The notes under the pieces: model-generated | Told to the model about the DNA's origin: nothing | What the model saw: only the letters and a program-made list of their open reading frames with translations | The model's database searches: none | Made by a program: the position numbers and the translations under genes | Assembly (NCBI RefSeq): GCF_026210795.1 | Contig: NC_089445.1 | Span: forward strand, 2,852,001 to 2,916,000 | Reading direction: 5' to 3' | Length of the DNA stretch: 64,000 nt | DNA from: Rhizophagus irregularis | Taxonomy: Eukaryota > Glomeromycota > Glomeromycetes > Glomerales > Glomeraceae | Part shown: positions 1 to 64,000 of the stretch, in pieces | How positions within the stretch are numbered: position 1 is the stretch's first letter | Layout: each line of letters opens with the position of its first letter

Positions 1-2030
1 AAAAAAAGAAATTTAATTAGTAATATTATCATTATTTTAAATATAAAAAAGAAATAATAAAAAGTTAGTAATATTATTAATACATTAGTTAGATATAAAA
101 AAGTAATAAAACGATAGTAGTAATGTTAGTAATATATTAAAAAAATTAAATAAAATACATAAAAGTAAAAAAAAAAATATAATTAATATATGTTAACATA
201 TAATAATAATATAAAAATAAAAACATAAAACGGTGTACATATAGTTGTTTAATTAATATTGTTTAAAATTCACCATTACAATTCCAGAGAGATATTAGTG
301 AAAGTAATTGTTAATTGATATACGTGCATATCACTTTTTGTATAATTAGTAGTTTGGTACAAATATATATATTATATATTATCAAAATAAGTTTTTTATT
401 TAATTTTTATTATTATATGTTAAAATAATTTTGGTATTCATTTTTATTGTCTTTTTTTTCTAAAAAAAAAGAAGAGAAAAGAATATTTTTGAAAAAATAA
501 ACAAAAAATAAACAATAACGTGTTATTAATGCATGTGATCAGCGATCAGCTGAATTTTAATTGGTTAAATGTAGAAATGCGAAAATTAAAAAGCAGAAGT
601 ATTTTTTTTAAAATTTAAATCATACAGATTGTTTTTAAAGTTTAATTAGTAATTTAAAAGTTCTTTTTTTTAATAAGAAAATTTGTAAAAATTTTTCTTA
701 ATACTGCTTAATTTTTAAATTAAAGCCTTAATACTAAATTAGCTAAATTAGAATTAAGAAAAATTTGTGAGAATTTTCTTTGATACTGCTTAATTTTTAA
801 ATTAAAGCTTTAATATTAAATTAGTTAAATTAGAATTAAGCAGTATTAAGAAAAATTCGCAAGAATTTTCCTTGATACTGCTTAATTTTTAAATTAAAGA
901 CTTAATACTACTAAATTAGTTAAATTAGAATTAACATATGGACTGATTTATGGAATTAAGTTTTTATATTCAAAAAACTAACTTTATTAAGAAAATGCTA
1001 ATACAATTTACATGAAAATGATAGATTCACACCGCTGATATAAATAAAATTGATTTGATTATATTATTTTTTGATTTTTTTAATAATATCATTAAAATTA
1101 AAAAATTTAAATATAATTGTCATGACAAAATATTGAATAACTTAACGTGTATGTGTGCTAGACGAATGAATTTATATTCATTAGAAAGAGGTAATCAAGA
1201 GCTATACATAAACCAAATATCACATGAATTGGATCACAAGTTGCTGAATAATTACGTTCAATATATTTATTTTTAACCTTTGACTTTGATCGTTAATATC
1301 TTCACATCTAGTAATTCGATTTGAATAATCTTTTTTCGTTCAGGTAGAGTAGATTTTGGGCTTTCATATGAATATAAATATATGTGTTTAGCATACATAT
1401 ACGCCGAGATATTAACGATTTTGTTAATTGAATAAAACTCTGACCCAAAAATTTTTAAAATTATAATTCTTACCAAAAGATGATCTTTACAGGTATTATT
1501 GGGCTCTTTTTACTTTACTTAACAAGTTTTTATTTGCCATTCTGTTTTAAATTGAATAAATTAATAAAATCAATTTTAAAAAGTAATTAACAAGTAGAAT
1601 AAAATTAGTATAGTAAAAAACAAAAAAAAACATCTCAAAAACTCTAAATCATAACTCACATTTTTATTTTGTATATATTTTTACTAAAAAAAAGAAGGAA
1701 ATAAGGTTAAAAATAAATGAAAAAAGATTTTTCTTATTAATAAAAATTATTAATATTTGTTTTCTTACTTACTAATTAAAAAAAACCTGCTATATATGCC
1801 TATAAACTTTTCTAAGTCACCTAACAAAAATCTGATTGAAAAGTGATTGAAAAGTGATTGAAAAAGAAAGTAGTTGCCATTGTTATTTTTGAATAAACGT
1901 TAAAAAATTTTTTTTTATTTTTTGATAGATTTAGATCATCTGATTATGTAACACATACAATTTAAGCTTGTGAAACATAATTCTTGTTAAAATGTGCAAA
2001 TCTTTATGTTTGGCTAATTTCACGAATTGG
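1..2030. other. AT-rich intergenic DNA
   Basis: No convincing gene is seen. The short open frames here (for example around 1055-1476) begin at TTG or lack codon-like composition, and AT-rich DNA gives such frames by chance. The stretch 675-940 holds three degenerate copies of the 92-bp repeat that is better preserved at 2039-2570. Confidence 0.6.
675..940. repeat. Degenerate copies of the 92-bp tandem repeat
   Basis: About three units with the same internal order as the array at 2039-2570: a hairpin half ending in tactgcttaatttttaaatt, then a ttaaagccttaatactaaat-like spacer. The units differ by point changes and by loss of the first hairpin arm. Confidence 0.7.
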
Positions 2031-2038
2031 CAGATATA

Positions 2039-2570
2039 AGCAGTATTAAGAAAAATTCGCAAGAATTTTCCTTGATACTGCTTAATTTTTAAATTAAAGC
2101 CTTAATACTAAATTAGTTAAATTAGAATTAAGCACAATAAGCAGTATTAAGAAAAATTCGCAAGAATTTTCCTTGATACTGCTTAATTTTTAAATTAAAG
2201 CCTTAATACTAAATTAGTTAAATTAGAATTAAGCAGTATTAAGAAAAATTCGCAAGAATTTTCCTTGATACTGCTTAATTTTTAAATTAAAGCCTTAATA
2301 CTAAATTAGTTAAATTAGAATTAAGCAGTATTAAGAAAAATTCGCAAGAATTTTCCTTGATACTGCTTAATTTTTAAATTAAAACCTTAATACTAAATTA
2401 GTTAAATTAGAATTAAGCAGTATTAAGAAAAATTCACAAGAATTTTCCTTGATACTGCTTAATTTTTAAATTAAAACCTTAATACTAAATTAGTTAAATT
2501 AGAATTAAGCAGTAATAAGAAAAATTCATGAGAATTTTCCTTAATACTGCTTAATTTTTAAATTATAATT
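2039..2570. repeat. 92-bp tandem repeat, six copies
   Basis: Units start with gcagtattaagaaaaattcg at about 2039, 2141, 2233, 2325, 2417 and 2509, giving an exact 92-bp period for the last five. Each unit contains an imperfect inverted repeat (agcagtattaagaaaaattc against gaattttccttgatactgct), so one strand could fold as a row of hairpins. There is no coding potential. Confidence 0.9.
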
Positions 2571-3080
2571 TATAAAAATGATTTATAATTGAGTTTTGAA
2601 TTTAGTATTATCAATCGGACTTTAAACTTAAAAATTAAACAGTATTAACAAAAATTCTTGTGAATTTTTTAATAATTGTGATTTTACATCAGTGAGTTTT
2701 TGGGTAGTACATATTAGCAGATACTAGTATTGTTTGATGCTTTAAAGTGTAGAAAAACTTACTCTATCACACGTCAAATAAATAAAAATTGGCTGATTTT
2801 AGCTATATTTGTCCGATTTGTAACTTTTTACAGCTGTATTACCAATTCTTAACCACATTTTTCAGTTTTTTCACTATACAAAAAAATTGTATATACATTA
2901 TGAAATATATATTTTTATAAAAAATTATATTGTAATATTGAATTAAAATTTAAAAAATATTTTATTAAGCAATATTAAATAAAAAACTAATCTTAAATAA
3001 TTAAATTTTAAACGAAATACATTAAGAATATAAATTTACTTGTAATTTAATGTAATACGCATAATTATAAAAAATTAATA
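2571..3080. other. AT-rich spacer
   Basis: I see no gene, RNA or clear repeat between the two tandem-repeat fields. Confidence 0.5.
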
Positions 3081-3084
3081 ACTC

Positions 3085-4130
3085 CACAAATATTAACTGT
3101 GCCTTCATTAAAATAAATATTCAAGTAGATTCTAAGCTGCTGAACAATTTTTAATTAATAAAAGAAGTCGATTTACTTTGGCTAAAGTGCTTAAAATACG
3201 CTCTGAAGTAACAAAATGGAAAAAATAAAATTCGTAAATGAGTACCGTTGTGAAAATCGTGAATAACTCATCAAGTATTAACTGTACCTTCGTAAAAATT
3301 AATATCCAAGTAGATTTTGACCTGCCGAACAACTATCAATTAATAAAAGAAGTCGATTTACTTTGACTAAAGTGCTCAAAATACGCTCTGAAGTGACAAA
3401 ACGGAAAAAAATAAAATTCGTAAATGAGTACTGTTGTGAAAATCGTGAATAACTCATCAAGTATTAACTGTACCTTCGTAAAAATTAATATCCAAGTAGA
3501 TTTTGACATGCTAAACAACTTTCAATTAATAAAAGAAGTCGATTTACTTTGACTAAAGTTCTCAAAATACGCTCTGAAGTGACAAAACGGAAAAAAATAA
3601 AATTCGTAAATGAGTACCATTGTGAAAATCGTGAATAACTCATCAAGTATTAACTGTACCTTCGTGAAAATTAATATTCAAGTAGATTTTGACATGCTAA
3701 ACAACTTTCAATTAATATAAGAAGTTGGTTTACTATGGATAAAGTGCTCAAAATACGCTCTGAAGTGACAAAATGAAAAAAATAAAAGTCGTGAATGAGT
3801 ACTGTTGTGAAAATTGTAAATAACTCATCAAGTATTAACTGTACCTTCGTGAAAATTAATATTCAAGTAGATTTTAACCTGCCGAACAACTTACAATTAA
3901 CATAAGAAGTTGATTTACTTTGGCTAAAGATCTCAAAATACGCTCTGAAGGTAAAAAAATTTGTAACTTAATACTACTGTATAATATAAAAAATGTAAAT
4001 AATTCCAAAAATATTAACTGTACTTTTATGATCTTAACAGTTTTAAACTTACTAAACTACTTTTAATTAAAAGAATAAGATTTACTTCAGCCAAAATGCT
4101 CAAACCATACTTTGAAATATATGTAAAAAA
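3085..4130. repeat. About 186-bp satellite-like tandem repeat
   Basis: The segment gaagtcgatttactttg and its variants recur at about 3164, 3349, 3535, 3721 and 3906, a period of 185-186 bp. Surrounding segments such as attaactgtaccttcgt and aatacgctctgaagt repeat in step. A sixth, strongly diverged unit follows to about 4130. The minus-strand open frames across it are by-products of the repeat and not genes. Confidence 0.9.
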
Positions 4131-4268
4131 AATATAATATTTGTTTATATTTTAAATTATGAGTTATTTAATTTAAATGTATTTATATTTAAGAAAAAAA
4201 ATATTTTAATTCTATTTTATAAAGTATTTAAAAAGTATTTTAGTAAAGTTTTTAAGGCAAAAAAAATA

Positions 4269-4454
4269 CAGTTCACCCTCGCTATAGTGAAGCTCATGGG
4301 CTGAAGGTTAAGATTCACTATAGTAAGGGATTCACTATAGCGAAGGTGAACTGTATTAAGAATTATTATTTATATAGAAAATCCGTACCTGAGCTTTTCT
4401 TTACTATAGCAAATTATTCACTATATAAAAATTCACTATAGCGAGGGTGAACTG
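4269..4454. mobile_element. Pogo/Tc1-mariner-like MITE, 186 bp
   Basis: Perfect terminal inverted repeats of at least 22 bp: CAGTTCACCCTCGCTATAGT at the left end and its complement at the right. The element is flanked by TA on both sides (4267-4268 and 4455-4456), the target duplication of Tc1/mariner/pogo elements. It has no coding capacity, so it would be mobilised in trans. It lies 126 bp left of the Polinton. Confidence 0.88.
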
Positions 4455-4580
4455 TAATTATAACTGAAATAAAAAAAAAAATCTAAGTTAATAAATAAAT
4501 ATTAAACCGTAATACATAATCACATGTTATATATTAAAATCGAAAAATCCTATTACAAATAACCAAAAATCGGCAATTTC

Positions 4581-5492
4581 AGTAGGGCAAACTTGGGGGT
4601 TCTGGGACAGCGGCTATCACATAGGTCTAACCATAATTTAGTGTACCCCCAGACCACCTAGCCTTGATTTCTGATATGATAACACTATACCTGTTTTTCT
4701 ATCCCCAGACCACCTAACCTTGATTCCCGATATGTTATTACTTGATAGCTAAAAAAGAACCCCCAAGCGTTGTAGATAAGATTAACATCATTTATTCCTA
4801 GGCATTATTACCACGCATGAATCCATTCCAGGGTATCATAATTTTATGCTATATCAGATTGCCTTTATAAGTGCTAAAGGTATGAAGGACACGAAGTGTC
4901 TGTAATACTGATAGCACGATTCAGCAATCCATTGTGGCATACTATTTTTATGATACTCTAAAATGGATTCATTCGATAATTTAAGCCATTCATGCTCTAA
5001 CCAAAAATTTTTAACAGGAAGGCAACTAGACATATTGTAAAGCTTTTCCTGCTATACGAAAAAATCTGGGACAGCGAAGTCTAACCAAAAATCTAACCCA
5101 GGTCTAACCAAAAATGTATAGCAGGAAGGCAACTAGATATGTTTTAAAGCTTTTCCTCCTATACGAAAAAATCTGGGACAGCGAAGTCTAACCAAAAATC
5201 CGACCCAGGTCTAACCAAAAAATGTATAGCAGGAAGGTAACTAGATATATTGTAAAGCTTTCCTTGCAATACGAAAAAATCTGGGACAACAGGTCTAACC
5301 AAAAGTCTAACCAAAAATCCGTCCGAGGTCTAACCAAAAAATATACAGCAGGAAGACAACTAGACATATTGTAAAGCTTCCCCTGCAATACGAAAAAATC
5401 TGGGACAATAAAGTCTAACCAAAATTTAACCCTAATCATAAATTGCTCTGATTCTTTGACGAAGCCTATTTTCATACCGATTTTGATAGTAA
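4581..5492 (+). repeat. Left terminal inverted repeat of the Polinton (912 bp)
   Basis: Its reverse complement matches 15449-16361 almost throughout. One length difference was seen: a run of six A at about 5392 against seven T at 15543. It contains two copies of a 35-bp module around agaccacctaRccttgatt (about 4645 and 4701). It also contains four tandem units of 104-121 bp (5018-5430) rich in ggtctaaccaaaaa. The inner end overlaps the last 20 codons of the small Cys-rich gene. Confidence 0.93.
5018..5430. repeat. Subterminal tandem repeats within the left TIR
   Basis: Four units each start near ggaaggcaactagacatatt (about 5018, 5122, 5228 and 5349), pass through gtaaagctttYcctgc and cgaaaaaatctgggaca, and end in one or more gtctaaccaaaaa blocks. 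Mirror copies lie in the right TIR. Repeated subterminal motifs of this kind often bind transposition or replication proteins. That role is inferred. Confidence 0.8.
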
Positions 5493-5668
5493 CTCCCAAT
5501 ATGAGATTGACATCGACCACTAGATGAACCTGTAGGTTTACCACATACAGCACAAGGAAAGCGTGATTTTGTCTTCCAATGAATGCGACAACCTTCTGGC
5601 CTCACACAAGGACGACCACAAGGCTTTCCTGTGTTATGTAAATATTCACAAGTATATTCTCCAATCAT
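5432..5668 (-). CDS. Small Cys/His-rich putative zinc-binding protein (78 aa)
   Basis: Starts at ATG 5666-5668; codons further upstream on this strand are open but lie antisense to the divergent neighbour. The product has a Cys/His set C7, C17, C21, C27 and H30, then a CxxC pair at C39 and C42, then C53 and H56. This suggests two zinc sites. The C-terminus is basic (RYENRLRQRIRA). Small Cys-rich fingers with a GxxCGR-like motif occur in Polinton-like and large DNA virus genomes, but I do not assign a function. The last 20 codons lie inside the TIR, so the right TIR carries a headless copy of its tail. It is divergent from the 125-aa gene, with 52 bp between the two starts. Confidence 0.6.
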   Translation of the reverse strand: MIGEYTCEYLHNTGKPCGRPCVRPEGCRIHWKTKSRFPCAVCGKPTGSSSGRCQSHIGSYYQNRYENRLRQRIRAIYD

Positions 5669-5720
5669 TTTTATTAAGTATAAATAAGTTAAATTAAAAA
5701 AAACTTTACATGATATAAAA
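5669..5720. promoter_or_regulatory. Divergent intergenic promoter region
   Basis: A 52-bp A/T-rich gap separates the start codons of two divergently oriented genes. Both must be transcribed from here or from within the neighbouring gene. No canonical box is certain. This is inferred from gene layout. Confidence 0.4.
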
Positions 5721-6098
5721 ATGATGTCTACCCAAGCTATACCAGCTAAGCCAACATACCGTGAAATTGAATCAGCTCTAATTGCTGTAATTAAAGCAGG
5801 CATCCTTTACAAGAAACCAAAGGATGGTAAATTCATGTTATGTTACAAACAAAGGATAATCAAATTGCGTCAAGCAGAAGAACCAGAAAATTTTGTTCTT
5901 GAAACAGCACAATCTATTCTACCTAATGAGACAAAGTATCAGCAAATCTTGGAAAATTATAAGACCTGGTATAGCAGAGAGCCAAAACTTTTGTCTGCTA
6001 TTAATAAGCTATACAGGTTATACTATGAATTGGCAAAAGACTACTTCCTCACAGACTCCCAAGCAGATGATGAGGTAGAAGACTATCTTAATTCATAA
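5721..6098 (+). CDS. Hypothetical Polinton protein (125 aa)
   Basis: Opens with ATG-ATG at 5721 and encodes a mostly helical, soluble-looking protein with no membrane segment and an acidic end (DDEVEDYLNS). I recognise no domain. Its frame is open with a normal amino-acid mix, and it fills the space between the Cys-rich gene and the integrase. Its 3' end overlaps the convergent integrase gene by 11 bp, typical of the dense packing in this element. It could be a minor particle protein or DNA-binding accessory, but the sequence does not show which. Confidence 0.6.
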   Translation: MMSTQAIPAKPTYREIESALIAVIKAGILYKKPKDGKFMLCYKQRIIKLRQAEEPENFVLETAQSILPNETKYQQILENYKTWYSREPKLLSAINKLYRLYYELAKDYFLTDSQADDEVEDYLNS

Positions 6099-7197
6099 GT
6101 ACCCATTGTGGTGGAAGTTCTGTATCATCTGGTATAACCAAAAGTTCTTCCCTCACAAAGGATCTCTCTGATTCTTTACCATCATCATCAATAAGCCAGT
6201 ACAAAACTGGTTGATTTTTCTGTGTTAAAGACATATGGATATGATAAATCTTAGGTGACCAATTCATATCTCCTGCTCGACGTCTTCCACCTTCCAGATC
6301 ATTTGGTTCAAGTAAGTACCTTACACTTATATTAGGTGGTAGTTTCTCTTCTTCATACCCAACAGGTCCATCACGAGGATAAGAAGATCTGGAAGACACT
6401 CGTGATTTTTTTATAGCTATAGCAGGAGATATACCAAGTTGTTGGGTCACTGAGTTATTTATACTTTCTACAGCAATAGGTAAGTTTTTTACCCAGACTC
6501 GAGATCTCGTTTTACCTAAAGTTAGTAAGTCAGATGCATCTTGAGAGGGAAATAGTTTCTCAACCAAGGTACGATTATATCGCTCCACAATGCCAACAGT
6601 ACGCTTAGACTTGGCCTTTTGAATCTTTACACCATGGGAAGTCATCAGCTTTTCACACTCACCTTTAAACTCTGAACCCCTATCTGTAATCAATAATTTT
6701 GGCCAAGTAAGCGGACATGTTGTATCATCATATACCTTTTCAAAAGCCCGAGCAATAGTATGAGAAGTTAGGATTCCCTGTCGATCTTTAACACTGGTTG
6801 AACCTATAGGGACACTTTCTTTATACCTTGATGCTATATCAACTATATTGAGACAGAAAAGATAAGTCACATGTCCAACCTTGTCATATGGCATATACAA
6901 AATGTCAGCTTGATGAACTTCATTGGGAACTTGTATAGAACTAAAACTTACACGAGGGATAAATCGGGGACGAGGTTTGTGGATTTGATGTACTGCCTGT
7001 CTTTCAAGCCAATCCTCCACTTCATCCAAGGTGAAATCATATCCAGCATTTTGTGATGTCTGATACAATTTTTTGGCAGTCCTCTGATATCCAGATGGTT
7101 GGTAAAATATTCTGCATAAAGTCGAAGTCACCTCTACATTTCGTGCTTCATCAGAATCTATTGGAATAATAGGAATCAATGGGAGTTGAACAGGCAT
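6088..7197 (-). CDS. rve-family integrase (retroviral/Polinton type)
   Basis: About 369 aa from the first in-frame ATG at 7195-7197; the frame is open further upstream but only to a TTG. It contains the rve catalytic core: D98 in VHQADILYM, D172 in LLITDRGSEF and E205 in VGIVERYNRT, which form the DDE metal-binding triad. The C-terminal 100 residues, with GDMNWSPKIY and FVREELLVIP, look like the small beta-barrel tail of retroviral and Polinton integrases. It would insert the element's linear DNA, leaving the 6-bp duplication seen at the ends. Its start overlaps the divergent gag-like start by 19 bp, and its end overlaps the 125-aa gene by 11 bp. All three acidic residues are present, so it may be active. 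Confidence 0.92.
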   Translation of the reverse strand: MPVQLPLIPIIPIDSDEARNVEVTSTLCRIFYQPSGYQRTAKKLYQTSQNAGYDFTLDEVEDWLERQAVHQIHKPRPRFIPRVSFSSIQVPNEVHQADILYMPYDKVGHVTYLFCLNIVDIASRYKESVPIGSTSVKDRQGILTSHTIARAFEKVYDDTTCPLTWPKLLITDRGSEFKGECEKLMTSHGVKIQKAKSKRTVGIVERYNRTLVEKLFPSQDASDLLTLGKTRSRVWVKNLPIAVESINNSVTQQLGISPAIAIKKSRVSSRSSYPRDGPVGYEEEKLPPNISVRYLLEPNDLEGGRRRAGDMNWSPKIYHIHMSLTQKNQPVLYWLIDDDGKESERSFVREELLVIPDDTELPPQWVLMN

Positions 7198-9263
7198 ATC
7201 TTGATCTGCTAAATAGCAACTTTGCTTTACGTAAAGAGCTGATATTAGAGGAAACAAATAATATTTCCAATAAGGAGAAAATCCATAAACTCACAAAGGA
7301 GATAGAGGCATGTGAACGATATATCTTCTATCTTGAAAAAAATCTTGTTTCACGTGAGGATGAGATCGATCAGTTAAAGGCAGAGTGTCAGTCCACTTTA
7401 GTTGAACTTGGAAAGTATCGAGATCACTTAGAGTTAAAGGAAGAGGCACTTGTTGCCCAGGATGAACGTATTATTCAGCTTGAAGACACAGTAGATAAAC
7501 TCAAAAAACGCATTCAAGAATTATCTTTATGTAAAGGAAAGATAGAAATGGATGAAGATAATGAATTATTCAATCCTATTCTAAGAATACTAGACCGCCG
7601 ACGGGCAGTTGCAGATTGTGTGTCTGAGATTCGACTATTTTTTGATCGGAATAGGATTCCAATTCCACAAGACATAGATGATGTCTTTAATGCTACCACT
7701 CAAAGTCTTGATGAAATTATTCGTCAAGCTGCTCTAATGCAAGAAATTGGTGTAGACCAACTAAATCAGATAGAAGGATTGCAGACATTACTTGGAGAAT
7801 CTTTAGATCGTACAAATGCTCTTAATCAAGACTTAATAAGAGTACGTGATGATTTTACATATGAGACAAATGCTCGTAGACACTGGGAAACTGTTGCACA
7901 ACAGAATCAAGCACGTATTGCAGGAATACAAATAGCCAATCTAGGTATACGTTTTCTGAATAGACGTAAAGATGCACAACTGGCAAACCAGCAGAATCAG
8001 CTGGTAAATCAACAGAATCAGATAGCAAACCAACAGAATCAGATAGCTGAGCATAGAAGGAATGCACACAGGCTGATGTTACGCTATAATGCTGATACAG
8101 AACGTTGGAGAAGAAGGCATGCAGGTTGTATACGTCAGGCACAAAACTGGCAAAGACAATATAGGATTTCACAGACCCAAGTACAAGCACAGGCCCAAAA
8201 TATTTTAAATTTACAACAACAAATATTAGCGTTACAAAACAATCCTCCAAACATGGCTACAATACAAGATGTCATGCATACTATATCACCAGGTCTTGCA
8301 CAGTTACCATTTTATGATGGACAAGAGCCGCCAGACTCTTATTATCAAAAGCTTAGAGCTGTCAATGAAATGGCTCGTCCACTAGCTGTTGCTGTTTTTA
8401 ATGCTGCTATGAGGTGTAGTGTTATGAAAAATAAAATGTCTGGTAGATTTATTCCTGTTCCAGCAAATAATCCATATAATGCCAATGCTGCTATTAATAC
8501 AGAACCAGAGTTTCTAAACTGGCTGCAAGGAAAATATAGAGATGTGATGGTTGGAACAAATCAAGGTGCTATAATAGCACTCATGAATGAATCATTTTCT
8601 CCTATAGATACACCAGATACATATGCAAAAAGGATTCGATCATTAGCACAAGGACAAGTATATGCTGAAATTTTACCTTATCTATATAATCATTTGCCTG
8701 ATGTTTTAGAAATGAGAGTTAGAATTGCTGCTCCTGCTGATCTTGATGCTTTCTTTAATGAGTTACGTAATAAATGGTATGAAAGTGGAGGGCGAAAAAA
8801 TCCAACCACTATAGTAGAACAACCACAGAATAGAACTGCATTAGAAAAGCTTGCAGATATAGCAGTACGTCTTGGCTATACTGGTGACATAACAAATCCT
8901 GTAGCAATACATACTTTCATTGAGAGTGATCTTACCAGAAAGTTAGGTGGACAAACACAACATCTAAGAAAAGATCACTTCGGAACTGGTCAGGTTAAAA
9001 AGGTGACAAAGACAACCAAATCTTCTCCTAAACGTCATTGCTCAAACTGTGGTAGAACAGGTCATTCCAAAAACAAGTGTTCACGGAGTAGACGTACTAA
9101 GAAAGTTAACAATACTCACATAGTTGACTATGAAGAATCTGAAAGTGATGAGGAAACTGATGAAGAAACTGAGGAAGAGTTAACTGAAGAAGAAGAGGAG
9201 GAGGATGAACCTCAGAATTGCTTTAGTGTAAAAAAAAAACTCATCAACGTGGAATTTCGGTAA
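7179..9263 (+). CDS. Gag-like protein with coiled coil, capsid-like region and CCHC knuckle
   Basis: 694 aa from ATG 7179. In order: a charged coiled coil (about 20-125), a Gln/Asn stretch built from a seven-residue ANQQNQ(L/I) repeat (264-290), a helical region resembling Ty3-type Gag capsid (about 375-535, with LPFYDGQEP, FLNWLQGKYRD and SLAQGQVYAEILPYL), a basic linker, one retroviral zinc knuckle CSNCGRTGHSKNKC (621-634, CX2CX4HX4C), then a Glu-rich acidic tail. Gag proteins assemble particles and bind nucleic acid. Its presence next to PolB and an integrase is unusual. It ends at TAA 9261-9263, in frame with the open frame of the protease. An A10 run (9230-9239) lies just before the stop. 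The capsid assignment rests on pattern, not on an alignment. Confidence 0.8.
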   Translation: MGVEQAYLDLLNSNFALRKELILEETNNISNKEKIHKLTKEIEACERYIFYLEKNLVSREDEIDQLKAECQSTLVELGKYRDHLELKEEALVAQDERIIQLEDTVDKLKKRIQELSLCKGKIEMDEDNELFNPILRILDRRRAVADCVSEIRLFFDRNRIPIPQDIDDVFNATTQSLDEIIRQAALMQEIGVDQLNQIEGLQTLLGESLDRTNALNQDLIRVRDDFTYETNARRHWETVAQQNQARIAGIQIANLGIRFLNRRKDAQLANQQNQLVNQQNQIANQQNQIAEHRRNAHRLMLRYNADTERWRRRHAGCIRQAQNWQRQYRISQTQVQAQAQNILNLQQQILALQNNPPNMATIQDVMHTISPGLAQLPFYDGQEPPDSYYQKLRAVNEMARPLAVAVFNAAMRCSVMKNKMSGRFIPVPANNPYNANAAINTEPEFLNWLQGKYRDVMVGTNQGAIIALMNESFSPIDTPDTYAKRIRSLAQGQVYAEILPYLYNHLPDVLEMRVRIAAPADLDAFFNELRNKWYESGGRKNPTTIVEQPQNRTALEKLADIAVRLGYTGDITNPVAIHTFIESDLTRKLGGQTQHLRKDHFGTGQVKKVTKTTKSSPKRHCSNCGRTGHSKNKCSRSRRTKKVNNTHIVDYEESESDEETDEETEEELTEEEEEEDEPQNCFSVKKKLINVEFR

Positions 9264-10187
9264 AAAACAAAGGGAAAAAAATCCCGTACTTCCAAATCTA
9301 AAAGAGAACCTATTCTCAAGAAAACTGATGAAGTCTTTCATGCAGCACTGAAGTCTATAATTGCTTCACTAGCAGTACAATGTCCTAAAGAAATCCTCCT
9401 ACAGATTAATGCTTATACCAATCAAGCATATGAGAATCTGAAAGACCCGCTTTTAAACCATTTTGTTAGTGACTATCCAGTTAGTGAAAGAAAGAAACTC
9501 TGGGATGTTCTTTCAGCAAATATGCAAGACATTTTATCTCCTCTAGCTCATGCTGTAAATACAGCAACTCCACTATTACCAACTCCTCCTGCAGATGTAC
9601 CATCTGAAGTAGAACAGAAAGAAGACAAAACACTGAACCATGCAATACGTGCCTATCAGCAGAAAAACCTATACTGGCCAAGACCCTTAGAAATCAACTT
9701 TCTCCAGTTAGATGATCCCAATGATGTAGCGACCATTTCCTGTAAAATCAAAAATGTATGCATACCCTATGCTATGATCGATACAGGGTCTGACTCTTCA
9801 GTAATCTCTGAGAATGTAGCTAAGCATCTAGGTCTCAAAATAGATCGAAAGAATATACATGCACTTAATGGTGTAGCTGGATCAACCAAAACTCTTGGCA
9901 CTATCAATGAAATTCCCATAACTATCGGTGAAGGTACAAATACAGTCACTATATCAGACGAATTCTCTGTTATACCTACCGAGAAGGATCGAAATGGTAA
10001 GGACAAATCATTGCTAATACTTGGTACACAGTGGCAGTATCGTGCAGGTTGGGAACCTGTAGTAAAGGGTGAGTTCAAAGCAAATGTAAATGGACAGGTT
10101 GTCTCAATTCCTCTCTCTGTACATAAGGCACAACGTAATGTTTTTGCAGTAAATAGCCAGCCAGCCTATAAAAAAAAAACTAGCTGA
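9264..10187 (+). CDS. Retropepsin-like aspartyl protease, in frame with gag after one stop
   Basis: The frame is open from the codon after the gag stop to TGA 10185-10187 (307 codons). The first ATG is at 9522 and would give 221 aa. Counted from that ATG, the active site is YAMIDTGSDSSVIS with the catalytic Asp at 87 in DTGS, and the psi-loop partner is LLILGTQW (165-172). This is the single-lobe, dimeric protease class of retroelements, which cleaves Gag polyproteins. The 86 codons before the ATG are protein-like and helical, so the natural product is probably a Gag-Pro fusion made by readthrough, by slippage, or before a recent mutation. The frame then stops at a second A10 run (10170-10179), after which a zinc-finger frame follows. 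Confidence 0.82.
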   Translation, partial: KTKGKKSRTSKSKREPILKKTDEVFHAALKSIIASLAVQCPKEILLQINAYTNQAYENLKDPLLNHFVSDYPVSERKKLWDVLSANMQDILSPLAHAVNTATPLLPTPPADVPSEVEQKEDKTLNHAIRAYQQKNLYWPRPLEINFLQLDDPNDVATISCKIKNVCIPYAMIDTGSDSSVISENVAKHLGLKIDRKNIHALNGVAGSTKTLGTINEIPITIGEGTNTVTISDEFSVIPTEKDRNGKDKSLLILGTQWQYRAGWEPVVKGEFKANVNGQVVSIPLSVHKAQRNVFAVNSQPAYKKKTS

Positions 10188-10431
10188 TCGTACCTGTCAG
10201 CATTGTGGGAAGGAATTCCCATATCCTTCTAATCTTAAACAACATTTTTTACGAAAAAATCCATGTGCAGTAAAAAAGTCCCATGCAAAGCCCATGCAAA
10301 GCCCATGTGCAGTTAAAATTTCCCATGCAAAGTCCATGCAAAGTCTATGCACAGTAAAAAAATCCCATGCGCAGTCCACACAAAATTTGAGTAAAGCAAC
10401 AGTACCCATTCGTCTATTTCTTGATGAATAA
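10180..10431 (+). CDS. C2HC finger plus 14-residue repeats, frame-shifted tail of Gag-Pro
   Basis: No start codon of its own is evident. The frame runs straight on from the protease if the A10 run at 10170-10179 is read one base shorter. It opens with a finger of the form CX2CX12HX6C (CQHCGKEF, then H, then KNPC), the same spacing as the finger at the PolB N-terminus. This is followed by three tandem 14-residue repeats of the type CAVKKSHAKPMQSP and a short end, VPIRLFLDE. The underlying DNA is a repeat of about 42 bp. It stops seven bases before the convergent neighbour. It may be a nucleic-acid-binding domain attached to the protease product. Confidence in the frame is good; how it is expressed is unknown. 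Confidence 0.6.
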   Translation, partial: LADRTCQHCGKEFPYPSNLKQHFLRKNPCAVKKSHAKPMQSPCAVKISHAKSMQSLCTVKKSHAQSTQNLSKATVPIRLFLDE

Positions 10432-10437
10432 TGGGAA

Positions 10438-10875
10438 CTACGATATGGAAGCAAGTTTTTTTTCTATTTCTCGTACTTGCTTCTTCATGGTATCAATTTC
10501 ATGTCGTATCTGATGATTTGTCTTGATCAATTTCTCATGTTCTTTAGTAAGGTTCTGCATGAATCGGCCAAAAGTAACCTTATTATATTCAAGCAAGTGC
10601 TTCTGAAGTATGGAAACCTCTTCACTAATCATGTCTTGTGTCATTCTGTTTCTTGGCATATATGTCTGTTTAACAGTTAGTCTCTGACGTGCTAATTTTT
10701 TCTGGTATCTTTCTACTTCATGTTTCAAAAATAACTCTACCATGGAATTTACTCCACTGGCATCAGACACAGATAGTGGACTACGCTTCCTTGTTGTGAG
10801 ACGAATCCATGCCTCATGTATTACAGAAGCTGGTAACATAACTAGTAGCTCAGTGTATACCTGGTTGAAAGACAT
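10438..10875 (-). CDS. Hypothetical coiled-coil protein (145 aa)
   Basis: Starts at ATG 10873-10875. The N-terminal 45 residues are mixed. The rest is strongly helical and charged, with a coiled-coil C-terminus (MKKQVREIEKKLASI). No known domain is recognised. It lies between the convergent Gag-Pro-finger block and the 89-aa gene, on the same strand as PolB, so it could share a transcript with PolB. A role as a structural or scaffolding protein is possible but not shown. Confidence 0.62.
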   Translation of the reverse strand: MSFNQVYTELLVMLPASVIHEAWIRLTTRKRSPLSVSDASGVNSMVELFLKHEVERYQKKLARQRLTVKQTYMPRNRMTQDMISEEVSILQKHLLEYNKVTFGRFMQNLTKEHEKLIKTNHQIRHEIDTMKKQVREIEKKLASIS

Positions 10876-10968
10876 TAGTTCTTATTACGAAAAAAAAAAT
10901 TTGGAATTCCAAAGAATTCTGAAGAATTCCATAGAATATCTTATCATATGACACCTCCCAGAAATCTG

Positions 10969-11238
10969 TTAGATGTCATGTGCTAATGATTGTCTTTCTC
11001 TTAGTATTGAATAATAAAATGCCTCTACTAAGTCATAAAAGGCATTTGGAATGTTTGGTACAGGGCATTTCATAAATGCATCAATACTAGTCTTAGAACT
11101 TATGACCATTTTAGCTAATGCCTTTATACTTTTTATTGCATCCTCTACATCTTTAAAGAGACCTCTCTGAATTGTGATATGTATAAGGTCATCGATATAT
11201 TCTTCACTATGTATATCATAGATTGGATCGTCTTCCAT
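10969..11238 (-). CDS. Hypothetical small acidic protein (89 aa)
   Basis: Starts at ATG 11236-11238 with an acidic MEDDPIYDIHSEEYIDDL, followed by predicted helices and no cysteine pattern or membrane segment. No family is recognised. It sits 72 bp downstream of the PolB stop and reads in the same direction. The 93 bp between it and the coiled-coil gene hold no other gene. Its conservation in other copies of the element would show whether it is real. Confidence 0.55.
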   Translation of the reverse strand: MEDDPIYDIHSEEYIDDLIHITIQRGLFKDVEDAIKSIKALAKMVISSKTSIDAFMKCPVPNIPNAFYDLVEAFYYSILRERQSLAHDI

Positions 11239-11310
11239 TTTAACTATCGGGAAAAAATATAATTTATTATTAATATATGCCTAAGTATCACTAAACTATT
11301 CTATATCATT

Positions 11311-14300
11311 CTAATATTTCTCTGGTAATCTGGTCCCTATAGCTATTTTTTCTGCTGCCTCATGACTTGTACCACGCTCAAGAAGTTTCTTATATACTTG
11401 AATACGCCAGTGTCCGAATGGTAAGGAGGATATACCATCTGACCAAATCCAGCGTTTTGTATCGATTGGGGATAATGCCTTCTTCTCTGACTCGATTAGT
11501 GATATTACATGATTTTTTGTACGCATTCCCACATTCTTGGCATAAAAGACACCATTTTCAAACAGACAGTCCCGATATACTTGAGTCATAGGATCGAAGA
11601 TTTCATCTTTTTCTACTGTATCATCTAATAAAGTTCCACCTAAAGATGGGAAATATGTGTCCTTAGCCATATCACTCATACCCTTCTTGCTTACTCCTTT
11701 ATGTTTGGACTTTGTAGACTTGTCTGCCAAGACATAGTGGTAGGATTTTGCACGGATGTGGTAGGATTCAGTAATTACATTTCCAGGAGTCTCATCCTTG
11801 AAAAGCCCGATTGTCTTGGTATCATTAAGGTCAAAGAGATCTGGACGCTCTGCCATATCCTTGTAAATATCTTCTGTCTCGACATGGTAGATAAAGGAGT
11901 CAGTATCCATATATCCAAGTCGTACTTTGTTTCCATACTTCTCTTTGACAAAACCATACCAGAAGCGGTACATTAAGAGTTTACTGAGACCAAGGACAGA
12001 TGCACCGATAATGATAGGTTTATTGAGAATAACACTAGCCTTACCCATATGTGCTCCTACAAGTATGTTGCCAAGTTGACGAGCATACTTGAAGGAGGGC
12101 TTGCGAACTTTCTTAAGGAATTTCTTTTCATCATTTTCATTGATCATTCTCATAAGCTTGACATCCTGATACTTACGTACATTCTCCATAGTCTTGCCAT
12201 AGACTGAGTTATTCATGAGTTTAAAGAAGTCTTTCTCAAATGAATTCTTGGATTGTTGACGTAAATTTGTATTTTTTGCAATATAAGGAGCTAACCAGTT
12301 ATCTTGATCAAATGATAGGACTTGTGTAATCTCATCTACAACCATGCCTAACTTAATGTAATACTGGAGCTCTTGGTAATGTATAACATAATCTTCATGT
12401 TTACTAAGATGTGGAACTAACTTCTCTGTTTCAGGAAATCGCCCTCCATCTAAGTTATCAACAAGTTTGGTTATATATGGGCTTAACCTATCCTTTTTTA
12501 CAGCTATACTATCAACTGCAGGAGGTAAATCTTGTAGATAATCATGAGTTTTAAGGGGGAAGTGCGCTTTGATATTTAGGAAGTAACCACAGGCAGCATC
12601 TGGTTTTGTATTAAGAATTACATTAAGTATCTGCTTCTGCTTATCTAGATTCTGTTTGAAATATTCTGGAGATGCTTCCCATCTGTAGTTACCAATAGGC
12701 AAGTACTGGCTCATAGCCCATCCATACAGATTGTTTGCATCTACATAGGAAATCCAGGTAGTAGGTTTAGAGGGATTAAAGGAGTCACCCATCTTAGGGT
12801 TATTGGCTTTTAAGAAACGGTGTCCTGCCATAGCTATTCCTCCACGTTTAGCCTTTTCAGTAAAATCATGCATGGTCATGTCAGTGAATAGCTCTATTTT
12901 AACTCCAGTTATCTTAAGCATGCCATCCCAAGAAAGTGCAGGAGCAGAGACATAATGACTTGGGTCAAGTCCATAATGATGCATCGCTGTCTGTCTAAAT
13001 TTTGTCCAGACATCTGCTAGGAGAAGAACATCAGTCTTAAGGTAAAGGTCATGATACTCGCCCAAGTTTTTGCAGCCAAATTCCTTCCAAACTTTTTGTG
13101 CATGTTTGTAATTATCCTGAGTGATCTTTCCTCCAAGAGTACTATGAAAGTCATGAATAGATGGGAGTTCTGTCTCCTTGAAACGATCATGTGAATCAAT
13201 ATATTCATAAGGATAAACCCCCTTACGTGTGATTAAGTCAATATGTTCAGACGAGAAGTTGTTGAAGTGTCGCTTTGTAAGGGGTTTATCTGTCCCTAAA
13301 TTCTTTGCAAGGTTTGCAAGACTGGAAGCCATGAACTGCATGCTATCAATGTACTTGAATTGCCCTACTTTCATGGATTTGTAACGTTCAAATGTCTCTG
13401 CAATAACTTTGATTTGATGTGCTCCAATTGATCGTCCAACAGATTCACAAACTAAATGGGAGTCATAGCCACGGAAGTTATGAAATACTACAGGAATTGG
13501 AGTCTTCCATGCTTCGATTTGAAGCTTAAGATTGCATGCATTATGAGCAGCCCCACGAAACTTACCTGTGATGTGGCAGTGATCCCAAACTTTTTTGTCT
13601 TGCACGCCCTGATTGAAATTCCCATTACATATCCAACAACTAACTGCTTTAGTGAATTCCTTTTTAGCTTCCTCTGTTACAATACGTTCTACTTTTACTT
13701 CTAAAACATCATTAATCCTTCTTAATTCTTTATCAAGTCTGCTGACAAACTCTTCTGTTGCATTTGGTCCTCGGTATAAGAATGGCCCCCATGTCTCATC
13801 AGTTTCAATCCAGTGGACCATATAGCAGAAGCTGTTAGCCTTTTGCTCCATAATCTTATGCATATTTCCACCATAGTTTTCATTACACTTTCTGTTATCA
13901 GCCTCAAAGTCTGCAATAATTACACATGGGGCATACATTGTTCGGTTAAAATTCTTAAACTCCTCAAAATCATTCTTACCTTTAACTGGTAACTCAACTC
14001 TTTGTGGTGACTTACCTAATCCAAAACACCATTCCTGATGATTAGTTAAAGATTTAGACGATGGAAAGCTTTGGAAGCACCGATTGCAAAGATGCTTCTT
14101 TCCCTTGTGGGATGTATCTTTGTATATTAAAGCATCAGGATTCTTAATCCAAAGGAAGTGATTCTTCTGACCATACTTTCCTTCATCTGATTTTGTAATA
14201 TCTGTAAGGGCCATAAGGTGAATGATATGTTGACGGTTGTAATTCTTACTTGCAATAACAGGTTTTGGAATACCAGTTTTCTCTTCCCATTCCCATACAT

Positions 14301-15378
14301 TAATGGAGATCTCAGGATTGAGGTCCTCAATCTTGCTAAATATGCGTGGACAAACAGGAGTGGGCATGGGAATTGCATTGAGATTGACTTGTTCCAAGTA
14401 TGGCTTAAATTTTTCTGCCCGAAAGATTCGCTCAAGTTTTTGTGTATGACCATCTTTATATGCAAAGTAAGTACCTAAAGCCCCTTGCAAACATTTTTCA
14501 GAAGGCAAGCCTGTGTCTGGATCTATGAGATCTTTGTTATCAGGATTGATAGTGCACTTCTTATTTGCAAGTGCCTTAGGTGTAAGAATGTATGAGCCTC
14601 CTTTTGCTCGGCGGTAAGTATACGTCTCAATAGTTAATATATCTATACTAACAATTTTCCAACCAGACCCTCCTTTCATAAATTTGACAATTTTATCCGT
14701 GATATCTACTGCTGATTTTGTTAAATGATCATCTATATCATTCTTTAAAAGAAGTACACGCATGACTCCTCTATGATAAACTTGCTTATATGTTCCACTA
14801 TTATCTGTATATGTAGCCAATATAGTGATAGCTGATTTGATTTGCCCCTTTTCTTCAAGTTCCCTCTCAAGAATTTCTGTTATTTTCTGGCGGGTATCAG
14901 CTATTATACTTGGAAAATATGGTATATCTCTAACATTTGGTTTAAGATCAGCTTGCCATACTGTCTTATGTTTTAGAGATTTATGTGGACGTGCAGGATC
15001 ATGACCTCTTTTTACAAATTGAATATCACACCATCTTCCTCTATAATCTCCTTGCATATAAGCAAACCATTCATTATCTGTTTGTGGAACTCTTCTTTTT
15101 CGTGGAGTATATTGATTGTAATCACCAGGTCCTGCTAACCATTTTGCTAGTTCATCAATTGTTAAGTTAGGAGTTTTCTCTGTATGAGCTGGGATAACTT
15201 CAGGTGTGGGATCCTGGAGTTGCTCCGGTTGTGGTTGCAATTGTACAATCTCAGGTGTGGGATCCTGAGGGTTAGCTGTAGACTTGCATAGAAACTTTCT
15301 ATTTTGATGCCCACGAAGCTTTTGTGGAGTTGCAAAAGTCTTTCCACATCTATCACAAGTTCGATTGCTTGTTGCCAT
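11311..15378 (-). CDS. polB: Protein-primed family B DNA polymerase (pPolB)
   Basis: 1355 aa, within the upper range of Polinton polymerases. N-terminal C2HC finger (C8, C11, H24, C31); second finger (C431, C434, H447, C451). The 3'-5' exonuclease motifs are present: IIADFEAD (D490, E492), HNFRGYDSH (N634, D639) and YLKTDVLLLADV (Y779, D783). Between Exo I and Exo II lies a Cys-His module (C581, C584, DHCH 599-602, H612, C615) resembling endonuclease VII-type HNH folds. Polymerase motif A is SYVDANNLYGW (D880), motif B KLMNNSVYG (K1053-G1061), motif C YMDTDSF (D1158, D1160). All catalytic positions look intact. It would replicate the linear element from the TIR ends using a protein primer. 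It starts 70 bp inside the right TIR boundary. Confidence 0.95.
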   Translation of the reverse strand: MATSNRTCDRCGKTFATPQKLRGHQNRKFLCKSTANPQDPTPEIVQLQPQPEQLQDPTPEVIPAHTEKTPNLTIDELAKWLAGPGDYNQYTPRKRRVPQTDNEWFAYMQGDYRGRWCDIQFVKRGHDPARPHKSLKHKTVWQADLKPNVRDIPYFPSIIADTRQKITEILERELEEKGQIKSAITILATYTDNSGTYKQVYHRGVMRVLLLKNDIDDHLTKSAVDITDKIVKFMKGGSGWKIVSIDILTIETYTYRRAKGGSYILTPKALANKKCTINPDNKDLIDPDTGLPSEKCLQGALGTYFAYKDGHTQKLERIFRAEKFKPYLEQVNLNAIPMPTPVCPRIFSKIEDLNPEISINVWEWEEKTGIPKPVIASKNYNRQHIIHLMALTDITKSDEGKYGQKNHFLWIKNPDALIYKDTSHKGKKHLCNRCFQSFPSSKSLTNHQEWCFGLGKSPQRVELPVKGKNDFEEFKNFNRTMYAPCVIIADFEADNRKCNENYGGNMHKIMEQKANSFCYMVHWIETDETWGPFLYRGPNATEEFVSRLDKELRRINDVLEVKVERIVTEEAKKEFTKAVSCWICNGNFNQGVQDKKVWDHCHITGKFRGAAHNACNLKLQIEAWKTPIPVVFHNFRGYDSHLVCESVGRSIGAHQIKVIAETFERYKSMKVGQFKYIDSMQFMASSLANLAKNLGTDKPLTKRHFNNFSSEHIDLITRKGVYPYEYIDSHDRFKETELPSIHDFHSTLGGKITQDNYKHAQKVWKEFGCKNLGEYHDLYLKTDVLLLADVWTKFRQTAMHHYGLDPSHYVSAPALSWDGMLKITGVKIELFTDMTMHDFTEKAKRGGIAMAGHRFLKANNPKMGDSFNPSKPTTWISYVDANNLYGWAMSQYLPIGNYRWEASPEYFKQNLDKQKQILNVILNTKPDAACGYFLNIKAHFPLKTHDYLQDLPPAVDSIAVKKDRLSPYITKLVDNLDGGRFPETEKLVPHLSKHEDYVIHYQELQYYIKLGMVVDEITQVLSFDQDNWLAPYIAKNTNLRQQSKNSFEKDFFKLMNNSVYGKTMENVRKYQDVKLMRMINENDEKKFLKKVRKPSFKYARQLGNILVGAHMGKASVILNKPIIIGASVLGLSKLLMYRFWYGFVKEKYGNKVRLGYMDTDSFIYHVETEDIYKDMAERPDLFDLNDTKTIGLFKDETPGNVITESYHIRAKSYHYVLADKSTKSKHKGVSKKGMSDMAKDTYFPSLGGTLLDDTVEKDEIFDPMTQVYRDCLFENGVFYAKNVGMRTKNHVISLIESEKKALSPIDTKRWIWSDGISSLPFGHWRIQVYKKLLERGTSHEAAEKIAIGTRLPEKY

Positions 15379-15448
15379 ACTGGTTGTGTACTAATAACCT
15401 AAAAATTTTTTTCTTCAATTAATAAATTCTAAAATGTTTCCCATCTTA

Positions 15449-16361
15449 TTACTATCAAAATCGGTATGAAAATAGGCTTCGTCAAAGAATCAGAGCAATT
15501 TATGATTAGGGTTAAATTTTGGTTAGACTTTATTGTCCCAGATTTTTTTCGTATTGCAGGGGAAGCTTTACAATATGTCTAGTTGTCTTCCTGCTGTATA
15601 TTTTTTGGTTAGACCTCGGACGGATTTTTGGTTAGACTTTTGGTTAGACCTGTTGTCCCAGATTTTTTCGTATTGCAAGGAAAGCTTTACAATATATCTA
15701 GTTACCTTCCTGCTATACATTTTTTGGTTAGACCTGGGTCGGATTTTTGGTTAGACTTCGCTGTCCCAGATTTTTTCGTATAGGAGGAAAAGCTTTAAAA
15801 CATATCTAGTTGCCTTCCTGCTATACATTTTTGGTTAGACCTGGGTTAGATTTTTGGTTAGACTTCGCTGTCCCAGATTTTTTCGTATAGCAGGAAAAGC
15901 TTTACAATATGTCTAGTTGCCTTCCTGTTAAAAATTTTTGGTTAGAGCATGAATGGCTTAAATTATCGAATGAATCCATTTTAGAGTATCATAAAAATAG
16001 TATGCCACAATGGATTGCTGAATCGTGCTATCAGTATTACAGACACTTCGTGTCCTTCATACCTTTAGCACTTATAAAGGCAATCTGATATAGCATAAAA
16101 TTATGATACCCTGGAATGGATTCATGCGTGGTAATAATGCCTAGGAATAAATGATGTTAATCTTATCTACAACGCTTGGGGGTTCTTTTTTAGCTATCAA
16201 GTAATAACATATCGGGAATCAAGGTTAGGTGGTCTGGGGATAGAAAAACAGGTATAGTGTTATCATATCAGAAATCAAGGCTAGGTGGTCTGGGGGTACA
16301 CTAAATTATGGTTAGACCTATGTGATAGCCGCTGTCCCAGAACCCCCAAGTTTGCCCTACT
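15449..16361 (-). repeat. Right terminal inverted repeat of the Polinton (913 bp)
   Basis: Mirror copy of 4581-5492 with the one-base run-length difference noted for the left copy. It ends in ...GCCCTACT, directly followed by the AATTTC duplication. It carries the mirrored tandem units and the tail of the small Cys-rich frame without its start. Confidence 0.93.
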
Positions 16362-16367
16362 AATTTC

Positions 16368-16940
16368 ATGTTAAAAATCAGAAATATTATATTAAAATCA
16401 GAAATATTTATTAAAATCGGAAATATTATATTAAAATTGCCAAAAAATCAGACAGCCATATTAAAAAGGGCAAAAATCTGATTTTTATTTATTTGACCTG
16501 TGTATATCTGTAGAAAATACGTTATAAACGTATGAATTTTAATATACTGTAGAATAATACGTATACCGTATCCTTTATTTACAATATTTTTGTAAACCGT
16601 ATACAAAATACTGATATACAGTAGAAATGATATACGTTATAGACGTATGAATTTAATATACCGTATCACACAGTATGTTTACCGTATACTTTATTGTATT
16701 TTTTACTAAGCACATTTTGCGAACAGTATACATTATACTGATATGCCGTATGTAAAAATGCAAACTGTATCAAAAATACGTATATACAGTATAAAAACCG
16801 TATACATATTTTTTATAGGGCGAGAAATAAAATCAAACCAAAGAGGTATTGTTCAAATTTTATTTAAAGTGACATTTTACGACTTTCTTTCAAATTTTTA
16901 CTCATCCTAAAATCAAATTATAAAAATAAATCTAATATAA
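16368..16940. other. AT-rich spacer with repeated TATAC/GTATA motifs
   Basis: No gene is seen. The stretch 16500-16810 is rich in near-palindromic cgtatac/gtatacg strings. A segment like acgttataRacgtatgaatt occurs twice (about 16519 and 16635), suggesting a decayed repeat. Confidence 0.5.
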
Positions 16941-16942
16941 TA

Positions 16943-17993
16943 ATGCCTCGCCACACACGTTCACGTCGTTCCCATTATAATGTCCATTGGAACTGGGCTA
17001 TGATGGACGAACTTGTTGACATACGTTGAGACTAGAGATGGGCATGTTATATAACAATATAAAATAACACTATGTTATATAACATATATAACATATATAA
17101 CAGTTATATAACATAAATAACAATATGTAACAAATATAATACTAACCAAAAAAATTGTATAGTGACTATAATTCTAGCCAAAATTATATTAAAAAATTTC
17201 TGATGTAATCGACGAAATAATTTCCTTTTTTTGATTCTTGTGTAACAACTGGCAAAGATTTTCTCAATTTTTATTGGGAGACAAAATTTCTTTTTTTTGG
17301 ATTTTTGTGTAATGTCACGTGATATGTACCGAAATTAGAACTTAATTCCGGCTAACTTAAATTAATTTTGGCCAATTTTGTTATATAATGTTATATATGT
17401 TATATATGTTATAAATGTTATATAACGTGTTATATGCCCATCTCTAGTCGAAACAGAAACCGCGCCTATCACAATATTAATGGTAGAAGTCACCATGATT
17501 TTTGGGACTCTGTTACCAATAGGTTCATATGACTAATATCTATAATTTCTTTAAGAAAGAATTTAAATTTAAATTAACCAATCCATTTAATTGAATCAGA
17601 ATAAATAGAATATTTTGAACGAGGGTTTCTGGGCAACAGTGCAGCCAAAAGTGAAGGAACCTCATCAGGGATTACCATATAAGTAAATAAATAAAATTAC
17701 ATTCATATAAATTAAATGTATTTATCGAATATTAAAACTGATTTTGATATTTAGAACTATGTCCTTTATCATAATGGTAACCCTGGGCGGCGGCTGTGGA
17801 CGCGTACTGGCCAAAGATATTATTACGAATTTAGAACGAGATTTTGGGAGAGGCCGGGTAATTATACTATAATAAATTTTATAATTAATATTTACATTCA
17901 TGTTTTAAATTTGATAAATTTGATTAATTTTAGTCACGTGTGATGATCGTAGGGCAAGGAGAAACTTACCTACGTATCGTAGAAGAAGATAAT
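16943..17993 (+). pseudogene. Small Arg-rich multi-exon gene broken by a MITE
   Basis: A protein-like frame opens at ATG 16943 (MPRHTRSRRSHYNVHWNW) and is cut at 17032 by a 414-bp MITE. It resumes at 17447 with RNRNRAYHNINGRSHH and runs to a likely donor at 17523. Further exon-like pieces lie at about 17620-17690 (EGFWATVQPKVKEP), 17751-17859 and 17934-17993, the last ending in an Arg-run and stop. The reading phase across the later pieces is uncertain: two frames look coding in the last two. No family is recognised. It may be a formerly functional basic protein or a repeat-associated relic. Confidence 0.35.
17033..17446. mobile_element. hAT-like MITE, 414 bp
   Basis: Ends are tagagatgggcatgttatat and its near-complement tatatgcccatctcta. 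The interior is built of ttatataac repeats near both ends. Flanking 8-mers gttgagac (17025-17032) and gtcgaaac (17447-17454) match at six of eight positions, consistent with an old 8-bp hAT duplication. Confidence 0.72.
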
Positions 17994-17999
17994 TATTTT

Positions 18000-18370
18000 T
18001 TTTATTATTTATTAAGTGAGTAGCTAGGCCCAGTCCATACCAAATATCGGCTGGAGACTCACGTTTTTTTTGGGCTATGACTGATACTGACGTCCACACC
18101 GTACAGCCTGGGTACTATTTTATAAAATAGTAGCGAACAAGTATCAAATGTGTATTTTTTTATTAAGTTATAATAAAAATTAGAATTTACTTTAATTTTT
18201 AACATAAAAATTGTAAATAATAAAAAATTCGTAAATAAAAATAAATTTGCTTTCCCAAACTTTAAAAAAAAGGTGTTTATATAAAAGAAAAAGTGTTTAT
18301 ATTATTTTTGATTATTCAATAGTATCACATGCCCCTTGTATACGTTCTACTGCATACGCAGCTTTAACGA
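18000..18370. other. Intergenic spacer
   Basis: AT-rich with no convincing gene. The minus-strand open frame at 17905-18099 overlaps the exon-like pieces above and has no supporting motif. Confidence 0.45.
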
Positions 18371-18377
18371 TCGAATA

Positions 18378-18785
18378 GTAATATTACGCAGGTTTACAAT
18401 CTTGTAAATTTTCGAAATATTTTAACCGTAATATTACGCAGGTTTACAGTCTCGTAAATTTTCAAAATATTTTAACTGTAATATTACGCAGGTTTACAGT
18501 CTCGTAAATTTTCAAAATATTTTAACCGTAATATTACGTGGGTTTACAGTCTCGTAAATTTTCGAAATATTTTAACCGTAATATTACGCAGGTTTACAGT
18601 TTTGTAAATTTTCGAAATATTTTAACTGTAATATTGCGTAAATCTTACGATATTGAAAACTTGTGTAATATTTTAACCGTAATATCACATAAATCTTACG
18701 AAATTGTAAACTTACGTAATATTTTGAAATTTTTCGAAATATTATGCCATAAACTTTCGTAAACTTACAAAATCGTAAACTTACG
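18378..18785. repeat. 50-bp tandem repeat, about eight copies
   Basis: Units begin with atattacgcaggtttacagt at 18381, 18431, 18481, 18531 and 18581, an exact 50-bp period. They continue as increasingly diverged copies at 18631, 18681 and beyond. Each unit has the form ...tcgtaaattttcgaaatatt. The open frame across it is a by-product of the repeat. Confidence 0.9.
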
Positions 18786-18860
18786 CAATTTTTCGCGCTA
18801 TAAAATTTCCTGATGTATTATACTTGAAGAAATTACTCACCTTACCACACGGTATTACAG

Positions 18861-19071
18861 AAAGGAGTATGGTCGGGTCAGCGTGATGAGTAGAGTATGG
18901 TGACATTTGGCAGTGTATAACATAAGGGGTGTGAACCATACGCAGGTGATGTATAGCATCTTGGCCCACTCCAAATCACGTGTTTGGCCCGTCGTGTTAT
19001 TTATCACTTGAGTAAACTGTCATATAGGGTTCCATACTCTACTCATCACGCTGATCCGACCATACTCCTTT
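18861..19071. mobile_element. 211-bp inverted-repeat element (MITE-like)
   Basis: 40-bp terminal inverted repeats (18861-18900 and 19032-19071) match at 39 of 40 positions. They begin aaaggagtatggtcgg(g/a)tc. The loop has no coding capacity. No clear target duplication was found. It abuts the first recognisable part of the LINE and might instead be part of that element's 5' end. Confidence 0.65.
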
Positions 19072-20169
19072 CCATAGCACTCCTTACCACAGAGTTTGCC
19101 CAACACCAAAATCGAGTTAAATGGTTAGAAGATCAGCATTCTTCTCCTCCTATCCCAAAATCCTCGCAATCACATGCTCCCCTTCTTTCTGAGACTGAAT
19201 CCTTAGATCAAGGATGGGATAATAATCATCAGGAAGTCATAGGAAAAATGTTCATTACATGTATATTTTTGCAGATCATTTACATCACAATTTTCATTAT
19301 TTTAAATGTTCATGTAATATTTAACGTTAATGAACATCATCAATGAGATTTTTATCGTGATGTGCAGTATTTAATAATAAATATTCAATGTACATCAAAA
19401 TGATTTTGCAAGCAATGTTAATTATTAATTTAAACTGAATACTCAGCTAATAGTAAACTTTTCAATTGCTATAATAAAAACATGATTACTAATTTCAGTT
19501 TCATCTATTTAATTATTATTTTATTTATTATTTTTTTATTTTATTTCAAAAGAGTGGTAAATAACTGAAAGTTTATTACAATAAAAGTATATTGTACCGA
19601 AGTACAACAGGGTCTATCTATATGTGTAACTAAACAGGACCACATCCTTCGTTAAAAACTATTTGAAAAAATAGGACTACGCTATTTAATCAAATGATGA
19701 TCAAAAGAAAAAAAAACAAGAGCACCGTGAAATCCTAAAAAATAAATAAGAAGGGGTTGTATATTGAAATAAAATGTATTAAGGGCATTATCAAAACTAA
19801 ATCTAGAAAGAGTGATAGAAGAAAAATCTATATTCAATAAGTTTATCCAAGGTAGGTTATGGAGGAAATTTGTACTTGTAAGATAAATTCATAAAATGGA
19901 ATTATTGATATGGTGACGTGTATAATTAAACAGATTGAAGTAACTGTATGTGTTGTTCGTTCTTGTGCATATAATAGTTGCATCCAGAATTGTATTGTCA
20001 TTACGTCTCTTTCACTTTTGTTGCTTGGAAAGACTTTTTTGTGATATGATATTCTTTTTCCAGGCTTTCTATTGAATTGATCGTGCTTTCCAAAGTGTTC
20101 ATATGTCGTGGTGTAAATCAAAAGGAATTTGAGCAATAATGTTTTAATTATTTTTTTGTTGATTTTAGC

Positions 20170-20502
20170 AATTTTGAAGGGTTCTATGATATGATAGAAG
20201 CTGGAACCAGATTAATAAGAATACAGTGTAAGTCAGGAGCGATCGAGCATCATGTAAAGTTAAAGGTTATTTGTCCATGTGAATATTACTATATTAGAAT
20301 GGAAGATAATATATTTGATAATTCATTCATTACGTCATTAGAATTTGTAATGATGAGCGTTTTGAAAATTTATTCGTGTTTTGGGAATAAAATGTCTACT
20401 GTATTAGTTTTTTGTAAATTATCACAAAAGAAACAGATATCGAAGCCTTTTAAGATGTCATGTCACTGTCACGTCAGGGTAATTGCGATTAAGAATATCT
20501 AA
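20170..20502 (+). CDS. Exon-like open frame in the nested element, unknown
   Basis: A protein-like frame begins after a good acceptor (ttgattttag, about 20169) and reads NFEGFYDMIEAGTRLIRIQ, then KVICPCEYYYIRMEDN, ending at a stop near 20502. It has Cys pairs (CPC, CHCH) but no recognised domain, and it lacks a clear start codon upstream. It could be a captured host exon or the remains of a transposon protein. Confidence 0.3.
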   Translation, partial: NFEGFYDMIEAGTRLIRIQCKSGAIEHHVKLKVICPCEYYYIRMEDNIFDNSFITSLEFVMMSVLKIYSCFGNKMSTVLVFCKLSQKKQISKPFKMSCHCHVRVIAIKNI

Positions 20503-20877
20503 AATTTAACATGAAGCTTTAGATGACCAATCTATTTAACTATTATCAGTTATTAAAACAATAGTTTATGGATCAAAATATTGATCGGTATCACGTAATC
20601 AGTTTGCCGATTGATCTTTTTTTTTCAATTTGATAAAAAAAAAGTCTAATAAAAAAAAAGATCTTTACTTACGAACCAGATTTCGTAAGGTATATTTTTT
20701 TTTTAAAAAAAGAGTTTAAAAAACGTTTCTAATAAAACGATGAACCGGACTTTTGAAAGGTAGGTTTTTTTATTTTAAAAAACGTTCTTTTCTTCTTTTA
20801 TTTTTCTAAATGTATTAAGAAACATTTCTAACGAAATATTTCTTTTTTTAATTGCAGTGACGGATGACGACTTCTTG

Positions 20878-22385
20878 GATTAGACGAATCGTACTTTATA
20901 GACAGGTATGTAAATAGGGCATTAGGGTGACGTGCGTTTTTTTAAAAAAGTTTTTTTTAAATGTTTCTCTTTTTGTAGATATCGGTCCTTCAGCTTTGGA
21001 CTTCAGACATTAACTTCTCGAACTTCGGTTAGATTTCTCAACGTTGGAGTCTTTTTTTGTAGGTTGGCATCTTTGAATGAATTGGTAAGTTTTGAAAATT
21101 TCAAAACTTTTTAAATTTATTTTTGTTTTTTTATTATTTTGATTTTTTTCTGATTTTTTTCTTTTTTTTGCAGGTATTGAACTTTCTGAATTCTGGACAA
21201 TATAATCAGTAAGTTTCGAAAGCAAAGTTTTGAAACTTTTTAAATTTTATTAATTTTTCTTTACTTTTTTTGCAGGTCCAAATTCTATACACTAAAATAA
21301 TCTAAAGTTCTTGCAGACTAACTTCTAATAGGATCAAAGAACTGAAAAATCGATTTTCAAATGGCCCTAATAAGTATCTTTCTCAAGGAAGGTCATCCAG
21401 ATTATATATCTTAATTTGACGAGTGGACTTTATTTACAGAAAGTCACCTACAATATTAGACTAATCAGCAGTCAGTACAGTAACTTCAAGGGATCACACA
21501 ATAACTGATAAATCACTTAATCAGAACGGTAAACTGAGCTTCCTAGATCCTGAGTGGATATGATTGGTAAGTTTCGAAAGTTTAGTTTACTTTCAAAACT
21601 TTTTAATTTATTAATTTTTTTTTTCTTGTTTTTTTGCAGATATCGGTAGATTGAGCTTCCCGGATCTTGGTAAGTTTTGAAAGTAAAGTTTACTTTCAAA
21701 ACTTTTTAAATTATATTAATCTTTTTTTTTTCTTTTTTTTTTGCAGGCACCGCTTTCCAGATCCTGAATAGATATGATCGGTAAGTTTTGAAAGTTTAGT
21801 TTACTTTCGAAACTTTTCTTAATTTTTTTTTTATTTTGTTTTGAAGAAACTAACTATTTCTTCTTTTGTCTGTTTTGTAGGAATCATCTTTAAGATTTGG
21901 GTTAGCTTTTCAAGTAAGTTTTGAAGTTCATTCAAAACTTTTTCTCTAATAATTTATTTTTTTAAAGAAACTTATTGTTTCTTCTTTTATCAATTTTGTA
22001 GGCTTTGTCTTCAATTATCAGTTCAGCTATTAGCTCCTTGAGTGAGTTTTGAGGAGTTTTTGTTTCGATTTTATTTTTTTGTTTATTTTTTTAATTCTTT
22101 TTTCTAATTTTTTTTTCTTTTTGGCAGATATCAGTAGATCGATCTTGGATCCTGGATGATAAGATCAGTAAGTTTCGAAATAGTTCATTTCGAAACTTTT
22201 TTAAAGTTTTGTTTAATTTTAAAGAAACTAACCGTTTCCTTCTTTTTCATTTATTTTGTAGGAATCTTCTTCAGTTTTTAGATCAACTTTTTGGGTAAGT
22301 TTCAAAATTTTGCTTCGAAACAATTGAATTTTTTTTCTAATTAATGTTTCTTATTTTTTTTTTCAGCTTCGGGTATATTCTTCTC
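20878..22385 (+). other. Array of splice-bounded micro-exon-like units
   Basis: About ten pieces, many of 30-45 bp, are each followed by gtaagttt and preceded by a long T-tract ending in gcag or gtag. The intron starts lie at 21085, 21209, 21567, 21670, 21781, 21914, 22042, 22168 and 22295. Most begin inside a palindrome such as aagttttgaaagtaaag and its complement (21672-21704, 16-bp perfect arms). Exon-like pieces are related to one another (agatcctgaRtRgatatga) and contain stops in several frames. This looks like a tandemly amplified exon-intron unit, perhaps non-coding. Confidence 0.55.
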
Positions 22386-23375
22386 TCAGTGCATGGTAAT
22401 TTTAGCGGACTTCTAAAAAAAATGAAAAACGAGGACTTTCTTTTTTTAAGATTATTCAACTTTGCGTTCAGGATTCTTTTGTATTTTGATTCTATTTAAC
22501 TTGGGATTTTTTTGTAGATACTAATTTCAACTTTGATTTTGCATTTATTTGGACTTTGGTTTATCTTAATTTGAACATAATGCCCTTCGATTTTGTTATT
22601 TATTTACCTTTCGTTAGATGAGATGATGATGTAATTACCCTTTGATTTTGTTGTTTTTACCTTTGGATGTAATTATCTTTGATTTACTGTTTTTTTACCT
22701 TTAGACATAATTACACTTTGGGCATGATTACACTTCGATCTTATTGTTATTTTGTTATTTACCTTTACATTTCAATCTTCTTTATCTTTTAAATATAATG
22801 TTTTATAATAGTTTATTAAGTAATGAAAAAAAAAATTAATCATATTGTATTAATAGATTATAATAAATTTCGCGTAAATAAATCAATTAAAAAATAATGT
22901 ATATTGTTAATGGACATTAAAAATTTGGTGATGCACATCAAATGTTATGACATCAGTAGTACATTGCAGGGTCCGATGTTCAGCATTTCTTTATGATGTA
23001 CATCAAATGGCTGATGTACATATGATGAATATTTTTCCCGTGACTTCCTGATGATGAACTTTCTGATCCTAGACGTTTTAGTGACAATCTTATGGACTTT
23101 AGCTCCCCTGTTTCACCACGAAATGGTCACAACTTAATTGCTCAATCACATATTCCTCTTCCTCCCCGTATGAGTTTGATCACTGGTCCTGACACATCAC
23201 CACAAGATCACTTTTCCTCTCTTACTGCTACAGTTACTGAACTCACAAAAACCGTTCAACAAGGCATGGCTCAACAAAAACAATTCTTGGCTGCTCGCGA
23301 TAACGCTAACTTCCAATAATTATTGATTACCGTTTATTTTCCTTTGCTGCTTACACTTTTTATCATAGTATAGTA

Positions 23376-24296
23376 ATGATGGACAATAAACAACATAATT
23401 TTTCTCCTCATCCTTCTCTCCTTATTAAATTTGGTCAAATTAATGTTAATGGTTTATGTTCTCCAGTTAGACAACAACATTTACTTAATTTCTTTCTCCA
23501 CTCTTCCTTTAGTGTTTTATCTTTAAATGATACCCGCCTTTTCTTTTCAAATGCTAAGTTTATCTTCAAAAATGAACATTCCCAGCATCATTTTAGGTCC
23601 TATTGGATCTGTTCGACTTCTTTTCGTCCCCATGATGGTGTTGGTATATTGCTTTGTAATCCTCTTCATAAACATGTTCAAACAATTGATTCTTGGAATG
23701 GTCGTCTTCTTAAATTGGATCTATTTTTTCATCAAACAAAAATTTCTATTATTTCTTTATATTACCCTCCTTCTGGTTCTACTCATCAGTCCATTTGTAA
23801 TGATCTTATTGCCAAACTTCTTTCTTGGCTTGATCATGCCCGTGCTAATAACTATTTTGTAGTTATCCTTGGCAACTTCAATGTTGATGAAATCGCTCAC
23901 TCCAACTATTCACCCAGTCATTTTAAACTCCTTCGTTTACTTTCTTCTCGATTTTTTACCGATCATCAAGCTTATTCTTCTATTGAGGGTCCTGATCCTA
24001 CTTTTTATTACGCCAATGGATCTTCTAGACTGGATTATATCTGGTCTTCACCTGGCTTTCCTACTCCTGGTTTTTTTTCACAAGTGGTTGCTTGCCCCAA
24101 TCTCCTTGATCGCCCTTTTACTGATCACAAAGTTCTTACAACTGTTTTTGATTTTAGCTCTTGCCTGGCTATTTTGGCCAAGTCTCGTCTTAAACAAAAA
24201 AAGAAATGCGCACTATCTTCTCTTATACCTCCACTTCAGTTGAACAATGGAATAATTTCACCGCTGAAGTGGATGATTCTCTTAGAGTGTATTTAA
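23376..24296 (+). pseudogene. LINE AP-like endonuclease domain, degraded
   Basis: An endonuclease/exonuclease/phosphatase fold is recognisable from FGQINVNGL, LSLNDTRLF, VVILGNFNVD, SSRLDYIWSS and FTDHKVL. In active LINE endonucleases the second motif has Glu and the third has Asp (GDFN). Here these are Asp (LND) and Asn (GNFN), so catalysis is probably lost. The domain leads into the broken RT region. Confidence 0.8.
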
Positions 24297-26101
24297 ATAG
24301 ACAATATAACTCTCGCCTTGAATTTTCTTCTCTTTCTCTTGATCGTATGTGGCATGCCTTGAAAGCTGCTATACTCAGTGCTGCAATTGAAATATTACCC
24401 TTTCATAAGTAAAGTTTTCAACATGCACTGACATTCGTATTCTTCTGAATTAACTAAACTTATTGCTATCAACAAATTTTTAGATCGATTTTTATATCGC
24501 CTTACTACTCGTCTTTCTAATCGGCCTACTCAAATTTCACAAATGACTACTGCTTTACCTTCTCATCTAGAGAATCTTGCATCTTTACTTCCTGATTATT
24601 CAGTCCCTACTTATTCTACAACTCCTGTGTCTGAATTTAAATCATTTTTACGATCACAAAAGAATTTAATTTCTGCCTTTCTATCCACTAAATTCGCCCA
24701 ACATCTTACGGACTCTGTGGAATACTACACCGCATTACGTGACAAACATTTCTCGAACTCGCTTGGCACTTTTATAGACTCTGCCTTATCAGTTGAAAAC
24801 TGTTCGATTGTTTTTGACCGCGTCTTAGTTGTCCTGGACTCTACTCCTACTCTATTAACGGATCCTTCAGATATCAAGCAAGCCGCTATTACTCACTTCC
24901 AATCAATTGTATCTCCTCCGTTGGTCTGATATTCTTCTATCGCTTCATTTTCTGCTCGATGGCAACAAGCTTACACCCCCTTTCTGGCGTATCTGCTTCA
25001 TTATATGATCCTGTTTTGGCACCTATTTCCCTACAAGAGTAGTCTGATGTAATCTCCTCTATGCCAAACAACAAAGCTTCTGGCCCTTCAAAAATTTCTT
25101 ATGAAATGTTAAAACATTTGTCCGGTGAAGCCTTGGATTTCTTTCTTTTACTTGCCAATACCCGCCTCTCTCGCGGTGATATTCCTGCTGATTGGCGTGA
25201 AGCCGTAGTTTATCCTATTCCTAAACTCCATGATTTTAATGCTCAACTCAAGAACACTTGACCTATTACTCTTCTGGAAATGATTCAGAAATGTGTAGTT
25301 AAAGTCATCACTAATCGTCTTTCCAACATCCTTGCTGATAGTAAAATTCTTCAAGGAGGTAACTTTGCAGGTCTACCTGGTGGTTTTACTGATATCCCTA
25401 TCAAAATGCTGGATGCGATTATCCATCAACATAAACATGACTCTACTAATGATCAGGAACTATAGATCGTTTCTCAAGATATTTCTAAAGCCTTTGACTC
25501 CATGGATTTGAATATGCTTAAATTAGCTTTAGCTAAACTACATATTTCTATACTTTTAATGTAATTTATTTTAAATCTTTTTATATGACGTAATAATAAA
25601 ATTATTACTTGTTATGGCGATACTGCTGCTTATCGAGTACGTATTAGTATCGATCAAGGAGAAGTTATTTCCCCTTTACTTTGGGTTATTTACCTGGACC
25701 CCCTACTTACTGTTTTGAATCAAGAAGCACGAGATCCTTTCATTTTAAAATCTTCAGCTCTTTTAGATTATTCTCCACTTGAATTTGAACAACATTCTTT
25801 ACCAACCTCACATTTGACCTTTATGGATGACTCTACACTTGTTGCTTATTTGAAGTCTGGAATTGAAGATCGCCTTTCCATTACTGCTGAATTTTATATT
25901 TTAAATAATGTTCAAGCCAATTCGGCTAAATATGTTCTACTTTCTTCTTCCTCCCCTTTATCGAACATTACCTTTGATCTTTTACCCTTTTCCTTGGTTT
26001 CAGTAACTTCTCTTTCTCTTTCTTCTTTAGCTTTGAATACTTCATTCCATTTTTTTAGGTGTTTGGTTTTCTTTATCAGCTTCTTCCCAATTTATACTTA
26101 A
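24206..26101 (+). pseudogene. LINE reverse transcriptase, broken by stops and frameshifts
   Basis: Motifs appear in order on changing frames: MPNNKASGPSKISYEML (25061), then stop-PITLLE (25259, where RT families usually have Arg-Pro-Ile), SQDISKAFDSMD (about 25477, motif A), EVISPLLWVIYLDPLL (about 25663) and LTFMDDSTLVA (about 25818, a YADD equivalent). At least five stops and several shifts separate them. The polymerase is not functional as written. Confidence 0.85.
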
Positions 26102-26114
26102 ACAAGCGCGCTCT

Positions 26115-28452
26115 ATGGTTCAAGATATGGCTGCACTTCTTGGTCCAAAAAAGTTATTGGTGCAATATGTGGCCTATTTCTATAATGCTGTTCTTCTTCT
26201 GAGATTGGAATTTTATCTGCAAACTACTCTTTTTTCAGAAAATACGATTCATTCAATTATTAAACCCATGTTTTCAGTTTTACAGAAAAAAGCTGAACTC
26301 GCTACTACTACTCCGTTGGCTTTGTTATTTCTCAAACTTCCCTTTTCGATTCAAAATGCCTTTTATCGGTTCCTCTCCTCCCATATTGCATCTTGGCAAA
26401 AGATATTCATACATCCTGATTTCAGGAATTTTGCCTTTTATGCTATTTCTTATCTTCAAGGATATTTGGGCGCTGAAAGCTGCCCGACTGTTATTAGCTT
26501 GAAACTATGGTCACAAGTTGTTTCTCTTCGAACACATACTTTGTTTAATTCAATTTTATTTTCTTCGCGTTTGAATATTACGTGGTCCCTTCCTTTTCAA
26601 CCTCCGAGGTGGGATCTACAAACAGCTCTGCCGCTCCGATCCATCTTACCACATTCAATTTTTCAGACTGCTTGGAAACTCTGGAAAAATTTGAATATTT
26701 TTGTGCTTGCCCAGTTGGCCTCCCCTTGTGGACGTTATCTTATGAATTGGTCTGATCTTCATTACCTTGGTATCGTTGGTCATAAAGGACGGATTTCTAT
26801 TTGGTTTAATTTTATTAAAAATAATTTCCTTTCGTCCTTTTCTTCTTCTTTATTTTTGCCTTTGTATTTTATTAATTCTTCTTTTACTTTAGCTTCACCT
26901 TGTTTATTAGATCATACTGTTAAAGATTATCATTTTTATCCTCAATGGACTATTAATTTTAATTCTGCTCCTCAAACTTTATCTGTTGGCCGTGTCTGTA
27001 TCACCTATAAGAAACAAAACTCTGCTATCATGCCTCATTTGCTTCCTGTATCTACTTCGGCCGATGAATGATTCTACAATCCTTGCCCTGGTTGTTTTCT
27101 TAACATACCTGCTCTGTCCAAGAAATCTGCAATTAAACAGCGCTGTAATAGCGAAAGATGTTTTTTCAATGTCTGTTTATCTGAAACGGTAGGATATCCT
27201 ACCAGAAATGCTAAAGTATTTGCGGCTTATCTTCCTATAACTTTATCTACTTCATGGAGTTACGCTACTTCTTTAGCTCTTGTACATTTGACAAACTTGT
27301 TTTCGCCTGATTCTTTCGCCCTTTCCTCTCCTTCCACAACAAGGATTGAAGATGATGTTTTACCTCTTTCTGTGCATACCTTGTATACCGACGAGTTATT
27401 CTTTTCTGCTAAGGACTCTTCTCCTCCTTCTATGACTTCTGCTTGGCTCGCTCTTGATGATGATGATTGTGCCTTCCTTTATGCTTTCCTTCAGCCTTGC
27501 GTTCTGAAATCTATGCCGTTATATTAGGATTAAATGCTCTTTCCCATAGTTCTTCAATCACAATTTATACTAACTGTAGTCAGTTAATCTCGCTATGAGC
27601 ACGCTTCGTTAATGCTCCCTTTTTACCGACGTTGCTTTGTGAACCCAATCATCTTTTTTGGCTTTCTATTCGACAACTTATCATGGATCGTAACCTTAAT
27701 GTCGATTTGATTAAAGTCCCTGCTCATGGTGATAACATCTATAATATACAAGCGGATTCTTTGGCTAAAAATGCTCATTAGTCTTTACAACCTACCTTCT
27801 CACCTTTAGTGTTTTGTCATGCTCCATGTCTATTGACTTTTAATTCTTTACCTATTGACATGAATATTCGTTATTTTTTACGTTCTATAGTGGATGCTCG
27901 TGCTCTTTTGTCATTTTGCTCTATGGTGCGATTTACTGCACTTGGCTCCCCTGCACTTTTTGACTGGGCTGGTATACATTTTTCCTTTCGCAGATTAAAG
28001 GTTTCGCTTCACATAAAAATGGTCGTCCTGAATTTTGGATCTTCTGTATCAAACTTCTCTTGGATATGTTGCCTACTTTGACTACTTTACAACAACGCAA
28101 GTCTCACTTGTATTCTCCTGAAGATTTGAACCATCTTTGGACTTGCCCTTATATCCTACCTGATCTTAATCCATGTTTAACTCATCGTTCTGAAGTTATT
28201 AAATTTAGAGATTCCTGCTTATCTTCGTTCTTATCCTTGAAATTCTTGGATACTTCTTTCCAAACTGGATTCTCTACTTTAGATTGTTGGGATTATGATA
28301 CCCCTTCTCCGTCCTGTTTTTGGCTCACTAGAGGACTGTTACCCGCGCATTTAACGACATTTCTGAAGCAGTATTTTCCTCTCTCTGTTATATACAAAAC
28401 CATTTCTCCTCTTCTTAATGACTTTCAAGTCGAACTATATGGTGAAATTTGA
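26115..28452 (+). pseudogene. LINE thumb/connection, RNase H-like and Zn-finger remnants
   Basis: The open stretch 26115-27071 follows the RT as expected for the thumb/connection. RNase H traces are seen as LYTDEL (about 27390), SEIYAVILGLNAL (about 27505) and VPAHGDN...ADSLAKNAH (27715-27780). A trailing EDLNHLWTCPY (about 28125) resembles the C-terminal His-Cys finger of LINEs with RNase H. Stops separate all parts. Confidence 0.7.
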
Positions 28453-28974
28453 TTATATCGGAATGTTCTTTTCCATGCTTGGGAAGAGTCACAGGGTATC
28501 TCGACTGCTTCCAAATTACGTGGCCCATCTTCGAATCCTTCATCTATTACTACTTCTTCACAAATTCACAACTCTTTTTTGGCGACAGTTTCTCAGGATT
28601 CCTGGATTTCTTGGATATCCTCTTCTATAATTTGGGGTGGATCTTGGATCTCGCACTTGGATTTTCTGCGCCGCTTAACAGTTCAACCTCTTAGGATTTC
28701 TTTCTGGTAACGGACTGGATTTTTGGATGTTGGATAGTTGACTTACACTGGCCTTCGGGTAAAGTTGGGGTATGCGATTCTGTAATAGTTTAGTTTTTCT
28801 TTACTTTAATATTATTTTAGTTTAGATTTCTTTACTTGTATGAGTCGTGAAGCTACTCTTTTTATTTTTTATTAGTTTATTTTCTTATTTCTGTAATATT
28901 GTTTGAATATATTTTTGAAGTTTAAATATAAATAAAAGATAAAGTCATAAGACTGTTTGCAAAAAAAAGAAAAG

Positions 28975-29263
28975 GATAAAACTACCACCATTCGATTCAT
29001 CTCAGTGAGACAATTCTAATAAGCTATGATACATCTTTTTACGATTATTAGATGTCAAGTTATTTAATATATTCTTTATATAACTGTGATTATAAACGGT
29101 TCTTTTTAATATAAGATTTTTGAGGATAGGTGTGATAGTGACTATAGATAGATTGTGACTATATAGGATAGATTTTAATAATAAAGTGTTTTGAATATTC
29201 AACTGGTATTACTATATAGTAGAATGTGACTATAACGGGAGTGACTATAGAGGGAGTTAACTG
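28975..29263 (-). mobile_element. Truncated pogo-like element end
   Basis: On the minus strand a TA (29264-29265) is followed by CAGTTAACTCCCTCTATAGT, very like the termini of the MITE at 4269-4454. The other terminus is missing where the LINE tail begins. The copy has cut into the transposase frame on its right. Confidence 0.6.
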
Positions 29264-29650
29264 TATATCCTTATTGCTCAACAATTCCTTTATAACGTCA
29301 AAAATCAGACGATAATGAAGATAATACATTTTTTGTTTATATGTCATGATAGGCGCTTTTTTAAAAGAAATATGTGGTACAACAATTTGATCTAACAATT
29401 GATGACCTTTTTTTACCAATGTAAGTAAAATTACATTATTGTGGCAAATCTTTTTTGAAAATTTAAGTATATTGTTATCACATGCATCAGACAAATTCCA
29501 TTTAGTAAGCAACTCCATAAAATTTCCAAACTCATCGCTTGGAAATTCTGGTATATTTGTTACTCTAATATCAAAAGATTCGAAGGTTGGGATTGGTTTA
29601 ATGTTAATTAGTGAATATTCGATTTTAATGTCTCTTGATTTGTTAATCAC
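29264..29650 (-). pseudogene. N-terminal fragment of a transposase-like protein (Plavaka/CACTA type?)
   Basis: The minus-strand frame reads VINKSRDIKIEYSLINIKP, then ELLTKWNLSDACDNNIL, then VPHISFKKAPIMTYK and FDVIKELLSNKDI, where it is cut by the pogo-like end. It has no in-frame ATG; an acceptor-like site lies just upstream. The layout (WNLS block, long linker, xVIKELLSN) resembles the N-terminal part of fungal Plavaka-type transposases, where the catalytic region would follow. That assignment is from memory of the family and moderately uncertain. Confidence 0.45.
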
Positions 29651-29919
29651 TTCCTATATATGGATGTTCATAAATAAATTTACTTTTTTTTTTTTTTAAA
29701 AAAAACTTTATTATAGATGCGATCATGTCTTATTATAATCACGCTTACTTACATATATAAACTTACAAATATAAGATAAACAAATACATATAAGAATTAA
29801 GCATTATGAAACAAGACTACTTTTCATAAAGAACAAGTCAACCTGTCATCTAAATGATCACATCATTGTTAAAAAACCATGATGCGACCTCAAATTCAAA
29901 GGTGACTGTCATGATCTAC

Positions 29920-30358
29920 CTAAAAATTTGCCCAATAACCATCACGATGGAATGCCAAATCATTCCACTTATTCCAATTACTTTCTAACATATTACAGTC
30001 AACATCTTTAACACCTACTTCAGTGCGTTTACTATTTGACTTAGCTTTTTTATCTTTACCGCTAATACCACACCGCTTTTCTTCCTTTATTTGTAACTTG
30101 TTTTTTGGTTCCCAAATAAGCACTTTGAATTCTAATAAAACTCTCCCAGTTATTTGCTTTAGCACCTTATATAACAATTTTTCTTCAGTTATTTTAAAGC
30201 ACCTTAAAAATTCTATTAACTGACAACTGACTTGATTTTTCATTAAAAATGTAAAATCATATAAGCATCCAATTTCCCACATATCAAGCCCATTAATTTT
30301 ACTTTTTAATTCTTGTGTATCTATATCATCTCTTGAATACTCCTGTATAATTTTAACT
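29920..30358 (-). CDS. Unrecognised protein exon, Lys-rich
   Basis: The open frame continues from an acceptor-like site at about 30359 (tttttttag) to a stop at 29920. It has an in-frame ATG at 30280-30282 but codon-like sequence before it (KIIQEYSRDDIDTQELKS). The product is helical then basic (KEEKRCGISGKDKKAKSNSK), ending NDLAFHRDGYWANF. No domain is recognised. It may belong to a transposon-associated family, since both neighbours are transposon debris. An upstream exon was not found. Confidence 0.4.
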
Positions 30359-30930
30359 AAAAAAATTTTTAATCGCTACACATTATAAATAACGTGCATG
30401 TATGATTCTTTCTTTATTAAAAAGCTGTATATACATACTATCGAATACAGAATGATGAAATGACACAAAAAATTTTCTAATTAATTCGTTAAAACTACTA
30501 AAAGAAGTCTATATATTTTTCTTTCAAATAAAATTTGCCATATGTAAATATTATCAAATATGGAATGGTGTGAAACTAAAAAAATAAATTCAATAGACAA
30601 TCTGTCTATATATTTTTCTTTCTAACCAAATAGCCTTATATAAATATTATCAGATAAGAAATGATTTAAAATCCTAAAATAATTATTCATTTTTTCCCTT
30701 TTGATAATTTGTTTCTTCATAATTAGCCATCTTACAAAAGAAAATAGAATAACAAAACAAGAATAACTAATTATTATTAATACCTTCTTAAAACCACGAA
30801 CTGCTCTTTATCTTACGAGCTCTTATTTCACACTGACCAATTATATAATCATAAGTGACTTTATAAGCAAGTCTTTTATTTCTAACTCCATTACAATACA
30901 TTGTTAGAGTTTTAAGATCTCTGACACTAT

Positions 30931-32118
30931 TTAACCCCTATGAAATTCAGGCCTTGTAATCAGTACTTCTTTACCTAGTATTTCTTGCCAGGGAACCATA
31001 TTATCCTGTTCTCTAATTTCTAACTTTTGGAAATTTGTGGTAATATTGTCGACCATAGTATTCTTACCAGCACTGATCGACTGTTCTGCCACATTACTAT
31101 CTTCGCATGCAAAAGCAGCTTCTTTTTTCTTTCTTAATTCAAGAAAATATTTACTGTTGAAGGAATGGTTAATAAAAATATCCTCTTTTAACATGTTGTA
31201 TTCTGATTTACTTGTAACTTGGTCTACCAGAAACTCCAATTCCTTGTCTGATATATAGTGTTTCTTGAGAATATCACATCTTCGTTTCAATCGATGTTTG
31301 GAAACTACTGACTTTGACTCAAATCCATTATTAGTCAATTTCCATTTATTCTTGTTATTTTTGAGACTATTTTTAAACCTCTTTTTATACTTCTCTTATT
31401 TTTTCATCGTTTTAAATTGTTTGTTAATACCCAAATTCGAGTATGTAACTAAATAGTTACCTGTGCCACTATCCATTGAAACCTTTTTTGTATAAGTAAC
31501 GTCTATGCGTTTACTTATAATTTGTTTACTTTGGCAATAATTTTTAAACGTATTTTGTGTGGAAGGCGTAGGTGTTACTATCACCTTTGAACGACAATTT
31601 TGACATACTTTTCTATTGTTTAACATTACATAAGCACAAACATTACTACAAAATGAACATGAAATATAGAATCCTAAATACCATGTTCGTTTCCCATAAC
31701 TAAATTTAATATAAGTTGTAGTCTGTCTATTCTTTTCTTGTTTCTTTAATTTATTTTCTATCGCTACAAGTTTATCCAATAATAATTGAAGTATTCTACA
31801 AAAATACTTATTTCTAGCATTTAAATCAATAGACAACCCACAAAATACACTTGTTAAGTATTTTGAAATCCTGTATTTAGTATTCATAATAGCCCTATCT
31901 GAACTAGTCTTAAACGGCTTATCATATTTCTTTACTATATGTTTATTATTAGTGATAATCATTAATGTATCTTTTTCTTTCTGTAACGAATCCATATGCA
32001 AAGGATGTAGGACTTTTCTTTTCGGGTGGAGTAGATCATATCTATCTGCACTTGTGTACTGTTTCACTTTTTCTGGACGGAAAAAAGTATAGCCGACAAA
32101 AATTTCTTTATTTGGCAT
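30931..32118 (-). pseudogene. Hypothetical protein with CxxC pairs and one in-frame stop
   Basis: ATG at 32116-32118 opens a 240-codon frame to TAA at 31396-31398. The very next codons continue in the same frame for 155 more codons to 30931. The first part has a zinc-ribbon-like pattern, CSFCSNVC and KVCQNC, after a helical region. The second part is helical and charged. Together they would form a protein of about 395 aa interrupted by one stop, which suggests a recent nonsense mutation, or readthrough. No family is recognised. Confidence 0.5.
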
Positions 32119-32738
32119 TCTGTATCTGATTGGTGCACTGTATTTACGCCTTCTTGTAAAGAAAACTTTGCAAGAAAACTACAAATTTTTTGCGGCAAAG
32201 GACTAGTAAGCCCTTATAAACCTTTACGAACTGAAAAGAATGATAATAAAAAGTATGTTGTTTAAAATAAGGAACACTTTTGTCTTAATACAGTGCTAAT
32301 TTTCTAGTAAATTAACGAGAAAAAATCGTATTATTTCTTATGTGAAAAATGGATGAACAGTACAGGGAAGAGTTTTTTCATAAATAAATTTAGATATTTT
32401 ATATAATATATATATTAATAATATACAATAAAATCATTGCTTTATGCATTTTTAATATCAATATACATGTTTTTATACATTGTATACACGTTTTTAAACT
32501 ATCGTTATTTTACTGTATGTTGTTTTACATTTAAATTGATATTGTTTTACGCATTTTTCAACATTTTTAGGTGGCGTTGATTGACAAAGGGTTCATTTCC
32601 CTATGTTTTTTGGCGTTGAGCAACACATGGCATTTTTCAACACTTTATACGCCTGTTTAAAACTTGCTGATGTTATATGCAAAATCTTGTCAAAGTAGTA
32701 TTAATCAATAAATTATTGGCCTGCTCTATTTTACCCGA
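32119..32738. other. AT-rich spacer
   Basis: No gene is seen. A short phrase around ggcgttga occurs twice (about 32573 and 32611). Confidence 0.5.
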
Positions 32739-33957
32739 TGAGATCCCCTATTCCCTCTGTCATCAATTTACAGAGTTGTCACATCGAACGGGCATTCTCA
32801 TGGTCGAATGAACGAATAATCGAATGAACGATCAAATAAACGAACAAGCAAATAATCAACAGCATAATTAACAACAACATAATCAACGAACAACATGCAA
32901 CAACATATAACAACATTCTTGGTTCATAACATAAATAGCGTTAGTAATATAAAACATTAAGCGATATAAAATAAAAATTAACTTCTCTAAATTTTCCCCA
33001 AATTATATCCACTTTTTACCTTTAATTTCAAACTTCGATAGCTCTCGCTACGAATTATTACTTTTCAAAAGTGCATATTTAATTCATCTTAAAATTTTCA
33101 TTTTATTCAATTAAAATTAATTAAGCAAACATTAATTAAAGTTTAGGGCGGACCTATTACCTTTAATTAATATTAAACTTCACTAACAAATAATTAAATG
33201 AAACTTATATTTTTATTGAGTTCTGTGGATGAGAACTATGGAATTACTTTGAATTCCACTCTCTATTTATACAAATTTTATGCTACTTTCTATTCTATTT
33301 ATATACTATCTTTTATGTTCTTTTTACATATTATCTTTGAACTATCTTTCTAATATGCTATCTATATTTTAAATACGCTATCTTTTAATATGCTATCTTT
33401 TTATATATGTTCTTTTTAATATTCCATCTTTATACTATCTTTTTATATTATCTTTTATATTATTTTATATTCTTTAATCTTTCTGACATTATTTTATATG
33501 TTCTTTTAATTCGCTTTATGTGTTTTGCTTATAATCTATCTTTTGTGCCTTATAATTATTCTTTCTAATTGTTCTTATTGTTAAAGATTGCTAAGCTGCA
33601 ATTGATCGACTCTAATTATTCTATTGGTTCTTTATCAATCATTCGATAAATATTACATCATGTAGATCATTACTCTTCCTAAATGTTTATCCTTTTCGGC
33701 TAATTATTTATCCATCTACGTCAATTCATAATTAATTTGTTCGTTCTTAATATTTGGCAATTACATTTGGTGGTTGAATTTTATCATCTTTTCATGCTTG
33801 ATATTCGACCGTTTACACTGAAAAATCAATATCCAGGTGATTTTTTTGAAACTGCACCTCTTTTGTTTGCATTATTTTATCCACTTTGTCTGAGAAATCT
33901 GTAGTTCCTGTTTGCATCCTCGGCTAGTATCCATACTGTATATATATAAACTATTAA

Positions 33958-34173
33958 TTAATTGCCATTTCTTTTTTTAATCATACTATGTATGTTCTTT
34001 TTGAAAATGCTAAAAAGCCTCAATAAAAATATGGTTCTTACCATGTTATGATGATTTGAAATTGGATGACGATTTTCATGTCTTAAAAGTGCCTCAATAA
34101 TAGGATCTTCAGAGTTGATCAATAGCAGAAAGCGAATTGCACTTTTGGGTTGATAAACGTTTTCACATTTCAT
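33958..34173 (-). CDS. Small open frame inside the Uma2 element, unknown
   Basis: A 71-codon frame with ATG at 34171-34173 (MKCENVYQPKSAIRFLL, ending SMIKKRNGN). It is followed upstream by AT-rich DNA with weak splice-like sites. It shows no motif and may be chance or a fragment of an exon. Confidence 0.2.
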   Translation of the reverse strand: MKCENVYQPKSAIRFLLLINSEDPIIEALLRHENRHPISNHHNMVRTIFLLRLFSIFKKNIHSMIKKRNGN

Positions 34174-34799
34174 TTGTTATTGATGGGAGAAGTTGTTTAA
34201 GTAGACTCAAATACTTCTCGTAAAAAAAGAGATTTCTGCATATAAGTCAATGATCTCTTCAATATCTGCCATTTAATAACAAATTTACTACATTTAATCT
34301 GTGTAATATTCTTGTTTTTAAGCAATGTATAAAATTTGCAACATTTCCATTATGGTTTATACTGTAAGTTTATTTTTAAGCTGGAGACTGATTATATGAA
34401 TTAATTAGTGTCAATCAAAAAAAATTAATCACATCCTCGCTGTATATATAAAGCCTGATTAGGCAAAATTTTATTTGTAATTTTTCATTAATATTATTTT
34501 GATTTCCAATAGGTACAAAATAATAAATGTTAACAATTCAAAAATATGCCTTAGAAGATTTTAATCACACTACATATTTTCATTTTGAATTACACATTTT
34601 ACAATTAATGCAAAGAAAAAAGCTATTTATTAATGACTTCAAAAAAAAATACAGTAAAAGAAAAGCTTTATTCATTTCTGCCTATTGGATGAAACCCTAA
34701 AGAACAGAAACCTCATTTAATCGTTGGTTAACTCTAAGTATTTAAACATTAAATATTAATAATTACCTAATCCTATCATATTATATCTTTTATTAAAAA

Positions 34800-35679
34800 A
34801 TATTTTGTGTATTTATTACAAATTCACTAAGAACTTGTGATGTAATTTGGGTAGGATTTAAAAGTGTTTGCCAAGTGACTTGATTTGTATTCACATTAAA
34901 AGTATATATTCTTACTTCAGGTGGATTTGCAAATCAATCAATCAACCATCCCTCCTAATAAAATATTAATTAATAGAAATCTATAAGGAAATAGATTTCC
35001 TAGTTTGTCTACATACTTCAACACCACTATTAATCCACCGCAACATTTTATTATGTACATACTGAGGTGAATCACTCTGTGAACATAACTTTATAACAAA
35101 ATTTGGTGCAACTGGCAGGTATTCTTCATTCTGCTGAGCATTTGTTAAAGTATTCCATCTGCAATAATAAAGCAAAATTAAAAAAAATGATGCAAGTTAT
35201 CTCTATATTTGGAGACATTCAGAAACCTGGCAGTAAGAACAACAGCAAAAGTAGGGCCTAAAATATCACCATTCAGTAATGTAAAATAACCCTATAATAA
35301 AAAGATATAATTTTAGAAAACAGAAAAATTTTCAATATGATGTTTGTGTAATGTACCTGTGAAGAAATAGAGCTTCCAATTAAGTTAGAATTAACATTGC
35401 ACCAGTTTCCAGCTTGTGTTATTATTCTCCTTTCTCTTTGAGCTATTTTTTTATGTACGATTAAAGCTTAAACAAAAAACTGTTAAGTAATTATTTATCA
35501 AGTGATATACCAGTACTATTTTCTATTGGCATTATGTCAAGCTGACCATCAATAAAATTCATTTGAAAGAAATGAGGGTTTATATGTGCAGTTAACTCAA
35601 ATTGATCAAAATTACTTTTGGAAATGAAAAAACGTTGTAAACGGCCGAATATCAAGCATGAAAAGATGATAAAATTCAA
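34800..35679 (-). pseudogene. Uma2-family (PD-(D/E)XK nuclease fold) gene, five exons, degenerate
   Basis: Exons inferred from GT-AG sites that keep one frame: start to 35511 (MNFIDGQLDIMPIENS), 35466-35357 (HKKIAQRERRIITQAGNW), 35291-35227 (GYFTLLNGDILGPTFAVV), 35158 to a GTATGT donor near 35026 (LPVAPNFVIKLCSQSD, HNKMLRWINSGVE), and 34954 to about 34800 (EGWLID, stop, FANPPEVRIYTFNVN). The order and spacing match Uma2 proteins. Active Uma2 nucleases have PD in the GxxxPD strand and PDFVIEL; here these are GPT and APNFVIKL, so two acidic residues are replaced, and one in-frame TGA follows GWLID. The ATG is not certain. It is likely an inactive copy. Confidence 0.72.
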
Positions 35680-36877
35680 CCGCCAAATGTAATTATCAAA
35701 TATTAAGAACGAACAAATTAATCATGAATTGGCGTGGATGGATAAATAATTAGCCGAAGAGGATAAACATTTAAGAAGAGTAATGATCTACATGATGTAA
35801 TATTTATCAAATGATTGACAAAGAACCAATAGGATAAATAGAGTCGATCAATTGCGGCTTGGCGATCTTTAACAACAAGAATGATAAGAAAGAATAATTA
35901 TAAGCCACAAAAGATAGATTATAAGCAAAACACATAAAGTGGATTAAAAGAACATATAAAATGATGTCGGAAAGATTAAAGAACACAAAATAATATAAAA
36001 GATAATATGAAAAGATAGTAAAAAGATGGAATATAAAAGATAACATATTAAAAGAACATATATAAAAAGATAACACAGCCACAAAAGATGAATTATATCT
36101 TTACGACATAATATTTGAAAGATTATTTTAAAGAAAAGATAGCACAGCCATAAAAGATGGGTTATAAATTATTTCTTTACGATGTAATATTTGAATAATA
36201 GAAAAGATAACATATAAAATAATATATAAGATAGCATATTAAAAGATAGCGTATTTAAAATATAGATAGTATATTAGAAAGATAGTTCAAAGATAATATG
36301 TAAAGAATGTAAAAGATAGTATATAGATAGAATAGAAAGTAGCATAAAAATTGTATATATAGAGAACGGAATTCAAAGTAATTCAATAGTTCTCATCCAC
36401 AGAACTCAATAAAAATATAAGTTTTATTTTTTAATTATTTGTTAGTAAAGTTTAATGTTAATTAAAGGTAATGGGTTCACCCTAAACTTTAATTAATGTT
36501 CGCTTAATTAATTTTAATTAAATAAATGAAAATTTTAAGATGAATTAAATATATACTTTTGGAAGGTAATAATTCGTAGCGAGAGCTATCGAAGTTTGAA
36601 ATTAAAGGTAAAAGTGGATATAATTTGGGAAAATTTAGAGAAGTAAATTTTATTTTATATCGTTCAACGTTTTATATTACTAACGCTATTCATGTTGTGA
36701 ACCAAGAATGTTGTTGTATATTGTTCGTTGATTTTGTTGTTTGTTAATTATGTTGTTGATTAATTGTTCGCTCGTTTAATTGTTCGTTCGTTCGTTTATT
36801 CGTTCGTTCGACCATGGGAATGCCCGTTCGATGTGGCAACTCTGTAAATTGATGACAGAGGGAATTGGGGGATCTCA

Positions 36878-39800
36878 ACGTAGAGACATTTTGAAAGTGC
36901 AATAATATATTATATAAAAAGAATAGAAGGTGAAAAGTGAAAACTAGATCAAAAGATAAATTAACTGCTTCAGATAATGATATACCTATATATATATATA
37001 TATATAAAAAGAAATTTAGACAAGCAAAAATTTTTTTCTGTTACAGTATATATATCATATATATAAATAATATTGCACTGTTAAACCATTACAACATACA
37101 ACACTTTTGTTGTAATTATGTTATTACTATATAGTATTATAATTACTACTTTTATTTTACAAAAAAGGAAATTTTTGAAAATCATTATCTGTAATATTAC
37201 AACACTTTGACTTCAAAAGTAGTAATAGGTAAATATGTTTGCAACTCTTACAATCCTTACTAGGTAGTAATTATAATTGCACCAACATGAAGACTTTTGA
37301 TTTGTTACAATACATATGATCCTGATACTGCACTAAATATAATCTTATGGTTCATACATGAATCCTGTATATAATAAATTGACAATTACTAGATTTGATG
37401 TGGATAAAACTAATTTAATATGCATAACAATAATCATGCTTTGCAATACTATATAAAAAAGTGCTGATCATGATGGGTGTTATCACCGTCATGATCACAT
37501 AGAGCATACCTATATTTTAAGTTTATCTAGTATTACTTCTAACCTATGAAGTAACATCATATTTAATATCATCCTTACTTAAATTTGAAATAGCATTAGC
37601 TGTAAATGATTAATTCATTATATATATCATCCATTTAATGTTATCATCACTAAGACAAAAAAAAGGTCATAAACTTTTCTCGCTTTTTCAGCTTTCTTTC
37701 AGAGTGTATTTTTGAAACTTCTTTTAGAAGCTAATTCCTAATATCATCTTAAACCTTCCTCATACTCTACATGTAACTTTTGAGAATTATATAATCAAAT
37801 GATACAAAAAAGAGACAAAGGAAATTTGAACATGAAAAAAATTCTAAAAAGTTATATTTTTAACGTCAATTATAATTGATTAATTAAAATATACATGCTA
37901 ACTTATCAAATAACAAAAATAAAAAGGTTGTTAATGACCAAAAGCAAAATGTGTCCTATAAAAAAAGTTGTCTAAACACTGTTCAGTTTTTTGTTCAGAA
38001 AATTGATCCCGTTCTGAACATTTACTTGACATATATTGGACAATTATCATGATATTGTACGTTTTTTATGTGGTCAAAAATTCTCAATCTCTGCATCTTG
38101 TACTAAATGGTAACAAATATTGTATAATAACGTGCGAGCGTTCAGAAAATCGACCCCATTCTGAATATTTATCAGACAAACATTTTTTATAGGGGTGGGA
38201 TTTAAAGCATATTTTAATTTAAATTCAGTAATAATATTATGCACAGTTTAATTATATATCAGTATAAACAGTGATTTTATGATGAGTTAAAGTGAATTAT
38301 TAATGTTAACTATAATGAAAATTTCTTTAGTATTTCTTTTTGAACAGCTCTTTTGCTCATTGAATTTTTTCCAGAAATGGTGAGGTCTTTCTAATCCACC
38401 TCTATTTTCACAAATATCAGATATATTCAGAGTTATATATACTATATCTTGAAACATTTGCGTATAAAGTAGGATTTTCAAATCCCAGGTGTCAATTATG
38501 CTAATGAAAAGTCTGCATACAGCTCATAGTATTGTCACCTGAACCTATTATATATATTTCTTCTGGGCTCGATAAAATAAATTTCATATCAGCCTGGGCT
38601 TAAAATACAAAGATTGTTTCAGTTAACGTATGTTTGGGGGAATTATATGGAATTGTTCACTTCAATAATTATTGATACATGAAGTATTGGAGATGCATTA
38701 TAAAATACAATTAGTAAAATTATTCCTTTTATAAATAGAAGCAGTATTGGGAATTCACAAAATTAATAATTTAATTTGATTTTCTAAAAAAAATATTAAA
38801 AAAGATAATTTCAGTTTAATTCTTTTTTAAAAAAATATTAAAATAGAAATTTAATCCTACTCTAATAAGTATACTATTCTGCTTGAATTTGATTTATTTT
38901 TTTGTGATATGAGGAGTTTTTGTTGCTTTTATGGTAAAATAATCTTTCATAGCCTTGTTATAATAATTAAGTTAAAATGTAACTATAGTTGGTGCAGAAA
39001 AAGCTAAATTATATTCTACCCTCAATATGCTTTCTGGAAGCTTATTAACCTTCAGGAAATTTTTTAAGTATAACTTGAGATTTATTACATCATATAAGTT
39101 TATGTAACCCATATTTTATTATTTATGTAAATGTAAATTTCATAATTTTACATTTTATAATAAACTAATGTAAATTATTATATAAACTTATGCTGTAAAT
39201 TTATGTAAATTATACCAAAAAAATTTTTATGATGGATGGAAATAAAACTACTTCTTACTTTTTACTAAACCCAATTTCTAAAAGTATACTTTGGAATTAA
39301 ATCTGGCTTTAAACTTTTGGCTAACTCTAGCTTTATACAACAATTCATAGAAATTTGAAATTTATGGTAACTTTTGCCATAAATAGATTTAGTCATTTTT
39401 TTTAAACTATAGTTGTATTTATTTTATAATGCAAAAAAAAACAATTTTCTGAAAAGCTTTGCATCTTTTATTTCTGATATATTTTATTGATTAGCAGTAT
39501 GAGTAAAGTAAAATATAATTTATTTGGAAATTATATTGCCTTGCCTAGTTAATATAAAGAACAAAAAGATCATCTTATTAATGAAGTATTTTTTTTGAAA
39601 TTAATATTAAAATAATATTGAAGTTAATTATATAAATAATTATAAAAATATTAAAAAATTATTGTGATATTATTTTGAATTATTATTATAAAGCTAGATA
39701 CAGTACAATTACAAAATAATAATAAAAGTATAATTAAAGCATTTTGATATATTAAAAGTATCTTAATTATATTTCAAAATTATTATAAAACATTAAAACT

Positions 39801-41217
39801 AATTCAAAAAAAAATAACGTTTTTAGCTAAGTTCTCTTAGAGTGTTCAGATATTTTAGAAGTCTTAAAAAATTTCAGGAGTTCTAGATATGAAAATTTAG
39901 CTAAATATTAAAAAGATTTTTCTTAATTAGTAAATATGTTATTTGTTTATTTTCTGAAATCTATAATTAAAGAAGTATATATTAAATATATGAAGTTATG
40001 AACATTTTTCTTTTACTAACTTTCAATTATTGAATAGTTGATTCTTTATTTTCTAGTTTAATTTTTCAATTATTGCTGTTATTATTAAAGACCTTATTTT
40101 TTTTTAGAAGGATTAGTCATAAATAACAGGCAGATTGATTTTATTGAAAAATTTTATTTATCTGTTAAAATAATCAAATAGGTTTATTTTTATTTCCATA
40201 ATAATATATCATCCTTAATACTTGAGTATCTTGTAAAAAAAAATAAACTAAAAATAGAAAATTGAATATTTATATCGTGCATTTGCTGGTTAAAATCAAA
40301 AGAATTTATTCTAATTTCAATTTAAGTTATATGGATAAGATTTTAGGATTTTACTATGTAAATTTTATTTATCAAATATTATGTAAATTTATCAAAAAAT
40401 TCCTTTATTTGTATCAGATTTAATTTATATTTTATGGAAAGATTTATAATCTTAAAAATTTTTTTTTTAGGATCTAACTTTTTATTTCAAATATATTAAA
40501 TATATTAAAGATTTCTCATTTGTTATTTAAATACAGTGAAAATTTTACAATATGAATTTATTAAGATTAATCAGATGATATAAATGAAGTTAATAATAAA
40601 ATGTTAAAATATAAATTTCATTTTATGTAAAATCTATGACATCATATTTCTAGTAAAATTTTAATAAATATCCATTAGATATTTTACTTCAATCTTTTTT
40701 TTTTTGAAACTTGATTTAAAAAAAGTTTGCTATTTTATAGAAATTATTTTCAGGATAATATTGTTTTGAGAATTTCTATATGGACTTAAGAACAAATAGC
40801 TAATTGTAAAATTAAATTAATTTATACCTATTACTGAAAGATAAGTCAACAACTATAAGAGAAATTAATGACAAACAAAAACAACAATTGACCACTTTCA
40901 TTGCAAAAGTGATGCTGCCTTTTTGTCACCATATTTAAATATTATAGCACCTATTAAGTAATAATTATGAAATGTTCTTTATTTACTTACAATAATCATC
41001 AACAACTTTCATGAGTATCATCATATGAAAATACTTTATAAATACATATTTTATAATATAAAACTATAATATTATATAATTGATAAAATGTTCTTATGTG
41101 TTACTATGTATCCATACAATTTCTGAAGTATTAACATATAATTGTAATAAAACTAATAATCATGCTATTGCAATATCAAAAATATCAAGCTAATACACTA
41201 TATATATATTTCATGAT
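36878..41217. other. Long AT-rich gene-free stretch
   Basis: No protein gene is supported over 4.3 kb. It contains one MITE (37955-38193) and an imperfect palindrome at 37467-37497 (gatcatgatgggtg against caccgtcatgatc). The rest is low-complexity A/T sequence with simple TA runs. Confidence 0.5.
37955..38193. mobile_element. MITE, about 239 bp
   Basis: The left end cctataaaaaaagttgtcta and the right end agacaaacattttttatagg are inverted relatives. Just inside, ttcagaaaattgatcccgtt and ttcagaaaatcgaccccatt occur as direct repeats. It has no coding capacity, and the target duplication is not clear. Confidence 0.55.
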
Positions 41218-43173
41218 CTAATAATCTGTAATTTAGATATTAATAAATTATTAAATTAAAGTGTATATGTTAAAAAACATTTCTTACCGTTATTGTTAAG
41301 TACATTGTAATTTGTATTATTATTCTCAATATCAAATCCAGTCAAATAATCTAAAAATAAAAATTTTTCATGAAAATGACAGGGATATAGTTATACTGTA
41401 TAAAAAGAAATAGCACTTACCATTATTTCCGTCTTCAAATAATTTGATCCTTTTAATACTTTTATCTAAAGTAAATATGAAAGTATGATTTAGAAAAAGT
41501 TATTTAATCAATTATGAAAAAATAAAATCTTTATCATCATACCATTTTCATGATTATTTTCAATCAAATCACAGTTACTATATATTCTTTTATCTTTTTT
41601 ATTAAAAAAAAACATGTGTGAGTTAGAATTATTTTAACATATTAAATTATTATAATAAATAAATATTATTAAAATAAATTACCATTAATAGAAGGGTAAT
41701 GTCCTAATTTACATATAATAAATAAAAAAAGTTAATATTTGTTTAATTTAACTTTATTTTTTTAATAAAAATAATTTTAACTTACTAAATTCTAAAATCA
41801 TTCTTTGATTACTTAATGTAGATTTTACTAATCCTATCAATTCACTTAGTAATCTACTTTTATAGATAGCACCTGGATTATATGTTGTTACAGGTCCAAT
41901 ATTTGGTGAATAAATAATTTTAGTTGGATTAAAACAACTTATTTTAGATTCATTGAATATAATATTTTCAACAATTTTAAATATATCACTAGCTGTTGGT
42001 CTTTTATTTGGATCAGAATGCCAACAATTTTGCATTAATTCAATATAACCTTCAGGTGCATTTGTGACAATTGGAGGACGAAAACCATTACATATTTCAA
42101 TAATAAGATTTATATCATGATTTTGATCCCAAAAAGGTTTTCTACCATTCATTAATTCCCACATAATCATACCGAGACTATATATATCAGATGCTTTAAT
42201 ATATTTTTGACCTTGAAAAACCTCTGGAGCAACATAAGGAATGACACCATAAATCTCACTATTATCAATCGCAGATTGGTTTATTCCTAAATCACTTATT
42301 ATAGCAAGATAATCTATAAAAATATTTCCACTATGATAATCTTTATGAATAATATTCGCATAATGTATATTTTTTAAGCCACTTATAATTTGAAGTAATT
42401 TAATTAATTTATCATGCCAACTAATATTAAAAAAATCATTAGTTATATAATTTGAAAGATTTCCTGATTTATAATATTTTGTAATTATCATATAATTTTG
42501 GGTGATGGGATTTTGAGTCATACCAAAATATTTGGTAGTATAATTATGATTATCAAAATCATTATAATCACCATGATTTCTATGTTGTAAAATAAGATTA
42601 TAAAATACTTTGAGCTAAAAAAAAAATGAAAAAGTTAAAAATATATAAATAATTTTATATGTACGTACAAATATCAAAAAATGGTATTGATCATACCTCA
42701 CTTAATTGTTTAGAATCAATATTTTTAGAATCATTAAGTTCTTTAAGAACAACAATCATTTCACCATCACGCCTATAATTTTGTTGTTTATCATTCCATC
42801 TTGATATTGGACCATCCATCCAAGTGGCTTTATAAATTTTACTAAAACCTCCTTCAGAAATAAGTTTAATATTTATGAATCTATCAAATTGAACAAATTC
42901 CATTTTTCCAGCTTTTTTATAACGATTAGTCAATGTATATCTTATAAAATCATCAATAACTTTATTTCCACTTAGTGTAACAGATTTTGCTTTAAAACAT
43001 AAATGACAGATTTGATGAATTTCATTAAAATTCTTTCTTTTTCGATTACATTCTCTACATTTCTTCAACCTTGATTTTGTTGACGTCTTTTGAGGTTGAT
43101 TATTATTAATTAAAGATGTATTATCATCAGTTATTAAAAAATTAATTTTTAATTTATAATTTGTTTGTTCCAT
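41218..43173 (-). CDS. Protein kinase-like protein with Cys-pair N-terminus, seven exons
   Basis: Exons (minus strand): 43173-42697, 42614-41786, 41703-41683, 41593-41543, 41465-41421, 41350-41288 and 41225-41218, all on GT-AG sites and in one frame, ending Asn-Asp-Tyr-stop. The N-terminus has CRECNRKRK and CHLC (putative zinc site). The kinase fold shows SEGGFSKIYKATW (Gly loop), VVLKEL (Lys), IIHKDYHSGNIFI (catalytic loop; Lys replaces Arg of HRD), ISDLGI (DLG for DFG) and PYVAPEV. Tyrosine-kinase-like proteins of this style are greatly expanded in Rhizophagus. The 21-63 bp 3' exons give an acidic, Asn-rich tail (KRIKLFEDGNN). A broken paralogue lies 1.8 kb upstream. The substrate is unknown. 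Confidence 0.82.
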
Positions 43174-44870
43174 AATTTGAATATAATTTGATAATTTATA
43201 TACGTACAGTATTTTGATATATAAATATTTTTTAAAAAAATTGTTTAATCCGCAGAATATTAAAAAATCTTTTTTTTTAAAAAAAAAAAATCGATACCGT
43301 AAAGAAATCGTTTAAGTTTTGCTGGAATACGTAAAACAATGGGATTTTATATATGATTATACTTTACGTTACGTAATCAGAAAAATGCAAAAGGAAAAAA
43401 AATTCCGTTTCAGAATATTCCTTTCAATGACATTAAAAAAAATTTTTTTTTTTTGATTATTCGTGAAACGATGTACAGTACCTGCTTTACCTGCTTTTGA
43501 GTCGATCATTTTAAGTTTGATGACGTTACTCATACCAAAGAAGTTATTATTGTTTATAAAAGTTCATTTTAACCATATTCATCATCAACAAAAGCGCCAA
43601 ATGATCATGATTACTTTATTTAAACCCATAAACATCAAAGAATGGCAGTTTGTGAACCGGACACTGATAAGGCTTTACATGTGAAAGGAAACAATGAATT
43701 TTCAAACATCCAAATTAGGCATTCTTTTGTTTTTTTCGATGATGCGCCAATATAATATATGAATGTGTAAAAAAAAAAGAAATGAAAAATAATGAAAAGT
43801 GGCAATAATGAAAAAATTCCAAACCTTTTTATTATTGAAAAAGAAAGCAACCCTTGAGATTTTAAATAATATTTGGTATGCTTCTCGGTAAAATTGTGGT
43901 CACGTGACATAACTGTTATTGTCTACCTAATATTAAAAACAAAATCCCACAAGAAAATCGGCAACCGATAACTTCTAAATAAACAAATGTATAGTGATAA
44001 GTATGTATGTATGGTAAAAGAAGAAAAAAAGGGTTTTAAACGATATTAATATGATTATAAGATGATAGTCTATGCAAAACGTAACTTCTAATACCAAATA
44101 GCTTATCACCTTATCACGGATTTTTTTTAATCATCAAACTCCGAAATCAAATTTTGATAGACAAAAATAACTTATGTGGCGTGATCTAGACTTACAGTAT
44201 ATTCATGTGATTCTTCATTTTGAGTAGCTGTATCGAACTCTATCAAGTATCGATTAACATCTCTTTAAGATAACGATCGATATTTGTTTTTGTGCTGTGT
44301 CAATGTGTCATGGGATAACATTTTGCATAAATTACTATTTCCGCAGTAAAGAATATTCGAATATTCTTGTACTTTGTTAATTTGTCATTTGTGTTAATAT
44401 AAATATAGAAACTATTAAAAGATCAAAATTATTTATATTGTATCTGAGGTATCACCTGTTTAATTAATTACTTTTATTATATTAATAAAAAAAAAAATAA
44501 TAAAAACCAGTTTGGGAATTCCAAGAAAAATTAATTTTTTGGAACCATAAAAATTTTTGGTTGCTAGAACTTATTCTGTACAACCATTTGCATTATTCCA
44601 CATGATTTATTTTGAATTAAGAAGGAGGTACAAAATTATAATTTATGGTTGCCCGTTATAATTGAAATGTTGTTATATTAATATGTTTATTTTGTATTTC
44701 AATAAATTCAATATTTATCTGCTAGTTCATCTGTCCGTTGAATGAAGTCACGATAGTCTTAAATTTATAACTTGATATATAGAACGAACTTAATATACTT
44801 CAAAGTCTGTGTAACCATGACCTTCACGGGAAAAAAAAAGCATCATTGCCGAATAAATATAATCTATTTA
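43174..44870. other. Upstream region of the kinase gene, no gene seen
   Basis: AT-rich and without a supported gene. Short frames at 43463-43910 lack codon-like composition. Homopolymer runs of A and T (43262-43293, 43434-43454) are prominent. The kinase promoter presumably lies near 43200-43400. Confidence 0.45.
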
Positions 44871-45390
44871 TATTACAAAAAAAAACTAATTAATTCGTAA
44901 ATTTACAAAAATATAAGCAATAATTTTACTTACCATTATTGATAAATTGTATATTATTATCAATATCCAAGTCAAGTTCTGTAAAAAGATAGTGAGTCAT
45001 ATAAGATATGATTTTTACCATTATTTTCATCTTCAAATAATTGGATTTTTTTTGTTGATTTCATCTAAAATTTTTTGAGATAAAAATAAATTTGCTAAAT
45101 TAATTCATGGAAAAAAAAAGCTTAAACAGATTATCATCAAACTTTCTTTTTCTTTTTGATAGTATATACAAAAGTTTAATAATTGTACAGAAATAATCAA
45201 ATAAATTTAACTGACACATTATTTATCAAATTTTAAACTAATACTTTGACTTTTTAAATTTCTCGTAGATTTTGCAGATTTTGTCATTGCACTTAAAGGT
45301 CTGCTTTTATATATAACGTCTAGATTACTTGTTATAGATCCAATATCTGGTGACTCTATAATTTTAGTTGGTTTATATTTATAATACAAC

Positions 45391-47361
45391 TAGCTGGATG
45401 CCCGCGTTTTACGCGGGCCTGGCTAATTAAAATTATGAAAATCAGATACCTTTCTGCTAAGCTGTTATATAAAGTCTAGAATGTTATTAGCATTAATTTA
45501 GAATTTTGTGGTAAATAGGGAATCATAGGCTGTGTATGGCAAGGGATTTTTATAGGTGCCGTCGGAATTGCCGAATTGAATTTACGGCATTACGAAATAT
45601 GGATTTTACCATTTAAATATCTAACAAATCATCAAGATCAGCATTATAGATTTACGGATTACAAATTATCTTCGGCATAATAAAAAAAAATATTTACTTT
45701 CTTTGTGTAATTTTTGTATATTTAGCATTAAATAATTACGGCATTACGACGATTTAATATATTACGGTATAAACTTCATATGCCATAGTGATTTTACAGC
45801 ACTCACAATCCTTGCGAAATATTTTAAAAATTATTACATATTAATAGGAATATTAATCATTACAAAGTATAACAGATAATGAGTGTCAGTATAAATAATA
45901 TGCAATACATTTTTTATTATAATAGTTATTATAATAGTCATAGTGGTTCATTAGGAAGCCGGGCAAACCTAAAAAACATCCAAAGAATCATTAGACCTAA
46001 AAAAAGGTACCAAAATTTAAAAAAAGAAAAGAAAAAATGATTAGTAATTATGAAAAAGAATTTTTTAAAAAAAATTAAAAATATAATTCAAACTAACCTT
46101 CACTCTGAAAGGTACCACCAAAACCTAAAAAAGAGAAAAGGGTGTTCCCTACAAAAAAAAAGTTAAATTAGTGACATTTTTTAAAGTTTAAAATTCATTT
46201 TCAGAACTTACCCAAAGTTCTCAAAAATTGATCATCTACTAAAAAAAAGAAAAGAATGAATCATCAATAATGTTTCGTTAAAGAAATAATGTTAGGAAAA
46301 TATTATTTACCAAAATTTACATCTGTCCAAGGTGTTGCAGTACTGTCTAAACTACAAAATATAGAACACAAAATGTTAGTTTTAATGTTTCATTTCATTA
46401 AGAAATAAAAAAAATTAATGAAAAACACTTACAAATTCCATGTCTGGAAAGAGCCAAAGAACCACCCTACAGAATGCAAAAATAAACATTAGTAAACATT
46501 TTGTTAACTAACATTATGTTAAAAGAAGCATTTTAAAAGAACCTACTAAAATTTCACATGTCCAGAATCATGAACAAACCATATAAAAAAGGAAGAAACA
46601 TGATGTTAGTAAATGTTTTGTTAAAAAATTTTGAAAAAATACTCACCACAATTCTGTTCGTGTATAAATTATTCCTTATTCAGTTATCTAAAAAAATGAA
46701 AAATCAAACTGTTAGAAATGTTTGATTAAAAGAAATGTATTAAATCCTTCCTTACCAAATTTCCACGCGTCTGAAGACAAACCAAGAAAACCACTGATAC
46801 CTAAAAAAAGAAAGCTTTATTTTTTTGGTTTTTTTTTGGTTTTTTGCATAATTATTTAATTGCTGTTATTAAAAATGTTCAATCCCCCTGGTAAAATCCT
46901 ACTTTGAGAGCTGTGCAGGTATTAGAAATTAAAAATTAAATGTAAAAGAAAAGGTGTATTTTTTTTTAAAAGAAAGGGATTTTTTTTTCGTCATATGGGA
47001 AAATTCAGAAACTGAAAAATATTTTTTTTTAAAAAAAAAAAAGAAATGTGTCGTATGGGAAAATCCAAAAAACTTTTTTTTTAAAAAAACAATGACGATT
47101 GCTCAATAAATTTTTTATATTTTATATTACAATTAGTACTAATTGGATTATTTGTTTTTACGCCAATCATTTATGCAGCCTAATTCAAAATTGTATTGGG
47201 ATTAGAGCTGCTAATCAATGTCAAATGATGCGCCACTATATAAAAATCTGTAGCACAGGGCGCAGACACATGATGACGGACGATCCAATTTAAATCCACC
47301 TTTTTATGCAGGGTAGTCTTAACGTCACGGTCGCACAATGCTTTTTTTTATAGATAGAGAT
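45391..47361. mobile_element. Hairpin-led interspersed element inside the kinase pseudogene
   Basis: The left edge carries gcccgcgttttacgcgggc (45400-45418), a perfect 7-bp stem with a 5-nt loop. The right edge ends in a T-rich run and tatagatagaga (about 47350-47361). The interior has no recognisable transposase or polymerase. On the minus strand it holds a row of short exon-like pieces (46060-46810). The class is unknown; a Helitron-like or non-LTR-derived origin is possible. Confidence 0.5.
46060..46810 (-). other. Second array of short exon/intron units
   Basis: On the minus strand, donors (gtaagg, gtgagt, gtaagt, gtaaat, gtaagt, gttagt) lie at about 46755, 46646, 46432, 46310, 46211 and 46097. 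Each is preceded by a 27-45 bp piece and a T-rich acceptor. Pieces such as gtttaggtggtacctt-like and tttagacagtactgcaacac are short and partly open. Introns are 65-100 bp and contain recurring aacatt/aatgtt strings able to pair. The style resembles the array at 20878-22385, but the sequence is not the same. Confidence 0.42.
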
Positions 47362-48363
47362 TTATGAAGATATTACTAGTTCAACATAACCTTCGGTGCA
47401 TTTGTAACAATTGGTGGACGAAGTCCATCACATATTTCAATAATAAGTTCTGTATTATGATTTCGATTCCAAACCCTGTCATTAATTCACATTGATCTTT
47501 GGTTTATTAGATTCATCTTAAGTCAAATCAAATGTTAGAATTTTATATTTGTTAGAATATTTATACCAAAATTATATATATCTAAATCATTAGTTATGTA
47601 ATGTGTGAGATCTCCCGACTCGTAATAATCTGTGATTATTATAAAATTTCGAGTAACATAATATTTATTAACGTTATATGCATCAGTATTGATATATTTT
47701 GAGCTAAACTCGGATAATATATAAAAATATCTCGGAACTTCATAACCTCAAGTATTTAAAGTTTATGTATTTTATAATCTATTGGGGACTGTGTCATCAA
47801 ATCTTTAATTTGTTTTTTATTTTAAATATTTGATTTTTCCTTTTATAAAAAAATATCAAAAGTTCTTAATAACTAAAAATTGGTGGAAATTTCAATATAA
47901 AATACTAATAAAATAGAAGGTAATTAGAAATTTCCAGAAATTTACCGAACGCGTTATCTGATTCTGTACAATTAAGTATGCTTCGGTATAATATCTTTTG
48001 TGAAAGAAATACATCATTTTGTCTTTAATTACTTTAGTTCTCAATCTAATTAAAATTGTTCTTTATTATAATAATAGAGATTATTTTTAAGAAAATCCAA
48101 ACAACAAAAACCAAATACGAATATCTCATTAAAATATATTATATTTTGCTTTGATATTATTATTTTATTTTCTCAATTATAATTAATAAATAAACAAAAA
48201 TATTTGTAAGGTAATGGAAAAATTTCAATAATGTTTAATACCAATAAGCACGTGATAAAAAAGAATAATTGATTAATAATTTTTACCAATTTTTAACAAT
48301 TAATTATACAATAAAATACGATATATATATTCTTTCTTGTTAATCCACAAAATTTTAAAGATC

Positions 48364-48940
48364 TCATAAAGTATTGTAGGTATAGAAACCTCTTCCAGTT
48401 TTCTCAATCATCTCTGATCTCTCCAACAATTTCATCCAGATAATATTAATTTCCTGTAAAATCTAAATAAAATAGATTAACGTCAATACTAGTTATAAAA
48501 TTATGATGTCAGAACCTATAAAAAATTTTCTCCTTACTTTTGTCGCGAAAGTGGATTTGTTTACAAATCTCCATTCTTTGATAACATCTAAGAATTCTGT
48601 GTACTGTTGGGATATATGCTGCTGATTCTTAGTGGTTGTGAAATTTCTTGTAATTATTGTCGTCACAAGATAAATACAGTATCGTACTCTCCACCTTAAA
48701 TCCTCACTTAAATACGTCCTATTTCTGAAAAAAAACTAGTTAAAGTGTGATTCTTGTGTGATTTGCAAATTTATATTGTAGTGTTCGTAAAATGATAACG
48801 AGTTTTTTTAATTTCACAAAAAAAAAACTTACGTTAGATGACGAATAAAGAATTGTGGCACAGCTATTTTGTGCGTTCAATTTCTTTTTTCTCAAAGTAT
48901 CAAAATATTTCACGAAAAAAGCGTGTGAATCAATGACCAT
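48364..48940 (-). CDS. Unrecognised multi-exon gene downstream of peptide gene 1
   Basis: Exon-like pieces on the minus strand: 48940 to about 48834 (MVIDSHAFFVKYFDTLRKKK), 48724-48538 after tttttttcag (YLSEDLRWRVRYCIYLV, QQYTEFLDVIKEWRFVNK), and 48453-48364 (EINIIWMKLLERSEMIEK, FYTYNTL-stop). The last two join in phase across GTAAGG...CAG. The phase between the first two does not fit, so a micro-exon or another start is likely. No domain is recognised. The copy in block 3 (59040-59840) is decayed by stops and an insertion. Confidence 0.4.
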
Positions 48941-49257
48941 TATGGCCAACAAAATGATTTTGTTATAAACATACTAAATATTATTGTAAAAATTCATGTA
49001 TGTTTTTGGAGATGAAGTTGAATAAACTATAAAGTAATTTCATTAAATAATATTATACAATTTAATGTAATTCTAATTTAAAGAAAAATTATTATTACAT
49101 TACGTATATAATATTATTAAAAAAAAACTTCCCCTATAATTATTCAGAAAACTTTGCTTAATTAACTTCAAATAAAAAAATTTTTATATATATTTGAATC
49201 ATATCATAAGGTAAGTTACATTGCTTCTTTTCCCTGATAAATAAATAATAAGAAAAA

Positions 49258-49584
49258 CTATGTGAATGGATCTTGCCAATCCGCCGGCTCTTCGTTCCAA
49301 TACACCGGCTCTTCGTTTATCGGCTCATCTTCGTCTCCTTCGAATGAGTTGGCTTCTGCGTTCGCGTCACGTTTCCGTCCCAAGTGCCGATCGTGTAATT
49401 GTTTCACTTCTGCGTCCGCGTCACGTTTCAATGTCGGTGCTGCATCTGTAAATTTAAATTATCAATAAAAGAATCCTTAATATTAATATGAATAAAAAAG
49501 AAAATTTTCTTTTAAAGTGATGATTTATTTACCCGTTAAAATAATAGTAAAAACGAAAATTAGCAATAAGCATTTGAATTTCAT
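49258..49584 (-). CDS. Secreted Kex2/Ste13-type peptide precursor, copy 1 (79 aa)
   Basis: Two exons, 49584-49533 and 49445-49258, joined at GTAAAT...ACAG. ATG at 49582-49584. The first 17 residues, MKFKCLLLIFVFTIILT, form a signal peptide. The mature part begins DAAPTLKRDADAEV and has Lys-Arg at 24-25 and 42-43, each followed by DADAEV or DANAEA. Fungal alpha-type pheromone precursors use Lys-Arg for Kex2 and X-Ala dipeptides for the Ste13 dipeptidyl peptidase, and this matches. After the second site comes an acidic segment with two NEEPxxW units (NEEPVYW and NEEPADW), ending QDPFT. A TATA-like TATATAAACA lies about 90 bp before ATG. Expected role: a processed signalling peptide or effector, inferred only from layout. 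Confidence 0.75.
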
Positions 49585-49639
49585 TATTGATTTTGTGATT
49601 GTGATATATATAATTTTTAATTCGTTGTTTATTAATTTA

Positions 49640-50150
49640 TTTAAAGAAATTTCTCACCTCTTTCTCAAAGTGTTTATATAAGAAAACTTTTTTATAATAA
49701 CACTATTTCAAATTATTTCATGAATCAATGAAGGCGAAGTAAAGGAGGTGTACTAGAGTATTTTTCCACGTTTTCCTATATTGCGCCATAGCTATGTTAA
49801 AATTTACAATTGAAGAGCAGAGCAACACGAGGAAATGTGAAATTTTGATGTTAATAATTACTTTTAGCCGCGATCATTTGTTATTAATGAGGGCGAAGTA
49901 AAGACGTACAAGAGTATTTTTGACACGTTTTCTGCATTGTGCTATGTTAAAATTTACAATTGGAGAGCAGCCACTTTAAGTTAAAAATGAGAAAATTCGA
50001 GATTTTGATGTTAATAATTATTTCAGCCGCAATTATCTGTAAAAAAAAATTTTTTTTTTTATTAACTTATGAGAGTATTTTGCCGCGTTTTTTTACATTG
50101 AGCCACAATCGGAACGAACAGTGCAATAGATGAGATTTATCTTTAAAAAA
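49640..50150 (-). promoter_or_regulatory. Promoter and triple repeat upstream of peptide gene 1
   Basis: A TATA-like element is at 49671-49682. Further upstream, three units of about 155 bp each contain gagtatttttNcacgttttc followed by an attgcgcca-like phrase (about 49757, 49911 and 50066), then a aaaatttacaattgaagagc stretch and a ttttagccgc stretch. The same three-unit arrangement stands before copies 2 and 3. Confidence 0.55.
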
Positions 50151-52962
50151 AAAAGAAGAAATAAATAAAAATATATAGTATATATTGTTCAAAGTGATAA
50201 CTAAGATCAGGAAAGTATAACTCATTTCTTTTATCTGATTATTCACTTCACAGCCACATCAACAGAAAATGGTTTTATAATCACTAAAAAATGGAAACCC
50301 GATCACATTACCGACAATCAAATGATTGACACAGATGGGTCATTGACGCAGCAAAATTATATTAAACACACTCACTTCGTACCTTTACACATTTATTAAT
50401 TTATTCTGTTTAATAATTATAAATTAACTGTTAATGCTTTATAATTATATAAATCGAAGTTTATTTTTTTATTCAATATAAATTTGTAAATCATAATACA
50501 AAAAATAGTTTGAGTTAAAACTACAATGATGAAAGATTATGAGCAATTCCTCGCAAAAAAAATCTAAGACTGGCCTATCATCATATAACCTTTGAATTCA
50601 GGATTCACGCTCAACGATCTTTTTTTTTTTTTTTAGGTAAATTTCGTGGTGATCCTCATAAAATTTGATTCTATTCTAATTGAACCCTATTTTGCTCTTT
50701 CTGAATTTCCTTTACAGTATTATTTAAATACGTCTACATGTGCATGACCTACTCATCTTCTATGCCAGGCCTCAACATTATTTTGAGTTCGATGAAAAGC
50801 ATGTTCAATTTTATCAAAATAGACCACAGTGAAGGTGGAAATAAAGGTTCAGATCAAATGACATTTCCACTAATTAAAGATATTGAAAAATTTGCATAAC
50901 TAACTCAATTATGGTTAAAAAATATTTATCATAAATTCGAATGTCATGTTTCATTAGAAATGAACAAGTTCAAAATAAATCATATTTCATATATTTTACA
51001 TTTTATAGTCCCAACTCCCCTTTAAACATGAACTCTTGTTACATAAGTAAAGTGCGTTCTACAAAGACGAAATTGATCACGTGATTGCGAAAATTGAAGC
51101 TATTTGCAATAAAAAAATGTTCTAAATTATATAGCAAGAAGCTTATTCGCTTTGTATTTATTTTAATAAACCATAGTGGACGAACTATTATGTGAATAGA
51201 AATTTTTCATTACATGCTTGCAAAGAGCGTGAATTTTTTTTTAAAAAAAATAATAATAAAAATGAAATAATTTTTTTTTTAAAAAAAAATAAAATTGAAG
51301 GTCTTAAAAATTGTTTATCATCAAGGATTTGGATCTCCTTTTATATTGAGCTTTCCTCCCAACTTCTTAGTAAGTGCATTGAATTTATTATCAATTTGTT
51401 TGTCAAGAAAATCGATTTTTTTGTAAGTAATTGGAACCTTTTTTCAACGATGTTAAATTTTCGTTGGATATGGAGATTGCTTCGTCAATTTTCGTTTCTA
51501 GAACTTCGTTCATAGTTCTAATATTCTAAAAAATAAAAAACGAATTATGTTATTGTCATGTGAAGACGACTGCGTGAGATGGAGATCATTTACATTTTCA
51601 TACATACTTGGCCTAAATGAACTATATAGTATAATGATGATGACATAATAAAGAGTAGTCCAAGAGCGATTTTATAATATCCTATGATGTACTTCTTAAT
51701 GATATTCATTATATCTTAGATACAAATTTATTAATACGTTGATTAGCAAATGGTGCGGAAATCGGTATTGCGTAAAAATAAATCCTTTTCTTACCATCAA
51801 GACTAATATCACTAATATCGTTATTATTTTTATCATTGTAAGTTCGTAGTTTGTACCGGTACAAATTAAACAATAAAAATAATAAAAGTTAAGGCAGTAT
51901 GTTGTATATATTTATAATTCTTATTGTTACACAATTTGTAATAATCATTTTTTCTCATATTGATATTTATAATGAATAATTTCAAATATATTGTGATGTA
52001 CTCATACAAATTTCACCCCACATGATTCGACTTGATTCGTGTGGCGCGATCAGTAATACTTTCTCTTAACTTTTTCACCCTTCTCTCCTTTTATTCATAC
52101 TAAAAATACTTTTGCTGGATGAAACAAGCCTTTAAAGATTAAGTAAAATTATTCAGCTGGATTGGGATTAAATTAGATATTAATTTTTATTTTCTTTAAA
52201 AAATATTTGTTTATTTGTTTATATAATTAATTTAATAAAATACGAATAAAGTTATCCTCTAAATGTACCATTGTAAAAAGTAATAAAATAATTTTATTTT
52301 ATATATTATCTTAAGAAATTATCAGTTTTTCTTTTTTTTTCTAACTTTGTCTTTTGGACAAAAAAAAATACTATCTTAGCTTTAGTATAAAATTAATATT
52401 GTCTATATTAAATAAATAAATTAGATATAGTAATATAAAAGCAGTTATTCTCAAAATTGATCACATATTTTAGACTCTCAAATAAAATGGATTGAATGGA
52501 TTGGCATATTTCACAGCTTCAAAATACAAAAAAAAAAAATAGATTTTGAAATTATTAAACAATGTATATTCATATTGATATTGAATTATATTGAATTATA
52601 CTATTTACTATTTATAAACTTTCTTTAGAAATGATGGTTATTAATTTTATAATACTATTATGTGTTACTATTTAAAATTCATTATCATTGGCCTATTAAA
52701 TATTTTGTTAAGCTTCAAATAAGATTTCATCAATTTAATATTTCGTAATTTAAAATATTTTTATTTGAGGCTTAAGTCTTAATTACTTTTTCTTAAACTG
52801 ATTAATTGGTTCCAATGAGAATATTTTCTTATTTTGATTACATAAGAAAAAGATTATCATATTAAGCACCCATTATTGGTATTATTTAATAACGTGTCTA
52901 TTAATTTTTCAAAGGAGATTCTAAAACTCTACATGATCGCCAAAATCTAAACCGAATTCACT

Positions 52963-53093
52963 GGCGGATTTGCGTAATCACATGTCATTTGATTATAATA
53001 AACTTATTGTAGAAATGAGAATTCATTGTAGAAATGGAAATTTATTGTAGAAATGAGAAAACCCAGTTCTTTAATTAATTACGTAAATCCGCC
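52963..53093. mobile_element. MITE, 131 bp
   Basis: Terminal inverted repeats ggcggatttgcgtaat and attacgtaaatccgcc match at 15 of 16 positions. The middle has three tandem copies of attgtagaaatgRgaa. Non-coding. The target duplication is not evident. Confidence 0.7.
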
Positions 53094-53206
53094 GATATGT
53101 TTTAGACAGGTAAGCATCAAAGGGTATACAAAATAATTGATACAGGTACCTATGCCGATCTCACATACCTGTAATATTTCGAAATCTCGAATTTAAATGG
53201 CCTTTT

Positions 53207-53410
53207 TTGTGTCCCCTCCATAAAAAATTTTATCCGTTATTTCTGTAAAAACTCCGTAAAAATGAGCCTTTCACGGATCTATTCACGGAAAAGGTAAATA
53301 ATTCGATAAATTTCATGATATAAGGTTATTAATTCCGGAAATATGAGCCTTTTTACGGAAAAAAGATGGAAAATAAAAAACGGATCGACTTTTTTTACAG
53401 GGGCCCGAAC
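53207..53410. mobile_element. Possible MITE
   Basis: The left part (cccctccataaaaaattttatccg) and the right part (cggatcgactttttttacagggg) read as imperfect inverted relatives. Inside, atgagcctttNacgga occurs twice. Boundaries are uncertain. Confidence 0.4.
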
Positions 53411-53820
53411 AAAAAAAATAAGATAAAATAAAAATAAAGCACCGCTACAATCAATCAAAGTCAGATTCCTAATTACTAAAAATTATTATTTGTTATCATG
53501 TATATGTCGAACTTAATTGCAAAATTCGTAAATTTTGAGTAGTACAAAACTTGGGTTGCCTTTGCTCAATTTGTTCAATTCTATCAGTTGTAACACATGC
53601 AGAACCGACTTATAAAGTTTTTGTTGAATTGATAGAATTTTTTATTTGCAAACTCACTAAAAACAGGGCTATTTTTAATTCTTAGTTTGATCGTTACAGC
53701 AGCACAAACTTATCGAACGAAATAATTATCCCGCACATCCTAATTCCAGAAAGCAGCTTAGAATAACAAAATAATAATCCAAATCGTGATCCGTTGTGCA
53801 AAGTTTTGAATTGCGGTTGT

Positions 53821-54347
53821 TTAGTAGTCCATGGTTTCAAGAGGATCATAATTCGGTGCCGGGAAGGAAGGTGACGTCTGATTATAATCAATAAAATGAA
53901 GAGAATATCAAAATAATTTTCAAATAAAAAACGAAAAGATAATTGATTTCATGTTTAACATATTGACAAAAGAAACAATGGATTCGAGTTTCGACCACAT
54001 TTGAGTGTTTGGAAGGAACAAATATTAACATCCTCTTAAGGCAAATTATTACATAGCTGAATATTTTGTAATGATACATACTGTACAGCAGATATTATCC
54101 TCATAAATATGAAAAGTATGTTATTATAGCGTGTTCCCATATTTAGTATGTGATATATATACTCCTAAATTCTCATTCTATTAACAACTGAAGCTAAGTA
54201 CCCATCAGAAAAATTCGGACCATTACACGCAATATTCACGTTCGAAATGGTCATCGACTTTTGCGCCTTTAGTAGTAGTTTCTTTATGTCCGTCAATGTA
54301 ACTCCATCAAACTCATATTCTGGACAGAATATATACCGAATTTTGGT
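53821..54347 (-). CDS. Putative exons of an unrecognised gene
   Basis: A protein-like minus-strand stretch at 54347-54165 reads YEFDGVTLTDIKKLLLKAQK, then NVNIACNGPNFSDGYLASVV. A second stretch after an acceptor at 53878-53880 reads TSPSFPAPNYDPLETMDY then TAA (53877-53821), looking like a Pro-rich C-terminus. The exons in between and the start are not resolved, so the link between the two is inferred. No family is recognised. Confidence 0.3.
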
Positions 54348-55010
54348 TTAGCTTATTTTATAGTTTAGAGCAAAATAATATTTATTATTGAGTTTGTCTC
54401 CATAAAAAAAAGCTAGTAAAAATGTTAAAATCAGATTTAGAGCAGTTTTTTATTTAAACAATGATGTAATATTTTAATAATCTTCAAACATAAAATGGAC
54501 TCATAAATACTGTAGATACCCTCTAAAAGTTATAAGCGTCCCAAAAATAAGCATCCCTGGCCAGAATTATGTCGATCTTGGCCAGCATTAAGTACATACA
54601 AAATGTTTTTGATATTAACATAAATATTATTGTTGAGAATAAACTTTAAGGTAATTCCATTAAATAATTTTCTACAATTTTTTTAAAAAAAAATTTTCGT
54701 AATTCTTTACTTTATGTATAATATTATTAAAAAAAAAATTCCCTTATAATTACTTCACCTAAAAACTTCAAATATGAAAATTCTTATATATATTTGAATA
54801 ACTAATATATCGTAAGTGTCACTTTTCCCTGAATCCAAAAGTGAACTGATGAAAATAATTGGAAAAACTGTGATTACGTAAAGTTATAATAATATCATTA
54901 AAAAACACACTGGCGACTAATTAGTAAGTAAATATAAGATTTAATTTATCGATAATCAAAATATATATATATATATTACACTTTATTATGGAATCGATAT
55001 CTATTTAGTA
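54348..55010. other. Spacer before peptide copy 2
   Basis: No gene is seen. The stretch 54600-54960 matches the region downstream of peptide genes 1 and 3 (repeated cctataatta, gattacgtaaa and gcgactaattagtaag phrases). Confidence 0.5.
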
Positions 55011-55015
55011 AAAGA

Positions 55016-55327
55016 TTAAATGATTGCTAAGGTTGCTGCGTCTTTGTCACGTTTCAAGTCCCTTCTGCGTCCGCTTCACGTTTCCAATCGGAGGGCTCGG
55101 CTTCTACGTCCGTGTCATGTTTCCAATCGGGGAGAAAAAGGCTTCTGCATCCGCGTCATGCTTCCAATCAGGACGTTTCAATGTCCCAGTGCTGCATCTA
55201 AGAATTTAAATTATCACCCTTAATATTAATATGAATAAAAAAGAAAATTTTCTTTTAAAGTAATGATTTATTTACCCGCTAAAACAATAGTAAAGGTGAA
55301 AATTAGCAATAAGTATTTGAATTTCAT
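55016..55327 (-). pseudogene. Secreted Kex2/Ste13-type peptide precursor, copy 2, frameshifted
   Basis: Exon 1 (55327-55276, MKFKYLLLIFTFTIVLA) and the intron boundaries are as in copy 1. Exon 2 starts at 55197 but shifts frame just after Asp-Ala-Ala because the sequence before the first Lys-Arg is two bases longer. Downstream, in changing frames, are at least four units of the form DWK(R/H)-D/E-A-D-A-E (DWKHDADAEA, DWKHDTDVEAE, DWKREADAEG, LKRDKDAA). The original gene therefore had more peptide repeats than copies 1 and 3. It is not expected to give a normal precursor now. Confidence 0.7.
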
Positions 55328-55399
55328 TATTGATGTTGTGATTGTAATATATATAATTTTTAATTCGTTGTTTATTAATTTGTTTAAAGAAATTTTCTC

Positions 55400-55860
55400 A
55401 CCTCTTTCTCAAAGTGTTTATATAAGAAAATTTTTATATTAACACATATTTCAAATTATTTCATAAATCAAATGGAGGAGAAGTATGCAAAGAAGACGTA
55501 CAAGAGTATTTTTGCCACGTTTTTCATGTTAAAATTTACAAATTAAGAGCAGAGCCACTTTAATTTAATAATTAGGAAATGTGAGATTTTGATGTTAATA
55601 ATTATTTTTAGCCGCAATTATTTGTTAAATTATTGCTTTATTAACAAGGGCGTACGAGAGTGGTTTTGCCAAATTTTCTATATTGTTACGTGAATTGAAG
55701 AGCAGAGCCACTTTAAGTTAATAATGAAGTATTTTGATGTTAATAATTATTTTTAGCCATAATTATTTGTAAAATTGTTATGAGAGTTTTTTGCCACGTT
55801 TTTTTACATTGCGCCACAATCAGAGCGAACAGTGACACTTTGAATTAATAATCTTGAAAT
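55400..55860 (-). promoter_or_regulatory. Promoter and triple repeat upstream of peptide copy 2
   Basis: The TATA-like tatataaacactttgagaaa lies about 90 bp before the ATG, as in copy 1. Three upstream units with gagtatttttgccacg or variants start at about 55501, 55647 and 55780. Confidence 0.5.
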
Positions 55861-58090
55861 AAATGGTTTCTATTTTTTTTTTTAAAAAAAATAAATATAT
55901 ATATATGTATTGTTCTAATGATAACTAAGCAGGAAGTATAACTCATTTCTTTTATCTGATTATTCACTTCACAGCCACGTCAACGGAAAATGGCCCCATA
56001 GTAATCATTAAAAATAAAAAGGCCACAATTTAATCATATCAACACGTAATTGTCAAAAGTACGAGGACGATAATAGATTAACTTTCCATGTTTAGAAAGT
56101 ATTGAGACTTTATGTTTCAGCAACTTTTTAAGATTGTCTTGTCATACAGTAAGTATATCGATAGTGATCGCACTTCGCAAGGGCTTCTTTAACCTGGGCT
56201 ACAGTCCAAATGCTTATTCTGGACTAGTCAAATTTCGTGTTATATATTTTCTTCCCTGTTTCTCTTATTTTTTACAATATTTCTAATAAGCACGTATTTT
56301 TTTTTAAATAAAAACATCATTCAGTTATTATCATATTATAGTATAATATTAAATTATTTATTTATTTTTTTAAGTAGAATTTTAGAATTTTGGATATATT
56401 ATTAGTTTATATTTGGTTTAGTTTAGCAGATATACTGTATAATAGTACTGTGCTTATGGACGTTTTTGCCTCCCAAAAATTTTTTTCACTTCCCTTAAAT
56501 GTCACTGGTCACGTGGATAGAATTTTAATTATAGAATTGTAGATTGTTGGTGTTACAACGGTAAATAGCACTTCAGTGGTATATCTAAATATAAAACTGC
56601 ACTCTTCTACTCTTTTACGCACTTTGTTTTTGGACTCCTCCATAGATGGAACAAAAGTGAGGACCACGAGATGGATTTCCTTCATTATATTCGAAACTTG
56701 AGAAAGGAAGCTAAATTTGAAAATAATGCGACCATTATTATTTATATACATTAAGTGGGCGGCTATGATTGGGTTAAAAATGACCAAGATTAGCACAAGA
56801 TATCAGCCATGTCTTTCCGACAAAGAATTTCTTCATGAAATCAAGATAAGAATATGATCGTGCAATTGAATTTTAATATGATTCTAATCATTTTATTGAA
56901 AGATTCCATTAATTTTCAAATGCAAATCCTCATAATATGTTCATAATCCTTAGTGTTCATCGCAATATATTATCTTTTGTTGTGTAACAACACGTACTTT
57001 GCGATAACAATAGTGATGTATCAGTAGGTTGTTAATTATCACAAGCAATTCCTGTAGCTTTTATTGCTGTAAAGTTGGATGTTTATTCTTTCCACCATTT
57101 TGATTAGAATACCGTATATGACAAAAATTCCGTGCACTGACGAAATATTTCAATATATAAAACTATTTGACAAATTTGATTATTTGTTGTTTCAAGTTAT
57201 ATATACTATTTTTATGTTGCTAATTTAGTTTCGATCATTAAAATGAAGTAAGATAAAATAAAAAGAAGGATAATGACATACGTGCGTGCAATTTACGTCA
57301 TATACATTTTAAATTTATTTATCACGAAGATATAAATTTATATTTTAAAAAATATATATGCTAAGTTCAGAAATTTTTGAATTTTACATATGACTTCACG
57401 ATTTCTTGTTATCATGCATTGTGTATTGGTTTCATACTTTAATATATTTAATCCATTTATTTTTTTTTTTGCTTTCATATGAATAAAACGTACAAATTGA
57501 TTAATATTTTCACTTAGAAATATACTGGTACATTTTATTCCCCGTTTCGAATTAGTGAATCAGATGGTTTGCAGCATAAAGTGCGTATAGTAAAGATTTT
57601 TTAACTTTTAATAAATTTCATAACCTCAAATATTTAAAGTTTATAATTCTGTGGGTATTTTGTATATAACTGCCTGTGCATCAAACCTAATATTAAAATT
57701 TTCCTTTTATAAAAAATATCAACGTTTATTAATAACCAAAAAATCTGGTAATAAATCATATAATAAATTTCAATAAATACTAATAATAAAAATAAAAAAA
57801 GGTAATTAAAACTTCCAGAAATTTACCGAACGCTTGATTGCTCCTGTACAATTAAGTTCGCTTCGTGTATATCTTTTGCGAGTTATAAATCATTTTTTTT
57901 TTAAACAGTAACGCGATTATTATTTATAAACAAATCGAACAAATCAAACGAAATAGTTACATAAATTTAAAAAACACCTAGAAAGAAGCAGACAAGATCT
58001 ACTTCCCTCTATAAAGTTATAAATCATTTTGTCCTTAATCACTTAGTTCTAAATCATTCTTTATTATATAATAGAGATTATTTTTAAAAG
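55861..58090. other. Duplicated intergenic DNA between peptide copies 2 and 3
   Basis: Mostly AT-rich, with parts shared with 61100-61700 and 47870-48010. A 79-codon minus-strand frame at 56509-56748 (MYINNNGRIIFKFSF...) is the only other candidate, and it has no motif. Confidence 0.4.
56509..56748 (-). CDS. Possible small protein, unknown
   Basis: ATG at 56746-56748; 79 aa with a hydrophobic-charged pattern (MKEIHLVVLTFVPSM, KNKVRKRVEECSF). It has no recognised domain, no paralogue frame in the other blocks and no clear splice context. It may be chance. Confidence 0.22.
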   Translation of the reverse strand, partial: YINNNGRIIFKFSFLSQVSNIMKEIHLVVLTFVPSMEESKNKVRKRVEECSFIFRYTTEVLFTVVTPTIYNSIIKILST

Positions 58091-58101
58091 AATCATCAAT
58101 C

Positions 58102-58732
58102 CAGAGCTTGGACTCGAGTCAGAATAAGTTAACTCGAGTAAAACGAGTCAAGAATTTTTTTGACTCAAAGAGTACTCGAGTCCAGGACTCGAGTCAAAGT
58201 TAAAGTGCGGGCCAAAAAACTTATCCATAATTTTACCCAGGACGTTATAGTCATAGTGCCGGCAGGAATTACAAATAGGGTTCAGCCGGCACTATCAACC
58301 AGTGTTGGCCAGTGACCCAAATGACCTCAAATGACTCAGATGACTGGTCACGTGTCATTTGGGTCATTTCAACATTAAATGACAAATGACCTAGTCATTT
58401 AAAAATTACATCATAATTCTGGCCAGAATTATTTATACAATTTCACTATTTCATGGATAAAATTTTCACAAGTTCATAATTCTGGCCGGCATCATTGTCT
58501 TGGCCTGAATTATAAAGCATTAATTTTAAATGACTCAAATGACAAATGACCCAAATGACTAGGTCATTCGAAGGTCATTTGGGGGTCATCTCAAAATGGG
58601 CAAATGACCTAGTCATTTGCCATCACTGCTATCAACCACGTGATCCCGGTTGACTCGAGTCAAGAAATTTCTGACTCGAGTGCGAGTTCAACTCGAGTCA
58701 ACTCGAGTTACATGAGTGCGAGTGCAAGCTCT
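58102..58732. mobile_element. MITE with CTCGAGT-rich ends, hosting a nested MITE
   Basis: The left end (cagagcttggactcgagtca) and right end (gagtgcgagtgcaagctcta) are inverted relatives. Both subterminal regions are packed with actcgagt and its complement. The TIR start CAGAGCTTG fits the hAT style. A perfect hairpin (atagtgccggc against gccggcactat) lies at 58254-58297, and the nested MITE sits next to it. Confidence 0.6.
58300..58628. mobile_element. hAT MITE, 329 bp, with perfect 8-bp target duplication
   Basis: Starts cagtgttggc and ends gccatcactg, the CAGNGNTGGC consensus of hAT elements. It is flanked by CTATCAAC on both sides (58292-58299 and 58629-58636). The interior is filled with aatgac(c/t) repeats in both orientations. 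Non-coding. It inserted into the MITE at 58102-58732. Confidence 0.9.
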
Positions 58733-60150
58733 AAATCCAAGCAACCAAACCTAACGTGAGAAATTTAAATTTTTATTAAATTAGATAATGTTTATATATT
58801 ATATTCGCTTTGATATTTTTATCAATCATAATTGATAATCGTCTAAAAAAAAAATTAAAATCACGTGTAAACGTAACACTAGAAATAAGTTGCTTTTAAC
58901 TGTTAATGGTTCATAATATCCATAAAGTACGTGATAAATATAATCAGCTTTTAGCAATTTATTCCTTTCTTATGCAGCTTTTTCCAAATAGATTTATAAA
59001 GAATAATAAGATTGATTACAATTTACAATTTTTTTAACAATTTTACAATAAAATACACATATTTAACCTTCTTTTTTGTTATTCCACAACATTTCCTCTT
59101 TCCTGGTATTAATCATCTCTAACAATTTCATTCAAGTAATAATTAAGATATTCTTTTTAAATAATAATTTCTTGTAAAATCTAAAATAAAATAGATTAAT
59201 GCATGTCAATACTAATCATAAAATTATGATGATATAATTAACCAACTTTCATATCAGAACCACTAAAAATTTTCTTCTTCTTATTTGTCGTAAATGTTAT
59301 CAAAAACGGAAATGCGTAACGAATTCATTTTTAAGAATTCTGTGTACTGTTGGAATACTGATTCTTGGTAGTTGTTAAAATTTCTTGTAATTATTGTCGT
59401 CACAAAATAAATACAATACCATAAATATACTTTATTAAAATTAATAATAAATATTATCGAAAAATATCCACCTTAAATACTTACTTATAATAAGTCCTAT
59501 TTCTTGAAGCAAAGCTAGTTAGAGTGTGATTCTTGTGTGATTTGCAAATTTATATTGTAGTGTTCATAAAATGATTTACCATAAAACGTTAAAAAACTGT
59601 GGCACAGCTACTATTTGTGCGTTCGATTTTGATTTTCTTAAAATATCGAAACATTTCGTGAAAAAGCATGTGGTGAATCAATGATCATTATAACCAACAA
59701 AACGTTTTTGATATGAACATAAATATTGTAAAAATTCATGAAGAATGTTTTTAGGAATGAAGTTAATAAAGTAATTTCAGTCATTAAATAATTTTCTACA
59801 ATTTTTTTCGCAATTCTAAAAGTAGAAAAAATTGTCATAAAATGTTATTAAAAAATAATTCAACTAAAAAATTTCACTCAATAATCATAAGGTAAGTCAT
59901 GACATACTGTGATTACGTAAAAATATCATCAGACATGATAATATCATTAAAAAAGCACACTACCGACTTAATTAGTAAGCAAACATGAGATTTTATTTAT
60001 CGATAATCAAAAAAATATATATTTTATTTTAGTATGGAATCGTTACATATCTAGCAAAGATCAATAATTGTACTGCGTCTGCATCACGATTAATAATCCG
60101 TTTATAACGCATCACGTTTCAATGACGATGCCGCCAATGCTTCTGCGTCC
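58733..60150. other. Duplicated downstream region of peptide copy 3
   Basis: Matches 48360-49260 of block 1, including the phrase gtgtgattcttgtgtgattt. The exon-like frames of block 1 are broken here by stops and an AT-rich insertion near 59410-59470. No intact gene. Confidence 0.5.
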
Positions 60151-60153
60151 GCG

Positions 60154-60436
60154 TTACCATAATACAGATGGGTCGTCAGCCCATAGGACTTCTCCGTTCG
60201 GCCCATGTTTCTCTATTATTGCGGGTATGGCTTCTGCGTCCGCGTCACGTTTCCAAATAGGGGACCAATGACGTTTCAATATCCCCGGTGCTGCATCTGC
60301 GAATTTAAATTATCATTAAAAGAACCCTTAATATTAATATGAATAAAAAAAGAAAATTTATTTTTAAAGTGATGATTTATTTACCCGCTAAAACAATAGT
60401 AAAGGCGAAAATTAGCAATAAGTATTTGAATTTCAT
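60154..60436 (-). CDS. Secreted Kex2/Ste13-type peptide precursor, copy 3 (64 aa)
   Basis: Two exons, 60436-60385 and 60296-60154, with the same intron position and phase as copy 1. Signal peptide MKFKYLLLIFAFTIVLA. The mature region begins DAAPGILKR, and Lys-Arg pairs at 25-26 and 33-34 bracket HWSPIW. The second is followed by DADAEA, then an end rich in Trp (EVLWADDPSVLW). Downstream of the TAA, another frame continues NADAEALAASSLKRDAL, which suggests that a Trp-Lys-Arg-Asp-Ala junction was lost by a small deletion and the original precursor was longer. Processing by Kex2 and a dipeptidyl aminopeptidase is inferred. The frame is open. Confidence 0.75.
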
Positions 60437-60489
60437 TATTGATTTGTATTTTTAATATATATAATTTTTAATTCGTTGTTTATTAATTT

Positions 60490-60960
60490 GTTTAAAGAAA
60501 TTTTTTCACCTTTTTCTCAAAGTGTTTATACTTTATATAAGAAAATTTTTATAAAAACATTATTTAAAATTATTTCATGAATCAATAAAGGAGAAATAAA
60601 GGAGGTGTATATACAAGAATATTTTTGCCACGTTTTTCTATATTGCGCCATAGCTATGTTAAAATTTACTATTGAAGAGCTTTTAGCCGCGATTATTTGT
60701 AAAATTGAGTTATTAATGAGGGCGAAGTAAAGACGTACAAGAGTATTTTTAACAAGTTTCTACATTATGACATGTTAAAATTTACAATTGAAGAGAAGCC
60801 ACTTTAAATTAATAATGAGAAAATACGAGATTTTGATGTTAATAATTATTTTTAGCCGCAATTATTTGTTAAAATCATTTTTTTATTATCGTATGAGAGT
60901 ATTTTGCCACGTATTTTATATTGCGCCACAATCTAAATGAACAGTGCCACTTTAAATTAA
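60490..60960 (-). promoter_or_regulatory. Promoter and triple repeat upstream of peptide copy 3
   Basis: A TATA-like stretch is at about 60524-60540, with a small insertion compared with copies 1 and 2. Three upstream units with a(g/a)tatttttgccacg start at about 60616, 60738 and 60893. Confidence 0.5.
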
Positions 60961-62363
60961 TAATGTGAAAATAGATGTTTTCTGTTTTAAAAAAAGAATA
61001 AATAAATAAAAATATATATACTTTATATTGTTCAAAATAGTAAGTTAGTAACTAAGTAACTCATTTCTTTTATCTAATTATTCACTTTACAGCCACATCA
61101 ACATACTGTAGTATCAACGCGTAATATGTACTTTGAAGAGGACGATAATTGTATTAATTTTCATAGCCACTAACATCAAGTTTGGAAAGTTGTTGACATT
61201 TTATGTTTGAAACTTTTTAAGATTATCATATATCGTAGGAATTTCCATTGGGTAATTTTTAAAATGATCAACCTGATGTATTAACCTTTTATAGAATACT
61301 AAAGAAATATTTTCATGGTAGAATGATTAATAATATATTGTAAATTTTTAGCAGTTTAACAAACTATAAACAAAGATTATAAAACATTTATGTAAAATAC
61401 AAAAATTTCGTGTACCGATGAAACATTTCAATATATAAACCTATTTAACGAATAAAATTCAATTTTTTATTTCAAGTATTTTTATGAATTATAACATTAA
61501 ATAATATGAAAATCATACTAATTATACAGAAAGTATTTATTACTACTACAGTACTACTATTATTATTATAAATTTGTAATCTATTTTATCTTCTTGGTTT
61601 CTTAAGATATTCTTGACTGATTTAACCCAAATGAATAAACATACAAATTGATTGAAATTTACACTATTCTTCCACACTAGAATAATATATTTTATTTAGT
61701 TATTCTTCTAATATTCTTTACTGTTTCAAAAAATCCATATCAGATATGTCGCAAATATAAAGAATAAATTATTTTTTCCTTAGAAATACTTGTAATAATC
61801 ATTTTGTATAAGTAAATTTAATAATCGGTTTGATTACAAACTATATACAGTATTGTATTATATATGCAAAGTTTATTTGATACGGAATTCTCTGAGCCCT
61901 TTCTTTGTTATTTTGCAAAAAAATCATTAGTAATGTTTGATATATATAATAAGCTTGTATTTTATCATACGTAATAATTAACATTATATAGTACAGGATA
62001 TTTAACAATTTCAGTTTGATATCATATAATTGATATAATTATATTAAATTACCTATTTAAAGGGTAATGTAAATAGAAAAGTTTATTTATGATGCGTAAT
62101 CAATGAAAATACAGCGTATACAGCGTGATTAAAAGTTACGCACTTTTATTGGATGGTGAGCTATATCAGCCACAGAACTGAATGACTATGAAGGTCCTGT
62201 AACTAATATAGATACTTTTTCCATGCCAAAAAAAGTCAAAAGAAGCAATAAAATGTAAATATTTTCCAAGTTCAAAAAATAAAAAAAATTCAAATAAAAA
62301 ATTGATGACAAAATTATTAACTTTCAACAATATAATATAAACAATTCACATATAATAAAAATA
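60961..62363. other. AT-rich spacer between peptide gene 3 and the BTB gene
   Basis: No gene is seen. The first 700 bp repeat material from the other blocks. The BTB gene stop is at 62364. Confidence 0.5.
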
Positions 62364-63857
62364 TTAATTTTTCATAACTTGAAAAACTTCATAATCATCA
62401 ATTTCAAAATTTTCTGAATCATGAATTTTAACAAAATAATTTACTAATTTACAACTTTTTTGAAATATATGTAAATCTCCACGGCCAAATCCTTGATTTT
62501 TAGTATGATCACTATCTGAAATTGCATAGTCATAGTTTTTAACTCTGCTTAATATAATTGTAGTTGGTTTTAAATTATTTAAATAAAATGAAAAAATAAA
62601 ACTCCTATCAGTATTAAAATATTTGCTAGTTGCGCACCATCCTATTGGATTATATCCTCCAATAATCTTGTCCGAATTTTTTAATTTAATTATAACAATT
62701 GTAGCTCCTTTATTATTACACTTTAATTTAAAATCATCTACACCAAATCCATCTTTACTTCCACATAAAAGTAAATTATATTTATATTGGCCATTTTCAA
62801 GTACATTTGGCAATTGTTCTTGTCCACCATCAATCCAGTATGAAATAAGGTTAAAATGAGTTCCCTTAAAAATGGATGAACCAAATATATACTGAGATTT
62901 TCTAGGTGGAAGAACTTTTGTGGCCAATTTGCAATCTGGAACAATATAATATAAATTTAAATCTTCTTCAAGTTCTTTAGGAAGCAATTTACCTAAAGGA
63001 CGGACTTTATAATAATATTCTTGTGGTGTCATTTGAAAAAATCGAATATGCTGAATAAATGTTGATAGAGTTTCCTTTAAAGTCTTATATTCATTAATAC
63101 TCCAAGTTGTCATATCAGAATTAAGAGTAGAATTCTTTGCAATGCCCCATTTTATTAAGTTCTCCCAAATTACAATTTCTTTCATATTTAGATTATCACG
63201 TTGAATAATTGAAAGTAAAGCATCATCATCTAGTCCCCAAAACTCATTAGAACCAATCAACAATTTTGGTTCTTGACTCATAATTTTATTACACAATTCT
63301 TCAAGCTTTGAAAAAACTCCTTTATGACGAAAAATAGTAATGAAGAGTTTAATACCATTTTGTTTAATCCAATCATTATTCGAATGATTCAAGTCAATGA
63401 TATGTTGCTGAAGGTGTTCAACAAGCTCATAAAGGTTCATCTCATCTGCCGCAATTAGTAATTCAATAAAATTATTTTCTACATTAGTTGCATCTAACGC
63501 GATTGTTCCAGTATAAATATATCTAAATAAAAAAAATAAAAATTACTTTTAAAATATGTTATAGGTTCAAAATTAATTAATCTATTATTAATATACTTAC
63601 TTCAATATTATTCGGAATATAATTCCGGATACATTTGGTTTCTTAAAGATGTAAAAGTCACCTTCTTTTTTAGCCCAATCTGAAGAAAATGCGGTGCGAA
63701 AGTAATTTGACCTAGCACGCAAAATAACTGAATGTGCTTTAAATACTTCCATTTTGGACTCTTCCCCAACTTGTATTTTTACATTATAATCATCAGCCTT
63801 ATCATAAAGATTGCTAATGTCCCTTAAAAGTGTGTCAGATAAAGTTTGGCAAGACAT
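62364..63857 (-). CDS. BTB/POZ-BACK-TLDc protein (471 aa), two exons
   Basis: Exon 1 63857-63601 from ATG 63855-63857; exon 2 63522-62364 after an intron GTAAGT...TTTAG, one frame. BTB/POZ at about residues 20-127 (DYNVKIQVGEE, FKAHSVILRARSNYFRTAF, IYTGTIALD). A BACK-like helical region follows (about 130-240: LDDDALLSIIQRDNL, IWENLIKWGIA). The C-terminus is a TLDc domain (about 300-471: FGSSIFKG, LLLCGSKDGF, NPIGWCATSKYFNTDRSFIF, YEVFQVMKN). BTB proteins often act as Cullin-3 adaptors, and TLDc domains are linked to oxidative-stress and V-ATPase functions in other eukaryotes. The partner here is unknown. Glomeromycotan genomes hold large families of this arrangement. Confidence 0.93.
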
Positions 63858-64000
63858 TTTTTTCGATTTTACAATATAAGGTACGTTATTTAAATTTAAA
63901 TAATTATTTTTCGGTTCAAAAAAAATGAAATTTTTATATGTACTAAAATAAGAGACATTATTATTATGAAAAAGAAATTAAATCCCTTTATATTGTATGT
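63858..64000. other. Upstream region of the BTB gene
   Basis: AT-rich 5' flank cut by the window edge. It should hold at least part of the promoter. No clear TATA box was singled out. Confidence 0.4.

Follow-up and report, generated by a model that had tools for sequence, protein, structure and literature searches.

A Polinton-class DNA transposon of Rhizophagus irregularis that probably carries a retroelement-kind structural module

Among DNA viruses, a jelly-roll capsid marks the relatives of Polintons; Gag is taken as the mark of reverse-transcribing elements. The question raised by one locus of Rhizophagus irregularis was what kind of element encodes a DNA polymerase together with a Gag-like protein. 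The initial annotation of the stretch analysed here, 64,000 nucleotides in length (the window), had described a single unit with long terminal inverted repeats (TIRs) and a perfect 6-bp duplication, which was borne out. Positions 4581-16361 formed one element with TIRs of approximately 912 bp each, delimited by repeat comparison at 4581..5492 and 15449..16361. The outer arms (4581-5398 and 15544-16361; 818 nt) were 100% complementary and extended inward by a further 100 nt of 100% complementarity (5393-5492 and 15449-15548), the inner part of the left TIR holding a 107/119-bp tandem array. The terminal sequence at the element ends starts AGTAGGGC, and the letters of both flanks, at 4575..4580 and 16362..16367, read AATTTC. 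No long direct repeat pair of the LTR type was found at the element ends, where the repeats are inverted. A 6-bp target-site duplication is a Polinton/Maverick feature, and that of Ty3 is 5 bp. The 6-bp duplication was peculiar to the window copy within its family; exact 5-bp duplications flanked seven of the 10 other copies, and none was found at the remaining three. The window family thus resembles Ty3 in its mostly 5-bp duplications, and the duplication in a second family of elements (family 2) was 6 bp.

The element encodes a 1355-aa family-B DNA polymerase with a zinc finger and an endonuclease VII domain (11311..15378, minus strand; PF02945, E 2.9e-6). The protein-primed PolB of the initial annotation held as a family-B polymerase, but its protein-primed, DNA_pol_B_2 type could be assigned by homology only, through PF03175 in its relatives, as the window polymerase itself gave no PF03175 match at E up to 1. 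The rve integrase was likewise recovered (6088..7257, minus strand; PF00665, E 9e-7), its 29.5 bits falling just below the curated cut-off of 32.6; the family-2 integrase scored above the cut-off. The listed start of this ORF is TTG, with the first ATG 20 codons further in. The smaller ORFs comprised a 145-aa coiled-coil ORF (10438..10875, minus strand), similar at E 2.1e-14 to an ORF adjoining the ATPase of another kind of element (type 3), and, from the ORF list, an 89-aa ORF (10969..11238, minus strand) found in 10/10 fetched copies and a 125-aa helical ORF (5721..6098, plus strand) with relatives in the C14 element and in a further kind (type 4). The last of these showed a pooled dN/dS of 0.07, the strongest purifying selection among the seven ORFs; its structure model was poor (mean pLDDT 61) and gave no usable fold match. 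Neither PolB nor the integrase gave anything useful when searched by sequence against solved structures.

The Gag-like CCHC protein and the DTGS protease were both confirmed. The former (7179..9263, plus strand; 694 aa) consists, from its letters and predicted fold, of a coiled coil, a CA-like helical domain (approximately residues 355-540), a CCHC knuckle and an acidic tail. The knuckle was read in the letters, with Pfam values of E 0.12 in the window protein and 0.0039 in the relative P0046. The protease is a retropepsin-like aspartic protease of 221 aa (9522..10187, plus strand; PF13650, E 3e-7, above cut-off), so that the element possesses the Gag traits of a CCHC knuckle and a linked retropepsin. 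The pooled dN/dS of Gag was 0.35, equal to that of the integrase, and that of the protease was 0.69, a value based on few changes.

Structure prediction of the CA region had been proposed in the initial annotation, a non-Gag-like structure being named as contrary evidence; the model resembled Gag CA folds, and every one of the 50 rows that both fold searches listed was Gag or Gag-derived, with Foldseek E-values of 0.34 or worse. Middling Z values are easily attained by helical folds in such fold comparison. A profile comparison of alignments A1 and A2 (E 2e-92) and the first CA comparison were discarded, since the alignments had rows in common, and the corrected result was much weaker. For the valid CA comparison, nine rows of A1 were dropped (P0090, P0094, P0100, P0106-P0111); the window CA then matched family 2 at E 0.0012 and a Ty3-like Gag at E 0.033, which makes its sequence similarity to other Gag CAs marginal. 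The CAs of family 2 and type 3 matched a Ty3-like Gag at E 1.9e-8, and the sequence link to Gag CA was stronger for family 2 and for types 3 and 4 than for the window family. In a sequence search of solved structures, A4 gave weak matches only, which included nucleocapsid knuckles and PEG10 (E 0.53). One weak point is the putative capsid domain of the window protein, whose assignment rests on predicted fold and position.

Between the two ORFs lies a Gag-Pro junction (9264..9521, plus strand), which is partly removed as an intron in the annotated relatives P0001 and P0005, where Gag and protease are fused across an intron. Read-through of the Gag stop codon was considered because the Gag and Pro ORFs lie in the same frame in the window; it was set aside, as the frame after the stop differed in 8/10 other copies and the two annotated models skip the stretch.

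Genes for reverse transcription and for the usual Polinton particle were also searched for. No reverse transcriptase or RNase H domain was found in the eight window ORFs scanned (Pfam, E up to 1), and the same scan detected no A32/FtsK ATPase, adenovirus-type protease or NCLDV capsid domain. In tblastn searches with three A32 proteins, the best match in the window element was no better than E 1.4, and the type-3 control was recovered. Scanning the genome for PF04451 gave no information, as the controls were equally silent. These searches agreed with the earlier statement that the usual capsid set is missing, in that none was detected in the window element; in principle, a capsid could be present whose divergence puts it beyond the reach of Pfam.

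As described in PMC4028283, Polintons/Mavericks, like the window element, unite TIRs, an rve integrase and a DNA_pol_B_2-type family-B polymerase in a single self-synthesising unit. The window element differs from them in carrying Gag and an aspartic protease, whereas the jelly-roll capsid, cysteine protease and ATPase were not detected. The same paper reports that most, though not all, Polintons have the jelly-roll capsid, the FtsK/A32 ATPase and the cysteine protease, and it describes nine Polintons without the major capsid protein that also lack the protease and ATPase. The latter are like the window element in that the usual morphogenesis genes are absent together; however, the passages of PMC4028283 consulted mention no substitute structural module for them, whereas the window element has a Gag-protease module. 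Because the usual capsid, ATPase and cysteine protease set was not detected, the element is Polinton-class rather than a typical Polinton. It shares Gag with a CCHC knuckle, a retropepsin and a DDE integrase with Ty3-type LTR retrotransposons, but differs from these in its TIRs and DNA polymerase, and neither reverse transcriptase nor LTRs were found.

The integrase, Gag and protease were present together in three further kinds of element in the R. irregularis genome, with protease homologues in all three; in type 4, the site that is usually DTG reads DTC. Family 2 was TIR-bounded with the same Gag-protease block, and a gene for a Ty3-like Gag sits just beyond a family-2 copy. In the other two kinds the polymerases are different ones and a packaging ATPase of the A32 type is present; this association of Gag with an A32-type ATPase goes beyond the initial annotation. 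The ATPase lay within 6 kb of Gag at 14/19 type-3, 2/2 related and 15/19 type-4 places, and at 0/19 window-family and 0/22 family-2 places. It was inside a TIR-bounded type-4 unit of 15,429 bp, at whose ends no duplication was found; inverted repeats were not found for a second type-4 copy, nor within the stretches fetched for the C14 relative and the type-3 locus.

Scans of IMG/VR with the window PolB alone and with Gag alone found no relative. Only one viral contig was found whose polymerase is related, IMGVR_UViG_3300028392_002905 (L037), presumably of the adintovirus/Polinton kind. Its PolB, with 34% identity to the window PolB, has the endonuclease VII domain and is accompanied by an rve integrase, as in the window element; in contrast to the latter, L037 encodes a likely jelly-roll capsid alongside an A32 ATPase, and the 10 of its 12 listed ORFs that were scanned contained no Gag domain. 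The capsid candidate had no match in a phage collection, and a sequence search of solved structures gave nothing useful. The window integrase was homologous to those of family 2, type 3, type 4 and L037.

The simplest reading of these data is a capsid exchange, and we consider it probable that the window element is a Polinton-class DNA transposon with a retroelement-kind structural module working as a Gag shell. The earlier claim that such a module replaced the capsid genes was upheld as to a Gag-retropepsin module fixed across copies and families with the usual set undetected, but the sequence link of the window CA is only marginal. In the proposed mechanism, PolB would copy the element in linear form, with synthesis probably starting from a protein primer at the TIR ends. 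Gag, produced by itself or fused to Pro through splicing, would assemble via its CA-like domain and coiled coil, contact nucleic acid with its CCHC knuckle and be cleaved by the retropepsin-like protease. The window element may in this way pack DNA rather than RNA into the shell, and the integrase would insert the element DNA with 5-6 bp duplications. In the related kinds the DNA would probably be driven into the shell by the A32-type ATPase; since the window family lacks one, its Gag more likely co-assembles on DNA or uses a partner's ATPase.

The same working mechanism could have the reverse origin, a Gag- and integrase-bearing retroelement that lost its reverse transcriptase and gained DNA polymerases several times. 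This is an unlikely but serious alternative: the integrase, Gag and protease are indeed common to four kinds with polymerases of different types, whereas the homology (E 2.9e-9) between the integrases of the window element and of L037, the contig with the likely jelly-roll capsid, the A32 common to L037, type 3 and type 4, and ends that are TIRs rather than LTRs argue against it. It is rather improbable that Gag-Pro, although selected, acts as a nucleic-acid-binding scaffold through its coiled coil and CCHC knuckle in replication, integration-complex assembly or regulation, with no closed shell around DNA. The very long coiled coil preceding the CA-like domain, the divergent CA and the failure to find a packaging ATPase in the window family would fit such a role, but the linked retropepsin-kind protease is as in particle-forming elements, and in types 3 and 4 an A32-type ATPase is encoded next to a homologous Gag.

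Only a slim chance is left that the Gag particle holds RNA or serves other genome elements, such as LTR retroelements, the transposon being merely a carrier or regulator. CCHC knuckles typically bind RNA, and the Ty3-like Gag gene directly outside the family-2 copy would suit this; against it, Gag, protease and integrase lay within 20 kb of PolB at 18/18 window-family polymerase loci, and no reverse transcriptase domain occurred in the eight ORFs scanned. Chance insertion of a retroelement Gag-Pro fragment into one Polinton copy is scarcely credible, as copies with later insertions do exist but all seven ORFs keep one order in 10/10 fetched copies, 18/18 loci have the block, and it recurs in diverged families with a Gag dN/dS of 0.35. 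A nested retroelement insertion as its source was rejected on the same constancy, and full-length copies without the block, named in the initial annotation as contrary evidence, were not met with among the 10 fetched.

Returning to the exchange of capsids, we regard as about evenly balanced the wider proposal that glomeromycotan genomes harbour a hitherto undescribed set of virus-like DNA elements lacking reverse transcriptase, whose retropepsin-matured Gag shell, filled by an A32-type ATPase in some lineages, would package dsDNA made by family-B polymerases, as an exchange of capsids between retroelements and Polintons/NCLDVs. If true, capsid modules cross the border between reverse-transcribing elements and Polinton-related DNA viruses. 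By title and abstract, no Gag-bearing Polinton was described among the matches listed in openly licensed PMC papers. According to PMC10175614, Bidnaviruses similarly combine a Polinton-type polymerase with a foreign capsid gene, which is that of a parvovirus there and a retroelement Gag in the window element. Joining a Polinton's replication and integration functions to Gag and retropepsin, and in some kinds to a DNA-packaging ATPase, would make the question of dsDNA in a Gag shell directly testable. The elements abound in a mycorrhizal fungus that is widely studied. According to PMC8647823, Maverick is among the most recently expanded R. irregularis transposons, with many copies of low methylation. 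Some window-family copies have received later insertions, for example C10 and C15, in which gag is split.

The element at positions 4581-16361 of the window was found to be a single unit with inverted ends, which were identical (100%) over 818 nt and, slightly offset, over a further 100 nt (100%). The terminus began with AGTAGGGC, and AATTTC bordered the element at either end. Seven ORFs of interest were present, encoding in order a 125-aa protein, an rve integrase, a Gag-like 694-aa CCHC protein (Gag), a DTGS protease, proteins of 145 and 89 aa, and a 1355-aa family-B DNA polymerase (PolB). The element carries Polinton-class features. The relatives of Gag and PolB with 99-100% identity belonged to Rhizophagus irregularis DAOM 197198.

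The Pfam matches of the polymerase were to endonuclease VII and zinc-finger domains, and no Pfam polymerase family was matched at E up to 1. Of 7992 candidates scored against the polymerase core, 3606 were relatives with an E-value of 1e-3 or better; among the 120 of them listed, many carried a precomputed PF03175 (DNA_pol_B_2) assignment, and molluscan proteins of approximately 40% identity were included. PF03175 was matched in one relative, P0157, with E 5.8e-15. The integrase matched PF00665 slightly below the cut-off, and was homologous to the integrases of family 2, type 3 and type 4 of R. irregularis and of the viral contig IMGVR_UViG_3300028392_002905 (L037) from outside fungi.

The genome (146.7 Mb, 32 contigs) was searched for copies and relatives. 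Fourteen copies of the window family were paired by eye from matches to the element ends, and ten were fetched; those omitted were the outer copy of a nested pair, two copies bearing large inserts and a 2.8-kb internally deleted unit. All seven ORFs were retained in one order in the ten copies, seven of which had exact target duplications, every one of 5 bp. Gag was full length without stops in six, contained stops in two and was split in the other two. The dN/dS values, pooled over the ten copies each compared with the window copy, were 0.07 for the 125-aa ORF, 0.25 for PolB and 0.35 for both integrase and Gag; the 145-aa ORF (0.53), protease (0.69) and 89-aa ORF (0.77) had few changes each. 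Of the polymerase loci (at least 92% identity over more than 600 residues), 18 were counted, genome-search counts being lower bounds. Gag, protease and integrase all lay within 20 kb at 18/18 loci, and within 10 kb at 15, 15 and 13 loci, respectively. End matches suggest that at C21:3105854-3129741 one copy is nested in another, near the right inverted repeat of the outer copy, and the 2.8 kb between inverted ends at C13:1653651-1656434 are probably an internally deleted, non-autonomous derivative.

A diverged relative on contig C14 (L031/L032) retained the order integrase, Gag, protease and PolB. The family-2 element at C3:4553467-4565770 (L029/L030; 12,304 bp), with TIRs of 438 bp (100%) and flanked by TTGTAT at both ends, encoded PolB, integrase, a 741-aa Gag, protease and an F-box-like protein (L029:2519-3031; PF12937, E 1.5e-6). 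At 14 full-length family-2 polymerase places, Gag was listed nearby in 9, protease in 13 and integrase in 13. Where the family-2 copy ends on the right, a clear Retrotrans_gag gene (L030:2823-4049, E 1.4e-12) lay almost wholly beyond the inverted repeat.

The type-3 locus (L033-L035, C23:420000-445400) encoded integrase with an additional C-terminal part, Gag, protease, a PF00136-kind PolB and an A32-type packaging ATPase (A32; E 7.3e-11); element ends were looked for at this locus and not found. This polymerase gene is perhaps the asfarvirus-like DNA polymerase reported from R. irregularis in part of PMC5294986. The type-4 unit (L039, L036, L038 and L042; C13:560147-575575, 15,429 bp) had TIRs of 469 bp (98.9%) and contained a chromodomain integrase, a protease with DTC replacing DTG, Gag, A32 (E 1.2e-10), a family-B polymerase matching PF03175 a little under the cut-off (E 2.3e-5) and a D5-like gene (Pox_D5, E 4e-7).

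The adjacency of Gag and A32 was counted at 62 places from 87 Gag matches, grouped manually by identity, the remainder being eight places (six family-2-like, two ungrouped) and 17 fragments; 19 window-family places (85% identity or more, four short ones omitted) came from a separate set of matches. As 60 of the 152 A32 matches were compared, positive counts are lower bounds. An A32 was present no more than 6 kb from Gag at at least 14/19 type-3 places, 2/2 related places and at least 15/19 type-4 places, with at least 15 further pairs of the type-4 kind besides the C13 unit; against the same 60 matches, none was found at 22 family-2 or 19 window-family places. Gag and A32 share one element in the single type-4 unit with known ends, and elsewhere in types 3 and 4 they probably do, judged from closeness. 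In the window family the ATPase may have been lost or may always have been absent. The integrase and gag ORFs were divergent, head to head, and overlapped at their 5' ends in the window element (7179-7257) and in family 2; type 3 had the same arrangement but no overlap, and in type 4 it was the ATPase, not the integrase, that faced gag head to head.

These results establish a combination of Polinton-type replication and integration with a Gag-protease module, stable across diverged families and in many copies. A Gag shell around DNA is inferred, mainly on the strength of the protease and, for types 3 and 4, of the A32 that adjoins a homologous Gag. Capsid-lacking Polintons were already known, since nine elements without MCP, also without protease and ATPase, are described in part of PMC4028283, and bidnaviruses combine a parvovirus capsid gene with a Polinton-derived polymerase (PMC10175614, in part). 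Maverick elements in R. irregularis are mentioned in PMC8647823 and PMC11075540, with no account of their genes in the passages covered. Among the titles and abstracts shown by searches of openly licensed PMC papers, a scope outside which most subscription journals and all preprints fall, none described a Gag-bearing Polinton.

L037 alone among viral contigs was found to carry a related polymerase (34% identity), and it also encoded integrase and A32 (E 5.6e-11). A Gag domain was absent from the ten ORFs scanned. A 477-aa protein of L037 matched Capsid_N weakly (E 0.028) and had no useful match in solved structures and none in the phage collection; it is likely a jelly-roll capsid, at this single locus.

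Around the window element, a 186-bp unit was repeated in tandem (4.7 copies, 3077-3959) immediately to the left, and an Exo_endo_phos ORF possibly of LINE origin (23376-24296), a protein kinase (41754-42521) and a BACK-TLD protein (62364-63440) were encoded to the right.
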